From Solidesulfovibrio carbinoliphilus subsp. oakridgensis (GTDB lineage Bacteria; Desulfobacterota; Desulfovibrionia; Desulfovibrionales; Desulfovibrionaceae): DNA of 64,000 bases. The stretch is from positions 1,860,001-1,924,000 of the forward strand of contig NZ_CM001368.1 of NCBI RefSeq assembly GCF_000177215.2. Reading direction: 5' to 3'. Each line of letters opens with the position of its first letter. Within the stretch, counting starts at the first letter, position 1. Shown piece after piece: positions 1 to 64,000 of the stretch. Both the position numbers and the translations under genes were made by a program. The notes under the pieces were generated by a model. That model did not search any database. It had not been told where the DNA came from and saw only the letters and a list, made by a program, of their open reading frames with translations.

Positions 1-2
1 GT

Positions 3-134
3 ACCGGCGCGGTCATCGGCGCGGTCAGCTTCGACTCGTCCACCGCGACCTATTCCATGAAGGCGTTTGAAGACCAGTTCGCCGGCTACCTGGTGGAACT
101 GGCCAAAAAATTGTCGGCCGTGGTCTCGCTGTGA
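3..134 (+). CDS. C-terminal end of a possible IclR-type regulator (partial)
   Basis: Only the last 43 codons are present; the frame is open from the window edge to the TGA at 132-134. The peptide has a beta-strand-like start (IGAVSF) and ends in an amphipathic helix (LVELAKKLSAVVSL). This loosely resembles the end of an IclR effector-binding domain, which would suit a regulator next to a transport operon. The resemblance is weak and the DNA-binding part is outside the window, so the family is a guess. The liv operon starts 54 bases downstream on the same strand. Confidence 0.45.
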   Translation, partial: TGAVIGAVSFDSSTATYSMKAFEDQFAGYLVELAKKLSAVVSL

Positions 135-188
135 GCGGCCCGGCCAAGGGATCGATCAGGCATCAACCTGCAACGTGGAGGGAGTGAC

Positions 189-1322
189 ATGCGTAAACTG
201 CTGCTTCTGTGTCTGGCCCTGGTCCTGGGCTTTGCCAACGCGGCCTGGAGCGCCGACGACGTGGTCCGGATCGGCGTCTTCCTGCCGCTGACCGGCCAGA
301 ACGCCTTCGGCGGCCAGCTCGAACTCGAAGGCGTCCAGATGGCCAACAAGGAGACCCCCACCGTGCTCGGCAAGAAGGTCGAGCTCTTCGTGGTGGACAA
401 CAAGTCCGACAAGGTCGAGGCCGCCAACGCGGTCCAGCGCCTGATCGAAAAGGAAAAAGTCCAGGCCATCATCGGCACCTACGGCTCCTCCCTGGCCATG
501 GCCGGCGGCGAGGTGGCGGAAAAGGCCCGCATCCCCGTGGTGGCCACCAGCGCCACCAACCCCCTCGTGACCCAGGGCAAGAAGTACATCTTCCGGGTCT
601 GCTTCATCGATCCCTACCAGGGCGCCGGCGCGGCCACCTACGCCTACAAGAACCTGGGGCTCAAAAAGGCCGCCATGCTGGTGGACGTGGCCAACGACTA
701 CTCCGTCGGCCTGTCGAAGTACTTCGAGCGCTCCTTCACCAAGCTCGGCGGCAAGATGGTCGCCACCCTCAACTACCAGTCCGGCGACCAGGACTTCACC
801 GCCCAGCTGACCAAGATCATCAGCGAAAAGCCCGACGTCCTTTTCATTCCCTCCTACTTCGCCGAGGGCGCCATCATCATGAAGCAGGCCGCCGAACTCG
901 GCGCCACCTTCAAGATCATGGGCGGCGACGCCATGGACAACCCCAAGATCACGGACATCGGCGGCAAGGCCGTGGAAGGATTCATCCACACCACCTTCCC
1001 CTACGACCCGTCCATGAAGAACATGAGCCCCATGGCCAAGAAGTTCACCGACAGCTGGAAGGCCCTGTATCCCGGCAAGGAGCCCAACGTGAACTCGGCC
1101 CTTGGCTACGACGCCTACATGCTGATCCTCGACGCCATCACCCGGACCGGCAAGGCCGATCCCGAGTCCATCACCAAGGCCCTGGCCGAGACCAAGGGTT
1201 TTGTGGGCGTGACCGGCACCACCACGATCAACGCCACCCATGACGCGGAAAAGCCCGTGGGCATCGTGGAGATCAAAAGCGGCAAGAAGACCTATGAAGG
1301 CGAAATCGTCCCCGAACTCTAA
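189..1322 (+). CDS. livK: Branched-chain/amide amino acid ABC transporter substrate-binding protein
   Basis: A 377-residue periplasmic binding protein of the Leu/Ile/Val (Peripla_BP_6) family. The N-terminus is a signal peptide with a hydrophobic core (LLLLCLALVLGFA), cleaved after about residue 22. The mature part begins with the family pattern of a GVFLPLTGQNAFGG strand-loop, where ligand carboxylates usually bind. A GGAGGGAGTGAC ribosome site lies directly before the ATG. It heads livKHMGF, all on the plus strand, and should capture amino acids for the LivHM channel. The exact ligand (branched-chain amino acids, amides or others) cannot be read from the sequence; the asparaginase-like and threonine lyase genes that follow make other amino acids possible. 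Confidence 0.93.
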   Translation: MRKLLLLCLALVLGFANAAWSADDVVRIGVFLPLTGQNAFGGQLELEGVQMANKETPTVLGKKVELFVVDNKSDKVEAANAVQRLIEKEKVQAIIGTYGSSLAMAGGEVAEKARIPVVATSATNPLVTQGKKYIFRVCFIDPYQGAGAATYAYKNLGLKKAAMLVDVANDYSVGLSKYFERSFTKLGGKMVATLNYQSGDQDFTAQLTKIISEKPDVLFIPSYFAEGAIIMKQAAELGATFKIMGGDAMDNPKITDIGGKAVEGFIHTTFPYDPSMKNMSPMAKKFTDSWKALYPGKEPNVNSALGYDAYMLILDAITRTGKADPESITKALAETKGFVGVTGTTTINATHDAEKPVGIVEIKSGKKTYEGEIVPEL

Positions 1323-1424
1323 GACCCTCTGCCGCCTCGCCGCTCCCGGCCGGACCCCTGTCCGCCGGGAGCGGCCAAGGCGTGGCCCGGTCCGCCGGCA
1401 GCCCCTACGTGACAAGGACTTCCC

Positions 1425-2318
1425 ATGAATTTGGCCACGTTCGTCCAGCATCTCTTAAACAGCCTGACGCTTGGCAGCCTCTACGCCCTGGTGGCCATCG
1501 GCTACACCATGGTCTACGGCATTCTGCGCCTGATCAACTTCGCCCACAGCGAAATCTTCATGCTCGGGGCCTATTTCGTTTTCTGGGGCATCACCCTCGG
1601 CCACCTGCCCTGGCCCGTGGCCATGGTGCTCGCCATCGCCGTGACCGCAAGCCTCGGCGTGCTGGTCGACCAGGTGGCCTACCGGCCGCTTCGCGACGCC
1701 CCGCGCATCTCGGCCCTCATCAGCTCGATCGGCGTCTCCTTTTTCCTGCAAAACGTGGCCATCGTCTTTTTCCAGGCCATCCCCCGGGAGGTCTACCGCC
1801 CGTCCTGGCTGGAAAATCCCATTCTCATGGGCGATGTGCGCGTCCTGCCGCTGACCCTTTTCGTCCCCCTGCTCTCGCTGGCCCTCATGCTCGGCCTGGT
1901 CTACATCGTCTACCGGACCAAGACCGGCCTTGGCATGCGGGCCATCAGCAAGGACATCGAGACGAGTTACCTCATGGGCGTGCCCGTCAACCGGGTCATC
2001 GCCATCACCTTCGGCATCGGCTCGGCCCTGGCCGCGGCCAGCGGCATCATGTGGGCCCTGCGCTACCCGCAGCTCCAGCCCATCATGGGCACCATCCCGG
2101 GGTTCAAGGCGTTTATCGCCGCCGTCTTCGGGGGCATCGGCTCCATCCAGGGGGCGGTCGTCGGCGGCCTGGCCCTGGGCTTCATCGAGATCATGACCGT
2201 GGCCTTTTTTCCCGACCTGGCCGGCTACCGGGACGCGTTCGCCTTCGTGCTCCTGATCCTGGTCCTTATGGTCAAACCGACCGGCCTTTTCGGCGAACGA
2301 CCGGAGGATAAAGTCTGA
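1425..2318 (+). CDS. livH: Branched-chain amino acid ABC transporter permease LivH
   Basis: A 297-residue inner-membrane permease with about eight hydrophobic segments and the LivH signature near the N-terminus (LYALVAIGYTMVYGILRLINFAHSE, residues about 19-43, given here as the family landmark). It forms the translocation channel with LivM. AAGGA precedes the ATG. Its TGA overlaps the livM ATG by one base (TGATG at 2316-2320), so the two permeases are translationally coupled. The 102-base gap after the binding-protein gene contains no gene; such gaps often hold an attenuating hairpin that raises binding-protein yield, but I see no clear one here. Confidence 0.93.
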   Translation: MNLATFVQHLLNSLTLGSLYALVAIGYTMVYGILRLINFAHSEIFMLGAYFVFWGITLGHLPWPVAMVLAIAVTASLGVLVDQVAYRPLRDAPRISALISSIGVSFFLQNVAIVFFQAIPREVYRPSWLENPILMGDVRVLPLTLFVPLLSLALMLGLVYIVYRTKTGLGMRAISKDIETSYLMGVPVNRVIAITFGIGSALAAASGIMWALRYPQLQPIMGTIPGFKAFIAAVFGGIGSIQGAVVGGLALGFIEIMTVAFFPDLAGYRDAFAFVLLILVLMVKPTGLFGERPEDKV

Positions 2319-3355
2319 TGCGACGCGGCCGCACCATTTTGCTCAATGTCCTCGCCCTGGCGGCCCTCGGCCTTTTCCTGGCTTTCGCCGAGGCCAACTG
2401 CGACGGATACCAGATCCAGATCCTGAACCTCATTGCCATCAACATCATCCTGGCCCTGTCCCTGAACCTCATTTACGGGTTCACGGGCCTTTTCAGCCTC
2501 GGGCACGCCGGCTTCATGGCCATCGGCGCCTATGTCTGCTCGATCCTCATCATGACGCCCGAGCAGAAGGACACCCTTTTCATCCTCCAGCCGGCCTTCG
2601 ACTGGGTGGTGGCCGCCCATGCGCCGTTTCTGGTGGCCGTCCTGGCCGGCGGGGCCGTGGCGGCGCTTTTCGGGGTCATCGTCGGCTTTCCGCTCCTGCG
2701 CCTTGGCGACGACTACCTCGGCATCGCCACCCTGGGCTTTGCCGAGATCATCCGGGTGGTGGCCAACAACATCCCGCGCCTGACCAACGGCGCCCTCGGC
2801 TTCAAGGGCATCCCGTCCTACGCCAACCTGTGGTGGAACTACGGCTTCGCCGTCATCACCCTCTACGTCATCGTGCGGCTGCTCCAGAGCAACACCGGGA
2901 ACGTGCTCAAGGCCATCCGCGACGACGAGACCGCGTCCAAGGCCATGGGCGTGGACGTCTTCCGCTACAAGCTCCTGTCCTTCGCGGTGGGCTCGTTTTT
3001 CGCCGGCGTCGGCGGCGCCCTGATCGCGAGCCTGCTGACCACCATCGATCCCAAGATGTTCCTCTTCACGCTGACGTTCAACGTGCTCATGATCGTGGTG
3101 GCCGGGGGGCTGGGGTCGCTTTCCGGATCGGTCCTGGCCGGGATCGGCATCACCGTGCTGCTCGAATGGCTGCGCATCGTGGAAAACCCGGTGGATGTCC
3201 TCGGGTTCTCCCTGCCGGGCATTCCGGGCATGCGCATGGTGGTCTTCTCCCTGGCCCTTATCGTCATCATCCTCTTTCGTCGCGAGGGCCTCATGGGCAT
3301 GCGCGAACTGACCTGGCGCTCCATCGCCGGCGTCTTCTCCCGGGGGAAGGCTTGA
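2318..3355 (+). CDS. livM: Branched-chain amino acid ABC transporter permease LivM
   Basis: A 345-residue permease and partner of LivH, with about nine to ten hydrophobic segments. Family landmarks include NLIYGFTGLFSLGHAGFMA (residues about 50-68) and the cytoplasmic coupling loop NTGNVLKAIRDDETASKAMG, which contacts the ATPases. The start is fixed by the TGATG overlap with livH. The stop is followed two bases later by the livG start, so translation is probably continuous through the operon. Confidence 0.93.
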   Translation: MRRGRTILLNVLALAALGLFLAFAEANCDGYQIQILNLIAINIILALSLNLIYGFTGLFSLGHAGFMAIGAYVCSILIMTPEQKDTLFILQPAFDWVVAAHAPFLVAVLAGGAVAALFGVIVGFPLLRLGDDYLGIATLGFAEIIRVVANNIPRLTNGALGFKGIPSYANLWWNYGFAVITLYVIVRLLQSNTGNVLKAIRDDETASKAMGVDVFRYKLLSFAVGSFFAGVGGALIASLLTTIDPKMFLFTLTFNVLMIVVAGGLGSLSGSVLAGIGITVLLEWLRIVENPVDVLGFSLPGIPGMRMVVFSLALIVIILFRREGLMGMRELTWRSIAGVFSRGKA

Positions 3356-3357
3356 TC

Positions 3358-4140
3358 ATGCCAAACGACGTGATTCTCGAAACCCGCGACCTGACCATGC
3401 GTTTTGGCGGGCTCCTGGCCGTGTCCGATTTCTCCGTGTCCATCGCCCGGGGGAGCATCACCGGGCTTATCGGCCCCAACGGCGCCGGCAAGACCACCTG
3501 CTTCAACATGATCACCGGCTTTTACCGCCCGACCTCGGGCGAGGTCCTCTTCGAGGGCCGGCCCATCGGCGGCCTGCCGCCGCACAAGGTCTGCAAGGCC
3601 GGCGTGGCCCGGACGTTTCAGAACATACGCCTCTTCACCAACGAGACCGTGCTCGAAAACGTCATGATCGGCCGCCACCTGCGCCAGAAGACCGGCTGGC
3701 TGCAAACGCTCGTCTTCACCCCGGCCTCCACCCGCGAGGACCGGGCCATCCGAAGCCACTGTCTGGAGCTCCTCGACGTGGTCGGCCTGGCCGACCTGGC
3801 CGGGGAAAAGGCGTCGAGCCTGTCCTACGGGGCCCAGCGCCGCCTGGAGATCGCCCGGGCCCTGGCCACCGGGCCGTCCTTTCTCCTTTTGGACGAACCG
3901 GCCGCCGGCATGAACCCCCAGGAATCCGAGGATCTCATGGGCTTCGTGCGGGCCATCCGCGACGACTTCAAGCTCACCGTCCTTTTGATCGAACACGACA
4001 TGAAGGTGGTCATGGGGATTTGCGAACACATCTTTGTCCTGGACTACGGCCAGATCATCGCGGCAGGCCCCCCCGAGGCCATCCGGAACGACCCCAAGGT
4101 CATCCTGGCCTATCTCGGCGAGGAGGACCTCCATGCTTGA
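3358..4140 (+). CDS. livG: Branched-chain amino acid ABC transporter ATP-binding protein LivG
   Basis: A 260-residue ABC ATPase. Walker A is GPNGAGKT at residues 39-46; the signature appears as LSYGAQRR, which is typical of LivG in place of LSGGQ; Walker B is LLLDEPAAGMNP; the switch histidine is in LIEHDM. The frame is open further upstream, but the ATG at 3358 is the family start and sits two bases after the livM stop. It pairs with LivF to energise LivHM. Its last eight bases overlap the start of livF. Confidence 0.94.
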   Translation: MPNDVILETRDLTMRFGGLLAVSDFSVSIARGSITGLIGPNGAGKTTCFNMITGFYRPTSGEVLFEGRPIGGLPPHKVCKAGVARTFQNIRLFTNETVLENVMIGRHLRQKTGWLQTLVFTPASTREDRAIRSHCLELLDVVGLADLAGEKASSLSYGAQRRLEIARALATGPSFLLLDEPAAGMNPQESEDLMGFVRAIRDDFKLTVLLIEHDMKVVMGICEHIFVLDYGQIIAAGPPEAIRNDPKVILAYLGEEDLHA

Positions 4141-4837
4141 GATCCGCGACCTCCACATTGCCTACGGCGGCATCCAGGCCGTCAAAGGCATCTCCCTCGA
4201 TGTCCCCAAGGGCCAGATCGTGACCCTGATCGGGGCCAACGGCGCGGGGAAAAGCAGCACGCTGCGCGCCATTTCGGGCCTCTGCAAAAACCGGCGCGGC
4301 ACCATCGCCTGGAACGGCAAGGACATCACGGGCCTGGACCCGGTCGGCATCGTCAAGGCCGGCATCGTCATGTCCCCCGAGGGCCGGCGCATCTTCCCGC
4401 ACCTGACGGTCCTCGAAAACCTGCACCTCGGGGCCTACAGCCGCAGCGACAAGGACGGCATTGCCAGGGACCTGGCCTGGGTCCTCGAACTCTTCCCGCG
4501 CCTGAGCGAACGGCGCAACCAGAAAGGCGGCACCCTTTCCGGCGGCGAGCAGCAGATGCTGGCCGTCGGCCGGGCCCTCATGAGCGAGCCGGACCTGGTC
4601 ATGCTCGACGAGCCGAGCCTCGGTCTCGCCCCGCTGCTCGTCCGCGAAGTCTTCGACATCATCCGCACCATAAACGCCAAGGGCATGACCGTGCTCCTGG
4701 TCGAGCAAAACGCCTACGCAGCCCTCAAGGTGGCCCACTACGCCTACGTGCTCGAAACCGGCGTCGTCACCCTCCAGGGCACCGGCGAGGAACTCATCGC
4801 CGACGAACGCGTGCGGGCGGCCTATCTGGGCGGGTAG
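4133..4837 (+). CDS. livF: Branched-chain amino acid ABC transporter ATP-binding protein LivF
   Basis: A 234-residue ABC ATPase, the second nucleotide-binding subunit. Walker A is GANGAGKS at residues 34-41; the signature is LSGGEQQ; Walker B is VMLDEPSLGLAP; the switch histidine is replaced by Gln in LLVEQNA, as is usual for LivF. The start overlaps the end of livG by eight bases (ATGCTTGA), which indicates coupling. The gene closes the transporter operon. A purine-rich stretch and repeat copy A follow the stop directly. Confidence 0.94.
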   Translation: MLEIRDLHIAYGGIQAVKGISLDVPKGQIVTLIGANGAGKSSTLRAISGLCKNRRGTIAWNGKDITGLDPVGIVKAGIVMSPEGRRIFPHLTVLENLHLGAYSRSDKDGIARDLAWVLELFPRLSERRNQKGGTLSGGEQQMLAVGRALMSEPDLVMLDEPSLGLAPLLVREVFDIIRTINAKGMTVLLVEQNAYAALKVAHYAYVLETGVVTLQGTGEELIADERVRAAYLGG

Positions 4838-4903
4838 AAGGGAAGAGGAGGAATGCCTCCGGCGGCCGGGGGGAATGATTCCCCCCGGACCCCCTCAATG
4901 GGG
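4838..4903 (+). repeat. Dispersed GC-rich palindromic repeat, copy A-left
   Basis: A purine-rich leader follows the livF stop, then the core GCCTCCGGCGGCC from 4855. Next come a hairpin of G and C runs around AATGATT and a second short hairpin (CCCCCTCAATGGGGG). It forms an inverted pair with copy A-right, enclosing about 50 unrelated bases. Confidence 0.85.
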
Positions 4904-4952
4904 GTATTGGCCGAGCCGCGCTTCTCGAAACGTATCTCCAATTATTTACAGC

Positions 4953-5042
4953 ACCCCCTTTCGGGGGGTCCGGGGGGGATGATCCCCCCCGGCAGGGTGG
5001 GTCCAGGGAGGGGCGGCGCCCCTCCCTGGCCGCCGGAGGCAT
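4953..5042 (-). repeat. Dispersed GC-rich palindromic repeat, copy A-right (inverted)
   Basis: This is the long form of the repeat in the opposite orientation. It has a CCCCCTTTCGGGGGG hairpin, a G-run/C-run hairpin around GATGATC, and a third hairpin (CCAGGGAGGGGCGGC / CGCCCCTCCCTGG), and ends in GGCCGCCGGAGGC. The final GGAGG lies at suitable distance from the next ATG (5047) and may act as its ribosome binding site. Confidence 0.85.
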
Positions 5043-5046
5043 AATC

Positions 5047-5532
5047 ATGCAAATAGCCGTCTTTTCCATGGGCGGGACCATCGACAAGGTCTATTTCGAC
5101 GACCTGTCGGACTACACCGTGGGCGATCCGCAGGTCGGGCCGATCCTTCGCGCGGCCAATGTGGACCTGGACTTCGAGGTCATCGAGGTGGCCAGGAAGG
5201 ACAGCCTGTATGTGACCGACGAGGAGCGCTCGACGCTTCGCGACCGCATCGCGGCCGACCCGAGGCGCCTGGTCCTTGTCACCCACGGCACGGACACCAT
5301 GGCCGAAACCGCCAAGGTGCTCTCCGGCCTGCCGGACAAGGTCATCGTCCTGACCGGGGCCATGAGCCCGGCCCGGTTCGCCGCCTCGGACGCGACGTTT
5401 AACGTCGGCTGCGCCGTGGGCGCGGTCCAGTCCCTGCCGCCAGGGGTCTACATCGCCATGAATGGCCGGGTCTTCGCGGCCGGGGCCGTGCGCAAGAACC
5501 GCGACAAGGGGCGCTTCGAGCCTTTGCCCTGA
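5047..5532 (+). CDS. Single-domain asparaginase-like protein
   Basis: A 161-residue protein matching only the N-terminal catalytic domain of type I/II L-asparaginases, which are normally about 330 residues. Both threonine motifs are present: GGTID at residues 9-13 and THGTDTM at 79-85, followed by VIVLTGAMSP, which carries the strand beside the active site. The C-terminal domain that completes the dimer interface is absent. The stop is followed by ordinary intergenic sequence, so this is a genuinely short family member rather than a frameshift. It could hydrolyse an amide or act as a binding protein. It sits between the Liv transporter and threonine ammonia-lyase. The repeat-derived GGAGG before the ATG may be its ribosome site. 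Confidence 0.85.
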   Translation: MQIAVFSMGGTIDKVYFDDLSDYTVGDPQVGPILRAANVDLDFEVIEVARKDSLYVTDEERSTLRDRIAADPRRLVLVTHGTDTMAETAKVLSGLPDKVIVLTGAMSPARFAASDATFNVGCAVGAVQSLPPGVYIAMNGRVFAAGAVRKNRDKGRFEPLP

Positions 5533-5597
5533 AGTCTCCTTCCCAGCTCCCCCCCAAAGCCCGCAACGTCCGCAACGTCGTACGAGGACAACGCGCC

Positions 5598-6797
5598 ATG
5601 ATCGAACTCGAAGATGTCCGGGCCGCCGCCCTTCGGCTGGCCCCAAGGCTTCGGCCCACTCCGTTCCTCCATTCCCGGGTGCTGTCCGAACTGACCGGGG
5701 CCCACGTGATGGTCAAGTTCGAGAACCATCAGTTCACGGCCTCGTTCAAGGAACGGGGGGCCTTGAACAAGCTTTTGACCCTGGACGCGGACCAGCGGGC
5801 CCGGGGCGTGTCCGCCATGTCCGCCGGCAACCATGCCCAGGGCGTGGCCTACCATGCCCGCCAGCTCGGCATCCCGGCCACCATCGTCATGCCGGCGGCC
5901 ACGCCCTCGGTGAAGGTGGAGCACACCAAGGCCCACGGGGCGACCGTCATCCTGGCCGGCGAGACCCTGGCCGAGGCCAATGCCGAGGCCGAGCGCGTGA
6001 CCAGGGAGCGGAGCCTCACCTTCATCCACCCCTTTGACGACCCCGAGGTCATGGCCGGCCAGGGCACGGTGGCCCTGGAAATGCTCGACGTCTGTCCGGA
6101 CCTGGAGGTCATCGTCTGCCCCATCGGCGGCGGCGGGCTCATCTCCGGCGTGGCCACGGCCGCCAAGGGCGTGCGGCCCGGCATCGAGGTCGTGGGCGTC
6201 CAGGCGGCCTGCTACCCGTCGATGCTGTGCGAACTGCGCGGCGAGCCCCTGCAGGGCGAGGGCAACACCATCGCCGAGGGCATCGCGGTCAAGTTCCCGG
6301 GCAAGCTCACGAGCGAAGTGGTTCGGGCCCGGGTGGACGCCGTGCTCCTGGTCGAGGAGCCCCAGCTCGAAGAGGCGGTGGCCCTCTATCTCTTCGTGGA
6401 GAAGACCGTGGCCGAGGGGGCCGGGGCCGCGGCCCTGGCCGCCCTGCTCGCCCGGCCGACCCGGTTCAAAAACCGCAAGGTGGGGCTTATCCTCTCCGGC
6501 GGCAACATCGACCCGCGCCTGCTCGCCCAGGTCATCACCCGCCAGCTCATCCGCGACGGCCGCATCGTGACCTTGCGCCTCACCCTCGGCGACCGGCCCG
6601 GCGGCCTGGCCCGGGTGACGGGCGTCCTTCGCGATCTTGGGGCCAACATCATGGAGATCCAGCACCACCGGACGCTCTTGGCCCTGCCGGCCAAGGAGGC
6701 CAGCATCGAGATCTCCTTCGAGGCCCGGGACCGCGAGCACGGCCAGTCCGTGGTCGACGCCCTGCGCGCCGCCGGCTTCACGCCGGTGGTGGTTTAG
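5598..6797 (+). CDS. ilvA: Threonine ammonia-lyase with C-terminal ACT domain
   Basis: A 399-residue PLP enzyme of fold type II that deaminates threonine (possibly also serine) to 2-oxobutyrate. The Schiff-base lysine is K51 in SFKERGA. The SAGNHAQG motif and the glycine-rich phosphate loop PIGGGGLISG are present. The last 75 residues form an ACT-type regulatory domain (RLTLGDRPGGLARV...). This compact layout matches the catabolic/TdcB-like or short IlvA class, not the long biosynthetic enzyme with two ACT-like domains. It could supply isoleucine synthesis or feed threonine catabolism. It follows the asparaginase-like gene by 65 bases and is probably co-transcribed. Confidence 0.93.
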   Translation: MIELEDVRAAALRLAPRLRPTPFLHSRVLSELTGAHVMVKFENHQFTASFKERGALNKLLTLDADQRARGVSAMSAGNHAQGVAYHARQLGIPATIVMPAATPSVKVEHTKAHGATVILAGETLAEANAEAERVTRERSLTFIHPFDDPEVMAGQGTVALEMLDVCPDLEVIVCPIGGGGLISGVATAAKGVRPGIEVVGVQAACYPSMLCELRGEPLQGEGNTIAEGIAVKFPGKLTSEVVRARVDAVLLVEEPQLEEAVALYLFVEKTVAEGAGAAALAALLARPTRFKNRKVGLILSGGNIDPRLLAQVITRQLIRDGRIVTLRLTLGDRPGGLARVTGVLRDLGANIMEIQHHRTLLALPAKEASIEISFEARDREHGQSVVDALRAAGFTPVVV

Positions 6798-6892
6798 CAG
6801 GAGAGACGGAAAGAGGCCTCCGGCGGCCAGGGAGGGACGCCGCCCCTCCCTGGACCCACCCCACCGGGGGGATCATCCCCCCGGACCCCCTG
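6798..6892 (+). repeat. Dispersed GC-rich palindromic repeat, copy B
   Basis: After the ilvA stop, a purine-rich leader leads into the core GCCTCCGGCGGCC (from 6815). A hairpin built from AGGGAGGG and CCCTCCCT follows, then ACCCACCCC and a hairpin around GATCATC. This is the long form, single orientation. Confidence 0.85.
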
Positions 6893-7049
6893 TCCCGTCG
6901 CGAGCGGTGCCGGCTCGTCATCCGTTCGTTTTTTCCGAACATCCTGTTCAAGGGAATTCGTTTGCTCTGTCGCCTTTGCGCCGCCTATGCTGCGTCCGGG
7001 CCGCCACGCGCGGCATCCGCATTGCGAACCATCAAACAGGAGGCCCGCC

Positions 7050-7442
7050 ATGAACGAGACCCTGTCCCAACTGACCCGTGACCGCAAAAAGGCCCACAAA
7101 CGGCTCCTCGATCTCCGTTCCCCGACCTACGCCGCCTTTCTGGACATGGAGCGGGCCGCCTACGCCGACGGGGCCCTGCCCAAGATGGCCAAGGAACTCA
7201 TCGCGGTCGGCATCTCGGTGGTCATCGACTGCCGGTCCTGCATGCAGTGGCACATCGAGCAGGCGGCCGCCGCCGGGGCGGACCTGCGCCAGGTCCTCGA
7301 AGCCGTGGAAGTGGGCATCGAAATGGGCGGCGGCCCGGCCACGGTCTCGGCCCGGTTCGCCCTGGACGTCATGGCCGAGGTCTTCGGCGAGGAGGCCCTG
7401 CGGCAGGCCGGGCAGGTGGGAGCCGGCACCGTGAGCGTCTAG
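7050..7442 (+). CDS. AhpD-like carboxymuconolactone decarboxylase-family protein
   Basis: A 130-residue protein of the AhpD/CMD fold. The redox motif CRSCMQWH (C61, C64, H68) is the CxxCxxxH pattern of AhpD-type disulfide reductases. It is preceded by the family helix and followed by AAAAGADLRQVLEAVEVG. The start is set by ACAGGAGG seven bases upstream of the ATG. Proteins of this type act as small thiol-disulfide or peroxide-defence partners; the substrate is unknown here. It ends ten bases from a convergent gene, and I see no terminator in that gap. Confidence 0.86.
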   Translation: MNETLSQLTRDRKKAHKRLLDLRSPTYAAFLDMERAAYADGALPKMAKELIAVGISVVIDCRSCMQWHIEQAAAAGADLRQVLEAVEVGIEMGGGPATVSARFALDVMAEVFGEEALRQAGQVGAGTVSV

Positions 7443-7452
7443 GGTTGCGCCC

Positions 7453-8208
7453 TTACAATTCGTTCTTGCGGGTTTCTCCGTTATTTTTGTCGATTCCGTT
7501 CCCCGGGTGGCGCAGTTCGGCCACCAGCGGCAGGTGGTCCGAGCAGGTGGCGTAGGCGGGCCGGTGGCGGCGAAGGCTGGTCAGGGCCAGTCCCGGCGAG
7601 GTCCAGATCCGGTCCAGGGACAGGACCGGAAAGCAGGACGGAAAAGTGGCCGGCGCGGGCGTGGCCCCAAGCTCGCGGCTTACTGCCCGCACCGTGCGGT
7701 TGGCCGGCATCCACTCGTTGAAGTCGCCAAGGAGGACCGTGGGCACGTCCTGCCGCTCCCGGACCAGGGCGAGCAGGGCCTCGGTCTGGATCCGCCGTTC
7801 CCTGGCCCGCAGCCCGAGATGGGTGGCGATGACCCGGAGCCTGCCTCCGGGCACGGCCAGGACCACCTCCACCGCCCCACGCGGTTCGCAGCCCCGGACA
7901 CTCAGGTCATGGCCCCGCGACTGCTCCACCGGGAAACGGGTAAGGAGCGCGTTGCCGTACTCGGTCCCCAGGCGCGTGAGGGTCGGGCCGGACACGGCAT
8001 GCATGCCGAGCGGCCCGGCCACGGCCCGCTCCAGGCACTCCTCCTCGATCAGCGGCGGCATGACCACCTCCTGCAGGGCCACCACGTCCGCAGCCAGCTC
8101 CCGGATGGTTTCCACGAATCGGCCGATATCCCGCCGGCCGCCGAGGCTCTTCCAGCCGTGGACGTTGTAGGTGGCCACCCGCAGGAGCGCGCCGGGCCCG
8201 GCGTTCAC
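7453..8208 (-). CDS. Endonuclease/exonuclease/phosphatase family protein
   Basis: A 251-residue protein with the metal-dependent EEP fold: ATYNVHGW near the N-terminus, ALQEV (metal-binding Glu), THLGLR, LLGDFNEW (catalytic Asp-Asn) and SDHLPL at the C-terminus. I chose the GTG at 8208, whose bases overlap the TGA of the upstream gene as GTGA and which is preceded by GGAGGAGAG. No signal peptide is evident. Members cleave nucleic acids or phosphodiesters in lipids or sugars. Coupling to a phospholipase D-VTT gene hints at lipid headgroup chemistry, but that is inference. Confidence 0.88.
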   Translation of the reverse strand: MNAGPGALLRVATYNVHGWKSLGGRRDIGRFVETIRELAADVVALQEVVMPPLIEEECLERAVAGPLGMHAVSGPTLTRLGTEYGNALLTRFPVEQSRGHDLSVRGCEPRGAVEVVLAVPGGRLRVIATHLGLRARERRIQTEALLALVRERQDVPTVLLGDFNEWMPANRTVRAVSRELGATPAPATFPSCFPVLSLDRIWTSPGLALTSLRRHRPAYATCSDHLPLVAELRHPGNGIDKNNGETRKNEL

Positions 8209-10337
8209 GGCTGCTCTCCTCCGGTCCGGTCCCGGGCCTCGTCCTGGTCCCGGCGCAGGCGCTTTCGGACCAGCAGGGAAACGAGCAGCAGGGCCCCGGC
8301 CGCGAGCAGGAACAGGCTCAGGTTCCGCCAGCCGGGCTGGACAATGGCCTGGCGCAGGCGGTCGGTAAAAAGGGACAGGATGACGATGCCGGGCGCCATG
8401 CCGAGAAACGTGCCGAGCATGAACCGGCCAAAGGGCAGGTGCGAGGCCCCGGCCACCATGTTTATGATCGAGAACGGAGCCACGGGCACGAGCCGCACGA
8501 ACATGACGGCCAGGACGCCGAGCGAGGCCAGGTGGCGGCTTAGGCGATTGAGGCGCCGGCCGGCCAGCCGCCGGATGGTGCCCCGGCCAAGCCCGGCCCC
8601 GAGCCAGTAGGTGACGGCGCTGGCCGCCAGGCAGCCGGCCAGGGACTGGAAGATGCCGGAAAAGGGCGGGAAAACCAGGGCCATGCCGGCGATAAGGACC
8701 GAAACCGGGAAAAGGACCAGGCTTGCGGCCACATAGATGCCGACGACGACAAGAGGGGTCAGCGGCCCCTGCTCCACGGACCGCAGCCACGCGACCATAG
8801 TGCGGGGGCTGACCAGCCCGGAGAGCGGCGTGAAGCGCCAGAGAAGGGCCAGGACGGCCAGGGCGGCCACGCTGGTAAAAAGGATGAACATGCTGCGCCC
8901 GCCCCCCCGCCGGGGGTCGTCCACGAAGGCGTCCATCAGCCGGTCCACCTGCCCGGGACGCTCCGGGTCGAGGGACAGGGACAGCTCCGTGAGCGGGACC
9001 GGGGGAACCTGGTCGGGATAGGCGAAAGGCCGCATGCCGCCGGTCCGGGCGGCCAGTTCCGCGACCCGGCGCAAGAGGCCCGTGCCGTCGGCCGGGAGAT
9101 CGGCCAGCTCCTCCGGGGACACGCGCAGGTGCTCGGCCAGCAGCCTGGACCGGACCGCGCCGATGGCCCGGGTCACGGCCTCGTCGCCGCCGCTCTCCAG
9201 GGCCAGGTCGCATTCCGTGTCGAGGCCCATGGACCGGTTGTTGAGGTTGGCCGACCCGACCCGCAGGAAGGTGCCGTCCACGATCATGAGCTTGGAGTGG
9301 ACCTTGACGTAGCCGTCGTCGTCTCCGGGCGGCAGGGGATAATAGAGGCCCAGGCGCCCGTGCCGGTCGGCCCGGCCGAGGACCGTCCCGACCTTGGCCT
9401 GCAAGACGCCCATGACGTTCTCTTCGAGCCAGCCCACGGGCTGCCGGGGCAGGACGATGACGATCTCCGGCCCGTCCGGCTCCTCCAGGCGGCGGGCGAG
9501 GGCCTCCTCCACGCACACGGCCGTGAGATACTGGTTCTCGATGTAGATGCTGTGCCGGGCCGCCTCGATGGCGGCCAGAAAGAGGGCCTCCACCTCCCGG
9601 ACCTCGGGCCGGCCCTTGAAGGCCGGTTCCGTGCGGGCGATGGCCACCGGGATGTCGGTGAATTCGGGGACCAGGCTTTCCGGCCAGACCGCGCCGACGC
9701 TTCGGGCCGGCGCCGGCCGGACGCCGAGGCTTCGGTGCCACCGTTCCCGGGCCAGGTCGCCCAGAGCCCGGGCGGCCGGTCCGCCGACCGCCATCTGGAT
9801 GTCGTGAAAGGGCGGATAGGGCAGGCCGTCCGGATCCACCCGCAGCGGCTGGCGGCTGTCGTGGCCCGGCAGGTCCCAGCGCCGCTTGGTCAGGTCCAGG
9901 CCGCCGACAAAGGCCAGGGCGTCGTCGATGACCACGATCTTCTGGTGGTGGGACGCGCCGAGCGGATGCTCGGCGTCCATGGCGAAGCGGATCAGCCGGT
10001 GGGAATTCCAGCCCAGGTCGAAGACCGGCATGAACTGCCGTTCCATGGCGAAGAGCATGCCGAAATCCCAGGTCAGGATATAGACCCGGACATGGTTTTT
10101 GGCCGCGATTTCATTGAGGCGCGGGCCGAGTCGATGCTCCCGGCCCTCCCCCGGCCGTCCGGACAGGACCATGCGGCTGTCGATCTCCCAGCCAAGGATC
10201 CAGACCGAATCCCGGGCCGCCTCCAGGGCCTCGTCCAGGGCCTGGAAGTACAGGTCCCCGTCCACGACGACGGCCGCCTTGTCCGCGCGCTCGATGCGCT
10301 GGCAGGTGCGGCCTGGCTCAAGCAGGGTATGTTCCAT
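8205..10337 (-). CDS. Phospholipase D-like protein fused to a VTT (DedA/SNARE-associated) membrane domain
   Basis: A protein of about 710 residues with two parts. The N-terminal half has two HKD motifs: HHQKIVVIDD (around residue 130) and HSKLMIVDG followed by GSANLNNRS (around residue 340), the paired active site of the phospholipase D superfamily. The C-terminal 230 residues are hydrophobic and carry the VTT-type pattern (YWLGAGLGRGTIRRLAG, VRLVPVAPFSIINMVAGAS). Such fusions may process or move phospholipids at the inner membrane. The ATG at 10337 is family-consistent although its ribosome site is weak. Its stop overlaps the next gene by four bases, so the two form an operon. Confidence 0.88.
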   Translation of the reverse strand: MEHTLLEPGRTCQRIERADKAAVVVDGDLYFQALDEALEAARDSVWILGWEIDSRMVLSGRPGEGREHRLGPRLNEIAAKNHVRVYILTWDFGMLFAMERQFMPVFDLGWNSHRLIRFAMDAEHPLGASHHQKIVVIDDALAFVGGLDLTKRRWDLPGHDSRQPLRVDPDGLPYPPFHDIQMAVGGPAARALGDLARERWHRSLGVRPAPARSVGAVWPESLVPEFTDIPVAIARTEPAFKGRPEVREVEALFLAAIEAARHSIYIENQYLTAVCVEEALARRLEEPDGPEIVIVLPRQPVGWLEENVMGVLQAKVGTVLGRADRHGRLGLYYPLPPGDDDGYVKVHSKLMIVDGTFLRVGSANLNNRSMGLDTECDLALESGGDEAVTRAIGAVRSRLLAEHLRVSPEELADLPADGTGLLRRVAELAARTGGMRPFAYPDQVPPVPLTELSLSLDPERPGQVDRLMDAFVDDPRRGGGRSMFILFTSVAALAVLALLWRFTPLSGLVSPRTMVAWLRSVEQGPLTPLVVVGIYVAASLVLFPVSVLIAGMALVFPPFSGIFQSLAGCLAASAVTYWLGAGLGRGTIRRLAGRRLNRLSRHLASLGVLAVMFVRLVPVAPFSIINMVAGASHLPFGRFMLGTFLGMAPGIVILSLFTDRLRQAIVQPGWRNLSLFLLAAGALLLVSLLVRKRLRRDQDEARDRTGGEQP

Positions 10338-10746
10338 CACATCCGATCGGCAGGGCCTCTGGTTGCGAAAAAAGAGCGGGCGAAGCCACTTCGCCGCCGG
10401 CCCCGCCGCCCGGCCACGGGGCCGGCGGCCTCCGGGCGGCGGGGGTCTCCCACGAAGCTCCATTCTTGCCCGGTTTCGCGGACGCGAACCAGCTTTTTTT
10501 TTCTCCCACCGGCCGGAGGCCGCCGATCGTGGCCGCCCGGCCTCTGGTCCGGATCGAAAAACATCCACCCGGGCGTATCCATGGACTTTCCCGGACCGAC
10601 CCCCTGAGTGGCCGGCCGGAACGGACGGCGGCCGCGTCGGCGAAAGAGCGGGCCCGGACCGCGTTTTTTTCCCCTGGCCCGTTGGACAATCCCGGCATTC
10701 GTGGTTAAAGAAAGCCGATAGGACGCACCACGTGGAATACAAAACC
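10338..10746. other. 409-base intergenic region without a recognisable gene
   Basis: This lies between two divergently transcribed genes. It is GC-rich with short runs of T and A. Open frames inside it have no ribosome site and no recognisable protein. A possible plus-strand promoter is listed separately. Confidence 0.6.
10682..10710 (+). promoter_or_regulatory. Possible sigma-70-type promoter for the DUF1571-like gene
   Basis: TTGGAC at 10682-10687 and TTAAAG at 10705-10710 are separated by 17 bases and lie about 35 bases before the start codon. The -10 match is partial, so this is a candidate only. Confidence 0.3.
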
Positions 10747-11559
10747 ATGCCAGAAAATATGAAATACCCCCGTTTTCAAGAAGCTTCCCTCCCCCTCCCC
10801 ACGTTTTTTCCCCGTCGTGGCAGGTTTGGCCGGTCCGTCTGGCTGGTCACTGCACTGGCGCTCCTGTGGCTGGCCGCCTTCCAGAGTCCGGCCCTGGCCT
10901 CGGACCCGAAACAAGAGCTGATGGACCTGCTCGGCAGGATGGAATCGAGCTACGCCAAAATCGTGGACTACTGCGCCATCTTCCAGAAGAAGGAGCGGGT
11001 GAAAAAAGTCCTTTTGCCCGAGGAATTCATTACGCTCAAATTCCGCAAACCCTTGCAGGTCTATATGAAATGGCTCCACGGCCCGACCAAGGAAGCCATT
11101 TACGTGGACGGCGCCAACAGCAACAAGGTCGTGGCCCACAGCGACGGCGCGGGCGCCGGCCTGACCTGGAACCTGGACCCGAAAGGGTCCGTCCTGCGGG
11201 CTGACAACCGCCACGTCATCACGGACATCGGTTTCGGCTTCATCATCCAGATGATGCGCGAAAACATTCCGACGGCCATCCGCCACTCCGAACTCGGCGT
11301 CAGCGATCTGGCCGACACCGTGTTCGAGGGCCGGCCGTCCACCGTGTTCGAGGTCACCTTCTCGCCCAAGGAAGGCCGCACCTACTACGCCAGCCGCATC
11401 GTCTGCCACGTGGACAAGGAATTTCTCATGCCGATCGGGATCACCTGCTACGATGAGAAAGGCGACCTCGTGGAACAGTACCGCTACAAGGACGTCAAGA
11501 TAAACGTCGGCCTGACGGACCAGGACTTTTCCAGGAAGAATCCCGCCTACAAGTTCTAG
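10747..11559 (+). CDS. Exported DUF1571-like protein
   Basis: A 270-residue protein with an N-terminal hydrophobic stretch (VTALALLWLAAFQSPALA, about residues 32-49) that looks like a signal peptide. The mature part begins with KQELMDLLGRMESSYAKI and continues with beta-rich sequence (DYCAIFQKKERV, FRKPLQVYMKWL), which fits the DUF1571 family and its distant LolA/LolB-like barrel. The function is not established; such proteins are thought to act on lipids or lipoproteins in the periplasm. A second ATG four codons later (10759) is an alternative start. It stands alone between the divergent PLD operon and a chemoreceptor gene. Confidence 0.72.
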   Translation: MPENMKYPRFQEASLPLPTFFPRRGRFGRSVWLVTALALLWLAAFQSPALASDPKQELMDLLGRMESSYAKIVDYCAIFQKKERVKKVLLPEEFITLKFRKPLQVYMKWLHGPTKEAIYVDGANSNKVVAHSDGAGAGLTWNLDPKGSVLRADNRHVITDIGFGFIIQMMRENIPTAIRHSELGVSDLADTVFEGRPSTVFEVTFSPKEGRTYYASRIVCHVDKEFLMPIGITCYDEKGDLVEQYRYKDVKINVGLTDQDFSRKNPAYKF

Positions 11560-11813
11560 CCGTCACGGCCGTTCGCGGTCGCCCAGCTGGCCTGGCCGGC
11601 CGGGCGGACTCCAAGGCGGCGTTTCCCGCTGGAACAGGCGCCCCTTGCGGCCCCGTTCGGGGGCCTGGCCACACCGCCGCGTTCGCCGGCGCATCCCTCC
11701 CTTGCGGGCAATTGTTTCCGTTTCGCGGCGGCGTGTTGCGGTTTGACCTGTAATGCGTTACGGACTCTCCGTTTGTTGACAAGGCTCTTCGCCTGCCGTC
11801 CGAAGGAGAGACC

Positions 11814-13352
11814 ATGAAACGCCTGCCGCTCGTCACCGCCATCCTCCTAAACGCCGTCCTCCTGTCCGCCAGCGCCCTGGCCGGCGGCGGCGTGCTGTCC
11901 TTCTGCCTCCTCGGGCTGGCCTTCGCCGTGGGCACGGGATTCCTCCTGTGGACCGACAGCCGGATCCAGACGGCCTTCGCCTGCGTGTCCCAGACGTTCG
12001 CCTCCATGACCGCCAATCGGTTCGACTGCGGCCTCAAAGACGACCCGCTCCTTTGCGTGGAAGACCTTCGCGACGCCATGGCCCCCCATGAGGCCACCCT
12101 CAAGGAGCGCCTCAGCCGCGACGAGGCCATGATCGGCAACATCATCACGCCCATGGCCATAGTCGACGAAAAGGGCGGCCTCAAATGGCTCAACGAGTCC
12201 ATGGTCCGCCTGACCGAAAACGACGGTCCGCCTGAAAAGCACCTCGGCGGCAACTTCGCCCTCTTTTTCTACGGCAAGTCCCAGGACACCGTGGTCGGCA
12301 AGGCCATCCGCGAGAAATCCCGCCAGACCTCCAAGACGGAATTCGATACCCGCAAGGGCAACCACAAATACATCAGCATTTTCGCGACCCCCATCCTCGA
12401 TTTCGACGGCAAGCTTATCGGCGGCTTCGTGTCCGTGGCCGACTTTACGGGCGTGGTGCTCAAGGAACGGACCATCACCGAGCAGAACCAGCGCATCGCC
12501 ATGGGCGTGGCCGACGCCACGGCCGTGTCCGAGAACCTGGCCGCCGCGGCCGAACAGATGACCAGCCAGATCGCCCGCTCCACCGAGGGCATGGAAGACC
12601 AGCGCGCGCGCACGGCCGAAGTGGCGACCGCCATCGAGGAGATGAACGCCACCATCCTGGAGGTGGCCAGAAATGCCGGCGACGCCGCGACCACGGCCGG
12701 CCACGCCAACGCCATGGCCACCACCGGCGCCGCACTCGTCGAGCGGGTCATCACGGTCATGGAGTCGGTCAACGCCAAGGCCACCGGCCTCAAGTCCGAA
12801 ATGCAGGACCTCGGCGACCAGGCCCAGGGCATCGGCCAGATCATGCAGGTCATCTCCGACATCGCCGACCAGACCAACCTCTTGGCCTTAAACGCCGCCA
12901 TCGAGGCGGCCCGGGCCGGCGAGGCCGGACGGGGATTCGCGGTCGTGGCCGACGAGGTCCGAAAGCTCGCGGAAAAGACCATGACCGCCACCAAGGAGGT
13001 CAGCAACTACATCCGCGCCATCCAGGAAAGCGCCCGCCGCAACATGGCCGCCACCGACGAGACCAGCCAGGTCATCGAGGACGCCGACGCCCTGGCCCAC
13101 AAGGCCGGCGACGCCCTGCGCCAGATCCTCGAATTCGTGGAAAAGACCTCCGACCAGGTGCGCGGCATCGCCACCGCCGCCGAACAGCAGTCGGCCACCT
13201 CCGAGGAGATCAACCGGTCCACCGACCAGATCAACCGCATTGCCGAAGATACGGCCGGAACCATGTCGCTGGCCTCCTCGGCCGTGTCCGACCTGGCCCA
13301 CCTGGCTTCCGATCTCAAGACGTCCATGACGCGGATGCGCCTTTCGCAGTAG
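11814..13352 (+). CDS. Methyl-accepting chemotaxis protein with PAS-like sensor, little periplasmic domain
   Basis: A 512-residue chemoreceptor. Two closely spaced hydrophobic segments (about residues 5-24 and 28-45) leave almost no periplasmic part. A cytoplasmic PAS-like region follows (about 100-205, with [17 protein letters not shown]). The last 290 residues are the MCP signalling coiled coil with the conserved hairpin tip ([18 protein letters not shown]) that contacts CheA and CheW. It probably senses a cytoplasmic or membrane signal such as redox state. No CheR-binding pentapeptide is seen at the C-terminus (it ends TRMRLSQ). AAGGAGA precedes the ATG. Confidence 0.92.
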
Positions 13353-13385
13353 GGCATTGCCGCAGGGCCGCCACGGGCCGTTTTC

Positions 13386-13414
13386 TTGACATGCCGGGCC
13401 GCCCGGCATAGCTG
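13386..13414 (+). promoter_or_regulatory. Possible promoter with operator palindrome for the Ehr operon
   Basis: TTGACA at 13386-13391 is followed by the perfect palindrome ATGCCGGGC-C-GCCCGGCAT at 13391-13409, which fills the 17-base spacer exactly. The -10 position (TAGCTG) is weak. The palindrome may be a repressor or activator site, or only a hairpin after the preceding chemoreceptor gene; there is no U-run. Confidence 0.4.
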
Positions 13415-13482
13415 CGAGCGACTCGGGGCGATCTCGTGCCCGCGCCGGCGGATCGGCCGGCATCGCTTGAAAGGGAAATGCC

Positions 13483-15483
13483 ATGGAAATTTTCGAGGCC
13501 TCGCTGGCGCTGTACCTGCTCGGCGCGCTCGGCGCGCTCGGCCTGTCCGGCCGTGACGCGGCCAGCCGTGTCGGGGCGGCCGGGGCCCTGGCCGGGTCGC
13601 TTGTGGGCCTCTCCGGCGTGCTCGGCGCTCCGGCCAGTGCCGCCACCCAGATCGCGCTTCCCTGGGGCCTGCCCATCGGCGGCCTGCTCCTCGGCCTCGA
13701 CCCGGCCAGCCGCCTGTTTCTCATCCCGGTCTACCTGCTCGGCGCGGCCTGCGCCGTGGCCGGCGCGGCCGCCATGGCCGGCCATCTGGCCCACAACGGC
13801 CGGGGAAAGCTCGGGCCGCACTGGTTCTTCTTCAACCTCCTCCTCGCCGGACTGGCCCTGGTCATGGCCGCCCGCGATGCCGTCACCTTTCTCATCGCCT
13901 GGGAGCTCATGTCCCTGGCCCCGTTTTTCCTCATAAGCTTTCACGACGACGAGGCCGAGGTCCGCGAGGCGGCCTGGATCTATCTCGTGGCCGCCCACCT
14001 CGGTGCGGTCTGCGTCATGGCCTTTTTCGCCGCCTTCTGGGCCGCAGCCGGGGGCACGTCCTTCGAGGCCCTGGCCCAGGCCGCGGCAGGCGGCCAGCTC
14101 GCCGCGCCGTCGGTCCTGTTCCTCCTGGCCCTGGCCGGATTCGGGGCCAAGGCCGGCTTTTTCCCCTTCCACGTCTGGCTGCCGGAAGCCCATCCGGCCG
14201 CCCCGAGCCACGTCTCGGCCGTGCTGTCCGGGGCCATGATCAGCGCCGGCCTCTACGGCCTGTGGCGGGCCGCGGAGCTGCTCGGACCGGCCGCCGTCTG
14301 GTGGGGCTGGACCCTGGTTGCCGTCGGCCTCGTCTCCGCCGTTTCGGGTATCCTGCAGGCCCTGGCCCAGGGGAACCTCAAGCGCCTGCTCGCCTATTCC
14401 AGCGTGGAAAACATGGGGCTGGCCTGCCTGGGCCTCGGCCTCGGCCTGGTCGGCCGCCAGGCCGGCAACGAAACCATCGCCGTGCTCGGCCTGTCCGGCG
14501 CGGTCTTTCATGTGCTGAACCACGCGGCCTTCAAGGGCCTTCTTTTCCTATGCGCCGGCGAGGTCCTCCACAGTGTGGGCAGCGTGCGCATCGCCCACCT
14601 GGGCGGCCTTGGCAAGCGCATGCCCGTGGTCGGCGCCGCCTTTGCCCTGGCCTCCCTCGGCATCGCCGGCCTGCCGCCCTTGTCCGGCTTTGCCGGGGAG
14701 CTGGTCCTGGCCCTGGCCATGCTCGAAGGCCTGACCACCGCCGGCCTGCCCGGGCTGCTGCCCCGGGTCGGCATGGCCGCCGCCCTGGTCGTGCTGGCGG
14801 CCGTCGGCGGGCTGGCCCTGGCCGCCTTTGCCAAGGCCGCCGGCCTGTCGTTTCTCGGCGAGCCCCGGACCCCGGCCGCGGCCAAGGCCGCCCCGGCCGG
14901 TCGCGCGGCCCGCACGGCCCTCCTGTTTCTTTGCCTGTGCATTGTCGCCGCCGCCGTCTGCGCCCCGCTGCTCCTGTCCCTGTCCGGCCAGGCGGCCCTG
15001 GCCTTTCCCGGCCTGGACCCGGCCCCGGCCCGGGCCGCCCTGGCCCAGGCCACCGGCATCCTGTGGACCGTGGGCGCGGTTTTCCCCTGTCTGGCCATTC
15101 TGGCCGGGGGTCTCCTCTGCGTCCGGTCGCGCCTTTTGGCCAAAAACGGCCTGCGCTGGGGACCCACCTGGGGCTGCGGCTACACCGCCTCCTCCCCCCG
15201 CATCCAGTACGGCCAAGCCTCCTTTGCCGAGCCGGCGGCCCGGATCTTCGGCCGGGCCATGGGCCTGACCCGCCGCCTGGACCTGGACCCGGGCTATTTC
15301 CCGGCCTGGGGGCGGCTGGCGGTGGCCAGTCCCGACCGGCTGAAAAACACGGTCTTCCTCCCTCTTTTCGAAGCCGTCGGCCGGGTCTGCGACGCCATGA
15401 AGGTGGTGCAGCACGGCCGGGTCCATCTTTACATCCTCTACGTCCTGGCCACGGTCGTGCTGCTTCTGGCCTGGAAGCTCTAA
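13483..15483 (+). CDS. Proton-pumping membrane subunit of hydrogenase-4-like (Ehr) complex, HyfB-like
   Basis: A 666-residue polytopic protein of the NuoL/M/N antiporter-like family with about 16 hydrophobic segments. The charged residues typical of the proton channel lie in LIAWELMSLAPFF (Glu in TM5), KAGFFPFHVWLPEAHPAAPS and LAYSSVENMG. The long C-terminal extension (RWGPTWGCGYTASSPRIQYGQASFAEP) is typical of HyfB/HycC rather than NuoL. It starts the operon after an AAAGGGA ribosome site and is followed four bases later by the HyfC-like gene. It should translocate protons or sodium when driven by the peripheral arm. Confidence 0.92.
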   Translation: MEIFEASLALYLLGALGALGLSGRDAASRVGAAGALAGSLVGLSGVLGAPASAATQIALPWGLPIGGLLLGLDPASRLFLIPVYLLGAACAVAGAAAMAGHLAHNGRGKLGPHWFFFNLLLAGLALVMAARDAVTFLIAWELMSLAPFFLISFHDDEAEVREAAWIYLVAAHLGAVCVMAFFAAFWAAAGGTSFEALAQAAAGGQLAAPSVLFLLALAGFGAKAGFFPFHVWLPEAHPAAPSHVSAVLSGAMISAGLYGLWRAAELLGPAAVWWGWTLVAVGLVSAVSGILQALAQGNLKRLLAYSSVENMGLACLGLGLGLVGRQAGNETIAVLGLSGAVFHVLNHAAFKGLLFLCAGEVLHSVGSVRIAHLGGLGKRMPVVGAAFALASLGIAGLPPLSGFAGELVLALAMLEGLTTAGLPGLLPRVGMAAALVVLAAVGGLALAAFAKAAGLSFLGEPRTPAAAKAAPAGRAARTALLFLCLCIVAAAVCAPLLLSLSGQAALAFPGLDPAPARAALAQATGILWTVGAVFPCLAILAGGLLCVRSRLLAKNGLRWGPTWGCGYTASSPRIQYGQASFAEPAARIFGRAMGLTRRLDLDPGYFPAWGRLAVASPDRLKNTVFLPLFEAVGRVCDAMKVVQHGRVHLYILYVLATVVLLLAWKL

Positions 15484-15486
15484 GCC

Positions 15487-16386
15487 ATGAACACGCTGCT
15501 CCACCTCCTTGTGGCCCTTGTCCTGGCCCCGCTCATTCCCGGCATCATCAACCGGGTCAAGGCCAAGGTTGGCGGCCGGGCCGGCAAGCCGCTCTTCCAG
15601 ACCTATTTCGACCTGGCCAGGCTCGTCCGCAAGGGCGCGGTCATAAGCACCACCACGTCCTGGGTCTTTGCCGCCGGTCCGAGCCTGTCCCTGGCCGCCG
15701 TGGCCTGCGCCCTGCTCCTCCTGCCGGGTCCGGGCGCGGCCGCCCCTCTCTCCTTTGCCGGGGACTTCATGTTCATGGCCTACCTGCTCGGCCTGTCCCG
15801 GCTGGCCCTGCTCCTGGCCGCCCTGGACACCGGATCGAGCTTCGAGGGCATGGGCGCCAGCCGCGAGGCCGTTTTCTCCGCCCTGGCCGAACCGGTCCTG
15901 TTCCTCTGTTTTCTGAGCCTGGCCGCCGACACCTCGGGCCTGTCCCTGTCAGCCATGCTCGGCCCCGGCCCGGTCGGCCCCCTGGCTCCGGAGCGGCTTT
16001 TCGTGCCGGCCATCCTCTTTGTCCTCCTTTTGGCCGAAAATTCCCGCATCCCGGTGGACGACCCCAACACCCACCTGGAGCTGACCATGATCCACGAGGT
16101 CATGGTCCTTGACCACTCCGGGCCGGACATGGCCGCCATCGTCTATGGCGCCTCGCTCAAGCTGTGGCTGTTCTGCTCGCTGACCGCCCTCTCCATGACC
16201 CCGGTGGCAAGCCTGTCCCCGGTGGCCGCCTGGGGCGCCTGGCTGGTCCTGGTCTTTGTCGTGGCCGTGGCCGTAGGACTCGTGGAGTCGGGCATGGCCC
16301 GGCTGCGCATGGAGCGCGTGCCGCGCCTCCTCGGCGGGGCCGGGGCCCTGGTCGCCTTGTCCCTGGTCCTTACGGTGTGGAGGTAG
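15487..16386 (+). CDS. Membrane anchor subunit of Ehr-type complex, HyfC/NuoH-like
   Basis: A 299-residue membrane protein of the NuoH/HycD/HyfC family with about eight hydrophobic segments. Diagnostic pieces are GIINRVKAKVGGRAGKPLFQTYFDLARLVRKG near the N-terminus (described by its pattern; key residues are the RVKA and YxDLxRLxxKG elements) and AENSRIPVDDPNTHLELTMIHEVM in the centre, with the acidic residues that line the quinone-like cavity in complex I. It links the peripheral hydrogenase-like arm to the pump subunits. Spacing to both neighbours is only a few bases. Confidence 0.92.
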   Translation: MNTLLHLLVALVLAPLIPGIINRVKAKVGGRAGKPLFQTYFDLARLVRKGAVISTTTSWVFAAGPSLSLAAVACALLLLPGPGAAAPLSFAGDFMFMAYLLGLSRLALLLAALDTGSSFEGMGASREAVFSALAEPVLFLCFLSLAADTSGLSLSAMLGPGPVGPLAPERLFVPAILFVLLLAENSRIPVDDPNTHLELTMIHEVMVLDHSGPDMAAIVYGASLKLWLFCSLTALSMTPVASLSPVAAWGAWLVLVFVVAVAVGLVESGMARLRMERVPRLLGGAGALVALSLVLTVWR

Positions 16387-16389
16387 CCG

Positions 16390-17040
16390 GTGGAACTCTT
16401 TCAGTCCGTCATGGTGGCCCTGGTCTGCGTCAACCTGGCCTACCTGGCCATCACGCGCCTTCGCACGCTCACCCGCCTGACCGCCGTCCAGGGGGCGCTC
16501 CTGGCCCTGGTGCCGCTCCTGTTCGCCGGCCCGGAAACCGGCGTCGGCCACGGCCATGCCCTGTTCCTGTCCCTGGCCGTCTTCGCCATCAAGGGCGTTG
16601 GGTTCCCGTGGCTCCTGGCCCGGACTCTCTCGCGCCTGGAAGTCAACCCCGTGGTCGAGCCCTACCTCGGCTTCAACCTGTCGCTGGTGGCCGGGGTGGC
16701 GGGCCTGCTGTTTTCCCTGTGGCTGGAAACCAGGCTGCCCTTTCCGCCGGGCCTTTTCCCGCCGCTCCTTTTCCCGGCAGCCCTGACCACGATTTTCACC
16801 GGCCTGACCCTGGTCATTGCCCGGCAAAAGGCGCTCACCCAGGTCATCGGTTATCTGGCCGCCGAAAACGGCATCTTTCTCCTCGGCACCCCGCTTTCCG
16901 GCCAGGGTTCGGTCTGGCTGGAACTGTCCGTGCTCCTCGACGTCTTCGTGGCCGTCTTCGTCATGGGCATCGCCCTCCACCACATCAGCAAGACCTTCGA
17001 GTCCATCGACGTCGGCCGGTTTTGCAGCCTTCGGGATTGA
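16390..17040 (+). CDS. HyfE-like membrane subunit of Ehr-type complex
   Basis: A 216-residue hydrophobic protein with about six membrane segments, resembling HyfE, which corresponds to a NuoK-like part. Landmarks are VIARQKALTQVIGYLAAENGIF, with the buried Glu seen in NuoK, and LLDVFVAVFVMGIALHHI. It begins with GTG at 16390, four bases after the previous stop; an ATG seven codons later is an alternative. The HyfF-like gene starts five bases after its stop. Confidence 0.86.
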   Translation: MELFQSVMVALVCVNLAYLAITRLRTLTRLTAVQGALLALVPLLFAGPETGVGHGHALFLSLAVFAIKGVGFPWLLARTLSRLEVNPVVEPYLGFNLSLVAGVAGLLFSLWLETRLPFPPGLFPPLLFPAALTTIFTGLTLVIARQKALTQVIGYLAAENGIFLLGTPLSGQGSVWLELSVLLDVFVAVFVMGIALHHISKTFESIDVGRFCSLRD

Positions 17041-17045
17041 CCACC

Positions 17046-18521
17046 ATGCTTGAGGCCCTGCCGCTTGTTCCCCTCCTGGCCGCCCTGCTCGTCCTGGCCC
17101 TTCCGGCCGACGGGCCGCGCCGGGCCGTCTTGATCCTGACCGCCCTGACCCACGCCGCCCTGGTCGCGGCCACCTTCGTCTGGCCCCCGGCTCCGGCCTA
17201 CGGCGGACTCCTGGAGCTCGACGCCCCGGGCCAGCTGTTCCTGGCCCTGGCCAGCGTCCTCTTTCTGGCCGCCTCGGTCTACGCCGCCGGGTATCTGCGC
17301 CACGAAGGGGCCGGTCCCAAGCGCGACTTCCAGGACGGCGCGGCCTTTGTGAACGCCCCGGAGCGCATCTTCACCATGTGCCTGTGCTTTTTCCTGGCCG
17401 CCATGACCGTGGTCTGCGCCACGCGCAACCTGTCGGTCCTCTGGGTCGGCATCGAGGCCACTACGCTTTCGAGCGCCCCGCTCATCTACTTCCACCGCCA
17501 CCGCCGGTCGCTGGAGGCCACCTGGAAGTATCTGGTCATCTGCTCGGTCGGCATCGCCCTGGCGCTCCTTGGCAACATCCTTTTTTCCGTCGCCTTCTAC
17601 GATCCGGCCAGTCCGCTGGCCTCCATGAACCTCTCCGGCATGCTCCCCCGGGCGGCTCTCGCCGCCAAGCCCTGGCTGCGGGCCGCCTTCATCTTCGTCC
17701 TGGTCGGCTACGGCTCGAAAATGGGCCTGGCTCCCATGCACAACTGGCTGCCCGACGCCCACAGCCAGTCGCCTTCCCTGGTCTCGGCCCTGCTCTCCGG
17801 CGCGCTTTTGAACTGCGCCTTCCTCGGCATCCTGCGGGCCAACCAGGTCCTTTGCGCCGCGGACATGGGCGCCTTTAGCGGGGAGCTCCTCATCCTGTTC
17901 GGGCTTATTTCCATGGCCACGGCCGCCGTGTTCGTGGTCGGCCAGGGCGACTACAAGCGGCTGCTGGCCTATTCGAGCGTGGAGCACATGGGCATCCTGG
18001 CCCTTGGCGTCGGCGTCGGCGGCGGCGCGGCCTTCGGGGCCATGCTCCACGCGGTCAACCACTCCCTGACCAAGGGCGCGCTCTTTCTCCTGTCCGGCAA
18101 CATCCTGGCCGTGTACCACACCCGGTCCTGCCACGACGCCAGAGGCGTCGCCCAGGCCCTGCCCGTCACGGCCGCCCTGTGGATGGCCGGGTTCCTGGCC
18201 ATCTGCGGCTCGCCGCCGTTCGGCATCTTCGTCAGCGAGCTGACGATCCTCAAAACCATGCTCACGACCGGGCACGTGGCCGCCGCCATCGGCTACCTCG
18301 TTTTATTGGCCGTCATCTTCGTCGGCATGTCCGTGCCGGTGGCCCGCATGGTCCAGGGGCCCCTGCCCCCGGCCACGGCCCGGCCCGGCCGCGAGGGCCT
18401 GCTCGCCGTGGCCCCCCCCCTGGCCCTTTTGGCCGCCACCCTGGCCCTTGGCCTCTATCTGCCCAGGGCCCTCACCGCATTTCTGCACCAGGCGGCCGCC
18501 GCCGTGGCCATGGGAGGCTAG
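17046..18521 (+). CDS. Second proton-pumping subunit of Ehr-type complex, HyfF-like
   Basis: A 491-residue antiporter-like protein of the NuoL/M/N family with about 14 hydrophobic segments. Channel landmarks are LWVGIEATTLSSAPLIY (TM5 Glu), GYGSKMGLAPMHNWLPDAHS (Lys and His) and LLAYSSVEHMGILALG. The frame extends far upstream, but the ATG at 17046 matches the family N-terminus and follows the HyfE-like stop by five bases. A complex with two such pump subunits is expected to conserve energy at more than one site. Confidence 0.92.
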   Translation: MLEALPLVPLLAALLVLALPADGPRRAVLILTALTHAALVAATFVWPPAPAYGGLLELDAPGQLFLALASVLFLAASVYAAGYLRHEGAGPKRDFQDGAAFVNAPERIFTMCLCFFLAAMTVVCATRNLSVLWVGIEATTLSSAPLIYFHRHRRSLEATWKYLVICSVGIALALLGNILFSVAFYDPASPLASMNLSGMLPRAALAAKPWLRAAFIFVLVGYGSKMGLAPMHNWLPDAHSQSPSLVSALLSGALLNCAFLGILRANQVLCAADMGAFSGELLILFGLISMATAAVFVVGQGDYKRLLAYSSVEHMGILALGVGVGGGAAFGAMLHAVNHSLTKGALFLLSGNILAVYHTRSCHDARGVAQALPVTAALWMAGFLAICGSPPFGIFVSELTILKTMLTTGHVAAAIGYLVLLAVIFVGMSVPVARMVQGPLPPATARPGREGLLAVAPPLALLAATLALGLYLPRALTAFLHQAAAAVAMGG

Positions 18522-18524
18522 GCC

Positions 18525-20009
18525 ATGGAATTTTCCCACCACACCGGTCTGGCCCTGGCCGACGTGCCGGTCCTGGCCCTTGAGGATTTTCGCCGGCTGC
18601 TCCTGTCCCGCGTGGCCGACGGCTGGCGCGTGCTGGCCCTTTTCGGGCTGCCGGCCGGGGGTGGCGCGGCCGGTCTGGCCGCCGTCTGCGGCCGCGACCA
18701 CGACGGCCGGCTGGCCTTTTGCCGCACCGCCCCGCTCGACCGCTACCCCTCGCTCACCCCGGACTGCCCCCAGTGCCACTGGTTCGAGCGGGAACTCTAC
18801 GAGCAGTGGGGCATCCTGCCGGACGGCCACCCCTGGCTCAAACCCATCCGCTTCACCACGCCGCCCGGGGCCGGCCGGCCGCGCCCGGCCCCGGGCGTGA
18901 CCGACTACTTCCAGGTCCGGGGCGAGGAGGTCCACGAGGTGGCCGTGGGACCGGTCCATGCCGGCATCATCGAGCCCGGCCACTTCCGGTTCCAGTGCTT
19001 CGGCGAGGAGGTCTTCCACCTGGAAATCAGCCTCGGGTTCCAGCACCGGGGCATCGAGGCCATGCTCGCCGGCGGCCCGGACCCGCGCACCGTGCACTTC
19101 ATGGAAACCGCCGCCGGCGACACGTCCATCGGCCATTCCCTGGCCCACGCCGCGGTCATCGAGGCCCTCTCCGGCCGGACCGCGCCCCCGCGCGGCCGGG
19201 CCATCGGCCGGGCGGCCCTGGAACTCGAACGCCTGGCCAACCACACTGGCGACCTCGGGGCCCTGGCCGGGGACGTCGGCTTTTTGCCGACACTCTCCTA
19301 CTGCGGCCGGATCCGGGGCGATTTTTTGAACATGACCGCCCTTTTGTGCGGCAACCGGTTCGGCCGGGGGCTGGTGCGGCCGGGCGGCACGGCCTTTGAC
19401 GTGGACACCGGCCTCCTGCGGGTCCTCGCCGGCCGCCTGGAGGCCGCCCGACGGGCCGCTTTCGGGGCCGCCGAGCTTCTTTTCGCCTCCTCCACGGTCC
19501 TGGCCCGGTTCGAGGGCACGGGCAAACTCACCGCCGAAAAGGCCCTGGACCTGGGCCTGGTCGGGCCGCCGGCCCGGGCCTGCGGCCTGGCCCGCGACGC
19601 CAGGCGGACCTTTCCCCAGCCCGGGGCCGGGGCCAGGGACATCGCCCTCTCGCTCCACGATTTCGGCGACGTCTACGCCCGGGGACTGGTACGCCGCCTG
19701 GAAATGGAGGCCTCCCTCGACTTCCTGGACGGGCTCCTGGCCGACCTGCCGGACGGTCCGACCCGGGAGCTTTTGCCCGGGCGCCTGCCGCCCGGCCGCC
19801 TGGCCGTGGGTCTGATCGAAGGCTGGCGCGGGGAAATCCGCCACGTGGCCGTGACCGGCCCGGACGGGCGCTTTCTGGCCTACAAGATCATCGACCCGTC
19901 CTTTCACAACTGGTTCGGCCTGGCCCAGGCCCTGCGCGGCCAGCAGATTTCGGATTTTCCGCTGTGCAACAAGAGCTTCAACCTCTCGTACTGCGGCCAC
20001 GACCTGTAG
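18525..20009 (+). CDS. Large catalytic-type subunit of Ehr complex (HyfG/NuoCD-like) lacking NiFe ligands
   Basis: A 494-residue fusion of a NuoC-like domain (residues about 1-115, with WFERELYEQWGILPDGHP) and a NuoD/HycE-like large-subunit domain. In NiFe hydrogenases of group 4 the metal is held by two CxxC motifs. Here the N-terminal motif position reads ETAAGDT (residues 194-200), with Ala197 and Thr200 where cysteines belong. The C-terminal one reads FNLSYCGHDL (485-494), keeping only C490. Three of four ligands are therefore missing and hydrogenase activity is not expected. This is the hallmark of energy-converting hydrogenase-related (Ehr) complexes. The true electron acceptor is unknown. 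Confidence 0.9.
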   Translation: MEFSHHTGLALADVPVLALEDFRRLLLSRVADGWRVLALFGLPAGGGAAGLAAVCGRDHDGRLAFCRTAPLDRYPSLTPDCPQCHWFERELYEQWGILPDGHPWLKPIRFTTPPGAGRPRPAPGVTDYFQVRGEEVHEVAVGPVHAGIIEPGHFRFQCFGEEVFHLEISLGFQHRGIEAMLAGGPDPRTVHFMETAAGDTSIGHSLAHAAVIEALSGRTAPPRGRAIGRAALELERLANHTGDLGALAGDVGFLPTLSYCGRIRGDFLNMTALLCGNRFGRGLVRPGGTAFDVDTGLLRVLAGRLEAARRAAFGAAELLFASSTVLARFEGTGKLTAEKALDLGLVGPPARACGLARDARRTFPQPGAGARDIALSLHDFGDVYARGLVRRLEMEASLDFLDGLLADLPDGPTRELLPGRLPPGRLAVGLIEGWRGEIRHVAVTGPDGRFLAYKIIDPSFHNWFGLAQALRGQQISDFPLCNKSFNLSYCGHDL

Positions 20010-20019
20010 GGAAACGCCC

Positions 20020-20781
20020 ATGCTCCATATTCTCGCCGAACGTCTGCGCCAGGGCCGGCGGACCGTCGCCTTCCCGAAAAACGTGCCCGACCTGCCGCCG
20101 CGCTTCCGGGGCCTGCCCGTGCTCTCGCCCGGACCCTGCGCCACGGACTGCGCCTCCTGCGCCGGCACCTGCCCGACCGGGGCCCTCGGCGCGGACGAGG
20201 CCGGCCTCTTCCTCGATCTCGGCAAGTGCATCTTCTGCGGCACCTGCGCCACGGCCTGCCCGGCCGGCCGGGTGGCCTTCAGCCAGGACCACCGGCTGGC
20301 CTCCGACACCCGCGAGGGCCTGGTCCTGCGCCCGGGCACCCGCCCCCACGTCTCACCGCTCGACCCGGCCCGCCGCCGGCTCTTCGCCCGGTCGCTCAAA
20401 CTCCGGCAGGTCAGCGCCGGCGGTTGCAACGCCTGCGAGGCCGACCTCAACGTGCTGACCACCGTCGTCTTCGACCTCGGCCGCTTCGGCATCGATTTCG
20501 TGGCCTCGCCGCGCCACGCCGACGGCGTGGCCGTGACCGGCCCGGTGACCGTCAATATGCTGGCCGCCACCCGCGCCACCTTCGACGCCGTGCCCGACCC
20601 GCGCGTCGCCATCGCGGTCGGGGCCTGCGCCATCTCGGGCGGCGTCTTTGCCGGGAGCCCCGAGACCACGGGCGGAGCCACGCCGCACCTGCCGGTCGAT
20701 CTCTTCATCCCCGGCTGTCCGCCCCATCCCCTGACCATCCTCGACGGCCTGCTGTCCCTGCTCGGCATCCCCACGCCCTGA
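20020..20781 (+). CDS. Fused ferredoxin / small subunit of Ehr complex (HyfH-HyfI-like)
   Basis: A 253-residue iron-sulfur protein. The N-terminal part has two [4Fe-4S] motifs: C40, C44, C47, C51 and C70, C73, C76, C80, each ending in Cys-Pro. This is the job usually done by separate HyfH/NuoI. From about residue 125 it is a NuoB/HyfI-like small subunit with all four ligands for the proximal cluster: C136, C139 (GGCNACE), C203 (GACAISGG) and C233 (PGCPPHP). The electron path is therefore intact even though the large subunit has lost its NiFe site. It closes the operon and is followed by a terminator. Confidence 0.9.
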   Translation: MLHILAERLRQGRRTVAFPKNVPDLPPRFRGLPVLSPGPCATDCASCAGTCPTGALGADEAGLFLDLGKCIFCGTCATACPAGRVAFSQDHRLASDTREGLVLRPGTRPHVSPLDPARRRLFARSLKLRQVSAGGCNACEADLNVLTTVVFDLGRFGIDFVASPRHADGVAVTGPVTVNMLAATRATFDAVPDPRVAIAVGACAISGGVFAGSPETTGGATPHLPVDLFIPGCPPHPLTILDGLLSLLGIPTP

Positions 20782-20783
20782 AG

Positions 20784-20828
20784 CCCGGTCCGGCCGGCCA
20801 AATACCCGCTCGGACCGGGGTCTTTCTT
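20784..20828 (+). terminator. Rho-independent-type terminator after the Ehr operon
   Basis: CCCGGTCCG (20784-20792) pairs perfectly with CGGACCGGG (20811-20819) across an 18-base loop and is followed by TCTTTCTT. It lies three bases after the last stop codon of the operon. Confidence 0.65.
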
Positions 20829-20919
20829 GCGCCGGCCGGGCAAAATGTGCACAATGCCCCATCACGCGGCATCCGCCTCGCCGCTTCGTGTCCACCGGAA
20901 CCACTGCCAAGGAGTCCCC

Positions 20920-21471
20920 ATGCCCAAAGCCACGGATTTCACGCTCTTTAGCGGCGGCGCCCAGGGCGCCGAAGCCGAGTTCGGACGCCAGGCCGAGCTC
21001 CACGGCGTCCAGGAAATCAACTACACCTTCGAGGGCCACCGCATCGAGCGCACGCGCGGCATCCGCGTCCTGACCCAGGAGGAACTGGCCAAAAAGGACG
21101 TGAGCCTGACCTACGTCTCCAAACTCCTGTCGCGCAAATTCTCCAACGGCCCCCAGATCCGCATGGTCCTTCGCACCATCATGCACCAGATCGACGCGGG
21201 CCTGGAAATCTTCGTGGTCGGCACCATCCAGGACGACGGCACGGTCAAGGGCGGCACGGGCTGGGGCGCGGAGTTCGCCAAGATCTGCAACAAGCCGCTT
21301 TTCGTCTTCTGCCAGGAAAAAGCCGGCTGGTTCACCTGGGAAAACGACGCCTGGGCCCCCGCTTCCGGGCCGACCATCACCCACTCCCACTTCACGGGCA
21401 CCGGCACCCGGTTCCTGGAAGACTCGGGCAAGGCGGCCATCGCCGCCCTGTACGAACGGTCGTTCGGGTAG
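20920..21471 (+). CDS. SLOG-like (Rossmann-type nucleotide-binding) protein of unknown function
   Basis: A 183-residue cytoplasmic protein. FSGGAQGAEAEFGRQAE near the N-terminus resembles the SGGxxGAD-type start of YspA/DprA/LOG-like SLOG proteins. GGTGWGAEFAKICNKPLFVF in the second half resembles the glycine-rich nucleotide or nucleotide-sugar binding element. No catalytic function can be assigned. I took the ATG at 20920, preceded by AAGGAG, rather than upstream in-frame ATGs in the leader. It converges on the aminotransferase-fold gene, with the repeat/hairpin array between them. Confidence 0.72.
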   Translation: MPKATDFTLFSGGAQGAEAEFGRQAELHGVQEINYTFEGHRIERTRGIRVLTQEELAKKDVSLTYVSKLLSRKFSNGPQIRMVLRTIMHQIDAGLEIFVVGTIQDDGTVKGGTGWGAEFAKICNKPLFVFCQEKAGWFTWENDAWAPASGPTITHSHFTGTGTRFLEDSGKAAIAALYERSFG

Positions 21472-21473
21472 AG

Positions 21474-21640
21474 GAGAGAAGAGAAAAGATGCCTCCGGCG
21501 GCCGGGGGGGATCATCCCCCCCGGACCCCCTGGAAGGGGAAACGACGAAGGGCGGTCCCATCATGGCGACCGCCCTTCGTCGTTTCCCGGGTCGGGTGGG
21601 TCCGGGAGGGGGTGACCCCCTCCCGGCCGCCGGAGGCATC
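21474..21640. repeat. Paired dispersed repeat, copy C, around a unique hairpin
   Basis: Two inverted copies of the repeat (core GCCTCCGGCGGCC near 21491; GGCCGCCGGAGGC ending near 21637) follow the two convergent genes, each in the orientation expected after its own stop codon. They enclose a separate long inverted repeat listed on its own. Confidence 0.85.
21537..21588. terminator. Perfect 21-bp inverted repeat between convergent genes
   Basis: The left arm at 21537-21557 and right arm at 21568-21588 are perfectly complementary over 21 bases with a 10-base loop (CCATCATGGC). There is no T-run on either strand, so it is at most a bidirectional block or Rho-assisted terminator and RNA-stabilising hairpin. 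Confidence 0.6.
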
Positions 21641-21648
21641 TTCCCTTC

Positions 21649-22770
21649 CTAACGGCCGAATCCGTCGAGGACCGTGAAGAACCGGGCCGCGTCCGAGGCG
21701 TCGTTGTAGAAGTGCGGCGAGAGCCGGATGCGGCCGGCCCGAAGCGACGTGGCCACGTGGGCGGCGTTTAAGTGCGCGAAGAGCCCGGGCGCGTCCGGGT
21801 GCTCGAAGGCCAGGATGCCGGACCGTTCGGAAGGAGTAAGCGGCGAGGCCACCCGCAGGCCCCGGTCGGCCAGGCCGGCGGCCAGGATATCGGCCACGGC
21901 CCAGATCCGGTTCCGGACCTCCCCGGTCCCCACTTCCTCGAACAGCGACAAGGACGCCCCAAGGGCGCTGATGCCGGCGATGTCCTGGGTGCCGGACTCG
22001 AACCGGCCGGGCCCTTCCTTGGGGCGGTACGTCTCGCCGAGGTTCTCCTCGTCCCGCATGGACCGCCAGCCGGCCATGACCGGGCCCAAGGCCGCGTCGC
22101 CCGCGGCCGAGGCGTAGAAAAGCCCCAGGCCCATGGGGCCGAGCTGCCACTTGTGGCAGCCGGCGGCCAGGAAATCCGCGCCAAGGGCCGTGACGTCCGT
22201 GGGCAGTGCCCCGAAGCTCTGGATGGCGTCCAGGCAGAATAGGGCCCCGTGCTCCCGGCAAAGCGCGGCCAGCTCCCCGGCCGGCAGGGCCACGCCCGTG
22301 GTCCAGTCCACGGTCGAGGCCACAACCAGCCGGCAGCCGGGCACCAGCCGCCGGGCCGCGTCCAGATCCAGCCGGCCGCCCCACTTGGGCAGCTCCACCA
22401 CCGTCACGCCGCGCCCGGCCAGGCTGTCGAAGGGAAAACGCAGGGTCGGAAAATCCGGCCAGGTGACCCCCACCCGGTCGCCCGGCCGCCAGTCGATCCC
22501 GGCCGCGACCAGCCCCAGGCCGTGGGAGGTGTTGCCGGTAAAGGCCAGCCGGTCCGGCGTGGTGCCAAGGAGCCGGGCGGCCCGGGCCCGGGCGTCGGCC
22601 ACGGCCGCGAGCCATTTGAAGTAGTCGGCCGAAGCCCGCAGGCACCGGTCCTCGAAGACCGCCTGCCCGGCCAGACAGGCCCGGCGCGGCATGGGTGAGA
22701 CAGCCGCATGGTTGAAAAAGGCCGGCCCGGCCGTCACCGGAAACTCCTCGCGTACGCGATCGCTGTCCAT
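21649..22770 (-). CDS. Aminotransferase class V-fold PLP enzyme
   Basis: A 373-residue PLP-dependent protein of the class V (NifS/CsdA/kynureninase-like) superfamily: FFNHAAVSPMP at the start, FTGNTSHGLGLVAAG, FCLDAIQSFGALPTDV (PLP-ring Asp and Gln) and ADFLAAGCHKWQLGPMGLGLFY, in which the lysine of CHKW is the Schiff-base residue. No catalytic cysteine loop of a cysteine desulfurase is obvious, so desulfurase activity is unlikely; the substrate is unknown. Two adjacent ATGs follow AAGGAGG; the second (22770) gives better spacing, the first would be 22773. It lies alone, convergent with the SLOG-like gene. Confidence 0.84.
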   Translation of the reverse strand: MDSDRVREEFPVTAGPAFFNHAAVSPMPRRACLAGQAVFEDRCLRASADYFKWLAAVADARARAARLLGTTPDRLAFTGNTSHGLGLVAAGIDWRPGDRVGVTWPDFPTLRFPFDSLAGRGVTVVELPKWGGRLDLDAARRLVPGCRLVVASTVDWTTGVALPAGELAALCREHGALFCLDAIQSFGALPTDVTALGADFLAAGCHKWQLGPMGLGLFYASAAGDAALGPVMAGWRSMRDEENLGETYRPKEGPGRFESGTQDIAGISALGASLSLFEEVGTGEVRNRIWAVADILAAGLADRGLRVASPLTPSERSGILAFEHPDAPGLFAHLNAAHVATSLRAGRIRLSPHFYNDASDAARFFTVLDGFGR

Positions 22771-22863
22771 CATGCCTCCTTGCGCGGTCGGGGGCACACC
22801 GCCGCCGCGTCGGCTCCTGGATAAAGGGGAAGGCGGCCCGGGGCAACCGCCGGCCCGCCCTTC

Positions 22864-22900
22864 AAAAAAAACCGGGAAGCCATGGACCATGGCTTCCCGG
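22864..22900 (-). terminator. Strong Rho-independent terminator of the second chemoreceptor gene
   Basis: CCGGGAAGCCATGG and its exact complement form a 14-base stem at 22872-22900 (one central base). On the minus strand it is followed by eight U (22871-22864). It lies 25 bases downstream of the chemoreceptor stop. Confidence 0.9.
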
Positions 22901-22925
22901 CAGGGAGAAGGGGGGCTTGGCCGGG

Positions 22926-24956
22926 TTAGAACCGTTCGAAATCGTCGTCCTTGTCTTCCAGGTCGATGCCGACGCCGCCGGCCGGCGCCTTGGCCGGGGC
23001 CGGGCGGACGATCCGGGCGGCGGGCCGGCGGGCGCCTGCGGCCGGCAGGGCCTTGACCAGCCGGGTCTGGCGCCGGACCGCGCCGTCCACCCGGAAAAAG
23101 GCCATGGTGCTCTGGAGCTGTTCGGCCTGGCTGGAGAGTTCCTCGGAGGTGGAGGCCATTTCCTCGGAAGCCGAGGCGTTTTGCTGCACCACCTGGTCGA
23201 GCTGCTGGATGGCCCGGTTGATCTGGTCGGCTCCGGAGTTCTGCTCCTGGCTCGCGGCCGCGATTTCCTGGACCAGATCGGCCGTGCGCTGGATGTCGGG
23301 CACCATCTTGGTCAGCATGGTGCCGGCCCGCTCGGCCACCCGGACGCTGGAGGAGGACAGTTCCGAGATCTCGGCCGCGGCCGAGCCGCTGCGCTCGGCC
23401 AGCTTCCTGACCTCGGCCGCGACCACGGCGAAGCCCTTGCCGTGCTCCCCGGCCCGGGCCGCCTCGATGGCGGCGTTTAAGGCCAAGAGGTTGGTCTGGC
23501 GGGCGATTTCCTCGATGATGGAGATCTTTTCCGCGATGTTTTTCATGGCGGAGACGGCCGAAACCACGGCCTCGCCGCCCTCGCGGGCGTCCTGGGCGGC
23601 CTTGACGGCAATGGACTGGGTCTGCTGGGCGTTTTCGGCGTTCTGCTTGATGTTCGAGCTCATCTCCTCCATGGACGAGGAGATCTCCTCCACGCTGGCC
23701 GCCTGTTCGGTGGCGCCCTGCGACATGCTCTGGGCCGAGGCGGACAGCTCTTCCGAGCCCGAAGCCACGTTCTCCGAGGCCGACTGGACCTCGGCCACCA
23801 CCTCGCGCAGCTTGCCGACCATTTCGTTGAGCGACCCGGCCAGCACGCCTATTTCGTCTTTCTGGTCGATGTCGAGCAGGCGGGTGAAATCGCCCTCGGC
23901 CATGGCCTTGGCAAAGGTCACGCCCTTGATGACCGGGCCGGTGATGGCCTTGGTCAGCAGGAAGGCGATGACGATGCCGATCAAAAGCGCCACGGCCAGG
24001 CCGCCGATCATGACCGAGGAGGCCGCGGACAGGCTGGCGACCGCGTTGTTGGCAATGTTCTGGGTGGCGTCCAGGGCCGCCTTGGCCGTTTCCTCGGCCG
24101 CGTCCTGCACGGCGTTGGCCGATTCGATCCGCTTGGCGTTCAAGTCCTGGATGGCCCGGAAGTTGTCCAGGAAATCGAGCAGGGCCTGGCGGTATTTCTG
24201 GGAGGCGTCCTTGATGCCGGCCAGTTGGCGCAGGTTGGCCTCGCCCTTGGTCTTGGCCCGCAGCGTGTCCACGGCCTGGTCCAGGGCGGTGAATCCCTTG
24301 ATGGCCTCCTCGACCTGGCGCGGATCGCGGAAGAGCTGGCCCCGGTAGTTGCCGATCCGGATGGCCGTGCCCGCGTTGAGGATGACGCCGACGTCCTCGA
24401 CCTTGTCGGCCCGGTCCTTGAGCGCCTCGGTGGGCGCCCCCTTGGCGATATCCTCTTCGAGCTGCTTGTTCTGGTTTTCCTGATAGGCGCTGCAGTTCTT
24501 GACGAACTCTCCGGCGGCCACGTCCAGGGTCCGCCGCACGCCGCCGATGGCTTCCATGCGGGCGGCGGTCTCGATGACGAGCTTTTCGTATTCCGTGGTC
24601 TTGGCCTGGGCCTTGGCCACATCCTCGCGCAGCTTCACGAGTCCCGGGTACTTGTCCGAATGGGCCTTGGCCTCGGCCAGGGCCTTTTTGAGGTCGCCCA
24701 GGTTGCGCATGCCGGCTTCGTATTGTTTCTTGTCTTCGGAATAGCCGTAGCTGCGCATTTCCATCATGGTCTGCAAGGCGGCCCGCTCGATGCTGTTGGC
24801 AATGGCCATTTCAGGAACGAATTCCATGGCCAGCCGGGTGGACTGCACTTCCACGCCGTGCATGTTGACGACCGCCATGCCGCCGAGCGCGCAGGCGATA
24901 AGGATCAACAGACCGAAACCGATGCTGATCTTGACACCAAGTTTCAAATTTTTCAC
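22926..24956 (-). CDS. Methyl-accepting chemotaxis protein with periplasmic four-helix-type domain
   Basis: A 676-residue chemoreceptor: TM1 at about residues 9-30, a helical periplasmic sensor of about 275 residues ([21 protein letters not shown] suggests a long helical bundle of the HBM/4HB type), TM2 at about 308-330, HAMP, then the signalling domain with tip [20 protein letters not shown]. The extreme C-terminus ends DDFERF, matching the x-aromatic-x-x-aromatic pattern of the CheR/CheB-binding pentapeptide (as in NWETF). This suggests a fully adaptable receptor. It is monocistronic, with its own candidate promoter and a strong terminator. Confidence 0.93.
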
Positions 24957-25057
24957 AGACGGCCCCCCCTCGAGCGTCGCTGTTCCAGGCCGTCTCCCCC
25001 GGGGAGCGCGGCCTTTGCGGGCATGCTGGCATGCAACGTCACTTTCCCTACAAGTGG

Positions 25058-25085
25058 CTTATTTCCATCTGTCTTGCAATGTAAA
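25058..25085 (-). promoter_or_regulatory. Possible promoter of the second chemoreceptor gene
   Basis: On the minus strand TTTACA (25085-25080) and AATAAG (25063-25058) are separated by 16 bases, about 100 bases upstream of the start codon. Matches to sigma-70 hexamers are 5/6 and 4/6. I saw no sigma-28 flagellar-type promoter. Confidence 0.38.
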
Positions 25086-25161
25086 GATAGCGGTTTCCCA
25101 ATGCCCGGTGGACCGCCCCGGCCTTTTCCCGTAGAAGCGCAACCATCGGAGGTGCGGGGAC

Positions 25162-27705
25162 ATGCAATTTTTTCGCGAAATGGCCCTGGCCGCCCGGCTG
25201 GCCCGGCGGGAACTGCGGGCCGGCATCCGGGGCTTCGGCGTTTTCCTGGCCTGCCTGGCCCTCGGCGTGGCGGCCGTGGCCGGGGTCAAAAGCCTGTCCG
25301 CCTCCTACGGCGCCGGCCTGGCCGAGGACGCGGCCGCGCTCCTCGGCGGCGACCTGGAGGCCACCCTGCCCCAGCGGCCGGCCTCGCCCGAGGAACTGGC
25401 CGCCCTCGCGGCCCTGGGCCAGACCTCCCACCTGGTCTCCATGCAGGTCATGGTCCGGGCCGAGGCCGGGCCGGCCAAACGGACCCTGGCCACGCTTCGG
25501 GCCGTGGACGACGCCTATCCCCTCTACGGGACCGTGGCCCTGTCGCCGCCCCAACCCCTGGCTGCGGCCCTGGCCGTCAAGGACGGCCTGCCCGGGGCCG
25601 TGGCCGCGCCGGAACTTCTCTCCCGCCTCGCCGTCCCGGTCGGCGGCACCATCCGCGTGGCCGACGGCGTCTTTACCGTGCGCGCGGTCCTCTCCCGCGA
25701 CCCGGACGCCTCCTCGAGCCTTGCGACCCTCGGCCCGCGCCTGATCGTCTCGGACCGGGGACTGGCCGCCACGGGCCTCCTCGAACCGGGAAGCCTGACC
25801 CGCCACGCCTACCGCGTGAAGCTTCCGCCAGGGGCCGACGCCCCGGCCCTGGCCCAGCGGCTTCGCGCCGCCTTTCCCACCTCCGGCTGGCGGGTGCGCG
25901 ACGCGTCCGGGGCCCAGCCCGGGCTGTCGCGGTTCATCGACCGGCTGGTGGCGGTCACCGGGCTCGTGGGGCTGGCCTCGCTGCTCCTTGGCGGCATCGG
26001 CGTGTCCCAGGCCGTTTCCGCCTACCTCTCAGGCCGCACGGAATCCATCGCCGCGCTCAAGTGCCTGGGGGCGCCGCGTCGGGTGGTGACAGCCACCTAT
26101 TTCCTGGTCGTCGCGACCCTGGCCGCCGGGGGCATCGTCCTTGGGCTGGCCGTCGGCGCGGCCGTGCCGGCCCTGGTCGGGCCGCTCCTCGGCGGGATTT
26201 TGCCCGTGCGCCTGCTGCCCGGCCCCTATCCCGGCGCGTTGGCCCTGGCCGCCGCCTGCGGCGTGCTGACCACCCTGGCCTTTGCCCTGCCCCATCTGGC
26301 CCGGGCCGGCCGGGTGGCCCCGCTGGTCCTTTTCCGCGGCTACGCCGCCCCGGAGCAAATCCGGCTGGGCATTGCCGCCCGACTGCCCGGTCTCGCCGCC
26401 CTAGCCGGCCTGCTGGCCCTGGCCGTGGCCGCGACGCCCAACCGCCAGCTCGGCCTGGGTTTTGTCGGGGTGGCCCTGGCGGCAACGGGCGTCTTCTGGA
26501 TTTTCGCCAAGCTGGCCGTGTTCCTGGCCCGGCTGCCGGCCAGGCGTCCGGGGCGCCTGGGGCTGGCCCTTCGGGCACTCACCCGGCCGGACAACCAGGT
26601 GGCAAGGGTCCTGGCCGCCCTGGGGCTCGGCCTCCTGACGCTTTGCGCCATGGCCCTGGTCGAGGCCAATTTCCGTTCGGCCTTTACCGAGGACATTCCG
26701 CAAACGGCCCCGGACTTTTTTTTCGTGGACATCCAGCCGGACCAGCTCGATCCCTTTCTGCAAACGGCCGGGAGCGTCCCCGGCGTGACCCGGGTCGAGA
26801 CCGCGCCCATGGCCCGGGGCCGCATCGCCCGGTTGAACGGGCTGGCCCCGGAGGACGTGGAGGTCGGCGAGGAGGCCAGATGGGCGGTCCAGGGCGACCG
26901 GGGCCTGACCTATGCCGCGAGGATGCCCGAGGGCACGCGGGTGGTGGCCGGGGCCTGGTGGCCGGCCGACTATGCCGGCCCGCCCTTGGTGTCCGTGGAC
27001 GAGGGCATTGCCAAGGGCCTGGGGCTCGGGCTTGGCGACACCGTGACCGTAAACGTCCTTGGCCGGGAGATCACGGCCACGGTATCGAGCCTTCGCCGCA
27101 TCAACTGGCTGACCCTTGGCATCAACTACGTCTTCGTCTTCTCGCCCGGTTCCCTGGACGGCCTGCCGCTCACCTGGCTGGCCACGGCCTACACGGACAA
27201 GAATGCCGGGGGCGATCCCGGCGAGGCGGTCTTTGCCGCCGTGACCGACCGCTTCCCCAACATCACGGCCATCGGCATCGGCGACGCCCTGACCGACGTC
27301 CTGGCCGTGGCCGACAAGGTGTCGGCCGCCGTGTCCGTGGCCGCCGGGGCCACGCTCGTGGTCGGGATGCTGGTGCTTATCCAGACCATGGCGGCCGGAC
27401 TGCGCCGAAAGGCCTACGAAACCGTCATCTACAAGGTCTGCGGCGCGTCACGACGGGATGTCATGGCCGTGCTGCTCCTGGAGAACGCCCTGCTCGGCGT
27501 CCTGGCCGGCCTCATGGCCCTGGTCCTCGGCACGGCCGTGGCCTCGGCCTTTGTGGTCTATTTCATGGAACTGCCGTTCCGCTTTTTCCCGGGTCCGGCC
27601 GTGGCCACAGTGGGCGCGGCCGCCGCCCTGACCCTGACGCTCGGCCTGGCCGGAGTCCTTCGCATGCTGTCGCGAAAGGCCTGGCCGTACCTGCGAAACG
27701 AGTAG
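25162..27705 (+). CDS. FtsX-type ABC transporter permease (YbbP-like)
   Basis: An 847-residue membrane protein with an N-terminal anchor, a large extracytoplasmic domain, four central membrane segments (about residues 260-420), a second extracytoplasmic domain and a final FtsX unit at the C-terminus (VAAGATLVVGMLVLIQTMAAGLRRK). This duplicated FtsX layout matches YbbP and lipoprotein-type permeases that move or release hydrophobic ligands. The ATPase partner (YbbA/LolD-like) that normally sits beside it is missing in this window. GGAGGTG precedes the ATG. It converges with the Spy/CnrX-like gene, with 15 bases between stops. Confidence 0.86.
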   Translation: MQFFREMALAARLARRELRAGIRGFGVFLACLALGVAAVAGVKSLSASYGAGLAEDAAALLGGDLEATLPQRPASPEELAALAALGQTSHLVSMQVMVRAEAGPAKRTLATLRAVDDAYPLYGTVALSPPQPLAAALAVKDGLPGAVAAPELLSRLAVPVGGTIRVADGVFTVRAVLSRDPDASSSLATLGPRLIVSDRGLAATGLLEPGSLTRHAYRVKLPPGADAPALAQRLRAAFPTSGWRVRDASGAQPGLSRFIDRLVAVTGLVGLASLLLGGIGVSQAVSAYLSGRTESIAALKCLGAPRRVVTATYFLVVATLAAGGIVLGLAVGAAVPALVGPLLGGILPVRLLPGPYPGALALAAACGVLTTLAFALPHLARAGRVAPLVLFRGYAAPEQIRLGIAARLPGLAALAGLLALAVAATPNRQLGLGFVGVALAATGVFWIFAKLAVFLARLPARRPGRLGLALRALTRPDNQVARVLAALGLGLLTLCAMALVEANFRSAFTEDIPQTAPDFFFVDIQPDQLDPFLQTAGSVPGVTRVETAPMARGRIARLNGLAPEDVEVGEEARWAVQGDRGLTYAARMPEGTRVVAGAWWPADYAGPPLVSVDEGIAKGLGLGLGDTVTVNVLGREITATVSSLRRINWLTLGINYVFVFSPGSLDGLPLTWLATAYTDKNAGGDPGEAVFAAVTDRFPNITAIGIGDALTDVLAVADKVSAAVSVAAGATLVVGMLVLIQTMAAGLRRKAYETVIYKVCGASRRDVMAVLLLENALLGVLAGLMALVLGTAVASAFVVYFMELPFRFFPGPAVATVGAAAALTLTLGLAGVLRMLSRKAWPYLRNE

Positions 27706-27720
27706 CGCCGGGAACCCGGC

Positions 27721-28125
27721 TCAGTCGTCCGCGCCGGCCGGACGCGCGGGCATTTCCGCCCGCCGCTTCTGCTCCAGACGGTCGTAGACCGCAAGCTGGC
27801 GCGGCGACAGGACGGGACGGACCTTTTGGTCGAAGGCCTGGAAAATGATCTCCATCTCCGGCCGCAGGCGGGCGAAGACCAGGTCGGCCTTGGCCATGGC
27901 CTCGTCCCGGGCCGCCTGGAAAACCTGCCGCTGCTCGGCGCTGAGATCGAGCAGGCGCATCTCCTCCGCGTCGATCCGGTCCCGGATCGCCAGGATGCCG
28001 CCGCCGTCCCTGGCCCGCGACTCGTTTATGGCCCGGTGCGAGGCCCCGGCCCAGCCAAGCCCCAGGCCCAGGGCGAACGCCCCGGCCACCACCAGCCGCC
28101 GTGACACACGGCCCGTTTCAGACAT
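27721..28125 (-). CDS. Membrane-anchored Spy/CnrX-like periplasmic protein coupled to an ECF sigma factor
   Basis: A 134-residue protein: a short cytoplasmic end, one membrane segment (VVAGAFALGLGLGWAGA, about residues 11-27) and a periplasmic part that is almost entirely helical. The latter carries LSAEQRQVFQAARDEAM and LSPRQLAVYDRLEQKRR, the paired pattern of the heavy-metal-resistance / CpxP-Spy fold. The ATG at 28125 is preceded by GGAGAAGG and overlaps the sigma factor end by eight bases. The arrangement suggests a sensor or anti-sigma partner, as CnrX serves the CnrH system. No classical zinc-finger anti-sigma domain is present. Confidence 0.78.
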   Translation of the reverse strand: MSETGRVSRRLVVAGAFALGLGLGWAGASHRAINESRARDGGGILAIRDRIDAEEMRLLDLSAEQRQVFQAARDEAMAKADLVFARLRPEMEIIFQAFDQKVRPVLSPRQLAVYDRLEQKRRAEMPARPAGADD

Positions 28126-28681
28126 GGTCCTTCTCCAGAAACGCCTTGAGTTTTTTCCTGGCCCGGAAAGCCCGGACCTTGACATTGACCCGGGTGAGTC
28201 CGGTCAAGGCCGCCACTTCCTCCACGCTTTTCTCCTCAAGCCCGAGCATGACCATGAGCGTCCGGTCCGCCGGCCGCAGCACGGTCATGGCCGCCTCCAG
28301 CCGCCGCTTCGCCTCCCGGGCCTCCTGTCGGTCCCGGTCGCGCTCGTCCGGGAGATCCTCCTCCAGCCCGGCCACCACCCCGGCCTCGGCCTTTTGCCGC
28401 CGCAGCCAGTCGATGCAGGTGTTGGCCGCGATGCGGTGGAGCCAGCCCCGGAAGACCGCGCCGTTTCGCAATGCCCCGAGGTTCAGGTAGGCCTTGACGA
28501 ACACCTCCTGGACCAGGTCCTCCTGGCCGGCCGGGTCCTCGCAGAACCGGGAAACCAGGTGCGCCACGCCGACCCGGTGCCGGGCGACCAGGGCGGCGAA
28601 GGCCCGCTGGTCGCCGGCCGCCGCGGCCGTGGCCAGCACGACATCGTCCCGGTGGTCGCCAAGGGTCAGCACGCGTCCCAT
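28118..28681 (-). CDS. ECF-type RNA polymerase sigma factor
   Basis: A 187-residue sigma-70 family factor with only regions 2 and 4. Region 2 includes DPAGQEDLVQEVFVKAYLNL and VFRGWLHRIAANTCIDWLRR (core binding and -10 recognition). Region 4 includes RTLMVMLGLEEKSVEEVAALTGLTRVNVKVRAFRARKKLK as a helix-turn-helix (key elements: EEVAALTG and VRAFRARKKL). It is expected to be held inactive by its coupled membrane partner and released by an envelope signal, possibly metal or misfolded protein. The ribosome site is weak, so a start a few codons later is possible. Confidence 0.9.
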   Translation of the reverse strand: MGRVLTLGDHRDDVVLATAAAAGDQRAFAALVARHRVGVAHLVSRFCEDPAGQEDLVQEVFVKAYLNLGALRNGAVFRGWLHRIAANTCIDWLRRQKAEAGVVAGLEEDLPDERDRDRQEAREAKRRLEAAMTVLRPADRTLMVMLGLEEKSVEEVAALTGLTRVNVKVRAFRARKKLKAFLEKDHV

Positions 28682-28906
28682 GACCCGCCCGCCACCCCGG
28701 TCCCCGACAGCACTTGCATTGCCGAATCCTCGCCGTCACCCATGGGCCGCACCCCTCCCCGGCCCCGGCATCACACCGCGCCGCCTTTTCAGGCGGCCCG
28801 GACAGGGGTTCGGTTACACGCCCGGCTCGACAACCTGCCGGACGGACGGTATCTCCCGGACGCGGCAGCCGCCGGACGGCCGCCAGCCCGACTCCCGGAG
28901 CACGCC

Positions 28907-29461
28907 ATGCCATCCGCCCCCGTCTCCCCCGTCCCGGACGACGACGTGAATATTTACCTGATCGGCCCCCGCGCCTCGGGCAAGACCACGCTCGGCGCGC
29001 GCCTGGCCGAGCGCCTCGGCCGGCCCTTCGTCGATCTGGATGCCCTTTTCGTGGAAAGAAACGGCGAGACCATCGCCGACCTGGTCGCCCGCGAGGGCTG
29101 GGACGCCTTCCGCCGGGCCGAAGCCGCCATCCTGGCCGAGACCGCCACGCGCCGGGGGCTGGTGGTGGCCACGGGCGGCGGCGCGGTGCTCCTGCCGGAA
29201 AACCGCGCCCTCCTGGCCAAAGGACGGGTCTTCTACCTCCAGGCCGATCCCGACCGGCTGGCCGAGCGCCTCTTGGCCGACATGAACGAGGAGCAGCGGC
29301 CAAAGCTCACGGAGATGGGGTTTCGCGAAGAAATCAAGGCCACGCTCGCCGAACGCGAACCCGTCTACCTGGCCCTGGCCAATGCCTGCCTGCCCGAACG
29401 CGGCCCGGACGAACTGCTGGAATTCGCCCTGCGCGCCCTGGCCATGTGGCGCAAGGAATAG
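28907..29461 (+). CDS. aroK: Shikimate kinase
   Basis: A 184-residue P-loop kinase that phosphorylates shikimate at O3 in chorismate synthesis. Walker A is GPRASGKT (residues 20-27), followed by the DxD-type element PFVDLDALF, the shikimate-binding REGWDAFRRAE and the glycine-rich ATGGGAVLLPENRALL. The lid region with EEQRPKL is more like AroL than AroK. The frame is open far upstream, but the ATG at 28907 gives the family start, with CCCGGAG upstream. It stands apart from other aromatic genes. Confidence 0.92.
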   Translation: MPSAPVSPVPDDDVNIYLIGPRASGKTTLGARLAERLGRPFVDLDALFVERNGETIADLVAREGWDAFRRAEAAILAETATRRGLVVATGGGAVLLPENRALLAKGRVFYLQADPDRLAERLLADMNEEQRPKLTEMGFREEIKATLAEREPVYLALANACLPERGPDELLEFALRALAMWRKE

Positions 29462-29481
29462 AGAAGAAGGGAAGAGAAGAT

Positions 29482-29518
29482 GCGGGGGGAAACGCTTTTG
29501 AAAAGCGTTTCCCCCCGC
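29482..29518. terminator. Perfect 18-bp hairpin after shikimate kinase
   Basis: GCGGGGGGAAACGCTTTT and its exact complement flank one central G. The leader after the aroK stop is the same purine-rich tract that precedes the dispersed repeats, but here this different hairpin takes the place of the GCCTCCGG core. The inner GC / U-rich step could terminate transcription. Confidence 0.6.
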
Positions 29519-29597
29519 GCCCCCCTTCGAAACGACAAGGGGCATAGACGTGTCGCGGAGAGAGGGTCGGAACGCGCGTCCACGGCCCCCCTTTCGG

Positions 29598-29685
29598 GGG
29601 GTCTGGGGGGAGTGACTCCCCCCGGCGGGTCCAGGGCGGCGCCCTGGCGGGGTCCGGAGCAGAGCCCCGGCTCTTGGCTCTTCCC
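29598..29685 (-). repeat. Dispersed GC-rich palindromic repeat, copy D (variant)
   Basis: On the minus strand, just after the phosphofructokinase stop: an AG-rich leader, GGGGTCCGG and GGGCGCCGCCC palindromic pieces, then a hairpin around AGTCACT flanked by G and C runs, and a final CCCCC/GGGGG hairpin. It lacks the exact GCCTCCGGCGGCC core, so it is a diverged variant. Confidence 0.7.
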
Positions 29686-31023
29686 CTACCGTTGGCAGAA
29701 GACGGCGGGATCGGCGGTGAAGGGCGTGACCGCGTGCTGGCCTGTGGATTCGAGGACCGCCCGCCAGTAGTCGGAGGTGATATTGAGCTTTTTTCGCCGC
29801 ATGGTCACGAGATCCAGCGGCAGGTGGACGTAGCGGCCGTAGAGCTTGGAGACCACCATGCCGGTCTTGCCGGCCATGGCCGCGTGCACGGCGTGCTGGC
29901 CGAGAAAGCCGCAGTAGACCCGATCGTTGGCGTTGGCCGGCACGGACCGGATGATGTAGCTCGGGTCGATGAATTTGAGCGTCATGGGCGTGCCGCGCTC
30001 CCGGAAGTGGCCCTCGATGGCCCCGGACAGAAAGTCCGCGATGTCGCCAAGGACCGGGTTGCCCGAGGCGTCCCTGGCCCCGGTGTCGGGGAGCAGATCC
30101 TGGCCCGCGCCCTCGGCGGCCACGATGACCGCGTGGCCGCGGGCGGCCAGCCGCTTTTCGAGCGACGGCAAAAGCCCATGCTCCCCGGTCAGGTCGAAGG
30201 GGTATTCCGGAACCAGGACGTAGTTGACCTCTTTGAGGGCCAGGGTGGCCTGGGCCGCGATGAACCCGGATTCCCGGCCCATGACCTTGACCAGCCCCAC
30301 GCCGTTCAGGACCCCGATGGCCTCGGTGTGGGCGCAACGGATGGCCTCGGTGGCCTTTTCCACGGCCGTGTCGAAGCCGAACGACTGGGTGACCAGGTTG
30401 ATGTCGTTATCGATCGTCTTGGGCACGCCGATGATGCTGATCTTGGAGCCCCGCCTCGCGATCTCCTCCTGGATGCGCCGGGCGGCCTTCATGGTGCCGT
30501 CCCCGCCGATGACGAAAAGCATGGCGATATTGAGGCGTTCCAGGGCGTCGGCGATGTCCTCGGGCTTTTGCGGCCCCCGGCTGGAGCCGAGCATGGTGCC
30601 GCCGAACTGGTGGATGTCGGATACCGACTCGGGGGTCAGTTCCACCGGCGCGTGGCCGTAGGATTCGATGAAGCCTTGCAAGCCGAAGCGGATGCCGAGC
30701 ACCCCGGCCACCCGGTAGTTGTGGTGGCACTCCATGACAATGGCCCGGATGACGTCGTTTAGGCCCGGGCACAGGCCGCCGCAGGTGACGATGGCCGCCT
30801 TGACCTTGGACGAGTCGTAATAGATGCGGCTTCGCGGCCCGGCCAGCTCGAAATCGGCGAAACAGGCCCCCTCGCCGGAACCGAATTCGCTGGCGTCGAG
30901 TTCGAGCCGGACCCGGGCGTCGTCGTCGAACCGGCAATACGGCAGGGGCGAGGGGATCTTGGCCGGCCCGAGCGCGGGGATGCCGGTATCGATGGGGGCT
31001 TTTTCGCAACGGTCTTCCATCAT
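29686..31023 (-). CDS. pfkA: 6-phosphofructokinase (PPi-PFK-like lineage, probably ATP-dependent)
   Basis: A 445-residue PFK with the long N-terminal extension of the plant/trypanosome and PPi-related clade. CGGLCPGLN (residues 81-89) contacts the phosphoryl donor; GGDGT (173-177) carries the Gly that permits ATP; PKTIDND (201-207) carries the catalytic Asp and the Lys typical of PPi-type enzymes; MGRESGF and PEYPFDL bind the sugar phosphate. The Gly/Lys combination is known from ATP-using members of this lineage. The ATG at 31023 has AAGGAG six bases upstream. The gene is monocistronic. Confidence 0.9.
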   Translation of the reverse strand: MMEDRCEKAPIDTGIPALGPAKIPSPLPYCRFDDDARVRLELDASEFGSGEGACFADFELAGPRSRIYYDSSKVKAAIVTCGGLCPGLNDVIRAIVMECHHNYRVAGVLGIRFGLQGFIESYGHAPVELTPESVSDIHQFGGTMLGSSRGPQKPEDIADALERLNIAMLFVIGGDGTMKAARRIQEEIARRGSKISIIGVPKTIDNDINLVTQSFGFDTAVEKATEAIRCAHTEAIGVLNGVGLVKVMGRESGFIAAQATLALKEVNYVLVPEYPFDLTGEHGLLPSLEKRLAARGHAVIVAAEGAGQDLLPDTGARDASGNPVLGDIADFLSGAIEGHFRERGTPMTLKFIDPSYIIRSVPANANDRVYCGFLGQHAVHAAMAGKTGMVVSKLYGRYVHLPLDLVTMRRKKLNITSDYWRAVLESTGQHAVTPFTADPAVFCQR

Positions 31024-31175
31024 GGCGGACTCCTTGACTGCCCTGCCGATACCAGCTTCCGCCGGCCCGGGCAACACGGGGCCGCGTCGGCCCGGTGTCC
31101 GTCCGCCGCCGGCCCTCCTCTTGCGTCCCGCAACCACTTTTCAGCCCTCGGCCCACCATTGCCGGCAACGCGGCC

Positions 31176-31538
31176 CTAGTCCCACCGCACCCTGACCTCG
31201 GACGCCTCGCCGCGCCCGGAGATGACCACCTTGCCGGCCTGGCCAAGCGTCAGGCTCTGGCCCGGCGTCAGCACCCGGTCCCGGCCGTCGCCGGTGGCCG
31301 TCACCCAGATCGCGCCCCGGTCGCAGCGCACCCGGCAGTAGCGCACGCCGGTCAGGGCCAGGTACTTGCCGTGGCCGAGCCGGAAGGTCAGGCTTCTTGC
31401 CGGCGAAAAGATCCGGCTGCCGGCCTCGGCCGCCACCCGCAACAGCCGGCTGTCGCGCCACCGCGCGATCCACGCGTCCACGATCCCGACCCTGGCCGCC
31501 TCAAACGCCCTGTCTTCCCTGCTCCGCTGTGCAAACAT
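31176..31538 (-). CDS. DUF2917-like small protein
   Basis: A 120-residue basic protein. The C-terminal half, with VRCDRGAIWVTATGDGRDRVLTPGQSLTL (key features: the CxxGxIWVT strand, the D-x-VLxPGxS turn and repeating beta strands), fits the cupin-like DUF2917 family, whose function is unknown. The N-terminus is helical and charged. GGGAG precedes the ATG at 31538. It is divergent from the MocR-type regulator across 130 bases, so the regulator may control it. Confidence 0.7.
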   Translation of the reverse strand: MFAQRSREDRAFEAARVGIVDAWIARWRDSRLLRVAAEAGSRIFSPARSLTFRLGHGKYLALTGVRYCRVRCDRGAIWVTATGDGRDRVLTPGQSLTLGQAGKVVISGRGEASEVRVRWD

Positions 31539-31600
31539 GGCCTGCTCCCGGTTTTTTGGCCGCCGGCCCCTCCGGCGACGTGCTTCCCTTGAACCACAAG

Positions 31601-31641
31601 GCCTGTTACCATGACAGACACAGTTTAGAGAAAAAACAGGC
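31601..31641. promoter_or_regulatory. Inverted repeat in the MocR / DUF2917 divergent region
   Basis: GCCTGTT (31601-31607) and AACAGGC (31635-31641) form a perfect inverted repeat with centres about 34 bases apart. CTGTTA and TAACAG partially duplicate it. The A+T-rich spacing is unusual in this genome, and the position suits autoregulator binding. No clear -35/-10 pair was found. Confidence 0.4.
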
Positions 31642-31668
31642 ATAACAGATATCCCCCGAGGAGACGCC

Positions 31669-33138
31669 ATGCCCCTGCCCCAGACCGACGAAGGCGTGTT
31701 CCGCTACGTGCGCGTCGAAAAGCATGTCCTTGGCCTGATCGAAGCCGGAGATCTCCGGCCGGGCGAACGCATCCCGTCGCTGCGGGCCCTCGGCAACCGG
31801 CTCGGGGTCAGTGTGTCCACGGTCAGCCAGGCCTATGTGGCCCTGGAGCGGCGCGGGGTGGTGGAAGCCCGGCCCAAGTCCGGATTTTTCGTGCGGACCC
31901 GGCCGGCGCGCACCCCGGCACCCAAAACGCCCGTCCTGCCGGCCAAGCCGCCGACGGCCGTCAACCGGGGGGCCCTTATCCGCGAGGTCCTGGACGCCAT
32001 GGGCCGGCGCGACATCGTGCCCCTCGGCGTGGCCCGCACGGACGAGGCCTTCCTGCCGACCCGGCAGCTGGTCCGGCTGCTCGGCAAGGTGGCCGCCGAC
32101 GGGGAAGGCGTCATCTCCTACGAGGGGGTCTGCGGCAACATGGCCCTTCGCCGCCAGATCGCCGGCCATCTGGCCGAGGCCGGCATCGAGGCCCGGCCGG
32201 ACGACATCATGGTCACCTCCGGGGCCATGGAGGCCCTCTACATCGCCCTGCGCTCGGTCACCCGGCCGGGCGACAACGTGGCCATCGCCGCCCCGTCCTA
32301 CTACTGCTTCCTGCAGCTGCTCGAAAATTTCGGCCTGCGGGCCGTGGAGCTGCCTTCCCACCCCGACGGCGGCGTGCGTCCGGCCGACCTGGCCGGGGCC
32401 CTGGACCGCTTCGACGTCAAGGCCGTCATCCTGACGCCCAATTTCAACAACCCCGACGGCTCGCGCATCCCCGACCCGGCCAAGGCCGAGATGGCGGCGA
32501 TCCTGGCCGGCCGGGGCGTGCCGGCCATCGAGGACGACGTCTACGGCGACCTCTATTTCGACGGCCCCCGGCCCCGGTGCCTGGCCTCCTACGACACCTC
32601 GGGGCATGTCCTGCACTGTTCGTCGTTTTCCAAGACCCTGGCCCCGGGCTTCCGGATCGGCTACCTGCTCCCCGGCCGGTTCGCGGCCAAGGCCTTCGAG
32701 ATCAAGGCCACCACCAACGTCTGTTGCGCCACCCCCACCCAGATGGCCGTGGCCGCCTACCTGGCCCAGGGATCCTTCGAGCGCCACCTGCGAAAGACCC
32801 GGGCCGTGCTCGAACGCCAAGCCCGCATGACCGAGGCCCGCATCCTCGAACACTTTCCGCCCGGCACCCGGGTGACCCACCCCTCCGGCGGCACGGTCGT
32901 GTGGGTCCAGATGCCCGAAGGGGTCGATTCCATAACGCTTTTCTACGAGGCCAAGGCCCTGGGCATAAGCGTCGCCCCGGGCAACATCTTTTCGAGCTGC
33001 GACGCGTTCGACAACTTCCTGCGCCTAAGCTACGGCAACGCCTGGACCCCGGCCGTGGAGGAGGCCCTGGCCACCCTCGGCCGGCTGGCCGGGGAACTGG
33101 CCGACGGTGGGCGAGGGAGCGGCGGCCGGGCCCGGTGA
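31669..33138 (+). CDS. MocR-type regulator: GntR DNA-binding domain fused to aminotransferase domain
   Basis: A 489-residue protein. Residues 1-80 form a GntR winged helix (ERIPSLRALGNRLGVSVSTVSQAYVALERRGVVEARPKSGFFV; landmarks IPSLRALG and VSTVSQAY). From about residue 110 it is a fold type I aminotransferase with LTPNFNNPDGS, AIEDDVYGDL and FSSFSKTLAPGFRIGY, where the lysine of SKTLAPG binds PLP. Most such proteins sense PLP or an aldehyde/amine and regulate vitamin B6, GABA or taurine genes; the target is unknown. GAGGAGA precedes the ATG. It is divergent from the DUF2917-like gene. Confidence 0.92.
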   Translation: MPLPQTDEGVFRYVRVEKHVLGLIEAGDLRPGERIPSLRALGNRLGVSVSTVSQAYVALERRGVVEARPKSGFFVRTRPARTPAPKTPVLPAKPPTAVNRGALIREVLDAMGRRDIVPLGVARTDEAFLPTRQLVRLLGKVAADGEGVISYEGVCGNMALRRQIAGHLAEAGIEARPDDIMVTSGAMEALYIALRSVTRPGDNVAIAAPSYYCFLQLLENFGLRAVELPSHPDGGVRPADLAGALDRFDVKAVILTPNFNNPDGSRIPDPAKAEMAAILAGRGVPAIEDDVYGDLYFDGPRPRCLASYDTSGHVLHCSSFSKTLAPGFRIGYLLPGRFAAKAFEIKATTNVCCATPTQMAVAAYLAQGSFERHLRKTRAVLERQARMTEARILEHFPPGTRVTHPSGGTVVWVQMPEGVDSITLFYEAKALGISVAPGNIFSSCDAFDNFLRLSYGNAWTPAVEEALATLGRLAGELADGGRGSGGRAR

Positions 33139-33311
33139 CCGGACGGCCGTTGCCTTGGGCCGATGATTGCCATAGTTACCAGGGGGACGGCCGTCTCCCG
33201 GCAACGGTCCGGGGATTTCCCCGCCCGGAACGTTGGTTTTTCGCGGCAAGCCTGCTAGCCTGTCCCCCGACGGACGCAGTGGGCTCCGGGCCGTCAAAAG
33301 GGAGTTTTCCC

Positions 33312-33659
33312 ATGGAACGCCTTGCGCACACGAACACGGAGGAAGCCCTGGTCATCGGGCTGTCCGGCGAGATCATCATGGACGTGGTGATCGAACTGAA
33401 GGCGGAGATCGCGCCGTTGATCCAAAATGCCTCCCGGAAGGCGGTGGTCCTCGACCTGTCCGGGGTGGCCTTCCTGGACAGTTCGGGGGTGGGACTGTTC
33501 ATCGGCCTTCGCCGGCTGTGCGAGGACGAGGGCAAGGCCTTCTCCATCGCCAATCCCTCCCCGCCCATCCGCAAGCTTTTCGACATGCTGCGCCTGACGG
33601 ACTATTTCGCCGTATCGGCGACGCCTGTCACCTCCCCCGGCGCCACCCCCTCCGCCTGA
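33312..33659 (+). CDS. STAS-domain anti-sigma factor antagonist
   Basis: A 115-residue single-domain STAS protein of the SpoIIAA/RsbV type. VVLDLSGVAFLDSSGVGLFIGLRRL contains the conserved DSSG with the phosphorylatable serine (Ser57 or Ser58). Such proteins swap partners depending on phosphorylation by a GHKL kinase and dephosphorylation by a PP2C phosphatase. The phosphatase is the very next gene, eight bases downstream; no kinase/anti-sigma gene is in the window. AGGGAG lies before the ATG. Confidence 0.88.
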   Translation: MERLAHTNTEEALVIGLSGEIIMDVVIELKAEIAPLIQNASRKAVVLDLSGVAFLDSSGVGLFIGLRRLCEDEGKAFSIANPSPPIRKLFDMLRLTDYFAVSATPVTSPGATPSA

Positions 33660-33667
33660 CCCGTCCC

Positions 33668-35233
33668 ATGCGGATTTGCATCGTCGACGACTCGGAGAGT
33701 TTCCGCATCTACCTCGAAAGCCTGCTGCGCCAGGCCGGCCATGACGACGTCGTGTCCCACGCCTCGGCCGAGGCGTTCCTGGCCGCCCTCGGCCGCAGGG
33801 ACGCCCGCCTGCCCGATCTGGTCCTCATGGACTGCATCATGCCCGGCCAGGGCGGCCTCGGCGGCACCCGGAGGATGAAGGCCGACCCGGCCCTGGCCGA
33901 TATCCCGGTCATCATGATCACGGTCAGCGACGACGACGAAAACCTGGCCGCGGCCTTCGCCGCCGGGGCCATGGACTTCATCCGAAAGCCCCCCAGGCGT
34001 CCGGAACTCCTCTCCCGGGTGGACTCGGCCCTGCGCCTCAAGCAGGCCATCGACGAGCGAAAGGCCCGGGAGCGGGAGCTCAAGGCCGAAAAGGACGGCA
34101 TTGCCGCCATCCTCGAATACTCCCACGACGGCATTGCCGTCCTCGGCCACGACGGACGCTTCACCTTCGTCTCCCCGGGCATGGAGCGGATCTTCGGGCT
34201 GCCGGCCGACACCTACACCACGGCCGACCGGTGGATCGACACCGTCTTTCCCGACGCGGCCGCCCAACACGACCTGGCCGACATCGTGGCCTCGCGCCCG
34301 GCGCCGGGCCACGTCTGGCAGCGGCTCTACCCCTTTGCCGACAAAAACGGCCAGCGCCGGACCTGCCAGATCCACTTTTCCACCATGCCCGTCGGGGACC
34401 TCATCCTCAATATCGAGGACGTGACCTTATTTGCCAAACAGAAGGAAGACCTGGAGAAAAAGCACAGCCGCCACCAGAAGGACCTGGAGGCCGCGGCCGA
34501 GATCCAGCAGAGCCTGCTGCCCCGGCGCTTCTCCATGACCGATTCCCTGAAGTTCGCCTGGGAGTTTTGGCCCTGCGAATCCATCGGCGGCGACATCTTC
34601 AACGTCTTTCCGCTCGGGCCCCGGCACGTGGGCCTTTACATGCTGGACGTCTCCGGCCACGGCGTGGCCTCGTCCCTGGTGGCCCTTTCGGTCTACAACT
34701 TCATGCACTACCAGCGTTCGACCCTGATCGACCGCTCCGAAGGCCGCATCGACGTGGTGCCGCCGGAGGTCGTGCTGGAGAAGCTCGACGAGGAATTTCC
34801 GTTCCAGAAGTTCTCCAAATTTTTTACCATGTTCTACATGGCCCTGGACCTCGCCACCGGCCAGGCCCGCTACTGCAACGCCGGCCATCCGCCGCCCTGG
34901 CGCGTCACCCCGGCCGGGGACATCCTGGCCCTGCCGGTCCGGGGCACCATCGTCGGGCTCGGCGGCTTCCAGCCGTACCGGGTCGGGGAGGTGACGCTCG
35001 CTCCCGGCGACAAGCTGATCCTGGTCAGCGACGGCCTGGCCGACACCCTGGGGCCGGGCGGCCTCTTTTACGGCGAGGAGCGCACGCTCGCCATCCTCCG
35101 CGACAAGGCGGGGAGCCCCGTCGGCGAAGTGCTGGCCGCCATGCGGACCGAGGCCGCAGCCTTTTGCGGCCACACCCCGCCCCGGGACGACGTGAGCCTT
35201 CTGGGCGTGGAATTCATGCGCCAAAAGGCCTGA
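33668..35233 (+). CDS. REC-PAS-PP2C (SpoIIE-like) response regulator phosphatase
   Basis: A 521-residue output protein. A receiver occupies residues 1-125 (VDDSE acidic pair, phosphoacceptor D55 in LVLMDCIMPG, Lys in FIRKPP). A PAS domain spans about 145-260. A coiled linker (about 262-290, KEDLEKKHSRHQKDLEAAAEIQQSLLP pattern) joins the C-terminal PP2C/SpoIIE phosphatase domain (metal-binding GGDIFN, LDVSGHG, CNAGHPPPWR, SDGLADT and PPRDDVSLLG). Phosphorylation of the receiver probably gates dephosphorylation of the STAS protein encoded just upstream, releasing a sigma factor or another partner. The ribosome site is weak, so translation may be coupled. Confidence 0.9.
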   Translation: MRICIVDDSESFRIYLESLLRQAGHDDVVSHASAEAFLAALGRRDARLPDLVLMDCIMPGQGGLGGTRRMKADPALADIPVIMITVSDDDENLAAAFAAGAMDFIRKPPRRPELLSRVDSALRLKQAIDERKARERELKAEKDGIAAILEYSHDGIAVLGHDGRFTFVSPGMERIFGLPADTYTTADRWIDTVFPDAAAQHDLADIVASRPAPGHVWQRLYPFADKNGQRRTCQIHFSTMPVGDLILNIEDVTLFAKQKEDLEKKHSRHQKDLEAAAEIQQSLLPRRFSMTDSLKFAWEFWPCESIGGDIFNVFPLGPRHVGLYMLDVSGHGVASSLVALSVYNFMHYQRSTLIDRSEGRIDVVPPEVVLEKLDEEFPFQKFSKFFTMFYMALDLATGQARYCNAGHPPPWRVTPAGDILALPVRGTIVGLGGFQPYRVGEVTLAPGDKLILVSDGLADTLGPGGLFYGEERTLAILRDKAGSPVGEVLAAMRTEAAAFCGHTPPRDDVSLLGVEFMRQKA

Positions 35234-35307
35234 TCCGGCCGCCGTGCCAAGCGGCGGGGCCGCCCCTGGCCCGGCTTTTCCCCAACCGTCTACCCCACCA
35301 CACCACC

Positions 35308-36204
35308 ATGACCTTTACCGTTTACCATGCCGCGCCGGGCCTTTTGTCCGAACTGGTCGCCGAACTGGGCCCGGCCGTCACCGCCGTGCGCGATCCCCTG
35401 GTCGTGGCCGAAGGCCCGGCCCGGCCCGCCGCCTTTGCCGCCAACGTCTGGACCGAACCCGCATACATTCCCATGGAGTCCATCGGCGACGCGGCCAAAA
35501 AGCTCAAGGCCATCCAGCGCAACTGGGCCGTGGTCCCGGCCGGACACTTCCGCCGGGCCGCCCTGGTCCAGGAAAAGCTGCCCAAGGTCACGGCCCGGCC
35601 GCTCGTTTTCGGCCAGCCGCTGCCGACCGCGCCGCTTGGGGCCTTCACGCTCTGGGAGGAAAACCTGCTCCTGGCCTCCCCCGCGACCACGGAACCCGTG
35701 CCCGGCGGGGAACACCGCTTCGCCGAGGACAAGGTCGGGCCGCCGAGCCGGGCCTACCTCAAGCTGTGGGAGCTATTCACGCGGCTGGGGACCCACCCCG
35801 GCCCGGGGGACCTGTGCCTGGACATGGGCGGAAGCCCGGGGGGCTGGGCGTTCGTGCTGGCGAGCCTCGGGGCCCGGGTCTTTTGCATCGACAAGGCCGG
35901 GCTGGCGGACAACGTGGACAAGAATCCGCTGGTGTCCTTTTGCCCGGGCAGCGCCTTCGGCCTCGATCCCCGGCACGCCGGGGCCGTGGACTGGCTTTTT
36001 TCCGACGTCATCTGCTACCCGGACCGGCTCTATGACTGGCTCGGCCGGTGGCTCGAACTCGGGGAGTGCCGCCGCTTCGTGCTGACGGTCAAGCTGCAGG
36101 GCCAGACCGACCCGGCCCTTCTCGACCGGTTCCGGGCCATTCCCGGCAGCCGGCTCCTGCACCTCTCCCACAACAAGCACGAGCTGACCTTCGTGCGCCT
36201 CTGA
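35308..36204 (+). CDS. RlmM-like FtsJ-family 2'-O-methyltransferase
   Basis: A 298-residue SAM-dependent methyltransferase. The Rossmann motif is DMGGSPGGW (residues 172-180), and the four catalytic residues of the FtsJ/RrmJ K-D-K-E type are present: K152 (RAYLKLWE), D233 (FSDVICYP), K262 (LTVKLQ) and E292 (NKHELTF). The layout, with a long N-terminal region before the FtsJ domain, resembles RlmM, which methylates 23S rRNA C2498, but it is shorter; the RNA target is therefore likely but not proven. It is 75 bases after the phosphatase and convergent with the hybrid kinase (10-base gap). Confidence 0.84.
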   Translation: MTFTVYHAAPGLLSELVAELGPAVTAVRDPLVVAEGPARPAAFAANVWTEPAYIPMESIGDAAKKLKAIQRNWAVVPAGHFRRAALVQEKLPKVTARPLVFGQPLPTAPLGAFTLWEENLLLASPATTEPVPGGEHRFAEDKVGPPSRAYLKLWELFTRLGTHPGPGDLCLDMGGSPGGWAFVLASLGARVFCIDKAGLADNVDKNPLVSFCPGSAFGLDPRHAGAVDWLFSDVICYPDRLYDWLGRWLELGECRRFVLTVKLQGQTDPALLDRFRAIPGSRLLHLSHNKHELTFVRL

Positions 36205-36214
36205 GGACGCGGCC

Positions 36215-37942
36215 CTATGCCTCGCGGGCCGGCAGCCGGGCCAGGGCCCGGGCCAACTCGTCCTCGTCCAGGGGCTTGGCCAGCCAGTGGTCCATGCCGG
36301 CGGCGGCGAAGGCCGCCCGGTCGCCGGAAAGAGGCAGCGCGGTCATGGCGATGACGGGAATGCGTCCCACCGGCTCGGGCAGGGCCCGGATGCGCCGGGT
36401 GGCGGTCAGCCCGTCCATGCCGTCCATGCAGATGTCCATGAGCACGGCGTCGAAGGGCTGGCGCCGGAGCAGCTCCAGGGCCTCGTGGCCGTTGGCCGCG
36501 CTCATGGCGGCGTGGCCAAGCGTCAGGAGCAGGTGGGTGGTGGCGACCACGCACAGGGGCTCGTCCTCGACCACCAGCACCCGCAGACGGTTCCCCGCCG
36601 GCGCCGCCAGGTGGAGCGGCAGGGGCGTCTCCCGGGCCGGGCCGGCCGGCGCCCTGCCCGCGGCCGGGGCCAGGGGAAGGTCGCAGGTCACGGTGGTGCC
36701 CCGGCCAAGCCGGCTCTCCAGACGCACGCTTCCGCCCATGAGCGCGGTCAGCCGCTTGACCAGGGCCAGCCCCAGCCCGGTGCCCGAACGCCGGCGGGTG
36801 AAAGACCCGTCCACCTGGGTGAAGGGCTCGAAAATCCTGGCCGCGTGTTCGGGCGCGATGCCGATGCCGGTATCGGAGACCGCGATGCGCAGCCACCGCC
36901 CCTCCCCCTCCTTCCCGGCCGGGACGATGGCCGTGACGGCCACGGCCCCGCGCTCCGTGAACTTGACGGCGTTCGAGACCAGACACGACACCACCTGCCG
37001 CACCCGGGTGGCGTCGCCACGGACCGCGGCCGCCACGTCCTCCCCGGCCGCCAGCGAAAGTCCGATGCCCGCAGCCCGGGCCTGGTCGGAGAACGCCTCG
37101 ATGATGCCCCGCAGGACGGTCAGCGGACTGTAGGTGACCGGACGCGGCCCGATGTCGCCCCGGGTGGCCCGGGAAAAATCCAGGATGCCGTTTATGATGC
37201 CAAGGAGCCCCCGGCCGGCGGCCAGGGCCGTGGCCGCGTAATCGGCCTGCTCCGGATCGAGGGCCGTGGACTCCAGGAGCTGGAGCATGCCGAGCACGCC
37301 GTTTAAGGGCGTTCGGACCTCGTGGCTCATGTTGGCCAGGAATTCCGATTTGGCCAGGTCGGCCCGTTCGGCCGCCTCCTTGGCCGCGACCAGGGCCGTG
37401 ACCATCTCCCGGGCCTCGCCGTCGTCCTCGAAAAGAACCAGGTAGCGCCCCGCCTCCGCGCCGGCGAGCGGGCTCATCCGGACATCGGCCGGAAACCAGT
37501 CGCCGTCAACCCCGCGAAAAAGCCATTCGAGGGACGCGCCGTCCGCGGGAACGTCCGGCCCTGGCGCATCGGGAGCGTCCGGGTCGGACGGGTGGGCCGG
37601 GTCCGGCAGGAGGCTTCCCCCCCGGGTGCGCGGGGCGGCGATGTCGCCAAGGACCAGGCCGGCAGGCAGGTCGGCGGCCAGGCCGAGCAGGGACCGGGTG
37701 CGGGGATTGGCTTCGAGCACGCGGCCGTCCCGGTCGCAGACCAGGAGGCAGACCGGGCCGAACGCCGCCAGGAGCCGGCAGCGCCGCTGGCTGGCGGCCA
37801 GTTCGGCCCGGGCCGTTGCCAAGGCCGGGGCCAGTCCCCCGTCGGCCCGGACGGCGGTGTCGGCGGCGACGGTGTCCGGGCCGCCATCACCGGGCCGCTG
37901 CGGGTTCCGATTTCCCCTGGTCGCGTCGCACTGGTCGGGCAT
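36215..37942 (-). CDS. Hybrid sensor histidine kinase (PAS-HisKA-HATPase-REC)
   Basis: A soluble protein of about 575 residues. The N-terminus is polar, with a short coiled helix ([16 protein letters not shown]) and a PAS domain (about 60-190). HisKA follows with [11 protein letters not shown] (phosphorylated His). HATPase motifs are [17 protein letters not shown] and [13 protein letters not shown]. The C-terminal receiver has LVVEDE and phosphoacceptor Asp in [13 protein letters not shown]. No membrane segments are present, so it senses a cytoplasmic cue. The ATG at 37942 is preceded by AGGACAGG; the partner output protein is not adjacent. Confidence 0.88.
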
Positions 37943-38099
37943 CGCCTGTCCTGTCGCCTGGCCCGGTCCCACCGATCCGCGCCGTGTATGATAAGGTGCC
38001 GCATTGTATGCTGAAAGACGGGCGCGAAGCAAGCATGCCCCGGTTGCCGCAAAAACCGCCTCCTCCGGGCGCACCAGGCGGCGACGGCGGGAACGGCGC

Positions 38100-41000
38100 T
38101 TAAGCCCCGGGGCCGCGCCGTTTTTTCGCCGCGAGCCGGGCCTTGGGGGAAAACCGCCAGCGCAGCCGGTCGAGGTACAGATAGATCACGGGCGTGGTGT
38201 AGAGGGTCATGGCCTGGCTGACGAGGAGCCCACCGGCAATGGCGATGCCGAGCGGCCGGCGCAGCTCCGCCCCGGCCCCGTGGCCCAGGGCCAGGGGCAA
38301 TGCCCCCAGGAAGGCGGCCAGGGTGGTCATCATGATCGGCCGAAACCGCTTGAGGCAGGCCTGGTAAATGGCCTCGCGCGGCGAGAGTCCCTCCTCCCGC
38401 TCGGCCACCAGGGCGAAGTCCACCATCATGATGCCGTTTTTCTTGACGATGCCAATGAGGAGAATGATCCCGATGATGGCGATGATGGACAGATCGAGCC
38501 CGAAGGCCATGAGCGCGGCCACGGCCCCAAGGCCGGCCGAGGGCAGGGTCGACAGGATGGTCAGGGGGTGGACGGTGCTTTCATAGAGGACGCCGAGCAC
38601 GATGTAGACCGTGATGAGCGCGGCCAGGAGCAGCAGCGGCTGGCTTTTGAGCGAGCTGGCAAAGGCCTGGGCCGTGCCGGCGAACGAGCCGCGCACCGAC
38701 AGCGGCAGCCCGAGCTCCCGGCTGGAGGCCTCGATGGCGGCCGCGGCCTGGGACAGGGCCACGCCGGGCGCCAGGTTAAACGAGATGGTCGCGGCCGGGA
38801 ATTGCCCCTGGTGGTTGACCGACAAGGCGGCCTCGCTCCGGCGGATGGTCGCCACCGAGGCCAGGGGGATCTGCCTGCCGCCCGCGCCGGGCACGTAGAT
38901 CTCCTTGAGCCCCTCCGGGCTCTGCCAGACCCGGGGCTCGACCTCGAGGACCACGTGGTACTGGTTCTGGTCGGTATAGGACACGCCGACCAGGCTCTGG
39001 CCGAAGGCGTCGTAGAGGGCGTCGTCCACGGCCCCGGTGGTGACGCCAAGGCGCGAGGCCGCGTCCCGGTCGATGTCGATGAACGTCATGAGCCCGTTGT
39101 CCTGCTGGTCGGCGCTGACGTCGGTCAGTTCCTTGAGGCCCCGCATCCGGGCCTCGACCTTGGGGGTCCAGGCCATGAGGTCGGGATAGCTGTCGGACAG
39201 GAGCGTATACTGGTAGAGGGCCTTGCCCGACCGGCCGCCCATGCGCAGCTCCTGGGCCGGCATGAGAAAGGCGGGGGCCCCGGGAATGGCGCCGAGCGCC
39301 TTTCGCAGCCGGCCCATGGTCACGGCCAGGGGCGGACGCTCCCCCGAGGGCTTAAGCGTGATGAACATCTGGGCCGCATTGGTGCCGCCCCCGCCCGGGC
39401 CTCCGCCGCCGCCGGTAAATCCGGTCACGGACACCACGTCCGGGTCGGCGCTGATGACCTTGACCACGGCGGCAAGCTTCTTTTCCATGGCCTGAAACGA
39501 GCTGTCCGGCGCGGCCTGGATGAATCCCATGACCCGGCCGGTGTCCTGTTCCGGGAAAAAGCCCTTGGGGATGGCGATATAGAGCCAGACCGCCCCGGCC
39601 AGGGCGGCCACGGTGGCCGCCAGCATGAGGCGCGGATGGGACAGGGAGAAGGTGAGGCTTTTCGCGTAGGCGCCAAGGAGCCGGCCAAAGGCCCGGGCGG
39701 TCCAGCCGAACCGCTTCTCGTGCCGGGGCTGGCGGTGGGGGCGCAGCAGCACGGCGCACAGCATCGGCGTCGAGGTCAGGGACAACAGGAGCGAGATGAG
39801 GATGGCGACGGACAAGACCACCGCGAACTCGCGGAAAAGCCGCCCCACCATGCCGCCCATGAAAAGAATGGGGATGAAAACGGCCACCAGCGACACGCTC
39901 ATGGAGACCACGGTGAAGGCCACTTCCCGGGACCCCAGAAACGAGGCCTCGCGCGGGGACAGGCCGTCCTCCACATGGCGCGAGATATTTTCGAGGACCA
40001 CGATGGCGTCGTCCACCACGAAGCCCGTGGCGATGGTCAGCGCCATGAGCGACAGGTTGTCGAGCGAATAATCGAGCAGGTACATGGCCGCGAAGGTGCC
40101 GACCAGGGAGGCGACGGTGGCCACGGCCGGAATGACCGTGGCCCGCAAGCTCCCCAGGAAGGCGAAGACCACCAGGATGACCAGCCCGCACGAGAGGATC
40201 AGCGTGCGCTCCACCTCGGCCAGGGAGGCCCGGATGGGCGGCGAACGGTCCATCTCGACCGACACCCCGACAGCGGCCGGCAGGGCGGTGGACAGCTGGG
40301 GCAAGAGCGCCCTCACGTTGTCCACGGTCTCGATGATGTTGGCCCCGGGCTGGCGAAAAACGATGATCATGACCGCCGGCCGGCCGCCCACGAGACCGGC
40401 CGTGCGCACGTCCTCGACGGACGGGGTGATGGTGGCCACGTCGGAAAGCCGGACCGCGGCCCCGTTTTTGTACGACAGGATGAGCGGCTCGTACTCCCAG
40501 GCCTCGTGCAGCTGGTCGTTGGTCTCGACCTCGAAGGACACGTCCCCGGCCTCGACCCGGCCCTTGGGCCGGTTGACCGTGGTCTTGGCCAGCATGCCGC
40601 GCACGTCGGAGAGGCTCAGGCCCTTTTGGGCCAGGGAGGTCGGATTGACGTTGACGCGCACGGCCGGCAAGGCCCCGCCGCCGACGAACACCTGGCCCAC
40701 GCCGTCGACCTGGGACAGCTTCTGCTGCAGGACGGTCGCGGCCACGTCGTACATCTTGGCCCGGGACACGGTGTCCGAGGTCAGGGCCAGGACCATGATC
40801 GGCGCGTCGGCCGGGTTCATCTTCCGGTAGGTCGGGTTCTGGCGCAGGGTCGGGGGCAGGTAGCCCCGGGCCGCGTTGATGGCCGACTGGACGTCCCTTG
40901 CCGCGCCGTTGATGTCGCGGGTCAGATCGAACTGGAGGTTGATGCGGGTCGAACCCCGGGAGCTCGACGAAGTCATCTCCGTCACCCCGGCGATGCGGGC

Positions 41001-41216
41001 GAACTGGCGCTCCAAGGGCGCGGCCACCGAGGTGGCCATGGTCTGGGGCTCGGCCCCGGGCAGCTGGGCCTGGACCGAGATGGTCGGGAAATCCACCTGG
41101 GGCAGGGCCGCGGCCGGCAGGAGCTTGAAGGCGATGGCCCCGGCCAGAATGAGGGCCAGGGTCAGGAGCGTGGTCCCGACCGGCCGGCGGATGCAGAGCT
41201 CGGGCAGGCTCTTCAT
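38100..41216 (-). CDS. mdtC: RND efflux permease, MdtC-like
   Basis: A 1038-residue inner-membrane transporter of the AcrB/HAE1 family with twelve predicted helices, two large periplasmic loops and internal duplication. Landmarks are [16 protein letters not shown] at the start, [43 protein letters not shown] (the TM4 acidic relay) and [15 protein letters not shown]. The start is the ATG at 41216, whose ATGA overlaps the stop of the upstream permease. Two unequal permeases after one adaptor is the MdtABC pattern, in which MdtB and MdtC form a heterotrimer that exports bile salts, novobiocin and metals in E. coli. Substrates here are unknown. Confidence 0.92.
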
Positions 41217-44200
41217 GGCCGGTCCCCGGGCTCCGTCAACGGGAGGGCCTCGCCGGAAGCGGCCGGCCCCACGGGCGCGGCCGCATTCTTGCGTCCGGCC
41301 AGACGTTCGAAAAAGAGGTAGATGACCGGGGTGGTGTAGAGGGTCAGCACCTGGCTGACGATCAGCCCGCCGACAATGACGATGCCAAGGGGCCGGCGCA
41401 GCTCGGACCCGACCCCCGTGCCAAGGGCCAGGGGCAGGGCCCCGAGCAGGGCGGCGAAGGTGGTCATCATGATCGGCCGGAACCGCAGCAGGCAGGCCTC
41501 GTAGATGGCGTCGCGCGGGGACTTGCCCTGCTCGCGCTCGGCGGAAAGGGCGAAGTCCACCATCATGATGCCGTTTTTCTTGACGATGCCGATAAGGAGA
41601 ATGATGCCGATGACGGCCATGACGCCCAGGTCCTCGTGGAAAAGGAGCAGGGCCCACAGGCCGCCGATGCCGGCCGAGGGCAGGGTCGAAAGGATGGTCA
41701 CCGGGTGGATGAAGCTCTCGTACATGACGCCAAGGACGATGTAGACCGTGACCAGGGCGGCGAGGATGAGAAGCGGCTCGTTTCGCAGCGAATCCATGAA
41801 GGCCCGGGCCGCGCCCTGAAAGGAGCCCACAATGCTTTCGGGCAGCTTGAGTTCGGCCTTGACCGCGTCCACCGCGACCACGGCGTCGCCAAGGGAATGG
41901 CCCGGGGCCACGTCAAAGGAGATGGTGGCGGCCGGGAACTGGCCCTGGCGGTTGATGACCAGCGGGCCTGTCCCCTCGCGGATGGTGGCCACGGCCGAGA
42001 GCGGCACCTGGCCGTCGCCGGCGCCGGGCAGGCGGATGCGGCCCAGGGCTTCCGGTCCGGCGGCCATGTCCGGCAGCAGGCCGAGCACCACCCGGTATTG
42101 GCTGAGTTCGGTGAACATGGTCGAGATCTGGCGCTGGCCGAAGGCGTCGTAGAGGATGTTGTCCACGTCGGCCGGGGTCACGCCGTAGCGGGCGGCGGCC
42201 ACCCGGTCGATGTCGACATTGAGGCGAAGCCCCCCTTCGACCAGATCCGAGGCCACGTTGCGCACTTCGGGCCGGTCGGACAGGGCGTGGACGAACCGGC
42301 GGGTCCACTGGGACAGCTCGGCCGCGCTCGGGGTGTCGAGGGTATACTGGTACTGGGCCCGGCTGGACCGGGCGTCCACGGACAGGTCCTGCACGGGCTG
42401 GAGCGTCAGGCCCAGGCCGGTCACGTTGCGGGCCGCCTCTTCGAGTCGGCGGGCCACGCCGGCCGCGTCGGCGTCGCGCCTGGCCTTGGGGATGAGCGTC
42501 ACGGCCACCCGGCCCATGTTGAGGCTCATGTTGCTGCCGTCCACCCCGATGTAGGAGGCGACGCTGGCCACGGCCGGGTCCTTTGACAGGACCCCGGCCA
42601 GCTCCTGCTGGCGCTCGGCCATGGCGGCGAAGGAGACGGTCGGCGGGGCCTCGGTCACGCCGGAGAGCAGGCCCGTGTCCTGGACCGGGAAAAAGCCCTT
42701 GGGCACCACGACGTAAAGGACCACCGAGGCCGCCACCGTGCCGAGGGCCACGAGGAGCGTCAGGCCCTGGTGGCGCAGGACCACGGTCAGCGTCCGGCCG
42801 TAGCCGGCCACAGCCCGGTCGAAGACGCCCTGGGTGGCCCGGAAAAACCGGTTGCCCGCGTCCTTGCTCCGGTCCCGCAGGAGCCTTGCGCACATCATGG
42901 GGGTGAGCGTCAGCGAAACCGCGGCCGAAAGCAGGATGGCCGCGCCGAGCGTCACGGCGAATTCCCGGAAAAGCCGCCCCACCACGTCGCCCATGAACAG
43001 AAGCGGGATGAGGACGGCCACCAGCGAAACGGTGAGCGACAGGATGGTGAACCCGATCTGCCCGGCCCCGGCCAGGGCCGCCTCCATGGGCGTAGCCCCG
43101 TCCTCCACGTGGCGGGCCACGTTTTCGATCATGACGATGGCGTCGTCGACCACAAATCCCGTGGAAATGGTGAGCGCCATGAGCGTCAGGTTGTTGATGC
43201 CGTAGCCGAGGAGATACATGACGCCGAAAGTGCCGACCAGGGACAGCGGCACGGCCACCCCCGGGATGAGCGTGGCGGGCAGGTCGCGCAAAAAGACGAA
43301 GATGACCCCGACGACGAGGACGACGGCCAGCAGGAGCTCCACCTGCACGTCCTCGATGGAGGCCCGGATGGTGACCGTCCGGTCGGCCAGGACCGAGAGG
43401 TCGATGGCCGCCGGCAGCGAGGCCCGCAGGCTCGGCAGGATGGCCTTGACCCGGTCCACCACGTCGATGACGTTGGCCCCGGGCTGGCGCTGGATATTGA
43501 GCACGATGGCCGGCTTGCCGTTCACCCAGGCGGCCTGGCGCACGTCTTCCGCGCCGTCGGACACGGTGGCCACGTCGGCAAGGCGCACCGGCCGGCCGGC
43601 CTTGTAGGACACGATGAGCGGCCTGTATTCGGCGCTGGTCAACAGCTGGTCGTTGGCCCCGAGGATGGAGGACTGCTTCGGCCCGTCGAACCCGCCCTTG
43701 GCCTGGTTGACGTTGGCTGCGGCCACGGCCGCGCGCACGTCCTCCAGAGTGATGCCGTAGGCGGCCAGGGCCGTGGGGTTGGCGTCGATGCGAACGGCCG
43801 GCCGCTGCCCGCCGGAAACGCTCACGAGCCCAACGCCCGAAAGCTGGGAAATCTTCTGGGCCAGCCGGGTGTCGGCCAGGTCCTGGACCTCGGTCAGGGG
43901 CATGGTCTCGGAAATGAGCGCCAACGACAGGATCGGGGCGTCGGCCGGATTGACCTTGCTGTAGACCGGGGGGGCCGGCAGGTCCTCGGGCAGGAGACTA
44001 AACGCCGTGTTGATGGCGGCCTGGACCTCCTGCTCGGCCACGTCCAGGGACAGGCTCAGGGCAAACTGCATGGTGATGACCGAGGCGCCGCTGGCGCTGG
44101 CCGAAGTCATCTGGGTCAGGCCCGGCATCTGGCCGAACTGGCGTTCGAGCGGCGCGGTCACGGCCGAGGCCATGACGTCGGGGCTGGCGCCGGGATAGAG

Positions 44201-44347
44201 GGTGCGGACCTGGATGGTCGGGTAGTCCACCTGGGGCAGGGCCGAGACCGGCAGCTGGAAATAGGCCACCGCCCCGGCCAGGATCACGGCCACCATGATG
44301 AGCGTGGTCGCGACCGGACGCAGGATGAAAGGGCGCGACAGGTTCAT
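41213..44347 (-). CDS. mdtB: RND efflux permease, MdtB-like
   Basis: A 1044-residue AcrB-type permease, partner of the following one. It shows the RND N-terminal helix ([16 protein letters not shown]), the porter-domain element [19 protein letters not shown], the TM4 relay [25 protein letters not shown] and [18 protein letters not shown] near the C-terminus. Both its ends overlap neighbours by ATGA, so the three efflux genes are tightly coupled. The paired permease probably forms a mixed trimer with the MdtC-like protein, as in E. coli; that is inference from gene order. Confidence 0.92.
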
Positions 44348-45564
44348 GGCTTGGCGGCCGCTCCGGTGCCCGGGTTTTTGACCACCACGGCCGTGCCGTC
44401 CTTGAGCCGGTCCGCGCCCTCGACCACCACGGCCTCGCCGGCGGCGAGGCCCGATTCGACCACGAGATCGGTGCCGACAGCCATGCCCGTGACCACGGAC
44501 CGGGAGGCCACGGTGTTGTCCTGGCCGACCACGAAGACGTGGGCCCCGCGGGGGCCGCGCAGCACGGCGGCCGCCGGCAGGAGGACCACGCCCTTTCGCT
44601 CCTCGAGGAGCAGGACGGCGTTGACGAACTGGTTGGGGAAAAGGGCCTCGTCGGCGTTGGCGAAAATGGCCCGCAGCTTGACCGTGCCCGTGGCCACGTC
44701 GATCTGGTTGTCCGTGGTCGAGAGCGTGCCCTCGGCCAGCTTCTGCGACAGGGTGCGGTTAAAGGCCGACACCTTGAGCTTCTCCCCGGCCCGCATCCGC
44801 TCCCGCACGGCCGGCAGCTGGTCTTCCGGCAGGGTGAAGACCACGCTTATGGGCGAGACCTGGGTGATGACGCAAAGCCCGGTCGTGTCCGTGGCCCGGA
44901 CCATGTTGCCGGGATCGAGTTGGCGAAACCCCACCCGGCCCGTGACCGGGGCCGTGATGCGGCTGTATTCGATTTGCAGCTTCGCGTTGTCGATTTGCGC
45001 CTTGTCGGACCGGATCGCGCCCTCGTACTGGCGCACCAGCGAGGCCTGGGTGTCCTTGGTCTGGCCGGCCAGCATGTCCTTTTGGACCAGGTTCTGGTAG
45101 CGCACGAGATCGGCCTTGGCGTTGTCGAGCAGGGCCTGGTCCTTGGCCAGCTGGCCCTGGTACTGGTCGAGCTGGGCCTGGAAGGGGCGAGGGTCGATCC
45201 GGGCGAGCAGGTCCCCTTCCTTGACGAGCTGGCCTTCCTTGAAGCGGACCTCGGTCAACTCTCCGTCCACCCGGCTTTTGACGGTGACGGTCTTGAGCGG
45301 CGTCACCGTGCCGATGCCGGACAGGGTCACGGGCGCGACCCCGAGCTTGGCCTGTTCGGTGGTCACGGTCACGGCGGGCGGCCCGCCGGGGCCGCCCCGG
45401 GACTGCTGGGCCGCGCCGTCGCGGGGAAACCGCCACACGAGCAGGCCCACGGCCAGAAAAGCGGCCAGGGCCACGAGCGCCCATCGTAGCGGGCGTAGCG
45501 GGCGTAGCGGGCCTATCGGGCGCGTCCGCCCTTGTGGCCTGGAACCGGTCCCAGTCTTCGGCAT
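44344..45564 (-). CDS. mdtA: RND periplasmic adaptor (membrane fusion protein), MdtA-like
   Basis: A 406-residue adaptor with an N-terminal membrane anchor ([17 protein letters not shown], about residues 28-44), a lipoyl half-motif ([26 protein letters not shown]), an alpha hairpin (about 110-190), the second lipoyl half ([15 protein letters not shown]) and beta-barrel and membrane-proximal domains. It bridges the RND pumps and an outer-membrane channel, but no TolC-like gene is in the operon. The cytoplasmic tail before the anchor contains a short tandem PLR repeat (residues about 18-26), encoded by a 9-base DNA repeat. AAGGAAG precedes the ATG. Confidence 0.91.
45485..45511. repeat. 9-bp tandem repeat inside mdtA
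   Basis: Three perfect copies of CGTAGCGGG run in tandem, with a diverged fourth (CCTATCGGG). It is in frame with mdtA and encodes repeated Pro-Leu-Arg in the cytoplasmic tail, so slippage would change protein length without shifting the frame. Confidence 0.8.
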
Positions 45565-45653
45565 GACTGTCTTCCTTGTCGTTATTTGGCGGCGCCGTGA
45601 AAAAGGCCGGAATCGGCGTCGCCTGTCCCTCGTCGTTTCCGGGTGGCAAAAGG

Positions 45654-45665
45654 TTACACGTGTCA
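45654..45665. promoter_or_regulatory. Palindrome upstream of mdtA
   Basis: ACACGTGT (45656-45663) is a perfect 8-base palindrome about 90 bases before the mdtA start and would suit a dimeric repressor. No -35/-10 pair was clear, so this is tentative. Confidence 0.25.
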
Positions 45666-45760
45666 CGGCCGGCCGGCCAGCCCGCCAGCGGCGTCTTTCC
45701 AAAACGTCAGACGATCGTCGCGCCCCTGGCCGCCCCGGGCCGCCCCGGCCGGCCCGGTCG

Positions 45761-45796
45761 CCCACGTCGCCCACGTCGCCCACGTCGCCCACGTCG
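45761..45796. repeat. Intergenic 9-bp tandem repeat
   Basis: Four perfect tandem copies of CCCACGTCG, about 200 bases upstream of mdtA. Length variation could alter promoter spacing, although no promoter is recognised around it. Confidence 0.85.
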
Positions 45797-46160
45797 CAAG
45801 GACGATCCGGGTCAGGCCCCCCTTTGGCCCGACCAGGGCGGCCAGGGCGTCCCATACCACGTTTCCCTAAGATGCGCGGGCCCGCACGCCAAGGGAAAAC
45901 GCCCGCATGACCTTCCCTCCGTTTACGCCGATCCCAAACCCTGGCGCCGCGTCAGGCTCAAAAGGGAAATGCGGTTTTTTGAAGGCCCCGACGTTTTTGT
46001 GGCTGCGGCCTGCGAAATCGTACGCCCCGAAAGCCGCCGCGCCGCCGGAAAAAGAAATCCCGGCCGCGTCGCCACGGCTGCTGTCTGGGAAAAAGGGGAA
46101 CCGGTGTCGGAGACGGCGACAACAGCCGCCGGAGGGAGACGGGAAGGAAAAGGCCACGGC

Positions 46161-46192
46161 GGTTGCAAAAGCCCGGCCGGGCTTTTGCAACC
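46161..46192. terminator. Perfect 16-bp hairpin, probable bidirectional terminator
   Basis: GGTTGCAAAAGCCCGG and its complement meet with no loop base. The inner GCCCGGCCGGGC flanked by AAAA and TTTT reads as a terminator on either strand. It lies seven bases after the stop of the small four-cysteine gene on the minus strand. Confidence 0.7.
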
Positions 46193-46198
46193 CCAGGC

Positions 46199-46402
46199 TC
46201 ACATCGCGCCGCTGAAGCGGGCGAAGCTCATGCATTCAAAACGGTTGGAAAAGGGGCACGGTTCCTTGGCAAACCACTTCCTCCTGGGGCACCAGTAGGC
46301 CTTCTTGAACGGCTCGTTGCACCCGGAGGGCGTGGTGGCCTTGCGGGAAAACGAGCCGATCCGCATCCTGCCGTCCGTGTGACCGAAACTGACTACGGCC
46401 AT
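46199..46402 (-). CDS. Small four-cysteine protein of unknown function
   Basis: A 67-residue basic protein. I support it because a near-perfect ribosome site, GGAGGTGA, lies five bases before the ATG at 46402 and a strong hairpin follows the stop. Cysteines are at positions 28, 38, 49 and 57, interspersed with aromatic and basic residues (AYWCPRRKWF, FECMSFARF). They could bind a metal or form disulfides. There is no signal peptide or membrane segment. I do not recognise the family. It is divergent from the RdgC-like gene. Confidence 0.72.
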   Translation of the reverse strand: MAVVSFGHTDGRMRIGSFSRKATTPSGCNEPFKKAYWCPRRKWFAKEPCPFSNRFECMSFARFSGAM

Positions 46403-46578
46403 GGTCGTCACCTCCGTTTTTTCTTCTTCCACTGCATACGGCGGGCCAATGGCAACGCAGCCCCGCTCCCCCCTTCCGCCTCCTCCGCCGCCCCTGGCGC
46501 GCCGCCCGGTTTTGATCTATGAGCCCACCATCCACACGCCATCGCCGCCGGAACCTCCGGCGCGCAAAGGAGAACGCC

Positions 46579-47196
46579 ATGGGACTTCTCGCAGCCAGCG
46601 GCGGTTTCACCCGGTACAGGATCGTCGGCGAAGTCAAAGACGAGATCCTGCGCCAGGCGCCTGACCGCCTGAAAAAATACGCCTTTGTCGACATCGACCA
46701 CTCGGCCGACGAACGCTCCTTCGGCTGGGTCGCCTTCGAGGACTACCTCGACAACGAGTGGCGCAGCGCGCCCCCGGAAAAAGGCCACTACCTGGCCTTT
46801 TCCCTGCGCCTCGACACCCGCCGGGTCTCGCCGGCCGTGCTCAAAAAGCACCTGCGCCTGGCCCTGGACCAGGAAAAGGAGCACATGAAATCCGACGGCA
46901 AGGCCTTTCTCTCCAAAGACCGCAAGAAAGAGATCGCCGAACGGGTCAAACTCTCGCTCATGGCCCGCTCCCTCCCCATCCCGGCCATCTTCGAGGCCGT
47001 CTGGAACACCCTCGACCACACCGTCTGGCTCTGCTCCACCAACAGCAAGGTCCAGACCCTCTTCGACGACCTCTTCACCATGACCTTCGAACTGCAACTC
47101 GAACCCCAGACCCCGGCCTACCTCGCGGAGCGCATCATCGGCGTCGAACGCGGCCTGGCCCTCGAACACGTCGAACCCAGCCAGTTCGCCGGTTAG
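46579..47196 (+). CDS. Short RdgC-like protein (N-terminal part of RdgC)
   Basis: A 205-residue protein. RSFGWVAFEDYL, followed by a GHYLAFSLRLDTRRVSPAVLKKHL stretch and LSKDRKKEIAERVKLSLMARSLPIP, parallels the RdgC order: GWV..., a beta strand, SP-x-VLKK/IKQAL, the KDRKK/LKDEV helix and a LMPRAFP-like turn. RdgC is a ring-forming DNA-binding protein that limits RecA action and is about 300 residues in E. coli. This one stops after roughly the first 190 residues' worth of that pattern. The next gene may supply the rest. AAAGGAGA precedes the ATG. My alignment is from memory, not a search. Confidence 0.72.
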   Translation: MGLLAASGGFTRYRIVGEVKDEILRQAPDRLKKYAFVDIDHSADERSFGWVAFEDYLDNEWRSAPPEKGHYLAFSLRLDTRRVSPAVLKKHLRLALDQEKEHMKSDGKAFLSKDRKKEIAERVKLSLMARSLPIPAIFEAVWNTLDHTVWLCSTNSKVQTLFDDLFTMTFELQLEPQTPAYLAERIIGVERGLALEHVEPSQFAG

Positions 47197-47258
47197 AAAA
47201 CGAAGAAAAGATGCCTCCGGCGGCCGGGGGGGATCATCCCCCCCGGACCCCCTGAATG
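47197..47258 (+). repeat. Dispersed GC-rich palindromic repeat, copy E
   Basis: Purine-rich leader (AAACGAAGAAAAGAT), core GCCTCCGGCGGCC from 47213, G/C-run hairpin around GATCATC and a short CCCCCTGAATGGGAG end. It sits between the two RdgC-like genes. Confidence 0.88.
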
Positions 47259-47305
47259 GGAGGCAGAGACAAAATTCAGAAAGCACAGTGGCAGGAGATA
47301 ACGCG

Positions 47306-47833
47306 ATGGACGTCAATATGGCGGAAGCCAAGAACCCGATCCTCGGCCAGGATTTCCTGACCTGGCTCTGGTTCAAAAGCGAGAAGAGCGGCTGGTTGTT
47401 CAAACTGCCGGACGGCGGCGAAGTGAACGTCTACCTGGAGCAGAAGATCTCGGTGCGCGGCGGCGAAGGCGACGACGCCGAAACAGCCACCGTCTCCGGC
47501 CCCCACGCCCAGTTCGCCGAAGCGCGGCTCGGCGTCAAAAGCGGCAAGCGCGTGGACCGGGCCCTCATCCGCTTCGAACAGGACGGCGAGACCTGGACCG
47601 TCACCGTCAAGGCCGACGACTTCACCCTCAATACCCTGCGCACCCCCAAAACCGAGACCCGCGACGAGGAAGGCGACGACCCGGACGCCAAGGTCCTCGA
47701 AAAACTCTACCTCCTCGAAAAATGCGGCGGCTTCTTCGACGCCCTCTACACCCAATTCCTGAACACCCGCCTCAGCCAAGGTTGGACCGGCGAACTCTCC
47801 GACTTCGCCGACTGGCTGCGTGAAGGCGTGTAG
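47306..47833 (+). CDS. Hypothetical protein, possibly the C-terminal half of a split RdgC
   Basis: A 175-residue acidic cytoplasmic protein with no recognised catalytic motif. The order of elements, a DFLTWLWFKSE start, LPDGGEVNVYLEQKISV, then VKSGKRVDRALIRFEQDGETWTVTVKADDFTLNTL, resembles the C-terminal third of RdgC (an E-W strand, a DG/VV strand, the AGK-x-V-x-x-LAL helix and the F-V-L/LKRL strand). The second half contains EKLYLLEKCGGFFDALYTQFL. AGGAG lies seven bases before the ATG at 47306. It follows the short RdgC-like gene by 109 bases, with repeat E between, and is probably co-transcribed. Confidence 0.7.
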   Translation: MDVNMAEAKNPILGQDFLTWLWFKSEKSGWLFKLPDGGEVNVYLEQKISVRGGEGDDAETATVSGPHAQFAEARLGVKSGKRVDRALIRFEQDGETWTVTVKADDFTLNTLRTPKTETRDEEGDDPDAKVLEKLYLLEKCGGFFDALYTQFLNTRLSQGWTGELSDFADWLREGV

Positions 47834-48144
47834 GCGAGCGGGACCGCAGGGGGAATGCCTCCGGCGGCTGGGAGGGGGTCACCCCCTCCCAGACCCACCC
47901 GCACGGGGGCGCGGGAGATCGGGAAGCGCGTGGGGAGATGGTCGTGGCCGGGTGTGCGTCGATGAAACGCCGCCCGACCCGCGCCTTCCCAGCCTCGGCA
48001 CGCCTCTTTCGCTCCTCAGCCGCCCCCACACCACCCGACTTCGCCGGACCTCCCGACCGTCCGTCACCATAGAGGAGGGTCCGGGAGGGGATCATCCCCT
48101 TCCGGCCGCCGGAGGCATACCTCGCCTCCTCCTCCACCCTTCCC
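47834..48144. repeat. Paired dispersed repeat, copy F, with unique centre
   Basis: This is a 311-base gap with no gene between convergent genes. It holds a forward copy (core variant GCCTCCGGCGGCT from 47857) after the hypothetical gene and an inverted copy (ending GGCCGCCGGAGGC at 48116) after the minus-strand oxidoreductase. They enclose about 175 bases of unrelated sequence in which I see no gene. Confidence 0.82.
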
Positions 48145-49248
48145 TTACGCTCCAGGCTTCCTGAACAGGTCCGGCTTGTCGTGCGGCTGGCAGCGCAGAT
48201 ACTGGGACGGCGCGTCGACCTGGGCGCCGAGGGCGGCGGCGGCGTGCCAGGGCCAGCGGGGGTTATAGAGCATGCCCCGGGCCAGGGCGACCATGTCGGC
48301 CTTGCCGGTGGCGACGATGGTTTCGGCCTGCATCGGCTCGGTGATGAGGCCGACGGCCACGGTGGGGATGTCGGCCTCCTGGCGGATGCGCTCGGCAAAG
48401 GGCACCTGGAAGCCGGGGCGGACGGGAATCCTCTGGTCCGGCGACAGGCCGCCGCTGGAAACATGGATGTAGTCGCAGCCAAGGGCCTTGAGTTTTTTGG
48501 CGTAGGCGACGCTGTCTTCGATGTCCCAGCCGCCGGCCACCCAGTCCGTGGCCGAGAGGCGCAGGCCGAGAATGCGGTTTTTGGGCAGGGCGGCCCGGAC
48601 GGCTTTGAAGACGCGCAGCGGAAAACGCATGCGGTTCTCCAGAGAGCCGCCGTATTCGTCGGTGCGGTGGTTGGACAGGGGCGAGAGGAATTGGTGGAGC
48701 AGATAGCCGTGGGCGCTGTGGACCTCGACGCCGGCCAGTTCCAGGGCGTCGGCCCGCTTGGCGGCGGCGGCGAAGGAGGCTTCGAGGCGGCCGAGACCGG
48801 CGTGGTCGAGTTCGTGGGGCGTGGCCTCGCCGGACTCGTAGGGAACGGGCGAGGGGGCGTCGGGCACCCAGCCGCCCTGGGCCGGGGTGAGCTGGGCATC
48901 GCCTTCCCAGGGTTTGGCCACCGAGGCCTTGCGTCCGGCGTGGGCGAGCTGGATGGAGATGGGGATGGAGGCATAGGCCCGCACCGAGCGCAGCACCCGC
49001 TCCAGGGAGTCCTGGTGGGCGTCGGACCACAGGCCCAGATCGTCCGGGGAGATGCGGCCCTTGGCCTCCACGGCCGTGGCCTCGATGATGAGCAGGCCCG
49101 CGCCGGAGATGGCGAGATGCCCGAGGTGCATGACATGCCAGTGCCCGGCATGGCCGTCGGGCGAGGAATACTGGCACATGGGCGCGACGATGATGCGGTT
49201 TTTTAGCGTCCGTGGTCCGAGCTTGAACGGGGTGAAGAGTACGCTCAT
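48145..49248 (-). CDS. NADH:flavin oxidoreductase of the old yellow enzyme family (YqjM-like)
   Basis: A 367-residue FMN-dependent TIM barrel. Landmarks: the N-terminal PFKLGPRTLKNRIIVAPMCQYS strand, with the Cys in MCQYS as in YqjM/classical bacterial OYE; SIQLAHAGRK; a GVEVHSAHGYLLHQFLSPLSNHRTDEYGGS stretch with the catalytic His and substrate loop; and VGLITEP plus VALARGMLYNPRWPWHAA at the end. Such enzymes reduce activated C=C bonds using NADPH or NADH. GGAGG lies nine bases upstream. The physiological substrate is unknown. It is monocistronic. Confidence 0.92.
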   Translation of the reverse strand: MSVLFTPFKLGPRTLKNRIIVAPMCQYSSPDGHAGHWHVMHLGHLAISGAGLLIIEATAVEAKGRISPDDLGLWSDAHQDSLERVLRSVRAYASIPISIQLAHAGRKASVAKPWEGDAQLTPAQGGWVPDAPSPVPYESGEATPHELDHAGLGRLEASFAAAAKRADALELAGVEVHSAHGYLLHQFLSPLSNHRTDEYGGSLENRMRFPLRVFKAVRAALPKNRILGLRLSATDWVAGGWDIEDSVAYAKKLKALGCDYIHVSSGGLSPDQRIPVRPGFQVPFAERIRQEADIPTVAVGLITEPMQAETIVATGKADMVALARGMLYNPRWPWHAAAALGAQVDAPSQYLRCQPHDKPDLFRKPGA

Positions 49249-49357
49249 CGGTCTTGGCCTCCGGTCGGCTTCGGGTGGCGCGTTCCTGCGGACACCCCGG
49301 CAACACCCCTACCACAAAGCCGTAAGCCGCAACAAGCAAAGCCCGCCATTGCCTTCC

Positions 49358-49435
49358 CGTCCGGGGGACCGGGGGGGATGATCCCCCCCGGCGGGGTCCG
49401 GGGCAGCGCCCCGGACCCCGCCGGAGGCGTTTTTT
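49358..49435 (-). repeat. Dispersed GC-rich palindromic repeat, copy G
   Basis: Just after the minus-strand lrgB stop. It has a perfect 14-base hairpin (GCGGGGTCCGGGGC / GCCCCGGACCCCGC, 49391-49421), a G/C-run hairpin around GATGATC and a GCCTCCGGCGG core on the minus strand. Eight T lie on the plus strand next to the lrgB stop. Confidence 0.82.
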
Positions 49436-50125
49436 TTACGACTCCAGCAGGGCGATGGCCGGGCCGACCAGGGCACAGGTGACGCCGGCCAGGATCATGA
49501 CCAGCCCGGCCACGGCCCCTTCCTCGTCGCCGATCTCCCGGGCCCGGGCCACGCCCGCGCCGTGGGCCCCCATGCCGAGCATGGCCCCCCGGGCCAGGGC
49601 CGAGCGCAGGGGCAGGAATTTGAGGAGCATCCCGCCAAGCGAGGCGCCGAGCACGCCCGTGACGATGACGCACACGGCGGCGAGATCCGGGGCCCCGCCC
49701 ACGTCCCTGGCAAAGGCCATGGCAAAGGGCGTGGTGAAGGAACGCGGCAGGACGGACAGGCGCATGCCCTGGGGCAGGCCGAGGAGCCCGGACAGGAGCC
49801 AGGCCCCGCCAAAGGCCAGGAGGCAGCCAAAGGCCACGCCAAGGGCCAGGGTCGGCCAGTGGCGGCGCAGCAAGGCCCGGTGCTCGTAGATGGGCAGGGC
49901 AAAGGCCACGGTCGCCGGGCCGAGGAGCAGCAGCAGCCACTGGCCGCCGCGCATGTACTCGCGGTAGCCGGTGTGGAGGGCCAGGGTCAGGCCGAGGCAC
50001 AGCACGCAGGTGAGAAGCAGCGGCGAGGTCCACCAGGACCGCACGTAATGGTTGGCGATGCGCGACAGGACATAGGCGGCCAGCGTGGCCACCAGCCAGA
50101 AGGCGGCGTTATGACTGACGAACAT
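49436..50125 (-). CDS. lrgB: LrgB/CidB-family membrane protein
   Basis: A 229-residue inner-membrane protein with about seven hydrophobic segments. The conserved LrgB elements are present: RSVTTPFA-like VLPRSFTTPFAMAFA, the glycine-rich DLAAVCVIVTGVLGASLG and GMGAHGAGVARAREIGDEEGAVAGL near the C-terminus. LrgAB systems influence murein hydrolase release and, in several Gram-positive bacteria, pyruvate transport. Here it follows lrgA with a 17-base overlap. Both are divergent from a LysR regulator, an arrangement also known for cid/lrg loci. Confidence 0.9.
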   Translation of the reverse strand: MFVSHNAAFWLVATLAAYVLSRIANHYVRSWWTSPLLLTCVLCLGLTLALHTGYREYMRGGQWLLLLLGPATVAFALPIYEHRALLRRHWPTLALGVAFGCLLAFGGAWLLSGLLGLPQGMRLSVLPRSFTTPFAMAFARDVGGAPDLAAVCVIVTGVLGASLGGMLLKFLPLRSALARGAMLGMGAHGAGVARAREIGDEEGAVAGLVMILAGVTCALVGPAIALLES

Positions 50126-50519
50126 GGTGCGACCTCATTCGGAAGGAAAATTCCACGATAAGGGCCGTGCCGGCCATGACCGAGACGATGCCGACCACGA
50201 TGACGGCCAGGAGTTTGAGGCCCGTGACGCCGACCAGTTCCGGGTGGTCGAGGAGCGTCATGCAGGCCGGCACGAAAAAAAGCAGCATGTGGTCAAGGAG
50301 CCCGCCCGCGCCCCGCCGCAGCCACCGCGCCGGCAGCCGGCCCGTGGCCAGAAGCCCGACCAGGAGCAGCATGCCGACCACCCCGGCCGGCACCGGCAGC
50401 CCGGCCGCCCGCACCGCCACGTCGCACACCCACCACAAGCCGATCAAGCAGGCCATCTGGAGCCAGCCGCCGCCGAGCCCGGCCAGCCGGCCAAGGGCCG
50501 CGTATAGCTTTGTCTTCAT
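50109..50519 (-). CDS. lrgA: LrgA/CidA-family holin-like protein
   Basis: A 136-residue membrane protein with four hydrophobic segments and the LrgA element LPVPAGVVGMLLLVGLL, followed by FFVPACMTLLDHPELV, in which FVPAGVG-type sequence is typical. LrgA proteins form small holin-like assemblies that work with LrgB. The ATG at 50519 has AAGGAG upstream. The divergent LysR gene begins about 88 bases away, so one intergenic region likely controls both. Confidence 0.9.
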   Translation of the reverse strand: MKTKLYAALGRLAGLGGGWLQMACLIGLWWVCDVAVRAAGLPVPAGVVGMLLLVGLLATGRLPARWLRRGAGGLLDHMLLFFVPACMTLLDHPELVGVTGLKLLAVIVVGIVSVMAGTALIVEFSFRMRSHHVRQS

Positions 50520-50606
50520 ACCTTTTCTCCTTGCACGACCTTCCTGTAAGCACGACCCAGCCAGTTGTGAAATGAATTGTCAGCATGGAACCTATTCCGT
50601 ATTGGA

Positions 50607-51494
50607 ATGGAGATGGAACTGCGAAACCTGCACGCCTTCGTGGAAGTGGCCCGGCACGGCGGATTCTCCCGGGCGGCCCGGGTGCTTTTTTCCACCCAGT
50701 CCACGGTCAGCAAGGCCGTGCGCCAGTTGGAGGAGGAGCTCGGCGAGGCCCTTTTCACCCGGCTCGGGCCGGGCGTGCGGCTGACCGGCGCCGGCGAGGT
50801 CGCCTACGCCCGGGCCGTGGCCATCCTGGCCGAGAGCGAGCATCTGGTGGCCGACATGGCGGATTTGAAGGGGCTTATTTCCGGCCGGCTGCGCCTGGGG
50901 CTGCCCATCTTCGGCAGCGCCCGGCTTTTCGCGCCGCTATTCGCCGAATACCGCAGCCGGCATCCCGGCGTGGAGATCGAACTGATGGAGCAAGGCAGCG
51001 CCCGGCTGGAAGAGGCGCTTTTGGCCGGCGAGGTGGAGTTGGCCGTGTCGCTTCTGCCGGTCTCCGAGGCCTTCGACTGGCAGCCGGTGCGCGACGACCC
51101 GCTCATGGCCGTCTTGTGGGCCGACCATCCCCTGGGCGGACAGCCGGCCCTGAAACTCAGCCAGCTGGCCATTTATCCGTTCATCCTCTTCGAGCAGGGA
51201 TTCGCGCTCAACGCCCGCATCGAGGCGGCCTGCCGGGCCCGGGGCTTTCTGCCGCATGGCGCGGCCCGCAGCAGCCAGGTCGATTTCATCATCGCCCTGG
51301 TCGCGGCCGGGCTCGGCGTGGCCCTCCTGCCGCGCATCCTGACCGAGGGCCGGCGGCTGGCTCCGCTTGGGGCCGTTCTCCTCGACGAGGAGGACCTGCG
51401 CTGGCGGGCGGCCCTGGTCTGGCGCAAGGGCGCGCGCCTGTCCCCGGCCGCCCGGGCCTGGCTGGCCCTGGCCCGCGAGGCATTTCCTGAATGA
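50607..51494 (+). CDS. LysR-family regulator divergent from lrgAB
   Basis: A protein of about 295 residues. The N-terminal winged helix reads LRNLHAFVEVARHGGFSRAARVLFSTQSTVSKAVRQLEEELG (landmarks HAFVEVARHGGFSRAA and STVSKAVRQLE), followed by the LysR effector domain with the standard hinge. Starts at 50607 and 50613 are both possible, as is an upstream TTG; I prefer 50607 or 50613 by family length. The shared divergent promoter region makes lrgAB the natural target, with autoregulation expected. The effector is unknown; acetate or pyruvate-related acids act on CidR-type homologues. Confidence 0.88.
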   Translation: MEMELRNLHAFVEVARHGGFSRAARVLFSTQSTVSKAVRQLEEELGEALFTRLGPGVRLTGAGEVAYARAVAILAESEHLVADMADLKGLISGRLRLGLPIFGSARLFAPLFAEYRSRHPGVEIELMEQGSARLEEALLAGEVELAVSLLPVSEAFDWQPVRDDPLMAVLWADHPLGGQPALKLSQLAIYPFILFEQGFALNARIEAACRARGFLPHGAARSSQVDFIIALVAAGLGVALLPRILTEGRRLAPLGAVLLDEEDLRWRAALVWRKGARLSPAARAWLALAREAFPE

Positions 51495-51592
51495 GGGGTG
51501 AGAAGAAGAAAAGAGAGAAGATGCCTCCGGCGGCCGGGAGGGGATGATCCCCTCCCGGACCCTCCCCGACGGGGCGGGAGGGATTTTTTAAG
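51495..51592 (+). repeat. Dispersed GC-rich palindromic repeat, copy H
   Basis: Long purine leader after the LysR stop, core GCCTCCGGCGGCC (from 51522), GGGAGGGGATGATCCCCTCCC hairpin described by its arms GGGAGGGG and CCCCTCCC, then a Rho-independent terminator listed separately. Confidence 0.88.
51560..51589 (+). terminator. Rho-independent terminator within repeat copy H
   Basis: CCCTCCC (51560-51566) pairs with GGGAGGG (51576-51582) over a nine-base loop, followed by A and six T (51584-51589). It ends the LysR transcript and shows a terminator role for at least this copy. Confidence 0.8.
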
Positions 51593-51653
51593 GACGGGGC
51601 GGGAATGGATGGCCTGGGCGGCGGGAGATTCGCCGCCGGCGGGGAGAAATCGG

Positions 51654-51703
51654 AAACGCCGCAACCCGCCGGGCCGGGAAGGACCCGCCGGAGTGCGGCG
51701 TTT
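51654..51703 (-). terminator. Inverted repeat after the glycine-zipper lipoprotein gene
   Basis: AAACGCCGCA (51654-51663) and TGCGGCGTTT (51694-51703) are exact complements; on the minus strand the arm ends in UUU, 40 bases after the stop. Inner bases also pair partly. No long U-run, so moderate at best. Confidence 0.45.
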
Positions 51704-51742
51704 GAAAAACGGCCCGGCGTCCCGAAGGACGCGACCGGACGG

Positions 51743-51982
51743 TTAGTAGGAGTAACCCCGCTCCTGGGAATGGCCGATCAGGCCGCCGGCAATGCCGCCC
51801 AGGGCCCCGCCGATGCCCGCGCCAACACCGGCGTTGCCGCCGGAGATGGCGCTGATGGCCGCGCCGGTGCCGGCCCCGATCACGGCGCCGGAAAGCGCGC
51901 CCTGCTGGGTTTTCGTCATATTGGTGCAGCCGAGACTGCCGACCAGCATGAGGACGGCGATCATCGCGCTCAAACGCTTCAT
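51743..51982 (-). CDS. Small glycine-zipper lipoprotein
   Basis: A 79-residue protein with a lipoprotein signal peptide ending in LVGSLGC (lipidated C19) and a C-terminal glycine zipper (GAVIGAGTGAAISAISGG and GAGIGGALGGIAGGLIG). It resembles small outer-membrane lipoproteins of the SlyB/OsmB/YMGG type, which may span or pack against a membrane. AAGGAG precedes the ATG at 51982. Function is unknown. It is downstream of another small exported protein on the same strand, 105 bases away. Confidence 0.82.
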   Translation of the reverse strand: MKRLSAMIAVLMLVGSLGCTNMTKTQQGALSGAVIGAGTGAAISAISGGNAGVGAGIGGALGGIAGGLIGHSQERGYSY

Positions 51983-52087
51983 GGTGTTCTCCTTTGTTCT
52001 CGCCACATGTGGCGAACCGCTCCCGGCTCCTGTTTCAGAGCCCGCTTCTCCTGAAGATAATGCCGCCCGGCGATTTGGCTATGCTGC

Positions 52088-52546
52088 CTAAGGCTTGGCG
52101 ACCTTGCCCTTGCCGGCCTTCTTGCCGGGCATGGGCTTTTCTTCCTCCGTCCCGGACTGGTCAAAGGTGCCGGGAGGGCAGTTCGGCTTGGCCAGCTCGT
52201 ACCACATGACCTCGATCACCGGCCGCGTGGCCTTGTCCGGATGTTCGGCATACCACTTGTCGATGGCCGCCACCATCTGGTCGAAGGTGAAATGGGAAAG
52301 ACCCTGGGCCCAGGCGTTGATGGTGCTTTTTTTCGCGGGAGGGGTGCCCTGCACTTCCTGATCCAGCTCGATGATGGTGGCCGCGCCCAGGACGAAGGCC
52401 TTGCGTTCCTGCGGCGTGGACCGCTGCCAATGATCCCCGGTCACCACCGGCATTTCATAATCCTGGGCCAGGGCGGGAACCGCCACGGCCACGGCCAGGG
52501 CCAAGGCCAGCCCGAACACCACTTGTCTCGCACGCATTCGCATCAT
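52088..52546 (-). CDS. Small exported protein of unknown function
   Basis: A 152-residue protein with a clear signal peptide (VVFGLALALAVAVAVPALA, about residues 9-27) and a helical mature part: WQRSTPQERKAFVLGAATIIELDQE, then FDQMVAAIDKWYAEHPDKATRPVIEVMWYEL and a lysine-rich tail (PMPGKKAGKGKVAKP). One cysteine (NCPPGT) lies near the end. I do not recognise the family; the DKWYxxHPxxxxRPV element is shared by several short periplasmic proteins of unknown role. AAGGAG precedes the ATG at 52546. Confidence 0.78.
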   Translation of the reverse strand: MMRMRARQVVFGLALALAVAVAVPALAQDYEMPVVTGDHWQRSTPQERKAFVLGAATIIELDQEVQGTPPAKKSTINAWAQGLSHFTFDQMVAAIDKWYAEHPDKATRPVIEVMWYELAKPNCPPGTFDQSGTEEEKPMPGKKAGKGKVAKP

Positions 52547-52786
52547 GTTCCTCTCCTTTGGTTAAGATCTGCCCGCCGGGATCAACCTTCCGACCGTGGC
52601 GAACCCCGCGCCGCGCCCCGCGGCGCGCACGCCCCCGCCCGGCCGACGGACAAGCGGGGCTAACTTCCTTTTACTGTTATGGAAAGAATTGCGGGAAAAG
52701 GCAAGCCATCCTCCAAACAAACACCCCTCGTCCGCCGGCTTGCCCAAATGCCGCGCCAGGGATAAAAACCGTCCTCCGAGCACGCC

Positions 52787-53788
52787 ATGCCTGAAAAAAA
52801 CACCCTTGCCACCGAACTGGCCCGGCCGCTTCTTGCCGGCGGCTTTCTGTCCGACACCGGCCGGGACAGGCTCCTCACCCACCTGCCCCAGGCGTCCGGT
52901 CCGGACCTCGACGCCCTGGCCGCCGCCGCCAGCGCCGTGCGCGCCCACCGGCTCGGCCGCCAAGCCTCGCTTTGCGCTATTATTAGCGCCAAATCCGGCC
53001 GCTGCGGCGAGAACTGCGCCTTTTGCGCCCAGTCCGGTCACTACGCCACCTCCTCCCCCGAGCACCCGCTGCTCGACCCGGACCGCATCGTGGCGGCGGC
53101 CGCAGCCATGCACGCCGCCGGCGTCTCCCGCTTCGGCGTCGTGGCCTCGGGCAAGGCCCTGCCCGAAGCCGAACTGGCAACGGCCGCAACCGCCCTGGCC
53201 GGCATCGCGGCCCTTGGCATGGCCGCCGACGCCTCCTTCGGCGTCCTTTCGCGCGAGGCCCTCTCCCGGCTCAAGGCCGCAGGCCTGGCCGCCTACCACC
53301 ACAACCTCGAAACCTCCCGGGCCTTTTACCCAAGCATTTGCACCACCCGGACCTTCGACGACAACCTGGATGTCCTGCGCCAATGCCGGGCCCTCGGCAT
53401 CCCCGTCTGCTCGGGCGGCCTCTTCGGCATGGGCGAGACCTGGGCTGACCGGGCCGACCTGGCCCAGACCCTCTTCGAAGCGGGCGCCTTCTCCATCCCG
53501 GTCAACTTCCTCTCCCCCATCCCGGGCACGCCGCTCGGCACCCAGCCCGTCCTTTCCCCCGACGAAGCCCGGCGCATCGTCATCCTCCTGCGCTTCCTGC
53601 TGCCCGACCGCCAGATCCGCATCTGCGGCGGCCGGCCCGCCGTCTTCGGCGCGACCGATCCCCTGGCCCCCATGGCCGTCGGCGCCGACGGCCTCATGGT
53701 CGGCGACTACCTGACCACCGCCGGCGCGTCGCTCGCGGCCGATAGGGAAGGACTGGAACGGCTGGGATTTGCTGTCGGCGGAGAATAG
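52787..53788 (+). CDS. bioB: Biotin synthase
   Basis: A 333-residue radical SAM enzyme that inserts sulfur into dethiobiotin. The radical-SAM cysteines are C73, C77 and C80 (the CxxxCxxC motif RCGENCAFC). Further family landmarks are AYHHNLETSRAFYPSICTTRTF in the centre and the [2Fe-2S] region with GGLFGMGETWADR and NFLSPIPGTPLG. No other biotin genes are nearby, and no BirA operator was recognised in the 240-base upstream region, which contains a GGCAAGCC / GGCTTGCC inverted repeat at 52700-52744. The ribosome site is weak. Confidence 0.93.
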   Translation: MPEKNTLATELARPLLAGGFLSDTGRDRLLTHLPQASGPDLDALAAAASAVRAHRLGRQASLCAIISAKSGRCGENCAFCAQSGHYATSSPEHPLLDPDRIVAAAAAMHAAGVSRFGVVASGKALPEAELATAATALAGIAALGMAADASFGVLSREALSRLKAAGLAAYHHNLETSRAFYPSICTTRTFDDNLDVLRQCRALGIPVCSGGLFGMGETWADRADLAQTLFEAGAFSIPVNFLSPIPGTPLGTQPVLSPDEARRIVILLRFLLPDRQIRICGGRPAVFGATDPLAPMAVGADGLMVGDYLTTAGASLAADREGLERLGFAVGGE

Positions 53789-53828
53789 AGAAAAAGATGC
53801 CTCCGGCGGCCGGAGGCATTCCTTCCTC
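53789..53828. repeat. Collapsed repeat copy I between convergent genes
   Basis: Purine leader, then the palindrome ATGCCTCCGGCGGCCGGAGGCAT at 53797-53819 (given as the fusion of the two inverted cores GCCTCCGGC and GCCGGAGGC), serving both bioB and the cyclase gene. It is the smallest form seen. Confidence 0.8.
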
Positions 53829-56057
53829 CTACTTCGACGTCAGCACGCACACCCCGCTCCACCCGGCCGGCGTCTCCTCGCCGAGCCGCCGGCAGCGCGC
53901 CACATAGGACGCGGCGGCCGGGTCGTGGTCGGCCAGGGCGGCGAACCCGGCCTGGGCGGCCTGGAAATCGCCTTTGGTGAACAGGTCCAGGGCGGCGGCG
54001 AAGGCGGCATGGGTCGTCCTGGCCCTGGCCGCGACATCCGGCCACAGCGGCTCGTAGACGTCCACCGGCTCGGCCCGGCCGACCACGGCCACGCAGCCGA
54101 TCTTGCGGGAGGCGAAAGATGGGCCGGCCGCATCGCGGGTGGCCTGGGAGATCATGGTGAAGGTGCCGAACTGCTTGTTGATGCCTTCCAGGCGCGAGGC
54201 CAGGTTCACGGCGTCGCCGAGCATGGTGTAGTCGAAACGGGAATCGGAGCCCATGTTGCCGACCACGGCCGGGCCGGTATTGAGGCCGACGCGCATGAAG
54301 AGGTCATGGCCCGAGATTTCGCGAAAGGCGGGGCGCAGTTCGGCCAGCCGGTCCTGGCAGCGAAGGGCTGTGCGCACGCCCCGGGCGGCATGGTCGGGCT
54401 GGTCGAGCGGCGCGTTCCAGAAGGCGATGATGGCGTCGCCCTCGTATTTGTCCACGGTGCCGCCCTCGTCCAAAATGATGTCGGTCATGGCGGTCAGGTA
54501 GCGGTTGAGGAGCGCGGTCAGCTCCTGGGGCCCGAGGCCTTCGGAGATGCCGGTGAATCCCTGCAGGTCGGAGAAGAAGATGGTCAGCTCGCGCAGTTCG
54601 CCGCCGAGGCTCATGCGTTCCGGCTGGGCGATGAGGGCCTCGATGACGTCCGGGGAGAGGTACTGGCGGAAGGCCGACTTGATGAACCGCTTCTGCCGGC
54701 CCTCGGTGGCGTAGCCGACCAGCACGGCCACGGCCAGCCCGCCGGCCACGGCCACCTGCGGCAGGGCCAGGGGCAGCCACAGGCCCCAGGCATAGGCGGA
54801 CAGGGCCAGGCCCAGGGGCAGCGGCAGGAACACGAGAAACGCCACCGCGCTGGCCGTGGCCCCGGGGGCCAGGGACACGGCCAGGCCGGCGGCCACGGCC
54901 AGACCGGCGGCCAGCCACCAGCCGGCCCAGTGCGGCACCACCCGCAGGAAATCGCCGGTCAGAAGGCTCTGCAAGGCCTGGGCATGGATCTCCACGCCCG
55001 TGGTCACGCCGCCCACCGGCGACGGGCGCAGGTCCAGGAGGCCTGGCGCGGAAAAGCCGAAGAGCACGTAGCGCCCCCGGAACATCTCCGGATTGAGGGT
55101 CGGCTTGCCGCCTTCGCGCAGGGCCAGCTCGCTCTGAATGACGGCGGCGGCGGACACGGCCGGAAAGTCCGACGAGCGCCGCCAGCGGGGAATGGCCCGG
55201 CCGGCGTCGTCCACGGGGATGGTGACCGCCCCCAGGCGCAGGGTCATGCCGCCAATCGAAGCGTCGAGGGGCGGTTCGGCCAGGAGCCTTGAAGCCAGCG
55301 ACAGGGCCGGCACCGGCCGGCCGTCGAAGACGCCGAAGAGCCCCACCCGGCGGTAGACGCCGTCGAACTCCGGGTCCTGGCTGACGTTGCCGAGGATCTT
55401 CGCCCCGGCCGCCACCTCGGGCACGGGAAAGGCCGCCTTGGGGTAGACCGGGGCGTCCTCGGGCGACAGGCCGGCCAGCCAGGTTTCCAGCCCCTTGATC
55501 CGCAGCGGACCGGCCGGCGCGTCGGCCGGCCACCGTGTCGCCTGCCCGGTCTCACGGCCGAGGAAGACCGGCAGGGCGAAGTTGCCAAAGAGCGTCCCGG
55601 CCTCGGCCAGGGCCGTGTCGTCGGCCACGCCGTAGGACGACGGTTCGGTGAAAAGCACGTCAAAAGCCACGGCCTTGGCCCCGCCCCGGCGGCAAAAATC
55701 CAGGATGACCGAGTAGACCTCGCGCGGCCATGGCCAGGACAGGCCGTTTTCCCTGGCCCCCCAGTCGAGGCTCGCCTGGTCGAGGAGGATCAGGCGCACC
55801 GCGTCCGAACCCCTGCCGCCCGGAGCCAGCAGCCGGGCCCGCCAGTCGAAGGTCCGGGCCTCGAACGAGGTCACGATGCCGGAAAGTGACAGCAGCCAGG
55901 CCGCCAGAAGGCCGGCCAACCCGGCCGAGAGGCCGTGGAGAAGGCGCGTGCGCCGCAGGCGGAGACGGGAGAGGAGGGAAGAGGAAGAGGCCTCCGGCGG
56001 CCGGGGGGGATCATCCCCCCCGGACCCCCTGGAAGGGGAAAACGGGGTATTTTGCAT
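53829..56057 (-). CDS. CHASE2-domain adenylate/guanylate cyclase
   Basis: A 742-residue class III cyclase. An N-terminal anchor (about 44-60) leads to an extracytoplasmic CHASE2 sensor (about 65-375), three membrane segments (about 390-465) and the catalytic domain. Metal-binding aspartates are in FFSDLQGFTG and DKYEGDAIIAF; the purine-specifying Lys is in the latter; the transition-state Asn and Arg are in GDAVNLASRLE. All key residues are present, so it should be active. The start is unusual: the nearest ATG (56057) puts repeat copy J in frame at residues about 6-24 (SPSRGSGGDDPPRPPEAS). A non-ATG start inside is possible but none has a good ribosome site. Confidence 0.82.
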   Translation of the reverse strand: MQNTPFSPSRGSGGDDPPRPPEASSSSLLSRLRLRRTRLLHGLSAGLAGLLAAWLLSLSGIVTSFEARTFDWRARLLAPGGRGSDAVRLILLDQASLDWGARENGLSWPWPREVYSVILDFCRRGGAKAVAFDVLFTEPSSYGVADDTALAEAGTLFGNFALPVFLGRETGQATRWPADAPAGPLRIKGLETWLAGLSPEDAPVYPKAAFPVPEVAAGAKILGNVSQDPEFDGVYRRVGLFGVFDGRPVPALSLASRLLAEPPLDASIGGMTLRLGAVTIPVDDAGRAIPRWRRSSDFPAVSAAAVIQSELALREGGKPTLNPEMFRGRYVLFGFSAPGLLDLRPSPVGGVTTGVEIHAQALQSLLTGDFLRVVPHWAGWWLAAGLAVAAGLAVSLAPGATASAVAFLVFLPLPLGLALSAYAWGLWLPLALPQVAVAGGLAVAVLVGYATEGRQKRFIKSAFRQYLSPDVIEALIAQPERMSLGGELRELTIFFSDLQGFTGISEGLGPQELTALLNRYLTAMTDIILDEGGTVDKYEGDAIIAFWNAPLDQPDHAARGVRTALRCQDRLAELRPAFREISGHDLFMRVGLNTGPAVVGNMGSDSRFDYTMLGDAVNLASRLEGINKQFGTFTMISQATRDAAGPSFASRKIGCVAVVGRAEPVDVYEPLWPDVAARARTTHAAFAAALDLFTKGDFQAAQAGFAALADHDPAAASYVARCRRLGEETPAGWSGVCVLTSK
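55970..56040 (+). repeat. Dispersed repeat copy J-left, overlapping the cyclase start
   Basis: Purine leader, core GCCTCCGGCGGCC (near 55990), G/C-run hairpin around GATCATC, CCCCCTGGAAGGGG end on the plus strand. It is inverted relative to the cyclase and read in frame as its N-terminus if the ATG at 56057 is used. Confidence 0.85.
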
Positions 56058-56121
56058 GGGTGTTCTCTTCGGGAGACGTGCCCCCGCCATGGGCGCGGGG
56101 CCGATGCCGGTCCCGCGCCCT

Positions 56122-56209
56122 GCCCCCTTTCGGGGGGTCCGGGGGGAATGATTCCCCCCGGCGGGTCCAGGGCAGAGCCCTGGCGGGGTCTGGGGCAGGG
56201 CCCCAGCTC
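56122..56209 (-). repeat. Dispersed repeat copy J-right, after the M48 peptidase gene
   Basis: Minus-strand variant: short leader, GGGGCCCTGCCCC and CCAGGGCTCTGCCCTGG hairpins, G/C-run hairpin around AATCATT, and CCCCCCGAAAGGGGG. Like copy D it lacks the exact core. Confidence 0.75.
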
Positions 56210-57124
56210 TTAGATATTCCCCAATGCCGCCTTGAAGCGGGCGGCCCGGGCCGGGGGTTCGTTGACCTCGGCCACGCGGGCGAGGCTGGCCAGTTCCGTG
56301 ATGCGGTCCTTGGGCGCCGGGTGGGTCTTGGCGAAGTCCGTGCCTCCCGGGGTCAGGCGCTTTTGCATCTCGGCCAGCATGTCCGGCAGCCCGGCCGGGT
56401 TGTAGCCGGTGCGGGTGAGGATGGTCACGGCGGTCTTGTCGGCCTGGTATTCGAGGGTCCGGGAATAGCCGTTGTTGACCATGGTGGTCATGATGTCGCC
56501 GATGGAGTCGGCGAAGATGTTGGTCAGCTGGGTGAGCTGTCCGCCGCCGGCGTGTTTGACGGCCTCGCCGCCGATGATGGCCAGGGCCTCGGTGGTGCGG
56601 GCGCGCTTGATGGACCGCAGGGCGTCCTTGCCCTGGACGTGGCCGATCTCGTGGGCCAGGACCGCGGCCAGGGCGTTTTCGCCCGAGCAGCACCGCAGCA
56701 TGCCGCGCGTGATGAAGATGAGCCCGCCCGGCGCGGCAAAGGCGTTGATCTCGGCCGAATCGAGGATCAGGAAGTGGTAGCCGCCGTAGGTCTGGGGCAT
56801 GTCCGAGAACATGGCCAGGGCCTGGCCGACCTCGTTGACGTAGGCATTGGCCTTGGCGTTGTTGTAGGGCCGGTATTTGGCCAGAAGCGAGGCGCCGACC
56901 GACCGGCCGATGTAGTATTCCTGTTCCGGGTTGAAGTCCTCGGCCGCGTGGGCCACGGCCGAGGCGCCCTTGACGGCCGAGGCGGCGTAGTCGCCGACCG
57001 GGGCCCCGCCGACATTGCCGAGGGAGCCGAGCACCCGGGAGACGGCGTCGGGGTTGTTGCAGCCGAAAAGAGCCAGCCCGGTCAGCAGAAGGCCGCCGAG
57101 GGAGAGGAGGAGACGCGGTTTCAT
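56210..57124 (-). CDS. M48-family metallopeptidase lipoprotein
   Basis: A 304-residue exported zinc protease. A lipobox (LALFGC, C22) suggests anchoring in an outer or inner membrane leaflet. The zinc motif HEIGH is at residues 158-162 with the third ligand Glu further on, in a YSRTLEYQADKTAV region. The layout resembles BepA/LoiP-type periplasmic quality-control peptidases that act on outer-membrane proteins. It overlaps the SH3-protein stop by ATGA, so the two are coupled. Confidence 0.9.
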   Translation of the reverse strand: MKPRLLLSLGGLLLTGLALFGCNNPDAVSRVLGSLGNVGGAPVGDYAASAVKGASAVAHAAEDFNPEQEYYIGRSVGASLLAKYRPYNNAKANAYVNEVGQALAMFSDMPQTYGGYHFLILDSAEINAFAAPGGLIFITRGMLRCCSGENALAAVLAHEIGHVQGKDALRSIKRARTTEALAIIGGEAVKHAGGGQLTQLTNIFADSIGDIMTTMVNNGYSRTLEYQADKTAVTILTRTGYNPAGLPDMLAEMQKRLTPGGTDFAKTHPAPKDRITELASLARVAEVNEPPARAARFKAALGNI

Positions 57125-57603
57125 CGGCTGCCTCCCTGGGGCTTGACGTCGCCCTGGCCAAGAAAGGCCAGGAGCGCCGCCGGGCTATAACTTTGGCGCT
57201 CCATGGCGTCGATGGCGGCGTAGTCGCCGCCGTGGCCGCGCCGGTAGTCGGCCTCGACCTGGGCGGAAAAGCCCTTGCCGGCCAGCGCCATTTCCTTGCC
57301 GGACACGTTTCCCGACGCGCCCGAACCGCTCGACAGGGCCAGCTTGCCGGCAGAGAGGGCCGAGCGGTGCATCCAGCCCGAGGGGCCGCCCGAAACCGAC
57401 ACCTTGGCCCAGTCGCCCTGCTCGTCGCTGACGTCCACCGTCTGGCCGTAGCTGGCCTTGCCGACGATCTTGCCGAGAAACGACGGGGTCTCCCGGACCT
57501 GCCCATCCCGTACCGCGACACTCATGACCTTGGCGGCCAGGGCCCCCACCCCGCACAGGGTCAGGACCACGGCCAGGGCCACGGCCAGTCTTCGACTTCG
57601 CAA
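57121..57603 (-). CDS. SH3-domain protein upstream of the M48 peptidase, TTG start
   Basis: A 160-residue exported protein: signal-type hydrophobic stretch (LAVALAVVLTLCGVGALA), then a bacterial SH3 domain (VRDGQVRETPSFLGKIVGKASYG...GDWAKVSVSGGPSGWMHRSAL; landmarks VRxxPSxxGxIVG and GWMHxSxL), then a mixed C-terminal region with MERQSYSP. The best start is TTG at 57603, five bases after AAGGAGG; the ATG at 57687 would add 28 residues with no ribosome site. Translational coupling to the peptidase suggests the SH3 protein targets or regulates it at the cell wall. Confidence 0.82.
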   Translation of the reverse strand: MRSRRLAVALAVVLTLCGVGALAAKVMSVAVRDGQVRETPSFLGKIVGKASYGQTVDVSDEQGDWAKVSVSGGPSGWMHRSALSAGKLALSSGSGASGNVSGKEMALAGKGFSAQVEADYRRGHGGDYAAIDAMERQSYSPAALLAFLGQGDVKPQGGSR

Positions 57604-57720
57604 AACGGCCTCCTTTGCGGCGCGCGGCGCGCCGGTTGCGGCACTCGCCCCACGGGCAGGCGGGCGGAGCCGTGGTTTTGCCGACAAATCGGCAAATCGC
57701 CTTGTTTCGATGACGCCAGG

Positions 57721-58608
57721 CTACCGGCCGACCGTCACATGGGCCAGCTTCTCGAAATACCGGATGATGCTCCCATGGTCGTCCTCGCCGCAGCCGTCGG
57801 CCAGCATGGCCTGCATCACTTCCATGACCGAGGCGGTCAACGGCAGGGGCACATGCAATTCGTTGGCCGTTTGCATGACATTGGCCAGATCCTTGACGTG
57901 GAGCCTGATCCGGAAGCCGGGATCGAACTTGCGGTCCATGACCAGCCCGGCCTTGGCGTCCAGGACCGTGCTGCCGGCCAGGCCCCCCCGGATGGCCTGA
58001 TAGACCAGCTCCGGCTCCACCCCGGCCTTGGCCGCCAGGACAAAGGCTTCGGACATGGCCGCGATATTGAGCGCCACCACGATCTGGTTGGCCAGCTTGG
58101 CCACGTTGCCGGCCCCGATCTCGCCGACCCGGGTCACCGAGGCGGCCATGGCCGCGAGCACGGGCCGTACCGCCTCGAAATCGGCTTCGCTGCCGCCGGC
58201 CATGACGGTCAACGTGCCGTCCACGGCCTTGGGCTCGCCGCCGCTGACCGGGGCGTCCAGGAACTTGATCCCCTTGCGGGCCAGCCCGGCCCCGATCTCC
58301 CGGCTGGCCAGGGGAGCGATGGAGCTCATGTCCACGACGTAAAGGCCCGCCTTGCCGCCGTGAATGACCCCGCCCTCGCCAAGGACCACTTCCTTCACCT
58401 GGGGCGAGTCCGGCACCATGGTGATGACCAGCTCGCACACCTCGGCCACGGCCGCCGGCGACGGGGCATAGGCCGCGCCGTGGTCGGTCACGGCCGCCAC
58501 GTTGTCCTTGCTGCGGCTGAAAACGGTCAGGTCGTAGCCGGCTTTGAGCAGGTTGCGGCACATGGGCTTGCCCATGATGCCAAGGCCGATGAAGCCGATC
58601 TTTTTCAT
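57721..58608 (-). CDS. garR: Tartronate semialdehyde reductase-family oxidoreductase
   Basis: A 295-residue beta-hydroxyacid dehydrogenase. GLGIMGKPM (residues 8-16) is the NAD(P) loop; SGGEPKAVDGTLTVMAGG is the substrate loop; the catalytic Lys is in GNVAKLANQIV. The family includes 2-hydroxy-3-oxopropionate reductases (GarR/GlxR), which make D-glycerate. The preceding gene in transcription order encodes a hydroxypyruvate isomerase-like protein, the usual partner in glyoxylate-to-glycerate conversion, so this assignment is favoured. AAGGAA precedes the ATG. Confidence 0.88.
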   Translation of the reverse strand: MKKIGFIGLGIMGKPMCRNLLKAGYDLTVFSRSKDNVAAVTDHGAAYAPSPAAVAEVCELVITMVPDSPQVKEVVLGEGGVIHGGKAGLYVVDMSSIAPLASREIGAGLARKGIKFLDAPVSGGEPKAVDGTLTVMAGGSEADFEAVRPVLAAMAASVTRVGEIGAGNVAKLANQIVVALNIAAMSEAFVLAAKAGVEPELVYQAIRGGLAGSTVLDAKAGLVMDRKFDPGFRIRLHVKDLANVMQTANELHVPLPLTASVMEVMQAMLADGCGEDDHGSIIRYFEKLAHVTVGR

Positions 58609-58698
58609 GGTGTTTCCTTATTGCGAAGAGAGAAGAGAAGATGCCTCCGGCGGCCGGGGGGGATCATCCCCCCCGGACCCCCTGAAAGGGGGAAAAAG
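58609..58698 (+). repeat. Dispersed GC-rich palindromic repeat, copy K
   Basis: Purine leader (GAAGAGAGAAGAGAAGAT), core GCCTCCGGCGGCC from about 58643, G/C-run hairpin around GATCATC, and CCCCCTGAAAGGGGG. It lies between two co-directional minus-strand genes and is inverted relative to them, so it is not a simple post-stop copy. Confidence 0.88.
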
Positions 58699-59484
58699 CT
58701 ATAACGCCAGGCCCATTTCCTTGATCCAGGAAAGAGAGCCCACGGTGTCGGGGGTGGGCACGTATTCGAGGCCGACGAAGCCGGCGTAGCCCAGGCGGTC
58801 GAGTTCGGCGAAAAGGAAGGGATAGTGGATCTCGCCCGTGCCGGGCTGGTGCCGGCCGGGATTGTCCGCCACCTGGACGTGGCCGATGCGCGGCAGGTTG
58901 GCGGCCAGGGTCGCGGCCAGTTCCCCTTCCTCGCGCTGGGCGTGGTAGACGTCGTACTGCATGAAGGCGTTGGGCCGGGCCAGGTCGTCGAGAAGGGCCA
59001 TGACCTGCCCCGTGCGGGTAAGCGCGAAGCCCGGGATGTCGAAGTGGTTGATGGCCTCGATGACCAGGGACAGGCCTTCGGCAGCCAGGGCGTCGGCCGC
59101 GAAGGCCACGTTTTCGCACAGGGCGTCCAGGGCCGCTTCCGGGGCGCAGCCGGCCGGAACCTTGCCGGCCAGGCAGTTGAGGCGGGTGACGCCGAGGGCC
59201 TTGGCATAGGCCAGCGCCTGGCCCACGCCGTCGCGGAACTCGGCCGCCCGGCCCGGATCGGCGGCGATGCCCCGGTCCCCGGCCGCCCAGTCGCCGCTCG
59301 GCAGGTTGAAAAGGACCTGGGTCAGCCCGTTGGCGTCCAAAAGCCCGCGCAGTTCCCCGGCCGGATAGGCGTAGGGAAACAGGTATTCCACATGGCGGAA
59401 GCCGGCCCTGGCGGCGGCGGCGAAACGTTCGGGAAACGGCAGTTCCGTGAACAGCATGGTCAGGTTGGCGGCCAGTTGCGGCAT
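58699..59484 (-). CDS. hyi: Hydroxypyruvate isomerase-family TIM barrel protein
   Basis: A 261-residue AP-endonuclease-2-like barrel. Hyi-type features are present: FTELPFPERFAAAARAGFRHVEYLFPY at the start, NLPSGDWAAGDRGIAADP, VIEAINHFDIPGF and HVQVADNPGRHQPGTGEIHY, which carry the metal ligands Glu, Asp and His. It would interconvert hydroxypyruvate and tartronate semialdehyde. The ATG at 59484 is preceded by CGGAGT. Upstream is a PEP-synthase-like gene, and garR follows. No glyoxylate carboligase is in the window, so the source of tartronate semialdehyde is unclear. Confidence 0.88.
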   Translation of the reverse strand: MPQLAANLTMLFTELPFPERFAAAARAGFRHVEYLFPYAYPAGELRGLLDANGLTQVLFNLPSGDWAAGDRGIAADPGRAAEFRDGVGQALAYAKALGVTRLNCLAGKVPAGCAPEAALDALCENVAFAADALAAEGLSLVIEAINHFDIPGFALTRTGQVMALLDDLARPNAFMQYDVYHAQREEGELAATLAANLPRIGHVQVADNPGRHQPGTGEIHYPFLFAELDRLGYAGFVGLEYVPTPDTVGSLSWIKEMGLAL

Positions 59485-59607
59485 GGCGGACTCCGTGAAA
59501 AGGGTTTTGCGGCAACGGCCTGCTCCCGAAACGCCGGGCAGGGCCACGGCGGAGACAACGGTTCCGGCCCGGCGCTTCGAGCCCTGCCGGGCGGGCCGGA
59601 AAAAAGC

Positions 59608-62238
59608 TCAGGCCGTCCCGGCCTCCCCGCCGGCCCTGGCCGGATCGAAACAGGGCGCCCCGGACAGGAAGCAGGCCACCATGGCCTCGATGCTCGATTC
59701 GCTGACCATCAGCATATCCGTCTGGCGGGTGAACTGCAAAAGCCTTCCCATGTGCCCGAGCTTTTCCTCGATGTCGGCCGCCGGGACCTTCTGGAACCGC
59801 CCGGACACCCGGTCGGCCACGGTTTCCACGGCAAAGCCCAGTTCTTGGAGGATACGGGCGATGGCCCGGACCCGGCGCGACCGCTTGACGTCGTCGGCCG
59901 CGCCGCCGGCAAAGGAGAAGGTGATGTAGTTCTTGTTGACGGTGGCCCCGCAGTAGCAGTCGAGCACGCCGTAGTGGTAGCCGACCCGCGAACTGAAATT
60001 GAGGTATTTCTCCGAGATGATGGCGTAGGACTTCTCTCCGAACCGCTCGCTGCCGGCCTTGGGCTGGGACAGCATCTGCTCGGACATGACGGACAGGAAG
60101 CCGCCGAGGTTGACCGGCCGCACGGCCTTGGCTTCGCCCGCCAGCACAAGGCCGGTCAGAAGCGCGGCAAAGGGCCGCGACACGATGTCCCCGGGCCTGA
60201 CCCGGGTCTGGCCCGAGGCCGACGGGCGGATGCCGCCGCCAAGGTCGATGATGTGGAGGTCGAGGCCGGTTGTCGCTTCCAGAATGACCGTGACCCCGCG
60301 CTGGCCGGCGGCCAGGTCGCTTATGGCGAACATCTCGCCGTAGGACCATTCGTGCAGCAGCCGGATCACGTCGTGCAGGCTTTGGCAGTTCTCCGGACGG
60401 AAGGCCGGGGACTTGGGATCGAGAAGGGTCAGCGGGATGATGCGCCGGGCCACGTCGGCCAGGATGCCGTGGACCTGGGTCCCGGCCATGAAGGCCGCAG
60501 CCGTGTCCCCGGCCGTGGCGAGCAGGCTCTCCACCCTCCCCCGATAGATCCGGCCCGAGGCCGCGTCCACGGTGACGACCTGGCCCTCGGCCAGAAGCCG
60601 GGTGGCCTCCCGCAGGCCAAGCAGCGTCGGCACGCCGAATTCCCGCGACAGCGAGGCCATGTGCCCGGTGACGCTCCCCTGGTCCGTGACGATGGCCGCC
60701 GCCCGCTGCATGGCCACCATGAACTGGGGCGAGCTGTGGGGGGCGACCAGGACCGCGCCCGGCGGGAAGGCGTCGAGGTCGTCGTCGGTGCGAACCAGAT
60801 GGACCGGCCCGGCCCCCACGCCCGAACAGGCGGTCTGGCCGCCCTCGATAAGCACCTCGGCCCCGGCCACCGGCGGGCCCCCGGCCGCGCACCCGGCGTC
60901 GGACAGGGCCGTCAGTTGCCGCGACTGCAGGACGACCGGCTCCCCGGCCGGGTCGAGGGCCCATTCCATGTCCTGGGGCCGGCCGAAATGGCGCTCGAGG
61001 GAGAGCCCCCAGGCGGCGAGCCGACGGGCCATGGCGTCGGACAGGCAGGGCTCGCGGCGAAGGGCCTCGTCCACGGGCGCGTCCACGAGTCCCCCGGCCT
61101 CGGACGCCACCAGCATGCGGTCTTTTTCCGCCGTCTGGCGCACGGTCACGGCCAGGGACTCGCGGTCGAGCCGGATCGTGTCCGGAATGACGACCCCGTC
61201 CACGGCATAGGGCCCAAGCCCCCACACGGCGTTGATGAGGACCTCGTCCCGGCAGGGATCCTCGGGCAGGCGCGTGTAGAGCACGCCGGCCGCCTTGGAC
61301 GGAATGAGCTGCAGGCAGGCCACGGCCATGGCCACGTCGTCGTCGGGGATGCCCTTCAAAAGCCGGTAGGACATGGCCCGGGGGGTGTAGAGGCTGGCGA
61401 TGACGAACTTGTAGGCGCTCTCGATCCGGTCCGGGGCGACATTCAGCATGGTCAGGTACTGGCCGGCGAAGGACAGCTCCCCGTCCTCGCCGATGGCGCT
61501 CGAGCGCACGGCGAAGCGGACCGGGCCGGGGCCCGGGCCAGACTCCCGGCCGGCGATGCCGGCCACGGCCCCGGCGAGTCCCCCGGCCACGGCCACGGGC
61601 AGGGAGGCGCGCAGGATGGCGGCCTGGATCTCCTCGGCCGCGGCGGCCATGGAGGCGGGATCGTCGGGCGTGATGCCAAGCCGCAGGCTGGCTACGGTCT
61701 CGAAAAGCCCGGCCTCCTCGAAAAAGGCCCGGAAGGCGCTGGTCGTCACGGCGAACCCGGCCGGCACGGGCAGGCCCACCCGGCTCCCGATTTCCCCGAG
61801 ATTGGCGCACTTGCCGCCGACCTGATCCACCATGCCGGCCGTGATTTCGGAGAGATCAAGGACCAGCGCGCCGGCCGCCTGGCCGTGCCGGCCGCCGGCA
61901 ACGGCCTTGATCTCGGCCGACAGGCGCTCGACCAGGTCCAGCAGCACGGGCTGGGGCCGGTTCGACAGGCGCTCGAAGCTTTTGATCATGCGGATGGCAT
62001 GGAAAACGGCCCGGCTCGACCGGGAGCGGATAAAGGCCATGCCGAAGACCTCCCGGCCTTCGAGCATCACTTCCATTTCGGCGCAGATCTTGAGGAGTTC
62101 GGTATTGGACTCCAAAAGCGATTGGAAATGGTTGTACTTTTCCCGGAAAACGGCCGCGGTTTCCCCGCTTTGCAGGCCCCCTTCCCGGCGGGAAAAGCTG
62201 GCCACCAGACTGCGCAGTCCCTCGAAAACGGTCCCCAT
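59608..62238 (-). CDS. PEP-synthase-like phosphotransferase with non-standard C-terminal domain
   Basis: An 876-residue protein. Residues 1-120 are helical and unassigned. About 138-445 is the pyruvate/PEP-type ATP-grasp (GGKCANLGEIGSRVGLPVPAGF, FAVRSSAIGEDGELSFAG, PQDMEWALD). The mobile phosphohistidine domain is at about 470-560, with H526 in GSVTGHMASLSREFGVPTLLG. The last 310 residues do not show the PEP-binding TIM barrel of PEP synthase (no CGQAPS-like loop); instead they have DLGGGIRPSASG, GVLDCYCGATVNKNYITFSF and ARILQELGFAVETVADRV. The phosphate acceptor is therefore unknown. GGAGAAGG precedes the ATG. Confidence 0.83.
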   Translation of the reverse strand: MGTVFEGLRSLVASFSRREGGLQSGETAAVFREKYNHFQSLLESNTELLKICAEMEVMLEGREVFGMAFIRSRSSRAVFHAIRMIKSFERLSNRPQPVLLDLVERLSAEIKAVAGGRHGQAAGALVLDLSEITAGMVDQVGGKCANLGEIGSRVGLPVPAGFAVTTSAFRAFFEEAGLFETVASLRLGITPDDPASMAAAAEEIQAAILRASLPVAVAGGLAGAVAGIAGRESGPGPGPVRFAVRSSAIGEDGELSFAGQYLTMLNVAPDRIESAYKFVIASLYTPRAMSYRLLKGIPDDDVAMAVACLQLIPSKAAGVLYTRLPEDPCRDEVLINAVWGLGPYAVDGVVIPDTIRLDRESLAVTVRQTAEKDRMLVASEAGGLVDAPVDEALRREPCLSDAMARRLAAWGLSLERHFGRPQDMEWALDPAGEPVVLQSRQLTALSDAGCAAGGPPVAGAEVLIEGGQTACSGVGAGPVHLVRTDDDLDAFPPGAVLVAPHSSPQFMVAMQRAAAIVTDQGSVTGHMASLSREFGVPTLLGLREATRLLAEGQVVTVDAASGRIYRGRVESLLATAGDTAAAFMAGTQVHGILADVARRIIPLTLLDPKSPAFRPENCQSLHDVIRLLHEWSYGEMFAISDLAAGQRGVTVILEATTGLDLHIIDLGGGIRPSASGQTRVRPGDIVSRPFAALLTGLVLAGEAKAVRPVNLGGFLSVMSEQMLSQPKAGSERFGEKSYAIISEKYLNFSSRVGYHYGVLDCYCGATVNKNYITFSFAGGAADDVKRSRRVRAIARILQELGFAVETVADRVSGRFQKVPAADIEEKLGHMGRLLQFTRQTDMLMVSESSIEAMVACFLSGAPCFDPARAGGEAGTA

Positions 62239-62390
62239 GGCCTTCTCCAGGCGCGGCCGGGAAGCGTCCCGGCCACAGGTTGCGGCGCATTCCCTTTTGC
62301 GCCCGGTGGTTTTCCCCCCTATACTCGTCCGGTGGACACGGCCGGGCCTTTTGGCCGGCCCGCCGCCAACGGCACGGGAGGAAGGGAAAC

Positions 62391-62480
62391 ATGGGTGCGA
62401 ATCTGGCTATCGTGACGCTTATCGTCGTCTTGTCCGTGGTCATCGGCATCGTGGTCGGCCGCCGGCTGCGCCGCAAATAA
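62391..62480 (+). CDS. 29-residue single-span membrane peptide
   Basis: The ATG is preceded by GGGAGGAAGGGAAAC, a strong ribosome site. The peptide is a single hydrophobic helix (LAIVTLIVVLSVVIGIVV, about residues 5-22) with a positive C-terminal tail (GRRLRRK). That suggests an inner-membrane peptide with the tail in the cytoplasm. It stands alone between convergent minus-strand genes. No family is recognised, but the composition and ribosome site support it being real. Confidence 0.62.
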   Translation: MGANLAIVTLIVVLSVVIGIVVGRRLRRK

Positions 62481-62503
62481 CGTTCCGGCCGGGACGCCCC
62501 GGC

Positions 62504-64000
62504 TCACCCGGCCTTGCCGCCTGTCCGGGACCTGCCGGGCAGTCCGGCCGGGTCCACCCCCAAAAGCGGGGCCAGCCGGGAGGCGACGGCCAGGGCCCCG
62601 GCGAAATCGTACCGTTCGATGGCCTGGGACAGCGCTTCGAGTTCCATGGGCGCGGGTCGTCCGGAGAAGGCCTCGCGCAGGACCGCCATGTCCTCGTCCG
62701 CCCGGATGTTGCCCTCGGCCAGATGGCCGGCCAGACAGCGCAAAAGCGGCCCCATGGCCGTGCCCGCCCCGCCGGCGGGCCGTGGGCTGTCCGGCCGCCG
62801 GATCCTGGGGTCGCGGCCCCGCATCACCTGGGCCAGGGAATCGAGCAGGGCGTCGTGCTCGAAGAGCTTGGGCAGGCACTCGTCCATGCCGGCCTCCAGG
62901 CAGCGGGCCCGCTCCCCGTCCGCATCGTGCGAGGTGAGGGCCACGATGGGGATGCCGGGCGGGCACGGCGGACTGGCGCTGGCGGAAAGCAGGCCCCGGA
63001 TCACGCGGGTGGCGGCCGGACCGTCCATCTCCGGCATCTCGATATCCATGAGGATGAGGTCGTAGGGCCGGCCCGTGGCCTTTTCCCCGAACAGGGCCCG
63101 GCAGGCCTCCTTGCCGTTGGCGGCCGTGGCCACGTCGTGGCCGGCGCTGCGCAGGATCTGCGAAAAAATGGCCCGGTTGAGCTTGGCGTCGTCGACCAGG
63201 AGGATGCGCCAGCAGCCGTCCTGGGCGCAGGCCTGGGGCACGGCGGCCGGCGGGGCCAGCCGGGAGGCGGCCGCCAGGGTCGCTTCCAGGGCCGCGGTGA
63301 AGGCGGCCAGGGCCGGCGGCGACGGCGCCTGTCCCGAGGCCAGGCGGGCTTCGAGTCCCCGGGCGGCCTCGGCCAGGACGTCGGCCGCGATGTTGCCGGC
63401 CACGCCCTTGATCGTGTGGGCCAGCCGCCGGGCCTCGCCCAGGTCCCCGGCTTCGATGTGCCGGGCCAGGATCCGGGCGCTGTTCTTGTAGTCCCGGGAA
63501 AATTCCGTGGCGACGCTCAAAAGGAGCCGCTCGTTGCCGCCCAGGCGGGCCAGGGCCGTTGCGGCGTCGAGCCCGGAATCCGGCCCCGGCCGACCGGCCG
63601 CCGGCTTTCGGCCCGGCTCCTGGCCGGAGGCGATGGTCAGCCGGCCGGCCTTGGCCGCCGCGGCCGCCGGCGCGATCCACTGGCCCAGGGCGTTTAGGAG
63701 CCGGCCGGTGTCGATGGGCTTGGTCAGGTAGTCGTTCATGCCCGCTTCCAGGCACCGGTCCCGGTCCTCGGCCAGGGCGTGGGCGGTCAGGGCCACGATG
63801 GGCAGGTCCGGCCCGCCGGGCAGGGCCCGGATGAGCCGGGTCGCGGTCAGGCCGTCCATGACCGGCATCTGCACGTCCATGAGCACGGCGTCGTAAAAGG
63901 CCACCTTGACCATTTCCACGGCTTCCCCGCCGTGCCGGGCCACGTCCACGGACGCGCCGAACCGCTGCAGGGTGTCGCGGGCCACCTGCCGGTTGATGGC
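62504..64000 (-). CDS. C-terminal part of a hybrid signalling protein (REC-Hpt-REC)
   Basis: The frame continues past the window's right edge (it reads [15 protein letters not shown] at the boundary, as in a receiver domain), so the 5' end is missing and an internal ATG at 63985 is not the start. In transcript order: receiver 1 (Asp in [13 protein letters not shown]), an Hpt domain with the phosphorylated His in [11 protein letters not shown], receiver 2 ([11 protein letters not shown], Asp in [13 protein letters not shown]), and an unassigned helical tail. A histidine kinase core probably lies upstream. It is a multi-step phosphorelay component; partners are unknown. Confidence 0.86.

Follow-up and report, generated by a model that had tools for sequence, protein, structure and literature searches.

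A hydrogenase-related (Ehr) complex without NiFe ligands in Solidesulfovibrio carbinoliphilus and its possible reaction

The question raised by this locus is what reaction is carried out by a membrane complex that has the subunit types of a hydrogenase and a large subunit without the NiFe ligands. To our knowledge, neither an activity nor a substrate has been reported for the Ehr clade found here. The locus was analysed within a window of 64,000 nucleotides of S. carbinoliphilus subsp. oakridgensis (NZ_CM001368.1, positions 1,860,001 to 1,924,000). All positions given below are those of the window, and all features lie on its forward strand.

Gene set and identity of the operon

Six genes in one direction form an intact operon (13483-20781) with intergenic gaps of 3-10 bases. 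The first gene, ehrA (13483-15483), encodes a HyfB/HycC-like antiporter subunit of 666 aa, as seen with Pfam/NCBIfam. The pump residues of NuoM are present in it, namely the TM5 Glu (WELMS), the TM7 Lys (GAKAGFFP), the LKR Lys, and the TM12 Glu. Next are ehrB (15487-16386), for a HyfC/NuoH-like membrane anchor of 299 aa, ehrC (16390-17040), for a HyfE-like membrane subunit of 216 aa, and ehrD (17046-18521), for a HyfF-like antiporter subunit of 491 aa that retains the pump residues. The large subunit gene, ehrL (18525-20009), encodes a HycE/NuoCD-like protein of 494 aa without NiFe ligands, and ehrS (20020-20781) encodes a protein of 253 aa in which a HycF-like 2[4Fe-4S] domain is fused to a HycG/NuoB-like small subunit. 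The domains found with Pfam/NCBIfam were Proton_antipo_M (twice), NADHdh, hydrogenase-4 membrane subunit, Complex1_49kDa with 30kDa, and Oxidored_q6 with Fer4. Gene positions and domains bear out the first-pass annotation, which had described six co-directional genes of these subunit types. A candidate promoter (TTGACA, 17 bases, TAGCTG; 13387-13415) has a weak -10 element. A consensus scan gave no promoter, and the TTGACA upstream of ehrA is common to three relatives of the genus. No sigma-54 or FNR site was found upstream of the operon.

By its sequence, the operon belongs to the energy-converting hydrogenase-related (Ehr) complexes, which earlier work had described from Geobacter and other bacteria. 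This identity, also proposed in the first-pass annotation, is supported by the large subunit without NiFe cysteines, the gene set, and the presence of Geobacter-type loci in the same clade. The Geobacter complex, consisting of EhrA-1, A-2, B, C, L, and S (GSU0739-0745), is alike in gene set, gene order, and a large subunit without NiFe ligands. In a tree, the EhrL clade (support 100/100) was separate from group 4 hydrogenases and Nuo, and two Geobacter/Geomonas loci (L085 and L098) fell inside it along with the window's EhrL, in a set that did not include G. sulfurreducens. The Geobacter/Geomonas loci L081-L085 and L098 have the C-terminal signature of EhrL in common with the window. Several Geobacter-type loci differ in having a second EhrA-like antiporter and an HTH-EIIA gene, both of which are absent from this genome.

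Among characterised systems, the best match in fold and sequence is the E. coli formate hydrogenlyase/hydrogenase-4 (HycE, 7z0s_E; HyfBCEFGHI), which has the same subunit types and the EPGHFR proton-path motif. In contrast to it, Ehr lacks the CxxC pairs, the cleaved C-terminal extension, and HyfD, has HycF and HycG fused, and has no HycB/formate dehydrogenase partner and no HycI/HycH in its operon. Respiratory complex I (NuoB/CD/H/L/M) shares the fold, the pumps, and the NuoH-type anchor, whereas Ehr lacks the quinone ligands H38/Y87 and NuoEFG, and the proximal cluster of EhrS has the CxxC spacing of hydrogenases where NuoB has CC. The membrane-bound sulfane reductase, MBS (6u8y), is the only NiFe-free relative that has been characterised, and it also has multiple pumps (PMC7684303). 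MBS keeps two of the four NiFe cysteines, has no counterpart of E21, and has a three-Cys proximal cluster with a shortened motif, and Ehr is the opposite on all three points.

Lost NiFe ligands and the remodelled site

In EhrL, A197-G198-D199-T200 (19113-19124) stands in place of the first CxxC, and the alignment put A197 and T200 exactly in its columns, as the first-pass annotation had claimed. That annotation was wrong about C490, which it took for a retained ligand of the second CxxC. The C-terminal signature SDFPLCNKSFNLSYCGHDL (19950-20006) aligned without gaps to SDAPLIIGSLDPCYSCTDR, with S488 and G491 in the ligand columns and C490 adjoining the second of these. Therefore, the second-pair ligands are all absent as well and all four are lost, while C481 and C490 are new cysteines. 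No cysteine from elsewhere in EhrL takes any of the four columns. The residues A/T and S/G were conserved there in 101 orthologues; both CxxC motifs were present in 19 of 19 group 4 hydrogenases sampled from the host's family and are retained in the host's own Ech. The earlier claim that a NiFe centre cannot form is supported by these columns and by the persistence of Ehr in genomes free of HypD and NiFe hydrogenases.

The site had also been described as an open cavity. The NiFe ligands are indeed gone, but in evolutionary terms the place is not vacant, as it carries a new, near-invariant residue set. The clade signature is AGD[TSA] together with the C-terminal SDFPLCNKSFNLSYCGxDL, and E150 (codon 18972-18974) is the counterpart of the proton-transfer Glu E21 of MbhL, with the EPGHFR motif retained. 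Conservation of the stretches CNKSFNLS and VGP[VI]HAG[IV]I is partly selected in our set of 80 Ehr loci since these peptides were used to retrieve the loci; the family set, which came from a whole-protein search, had the same conservation of both stretches. C275 was rejected as an Ehr-specific ligand since the host's own Ech also has CGNR there. An essential C481-C490 dithiol is argued against by Asn at position 481 in three of the 101 orthologues (L072, L096, and L098).

The AlphaFold model of EhrL, made with 60 input sequences, had a pLDDT of 91.1, and its best PDB match was HycE (7z0s_E; Z 42.9, rmsd 2.6 over 479 residues). With 22 sequences, the active-site loops had a pLDDT below 50, which was mostly mended with 60. 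The parts of the model at residues 145-148 and 490-494, within the proposed new site, are uncertain, and the geometry of this site is therefore only tentative.

The four proximal-cluster ligands of EhrS, C136, C139, C203, and C233 (20425-20718), were all kept with hydrogenase spacing. The first-pass annotation had named these correctly but took them as the complete set; eight more cysteines (C40, C44, C47, C51; C70, C73, C76, C80; 20137-20259) are in the fused HycF-like N-terminal domain. Each of the 12 was conserved in 88-94 of 95 sequences, and the full set supports the predicted intact Fe-S electron path.

Distribution and genomic context

Full-length Ehr orthologues were found in about 50 of the 149 genomes of the host's family, and dN/dS between close pairs was 0.06-0.22, which is purifying selection. 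Therefore, the gene set is not due to chance. Beyond the family, Ehr was nearly unchanged in more than a dozen bacterial phyla, and its hosts have widely differing lifestyles. The operon is intact in the HypD-less genomes G006 and G070, and some Ehr genomes have neither HypD nor any NiFe hydrogenase. Since Ehr occurs in such genomes, it is, judging by gene content, independent of NiFe maturation.

No conserved redox partner or dehydrogenase adjoined the operon among 101 loci, suggesting that a diffusible donor is likely. An HTH-PTS-EIIA gene adjoins it in about half of the Ehr loci outside the Desulfovibrionaceae, and this recurrent gene is a new lead on Ehr regulation.

Possible reactions of Ehr

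Since every NiFe ligand has been lost and yet the complex is almost unchanged in more than a dozen phyla, Ehr must catalyse a reaction other than H2 splitting, coupled to ion pumping. What the comparisons establish is the gene set, the loss of the NiFe ligands, the intact cluster ligands and pump residues, the lack of quinone ligands, and the independence from NiFe maturation. Our preferred explanation, held with moderate confidence, is that Ehr is a ferredoxin-linked, redox-driven membrane ion pump (probably for H+) whose remodelled site serves to reduce a small acceptor from the cytosol. Reduced ferredoxin would be oxidised at the HycF-like domain fused into EhrS, from which the electrons would travel over two [4Fe-4S] clusters to an N2-like proximal cluster. 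The acceptor would be reduced, and protons taken up, at a protein site made up of E150, H145/H153, D199, C490, and the C-terminal signature tail and situated at the EhrL/EhrS interface, the place of NiFe in hydrogenases. The energy released would power the antiporter-like EhrA and EhrD plus EhrB/EhrC. We infer ferredoxin as the donor, the direction of flow, and the assembly as one complex. An unlinked dehydrogenase could also be the donor, such as one for formate, given that Ehr subunits rise in Geobacter grown on formate (PMC7894505). In MBS, about 41 kJ per 2 electrons goes with two pumps (PMC7684303). Because Ehr has two pumps, as in MBS, its acceptor is expected, by this reasoning, to have a clearly more oxidising potential than H+/H2. 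Our first guess, weakly held, is a sulfane or disulfide compound.

The architecture is reversible in principle, and Ehr could instead use the proton motive force to reduce ferredoxin with a cytosolic reductant bound where hydrogenases hold NiFe, which would supply low-potential electrons for biosynthesis. Hosts of very different lifestyles with no fixed partner gene would fit this, but with two or three pumps the reduction of ferredoxin would be costly, and we consider it unlikely. A sulfane or polysulfide reductase like MBS, in which the proximal [4Fe-4S] cluster is the catalytic site, is improbable. It has a precedent in the characterised NiFe-free relative (PMC7684303), and the host's family includes Desulfovibrio. 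However, the MBS mechanism needs the three-Cys proximal cluster, whereas EhrS has all four ligands with the CxxC spacing; the E21 counterpart is retained in Ehr and absent in MBS; and many Ehr bacteria are not known for sulfur reduction.

A ferredoxin:quinone oxidoreductase, as in Fpo or photosynthetic complex I, would agree with the fold of EhrL, which scores almost as high against 49-kDa subunits (Z about 40) as against HycE, and with the menaquinone genes of the window's host. It is made quite improbable by the alignment, where I149 and G198 of EhrL occupy the columns of H38 and Y87 of Nqo4, and by the lack of MqnA/D, MqnC, MenD, and MenB over the cut-off in 14 of 20 Ehr genomes tested, a survey that was confined to menaquinone, included many draft genomes, and found menB in three relatives of G115/G138 with menD below the cut-off. 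Ehr without menaquinone markers has likewise been reported for Riflemargulisbacteria (PMC6349859). UbiA was uninformative as a quinone marker, with matches in 27 of 30 genomes.

A formate dehydrogenase-Ehr super-complex, like formate hydrogenlyase without H2, was suggested for Saganbacteria and Riflemargulisbacteria (PMC6349859). The rise of Ehr subunits in formate-grown Geobacter (PMC7894505) would fit it. Since no gene for formate dehydrogenase recurs next to the 101 Ehr loci and nothing in the operon replaces HycB, we give such a super-complex a poor chance. An unusually ligated, cryptic hydrogenase or a degenerate remnant, as descent from group 4 hydrogenases and one paper regarding Geobacter Ehr as non-functional (PMC13194489) might suggest, is hardly credible given the four ligands absent throughout the clade, the operon intact without HypD, the 114 invariant residues among 30 family members, and the low dN/dS.

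A more speculative extension of the preferred ferredoxin-linked pump, which we offer only tentatively, is that the EhrL pocket is a previously undescribed catalytic centre that couples ferredoxin to an acceptor widespread in the cytosol of bacteria. It would consist of D199, C490, C158/Q157, and K483 together with E150/H145/H153, which are retained, and might contain a redox-active thiol or another metal. A dedicated PTS(Ntr)-type regulator would control the operon in many bacteria, tying the pump to the phosphotransferase system.

Ehr is among the few members of the complex I superfamily whose reaction is still to be found. Because the active site is near-invariant across more than a dozen phyla, its conservation shows, at the level of sequence, that this reaction is specific and important. 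The candidate reactions are narrowed by the Ehr genomes that lack Hyp proteins, NiFe hydrogenase, or, in some of them, recognisable menaquinone genes, and these genomes also point to hosts for tests. In the evolution of respiration, Ehr has a position between hydrogenases and complex I.

The ehr operon and its large subunit

All six genes claimed by the first-pass annotation were found at window positions 13483-20781 (+), with gaps of 3-10 bases between them. Domain searches returned two Proton_antipo_M proteins nearest to HyfB and HyfF (EhrA and EhrD, both with the NuoM Glu and Lys residues conserved), an NADHdh/HyfC-like membrane anchor, a HyfE-like protein, and a large subunit with fused 30-kDa-type and 49-kDa-type domains. 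The small subunit, EhrS, joins an N-terminal HycF/NuoI-like two-cluster ferredoxin domain to a HycG/NuoB-like domain. The order A-B-C-D-L-S is common to several phyla among the Ehr loci compared. A PAS-MCP chemoreceptor gene (11814-13352, +) lies directly upstream of ehrA, an arrangement that three further genomes in the genus share. Just downstream of ehrS, in a position conserved in the genus, is a gene for a 214-aa protein (20827-21471, +) that weakly matches the SLOG family YAcAr (E 0.023) and has no other assignment. One reading frame of the window (8205-10748, -) combines a phospholipase D-like domain with a VTT (DedA-like) membrane domain.

In an alignment with HycE, HyfG, the host Ech and three NuoD-type proteins, the first CxxC columns of EhrL held A197 and T200, as in the first-pass annotation, and the second held S488 and G491, gap-free. 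The first-pass annotation had EhrL keeping C490 of the second motif; this residue sits between the two ligand columns, off by one, and the case against a NiFe centre is therefore stronger than first stated. Both motifs are retained in 19/19 other group 4 large subunits of the same bacterial family. The 4.22 Mb host genome also codes for a true Ech hydrogenase (CGIC...CISC) and one periplasmic-type NiFe hydrogenase, alongside a NuoBCD-type complex I and a second NuoD-like protein, so the ligand loss is a trait of EhrL and not of the assembly or host. NiFe-ligand-less Ehr complexes are on record from Geobacter, Nitrospira, CPR and sibling lineages of Cyanobacteria, where the published accounts call their function unknown or unproven, and this locus is a further member; a Desulfotomaculum complex classed as Ehr retains all four cysteines. 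The corrected ligand columns, as read from the alignment, and the clade signature are additions of the present analysis.

Conservation and neighbourhood

Thirty Desulfovibrionaceae EhrL orthologues, collected by whole-protein search, share 114 invariant positions. Across 101 orthologues drawn from over a dozen phyla, H145, E150, H174, R175, G198, D199, S488 and G491 are invariant, as is C158 (101/101); C490 (100/101) and C481 (98/101) are nearly so, and positions 197 (A/S/C) and 200 (T/S/A/V) vary. Because 80 loci were found by the peptides CNKSFNLS and VGP[VI]HAG[IV]I, the conservation of these two segments among them is partly selected; the family orthologues from the whole-protein search are conserved there too. 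Natural variants L098 (Geomonas limicola), L072 and L096 carry Asn instead of C481, a ready-made test of whether that cysteine is non-essential. In a tree, a branch of about 4 changes per site led to a single Ehr clade (100/100), distinct from hydrogenases and Nuo, with a long-branch warning on some outgroup joins. Close pairs within the genus gave dN/dS of 0.06-0.22. An AlphaFold model of EhrL (mean pLDDT 91.1) best matched HycE of formate hydrogenlyase (Z 42.9, rmsd 2.6, 479 residues); the 49-kDa subunits of complex I scored only slightly lower (Z about 40).

No recurrent dehydrogenase or electron carrier was found among 119 proteins flanking Ehr. The one recurrent extra gene fuses an HTH_17 DNA-binding domain to PTS_EIIA_2 and, in most cases, immediately precedes the antiporter gene(s) in the same orientation. 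Copies beside the operon include L056:3910-4680 (+), L069:4230-4940 (+), L098:2088-2765 (+) and about 38 more. It is present in 30 of the 59 non-Desulfovibrionaceae loci with enough upstream sequence, compared to 4 of 21 Desulfovibrionaceae loci; the window's genome has just a short PtsN-type EIIA, away from Ehr. The GxxxPH motif of the EIIA phospho-His is retained in 35/41 copies, and in each of six genomes searched the best match was the Ehr-locus copy. These sequence features suggest PTS(Ntr)-type control of Ehr. The association is an addition of the present analysis; no mention of it was found in the literature, searched largely outside subscription journals.

Proposed electron path and acceptor

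Ferredoxin would pass electrons to two clusters in the EhrS ferredoxin domain, then to the proximal cluster and on to an acceptor bound in the remodelled EhrL pocket, and this flow would be coupled to EhrB, EhrC, EhrA and EhrD. The ferredoxin-type domain of EhrS is also newly described here; each of the twelve EhrS cluster cysteines is present in 88-94 of 95 orthologues. At its proximal cluster EhrS has four ligands in the CxxC spacing of hydrogenases, compared to three ligands in the membrane-bound sulfane reductase MBS and CC in NuoB. EhrL retains E150 (EPGHFR), the counterpart of MbhL E21 that MBS lacks (PMC7684303), which makes a proton path to the pocket plausible. The complex I quinone ligands Nqo4 H38 and Y87 are replaced by I149 and G198. 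Per 2 electrons, MBS has 41 kJ available, complex I 81 kJ and MBH, with its single pump, 12 kJ (PMC7684303). Since the pump count of MBS is comparable to Ehr's two antiporter-like subunits, the Ehr acceptor should, by analogy, be distinctly more oxidising than H+/H2. By proteomics, Geobacter cells on formate contained more Ehr than those with H2 (PMC7894505).

Hosts of an Ehr that reduces menaquinone should be able to make this quinone. Fourteen of 20 Ehr genomes, including the single-contig family genome G138, had no MqnA/D, MqnC, MenD or MenB above curated cut-offs; the other six, among them the window's host, had a marker, with G127 and G147, which one of the marker searches left out, counted on menB. 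This speaks against menaquinone reduction with moderate, not decisive, weight, because most of the marker-less genomes are drafts, the markers cover menaquinone and not ubiquinone, and G070, G127 and G147 have menB with menD below cut-off. Riflemargulisbacteria likewise have Ehr without menaquinone genes (PMC6349859). Any dependence of Ehr on menaquinone would be weak at most, a further addition of this analysis.

Independence from Hyp and NiFe hydrogenase

A NiFe-bearing Ehr would require Hyp proteins. HypD is missing from 6/30 Ehr-positive genomes, including G006, a family member (1.5 Mb, 100% complete), and G070 (97%), and no NiFe hydrogenase was found when looked for in these two. G070 retains the A-B-C-D-L-S order; in G006 all six subunits are intact and EhrL ends in ...SDFPLCNKSFNLSYCGHDL. 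Ehr is independent of Hyp and NiFe hydrogenase, which the present analysis adds to what is known of it. In the small Desulfovibrionaceae genome G006 (locus L166), Ehr has the only NuoD/group 4-type large subunit, making this a minimal system for tracing Ehr's partner.
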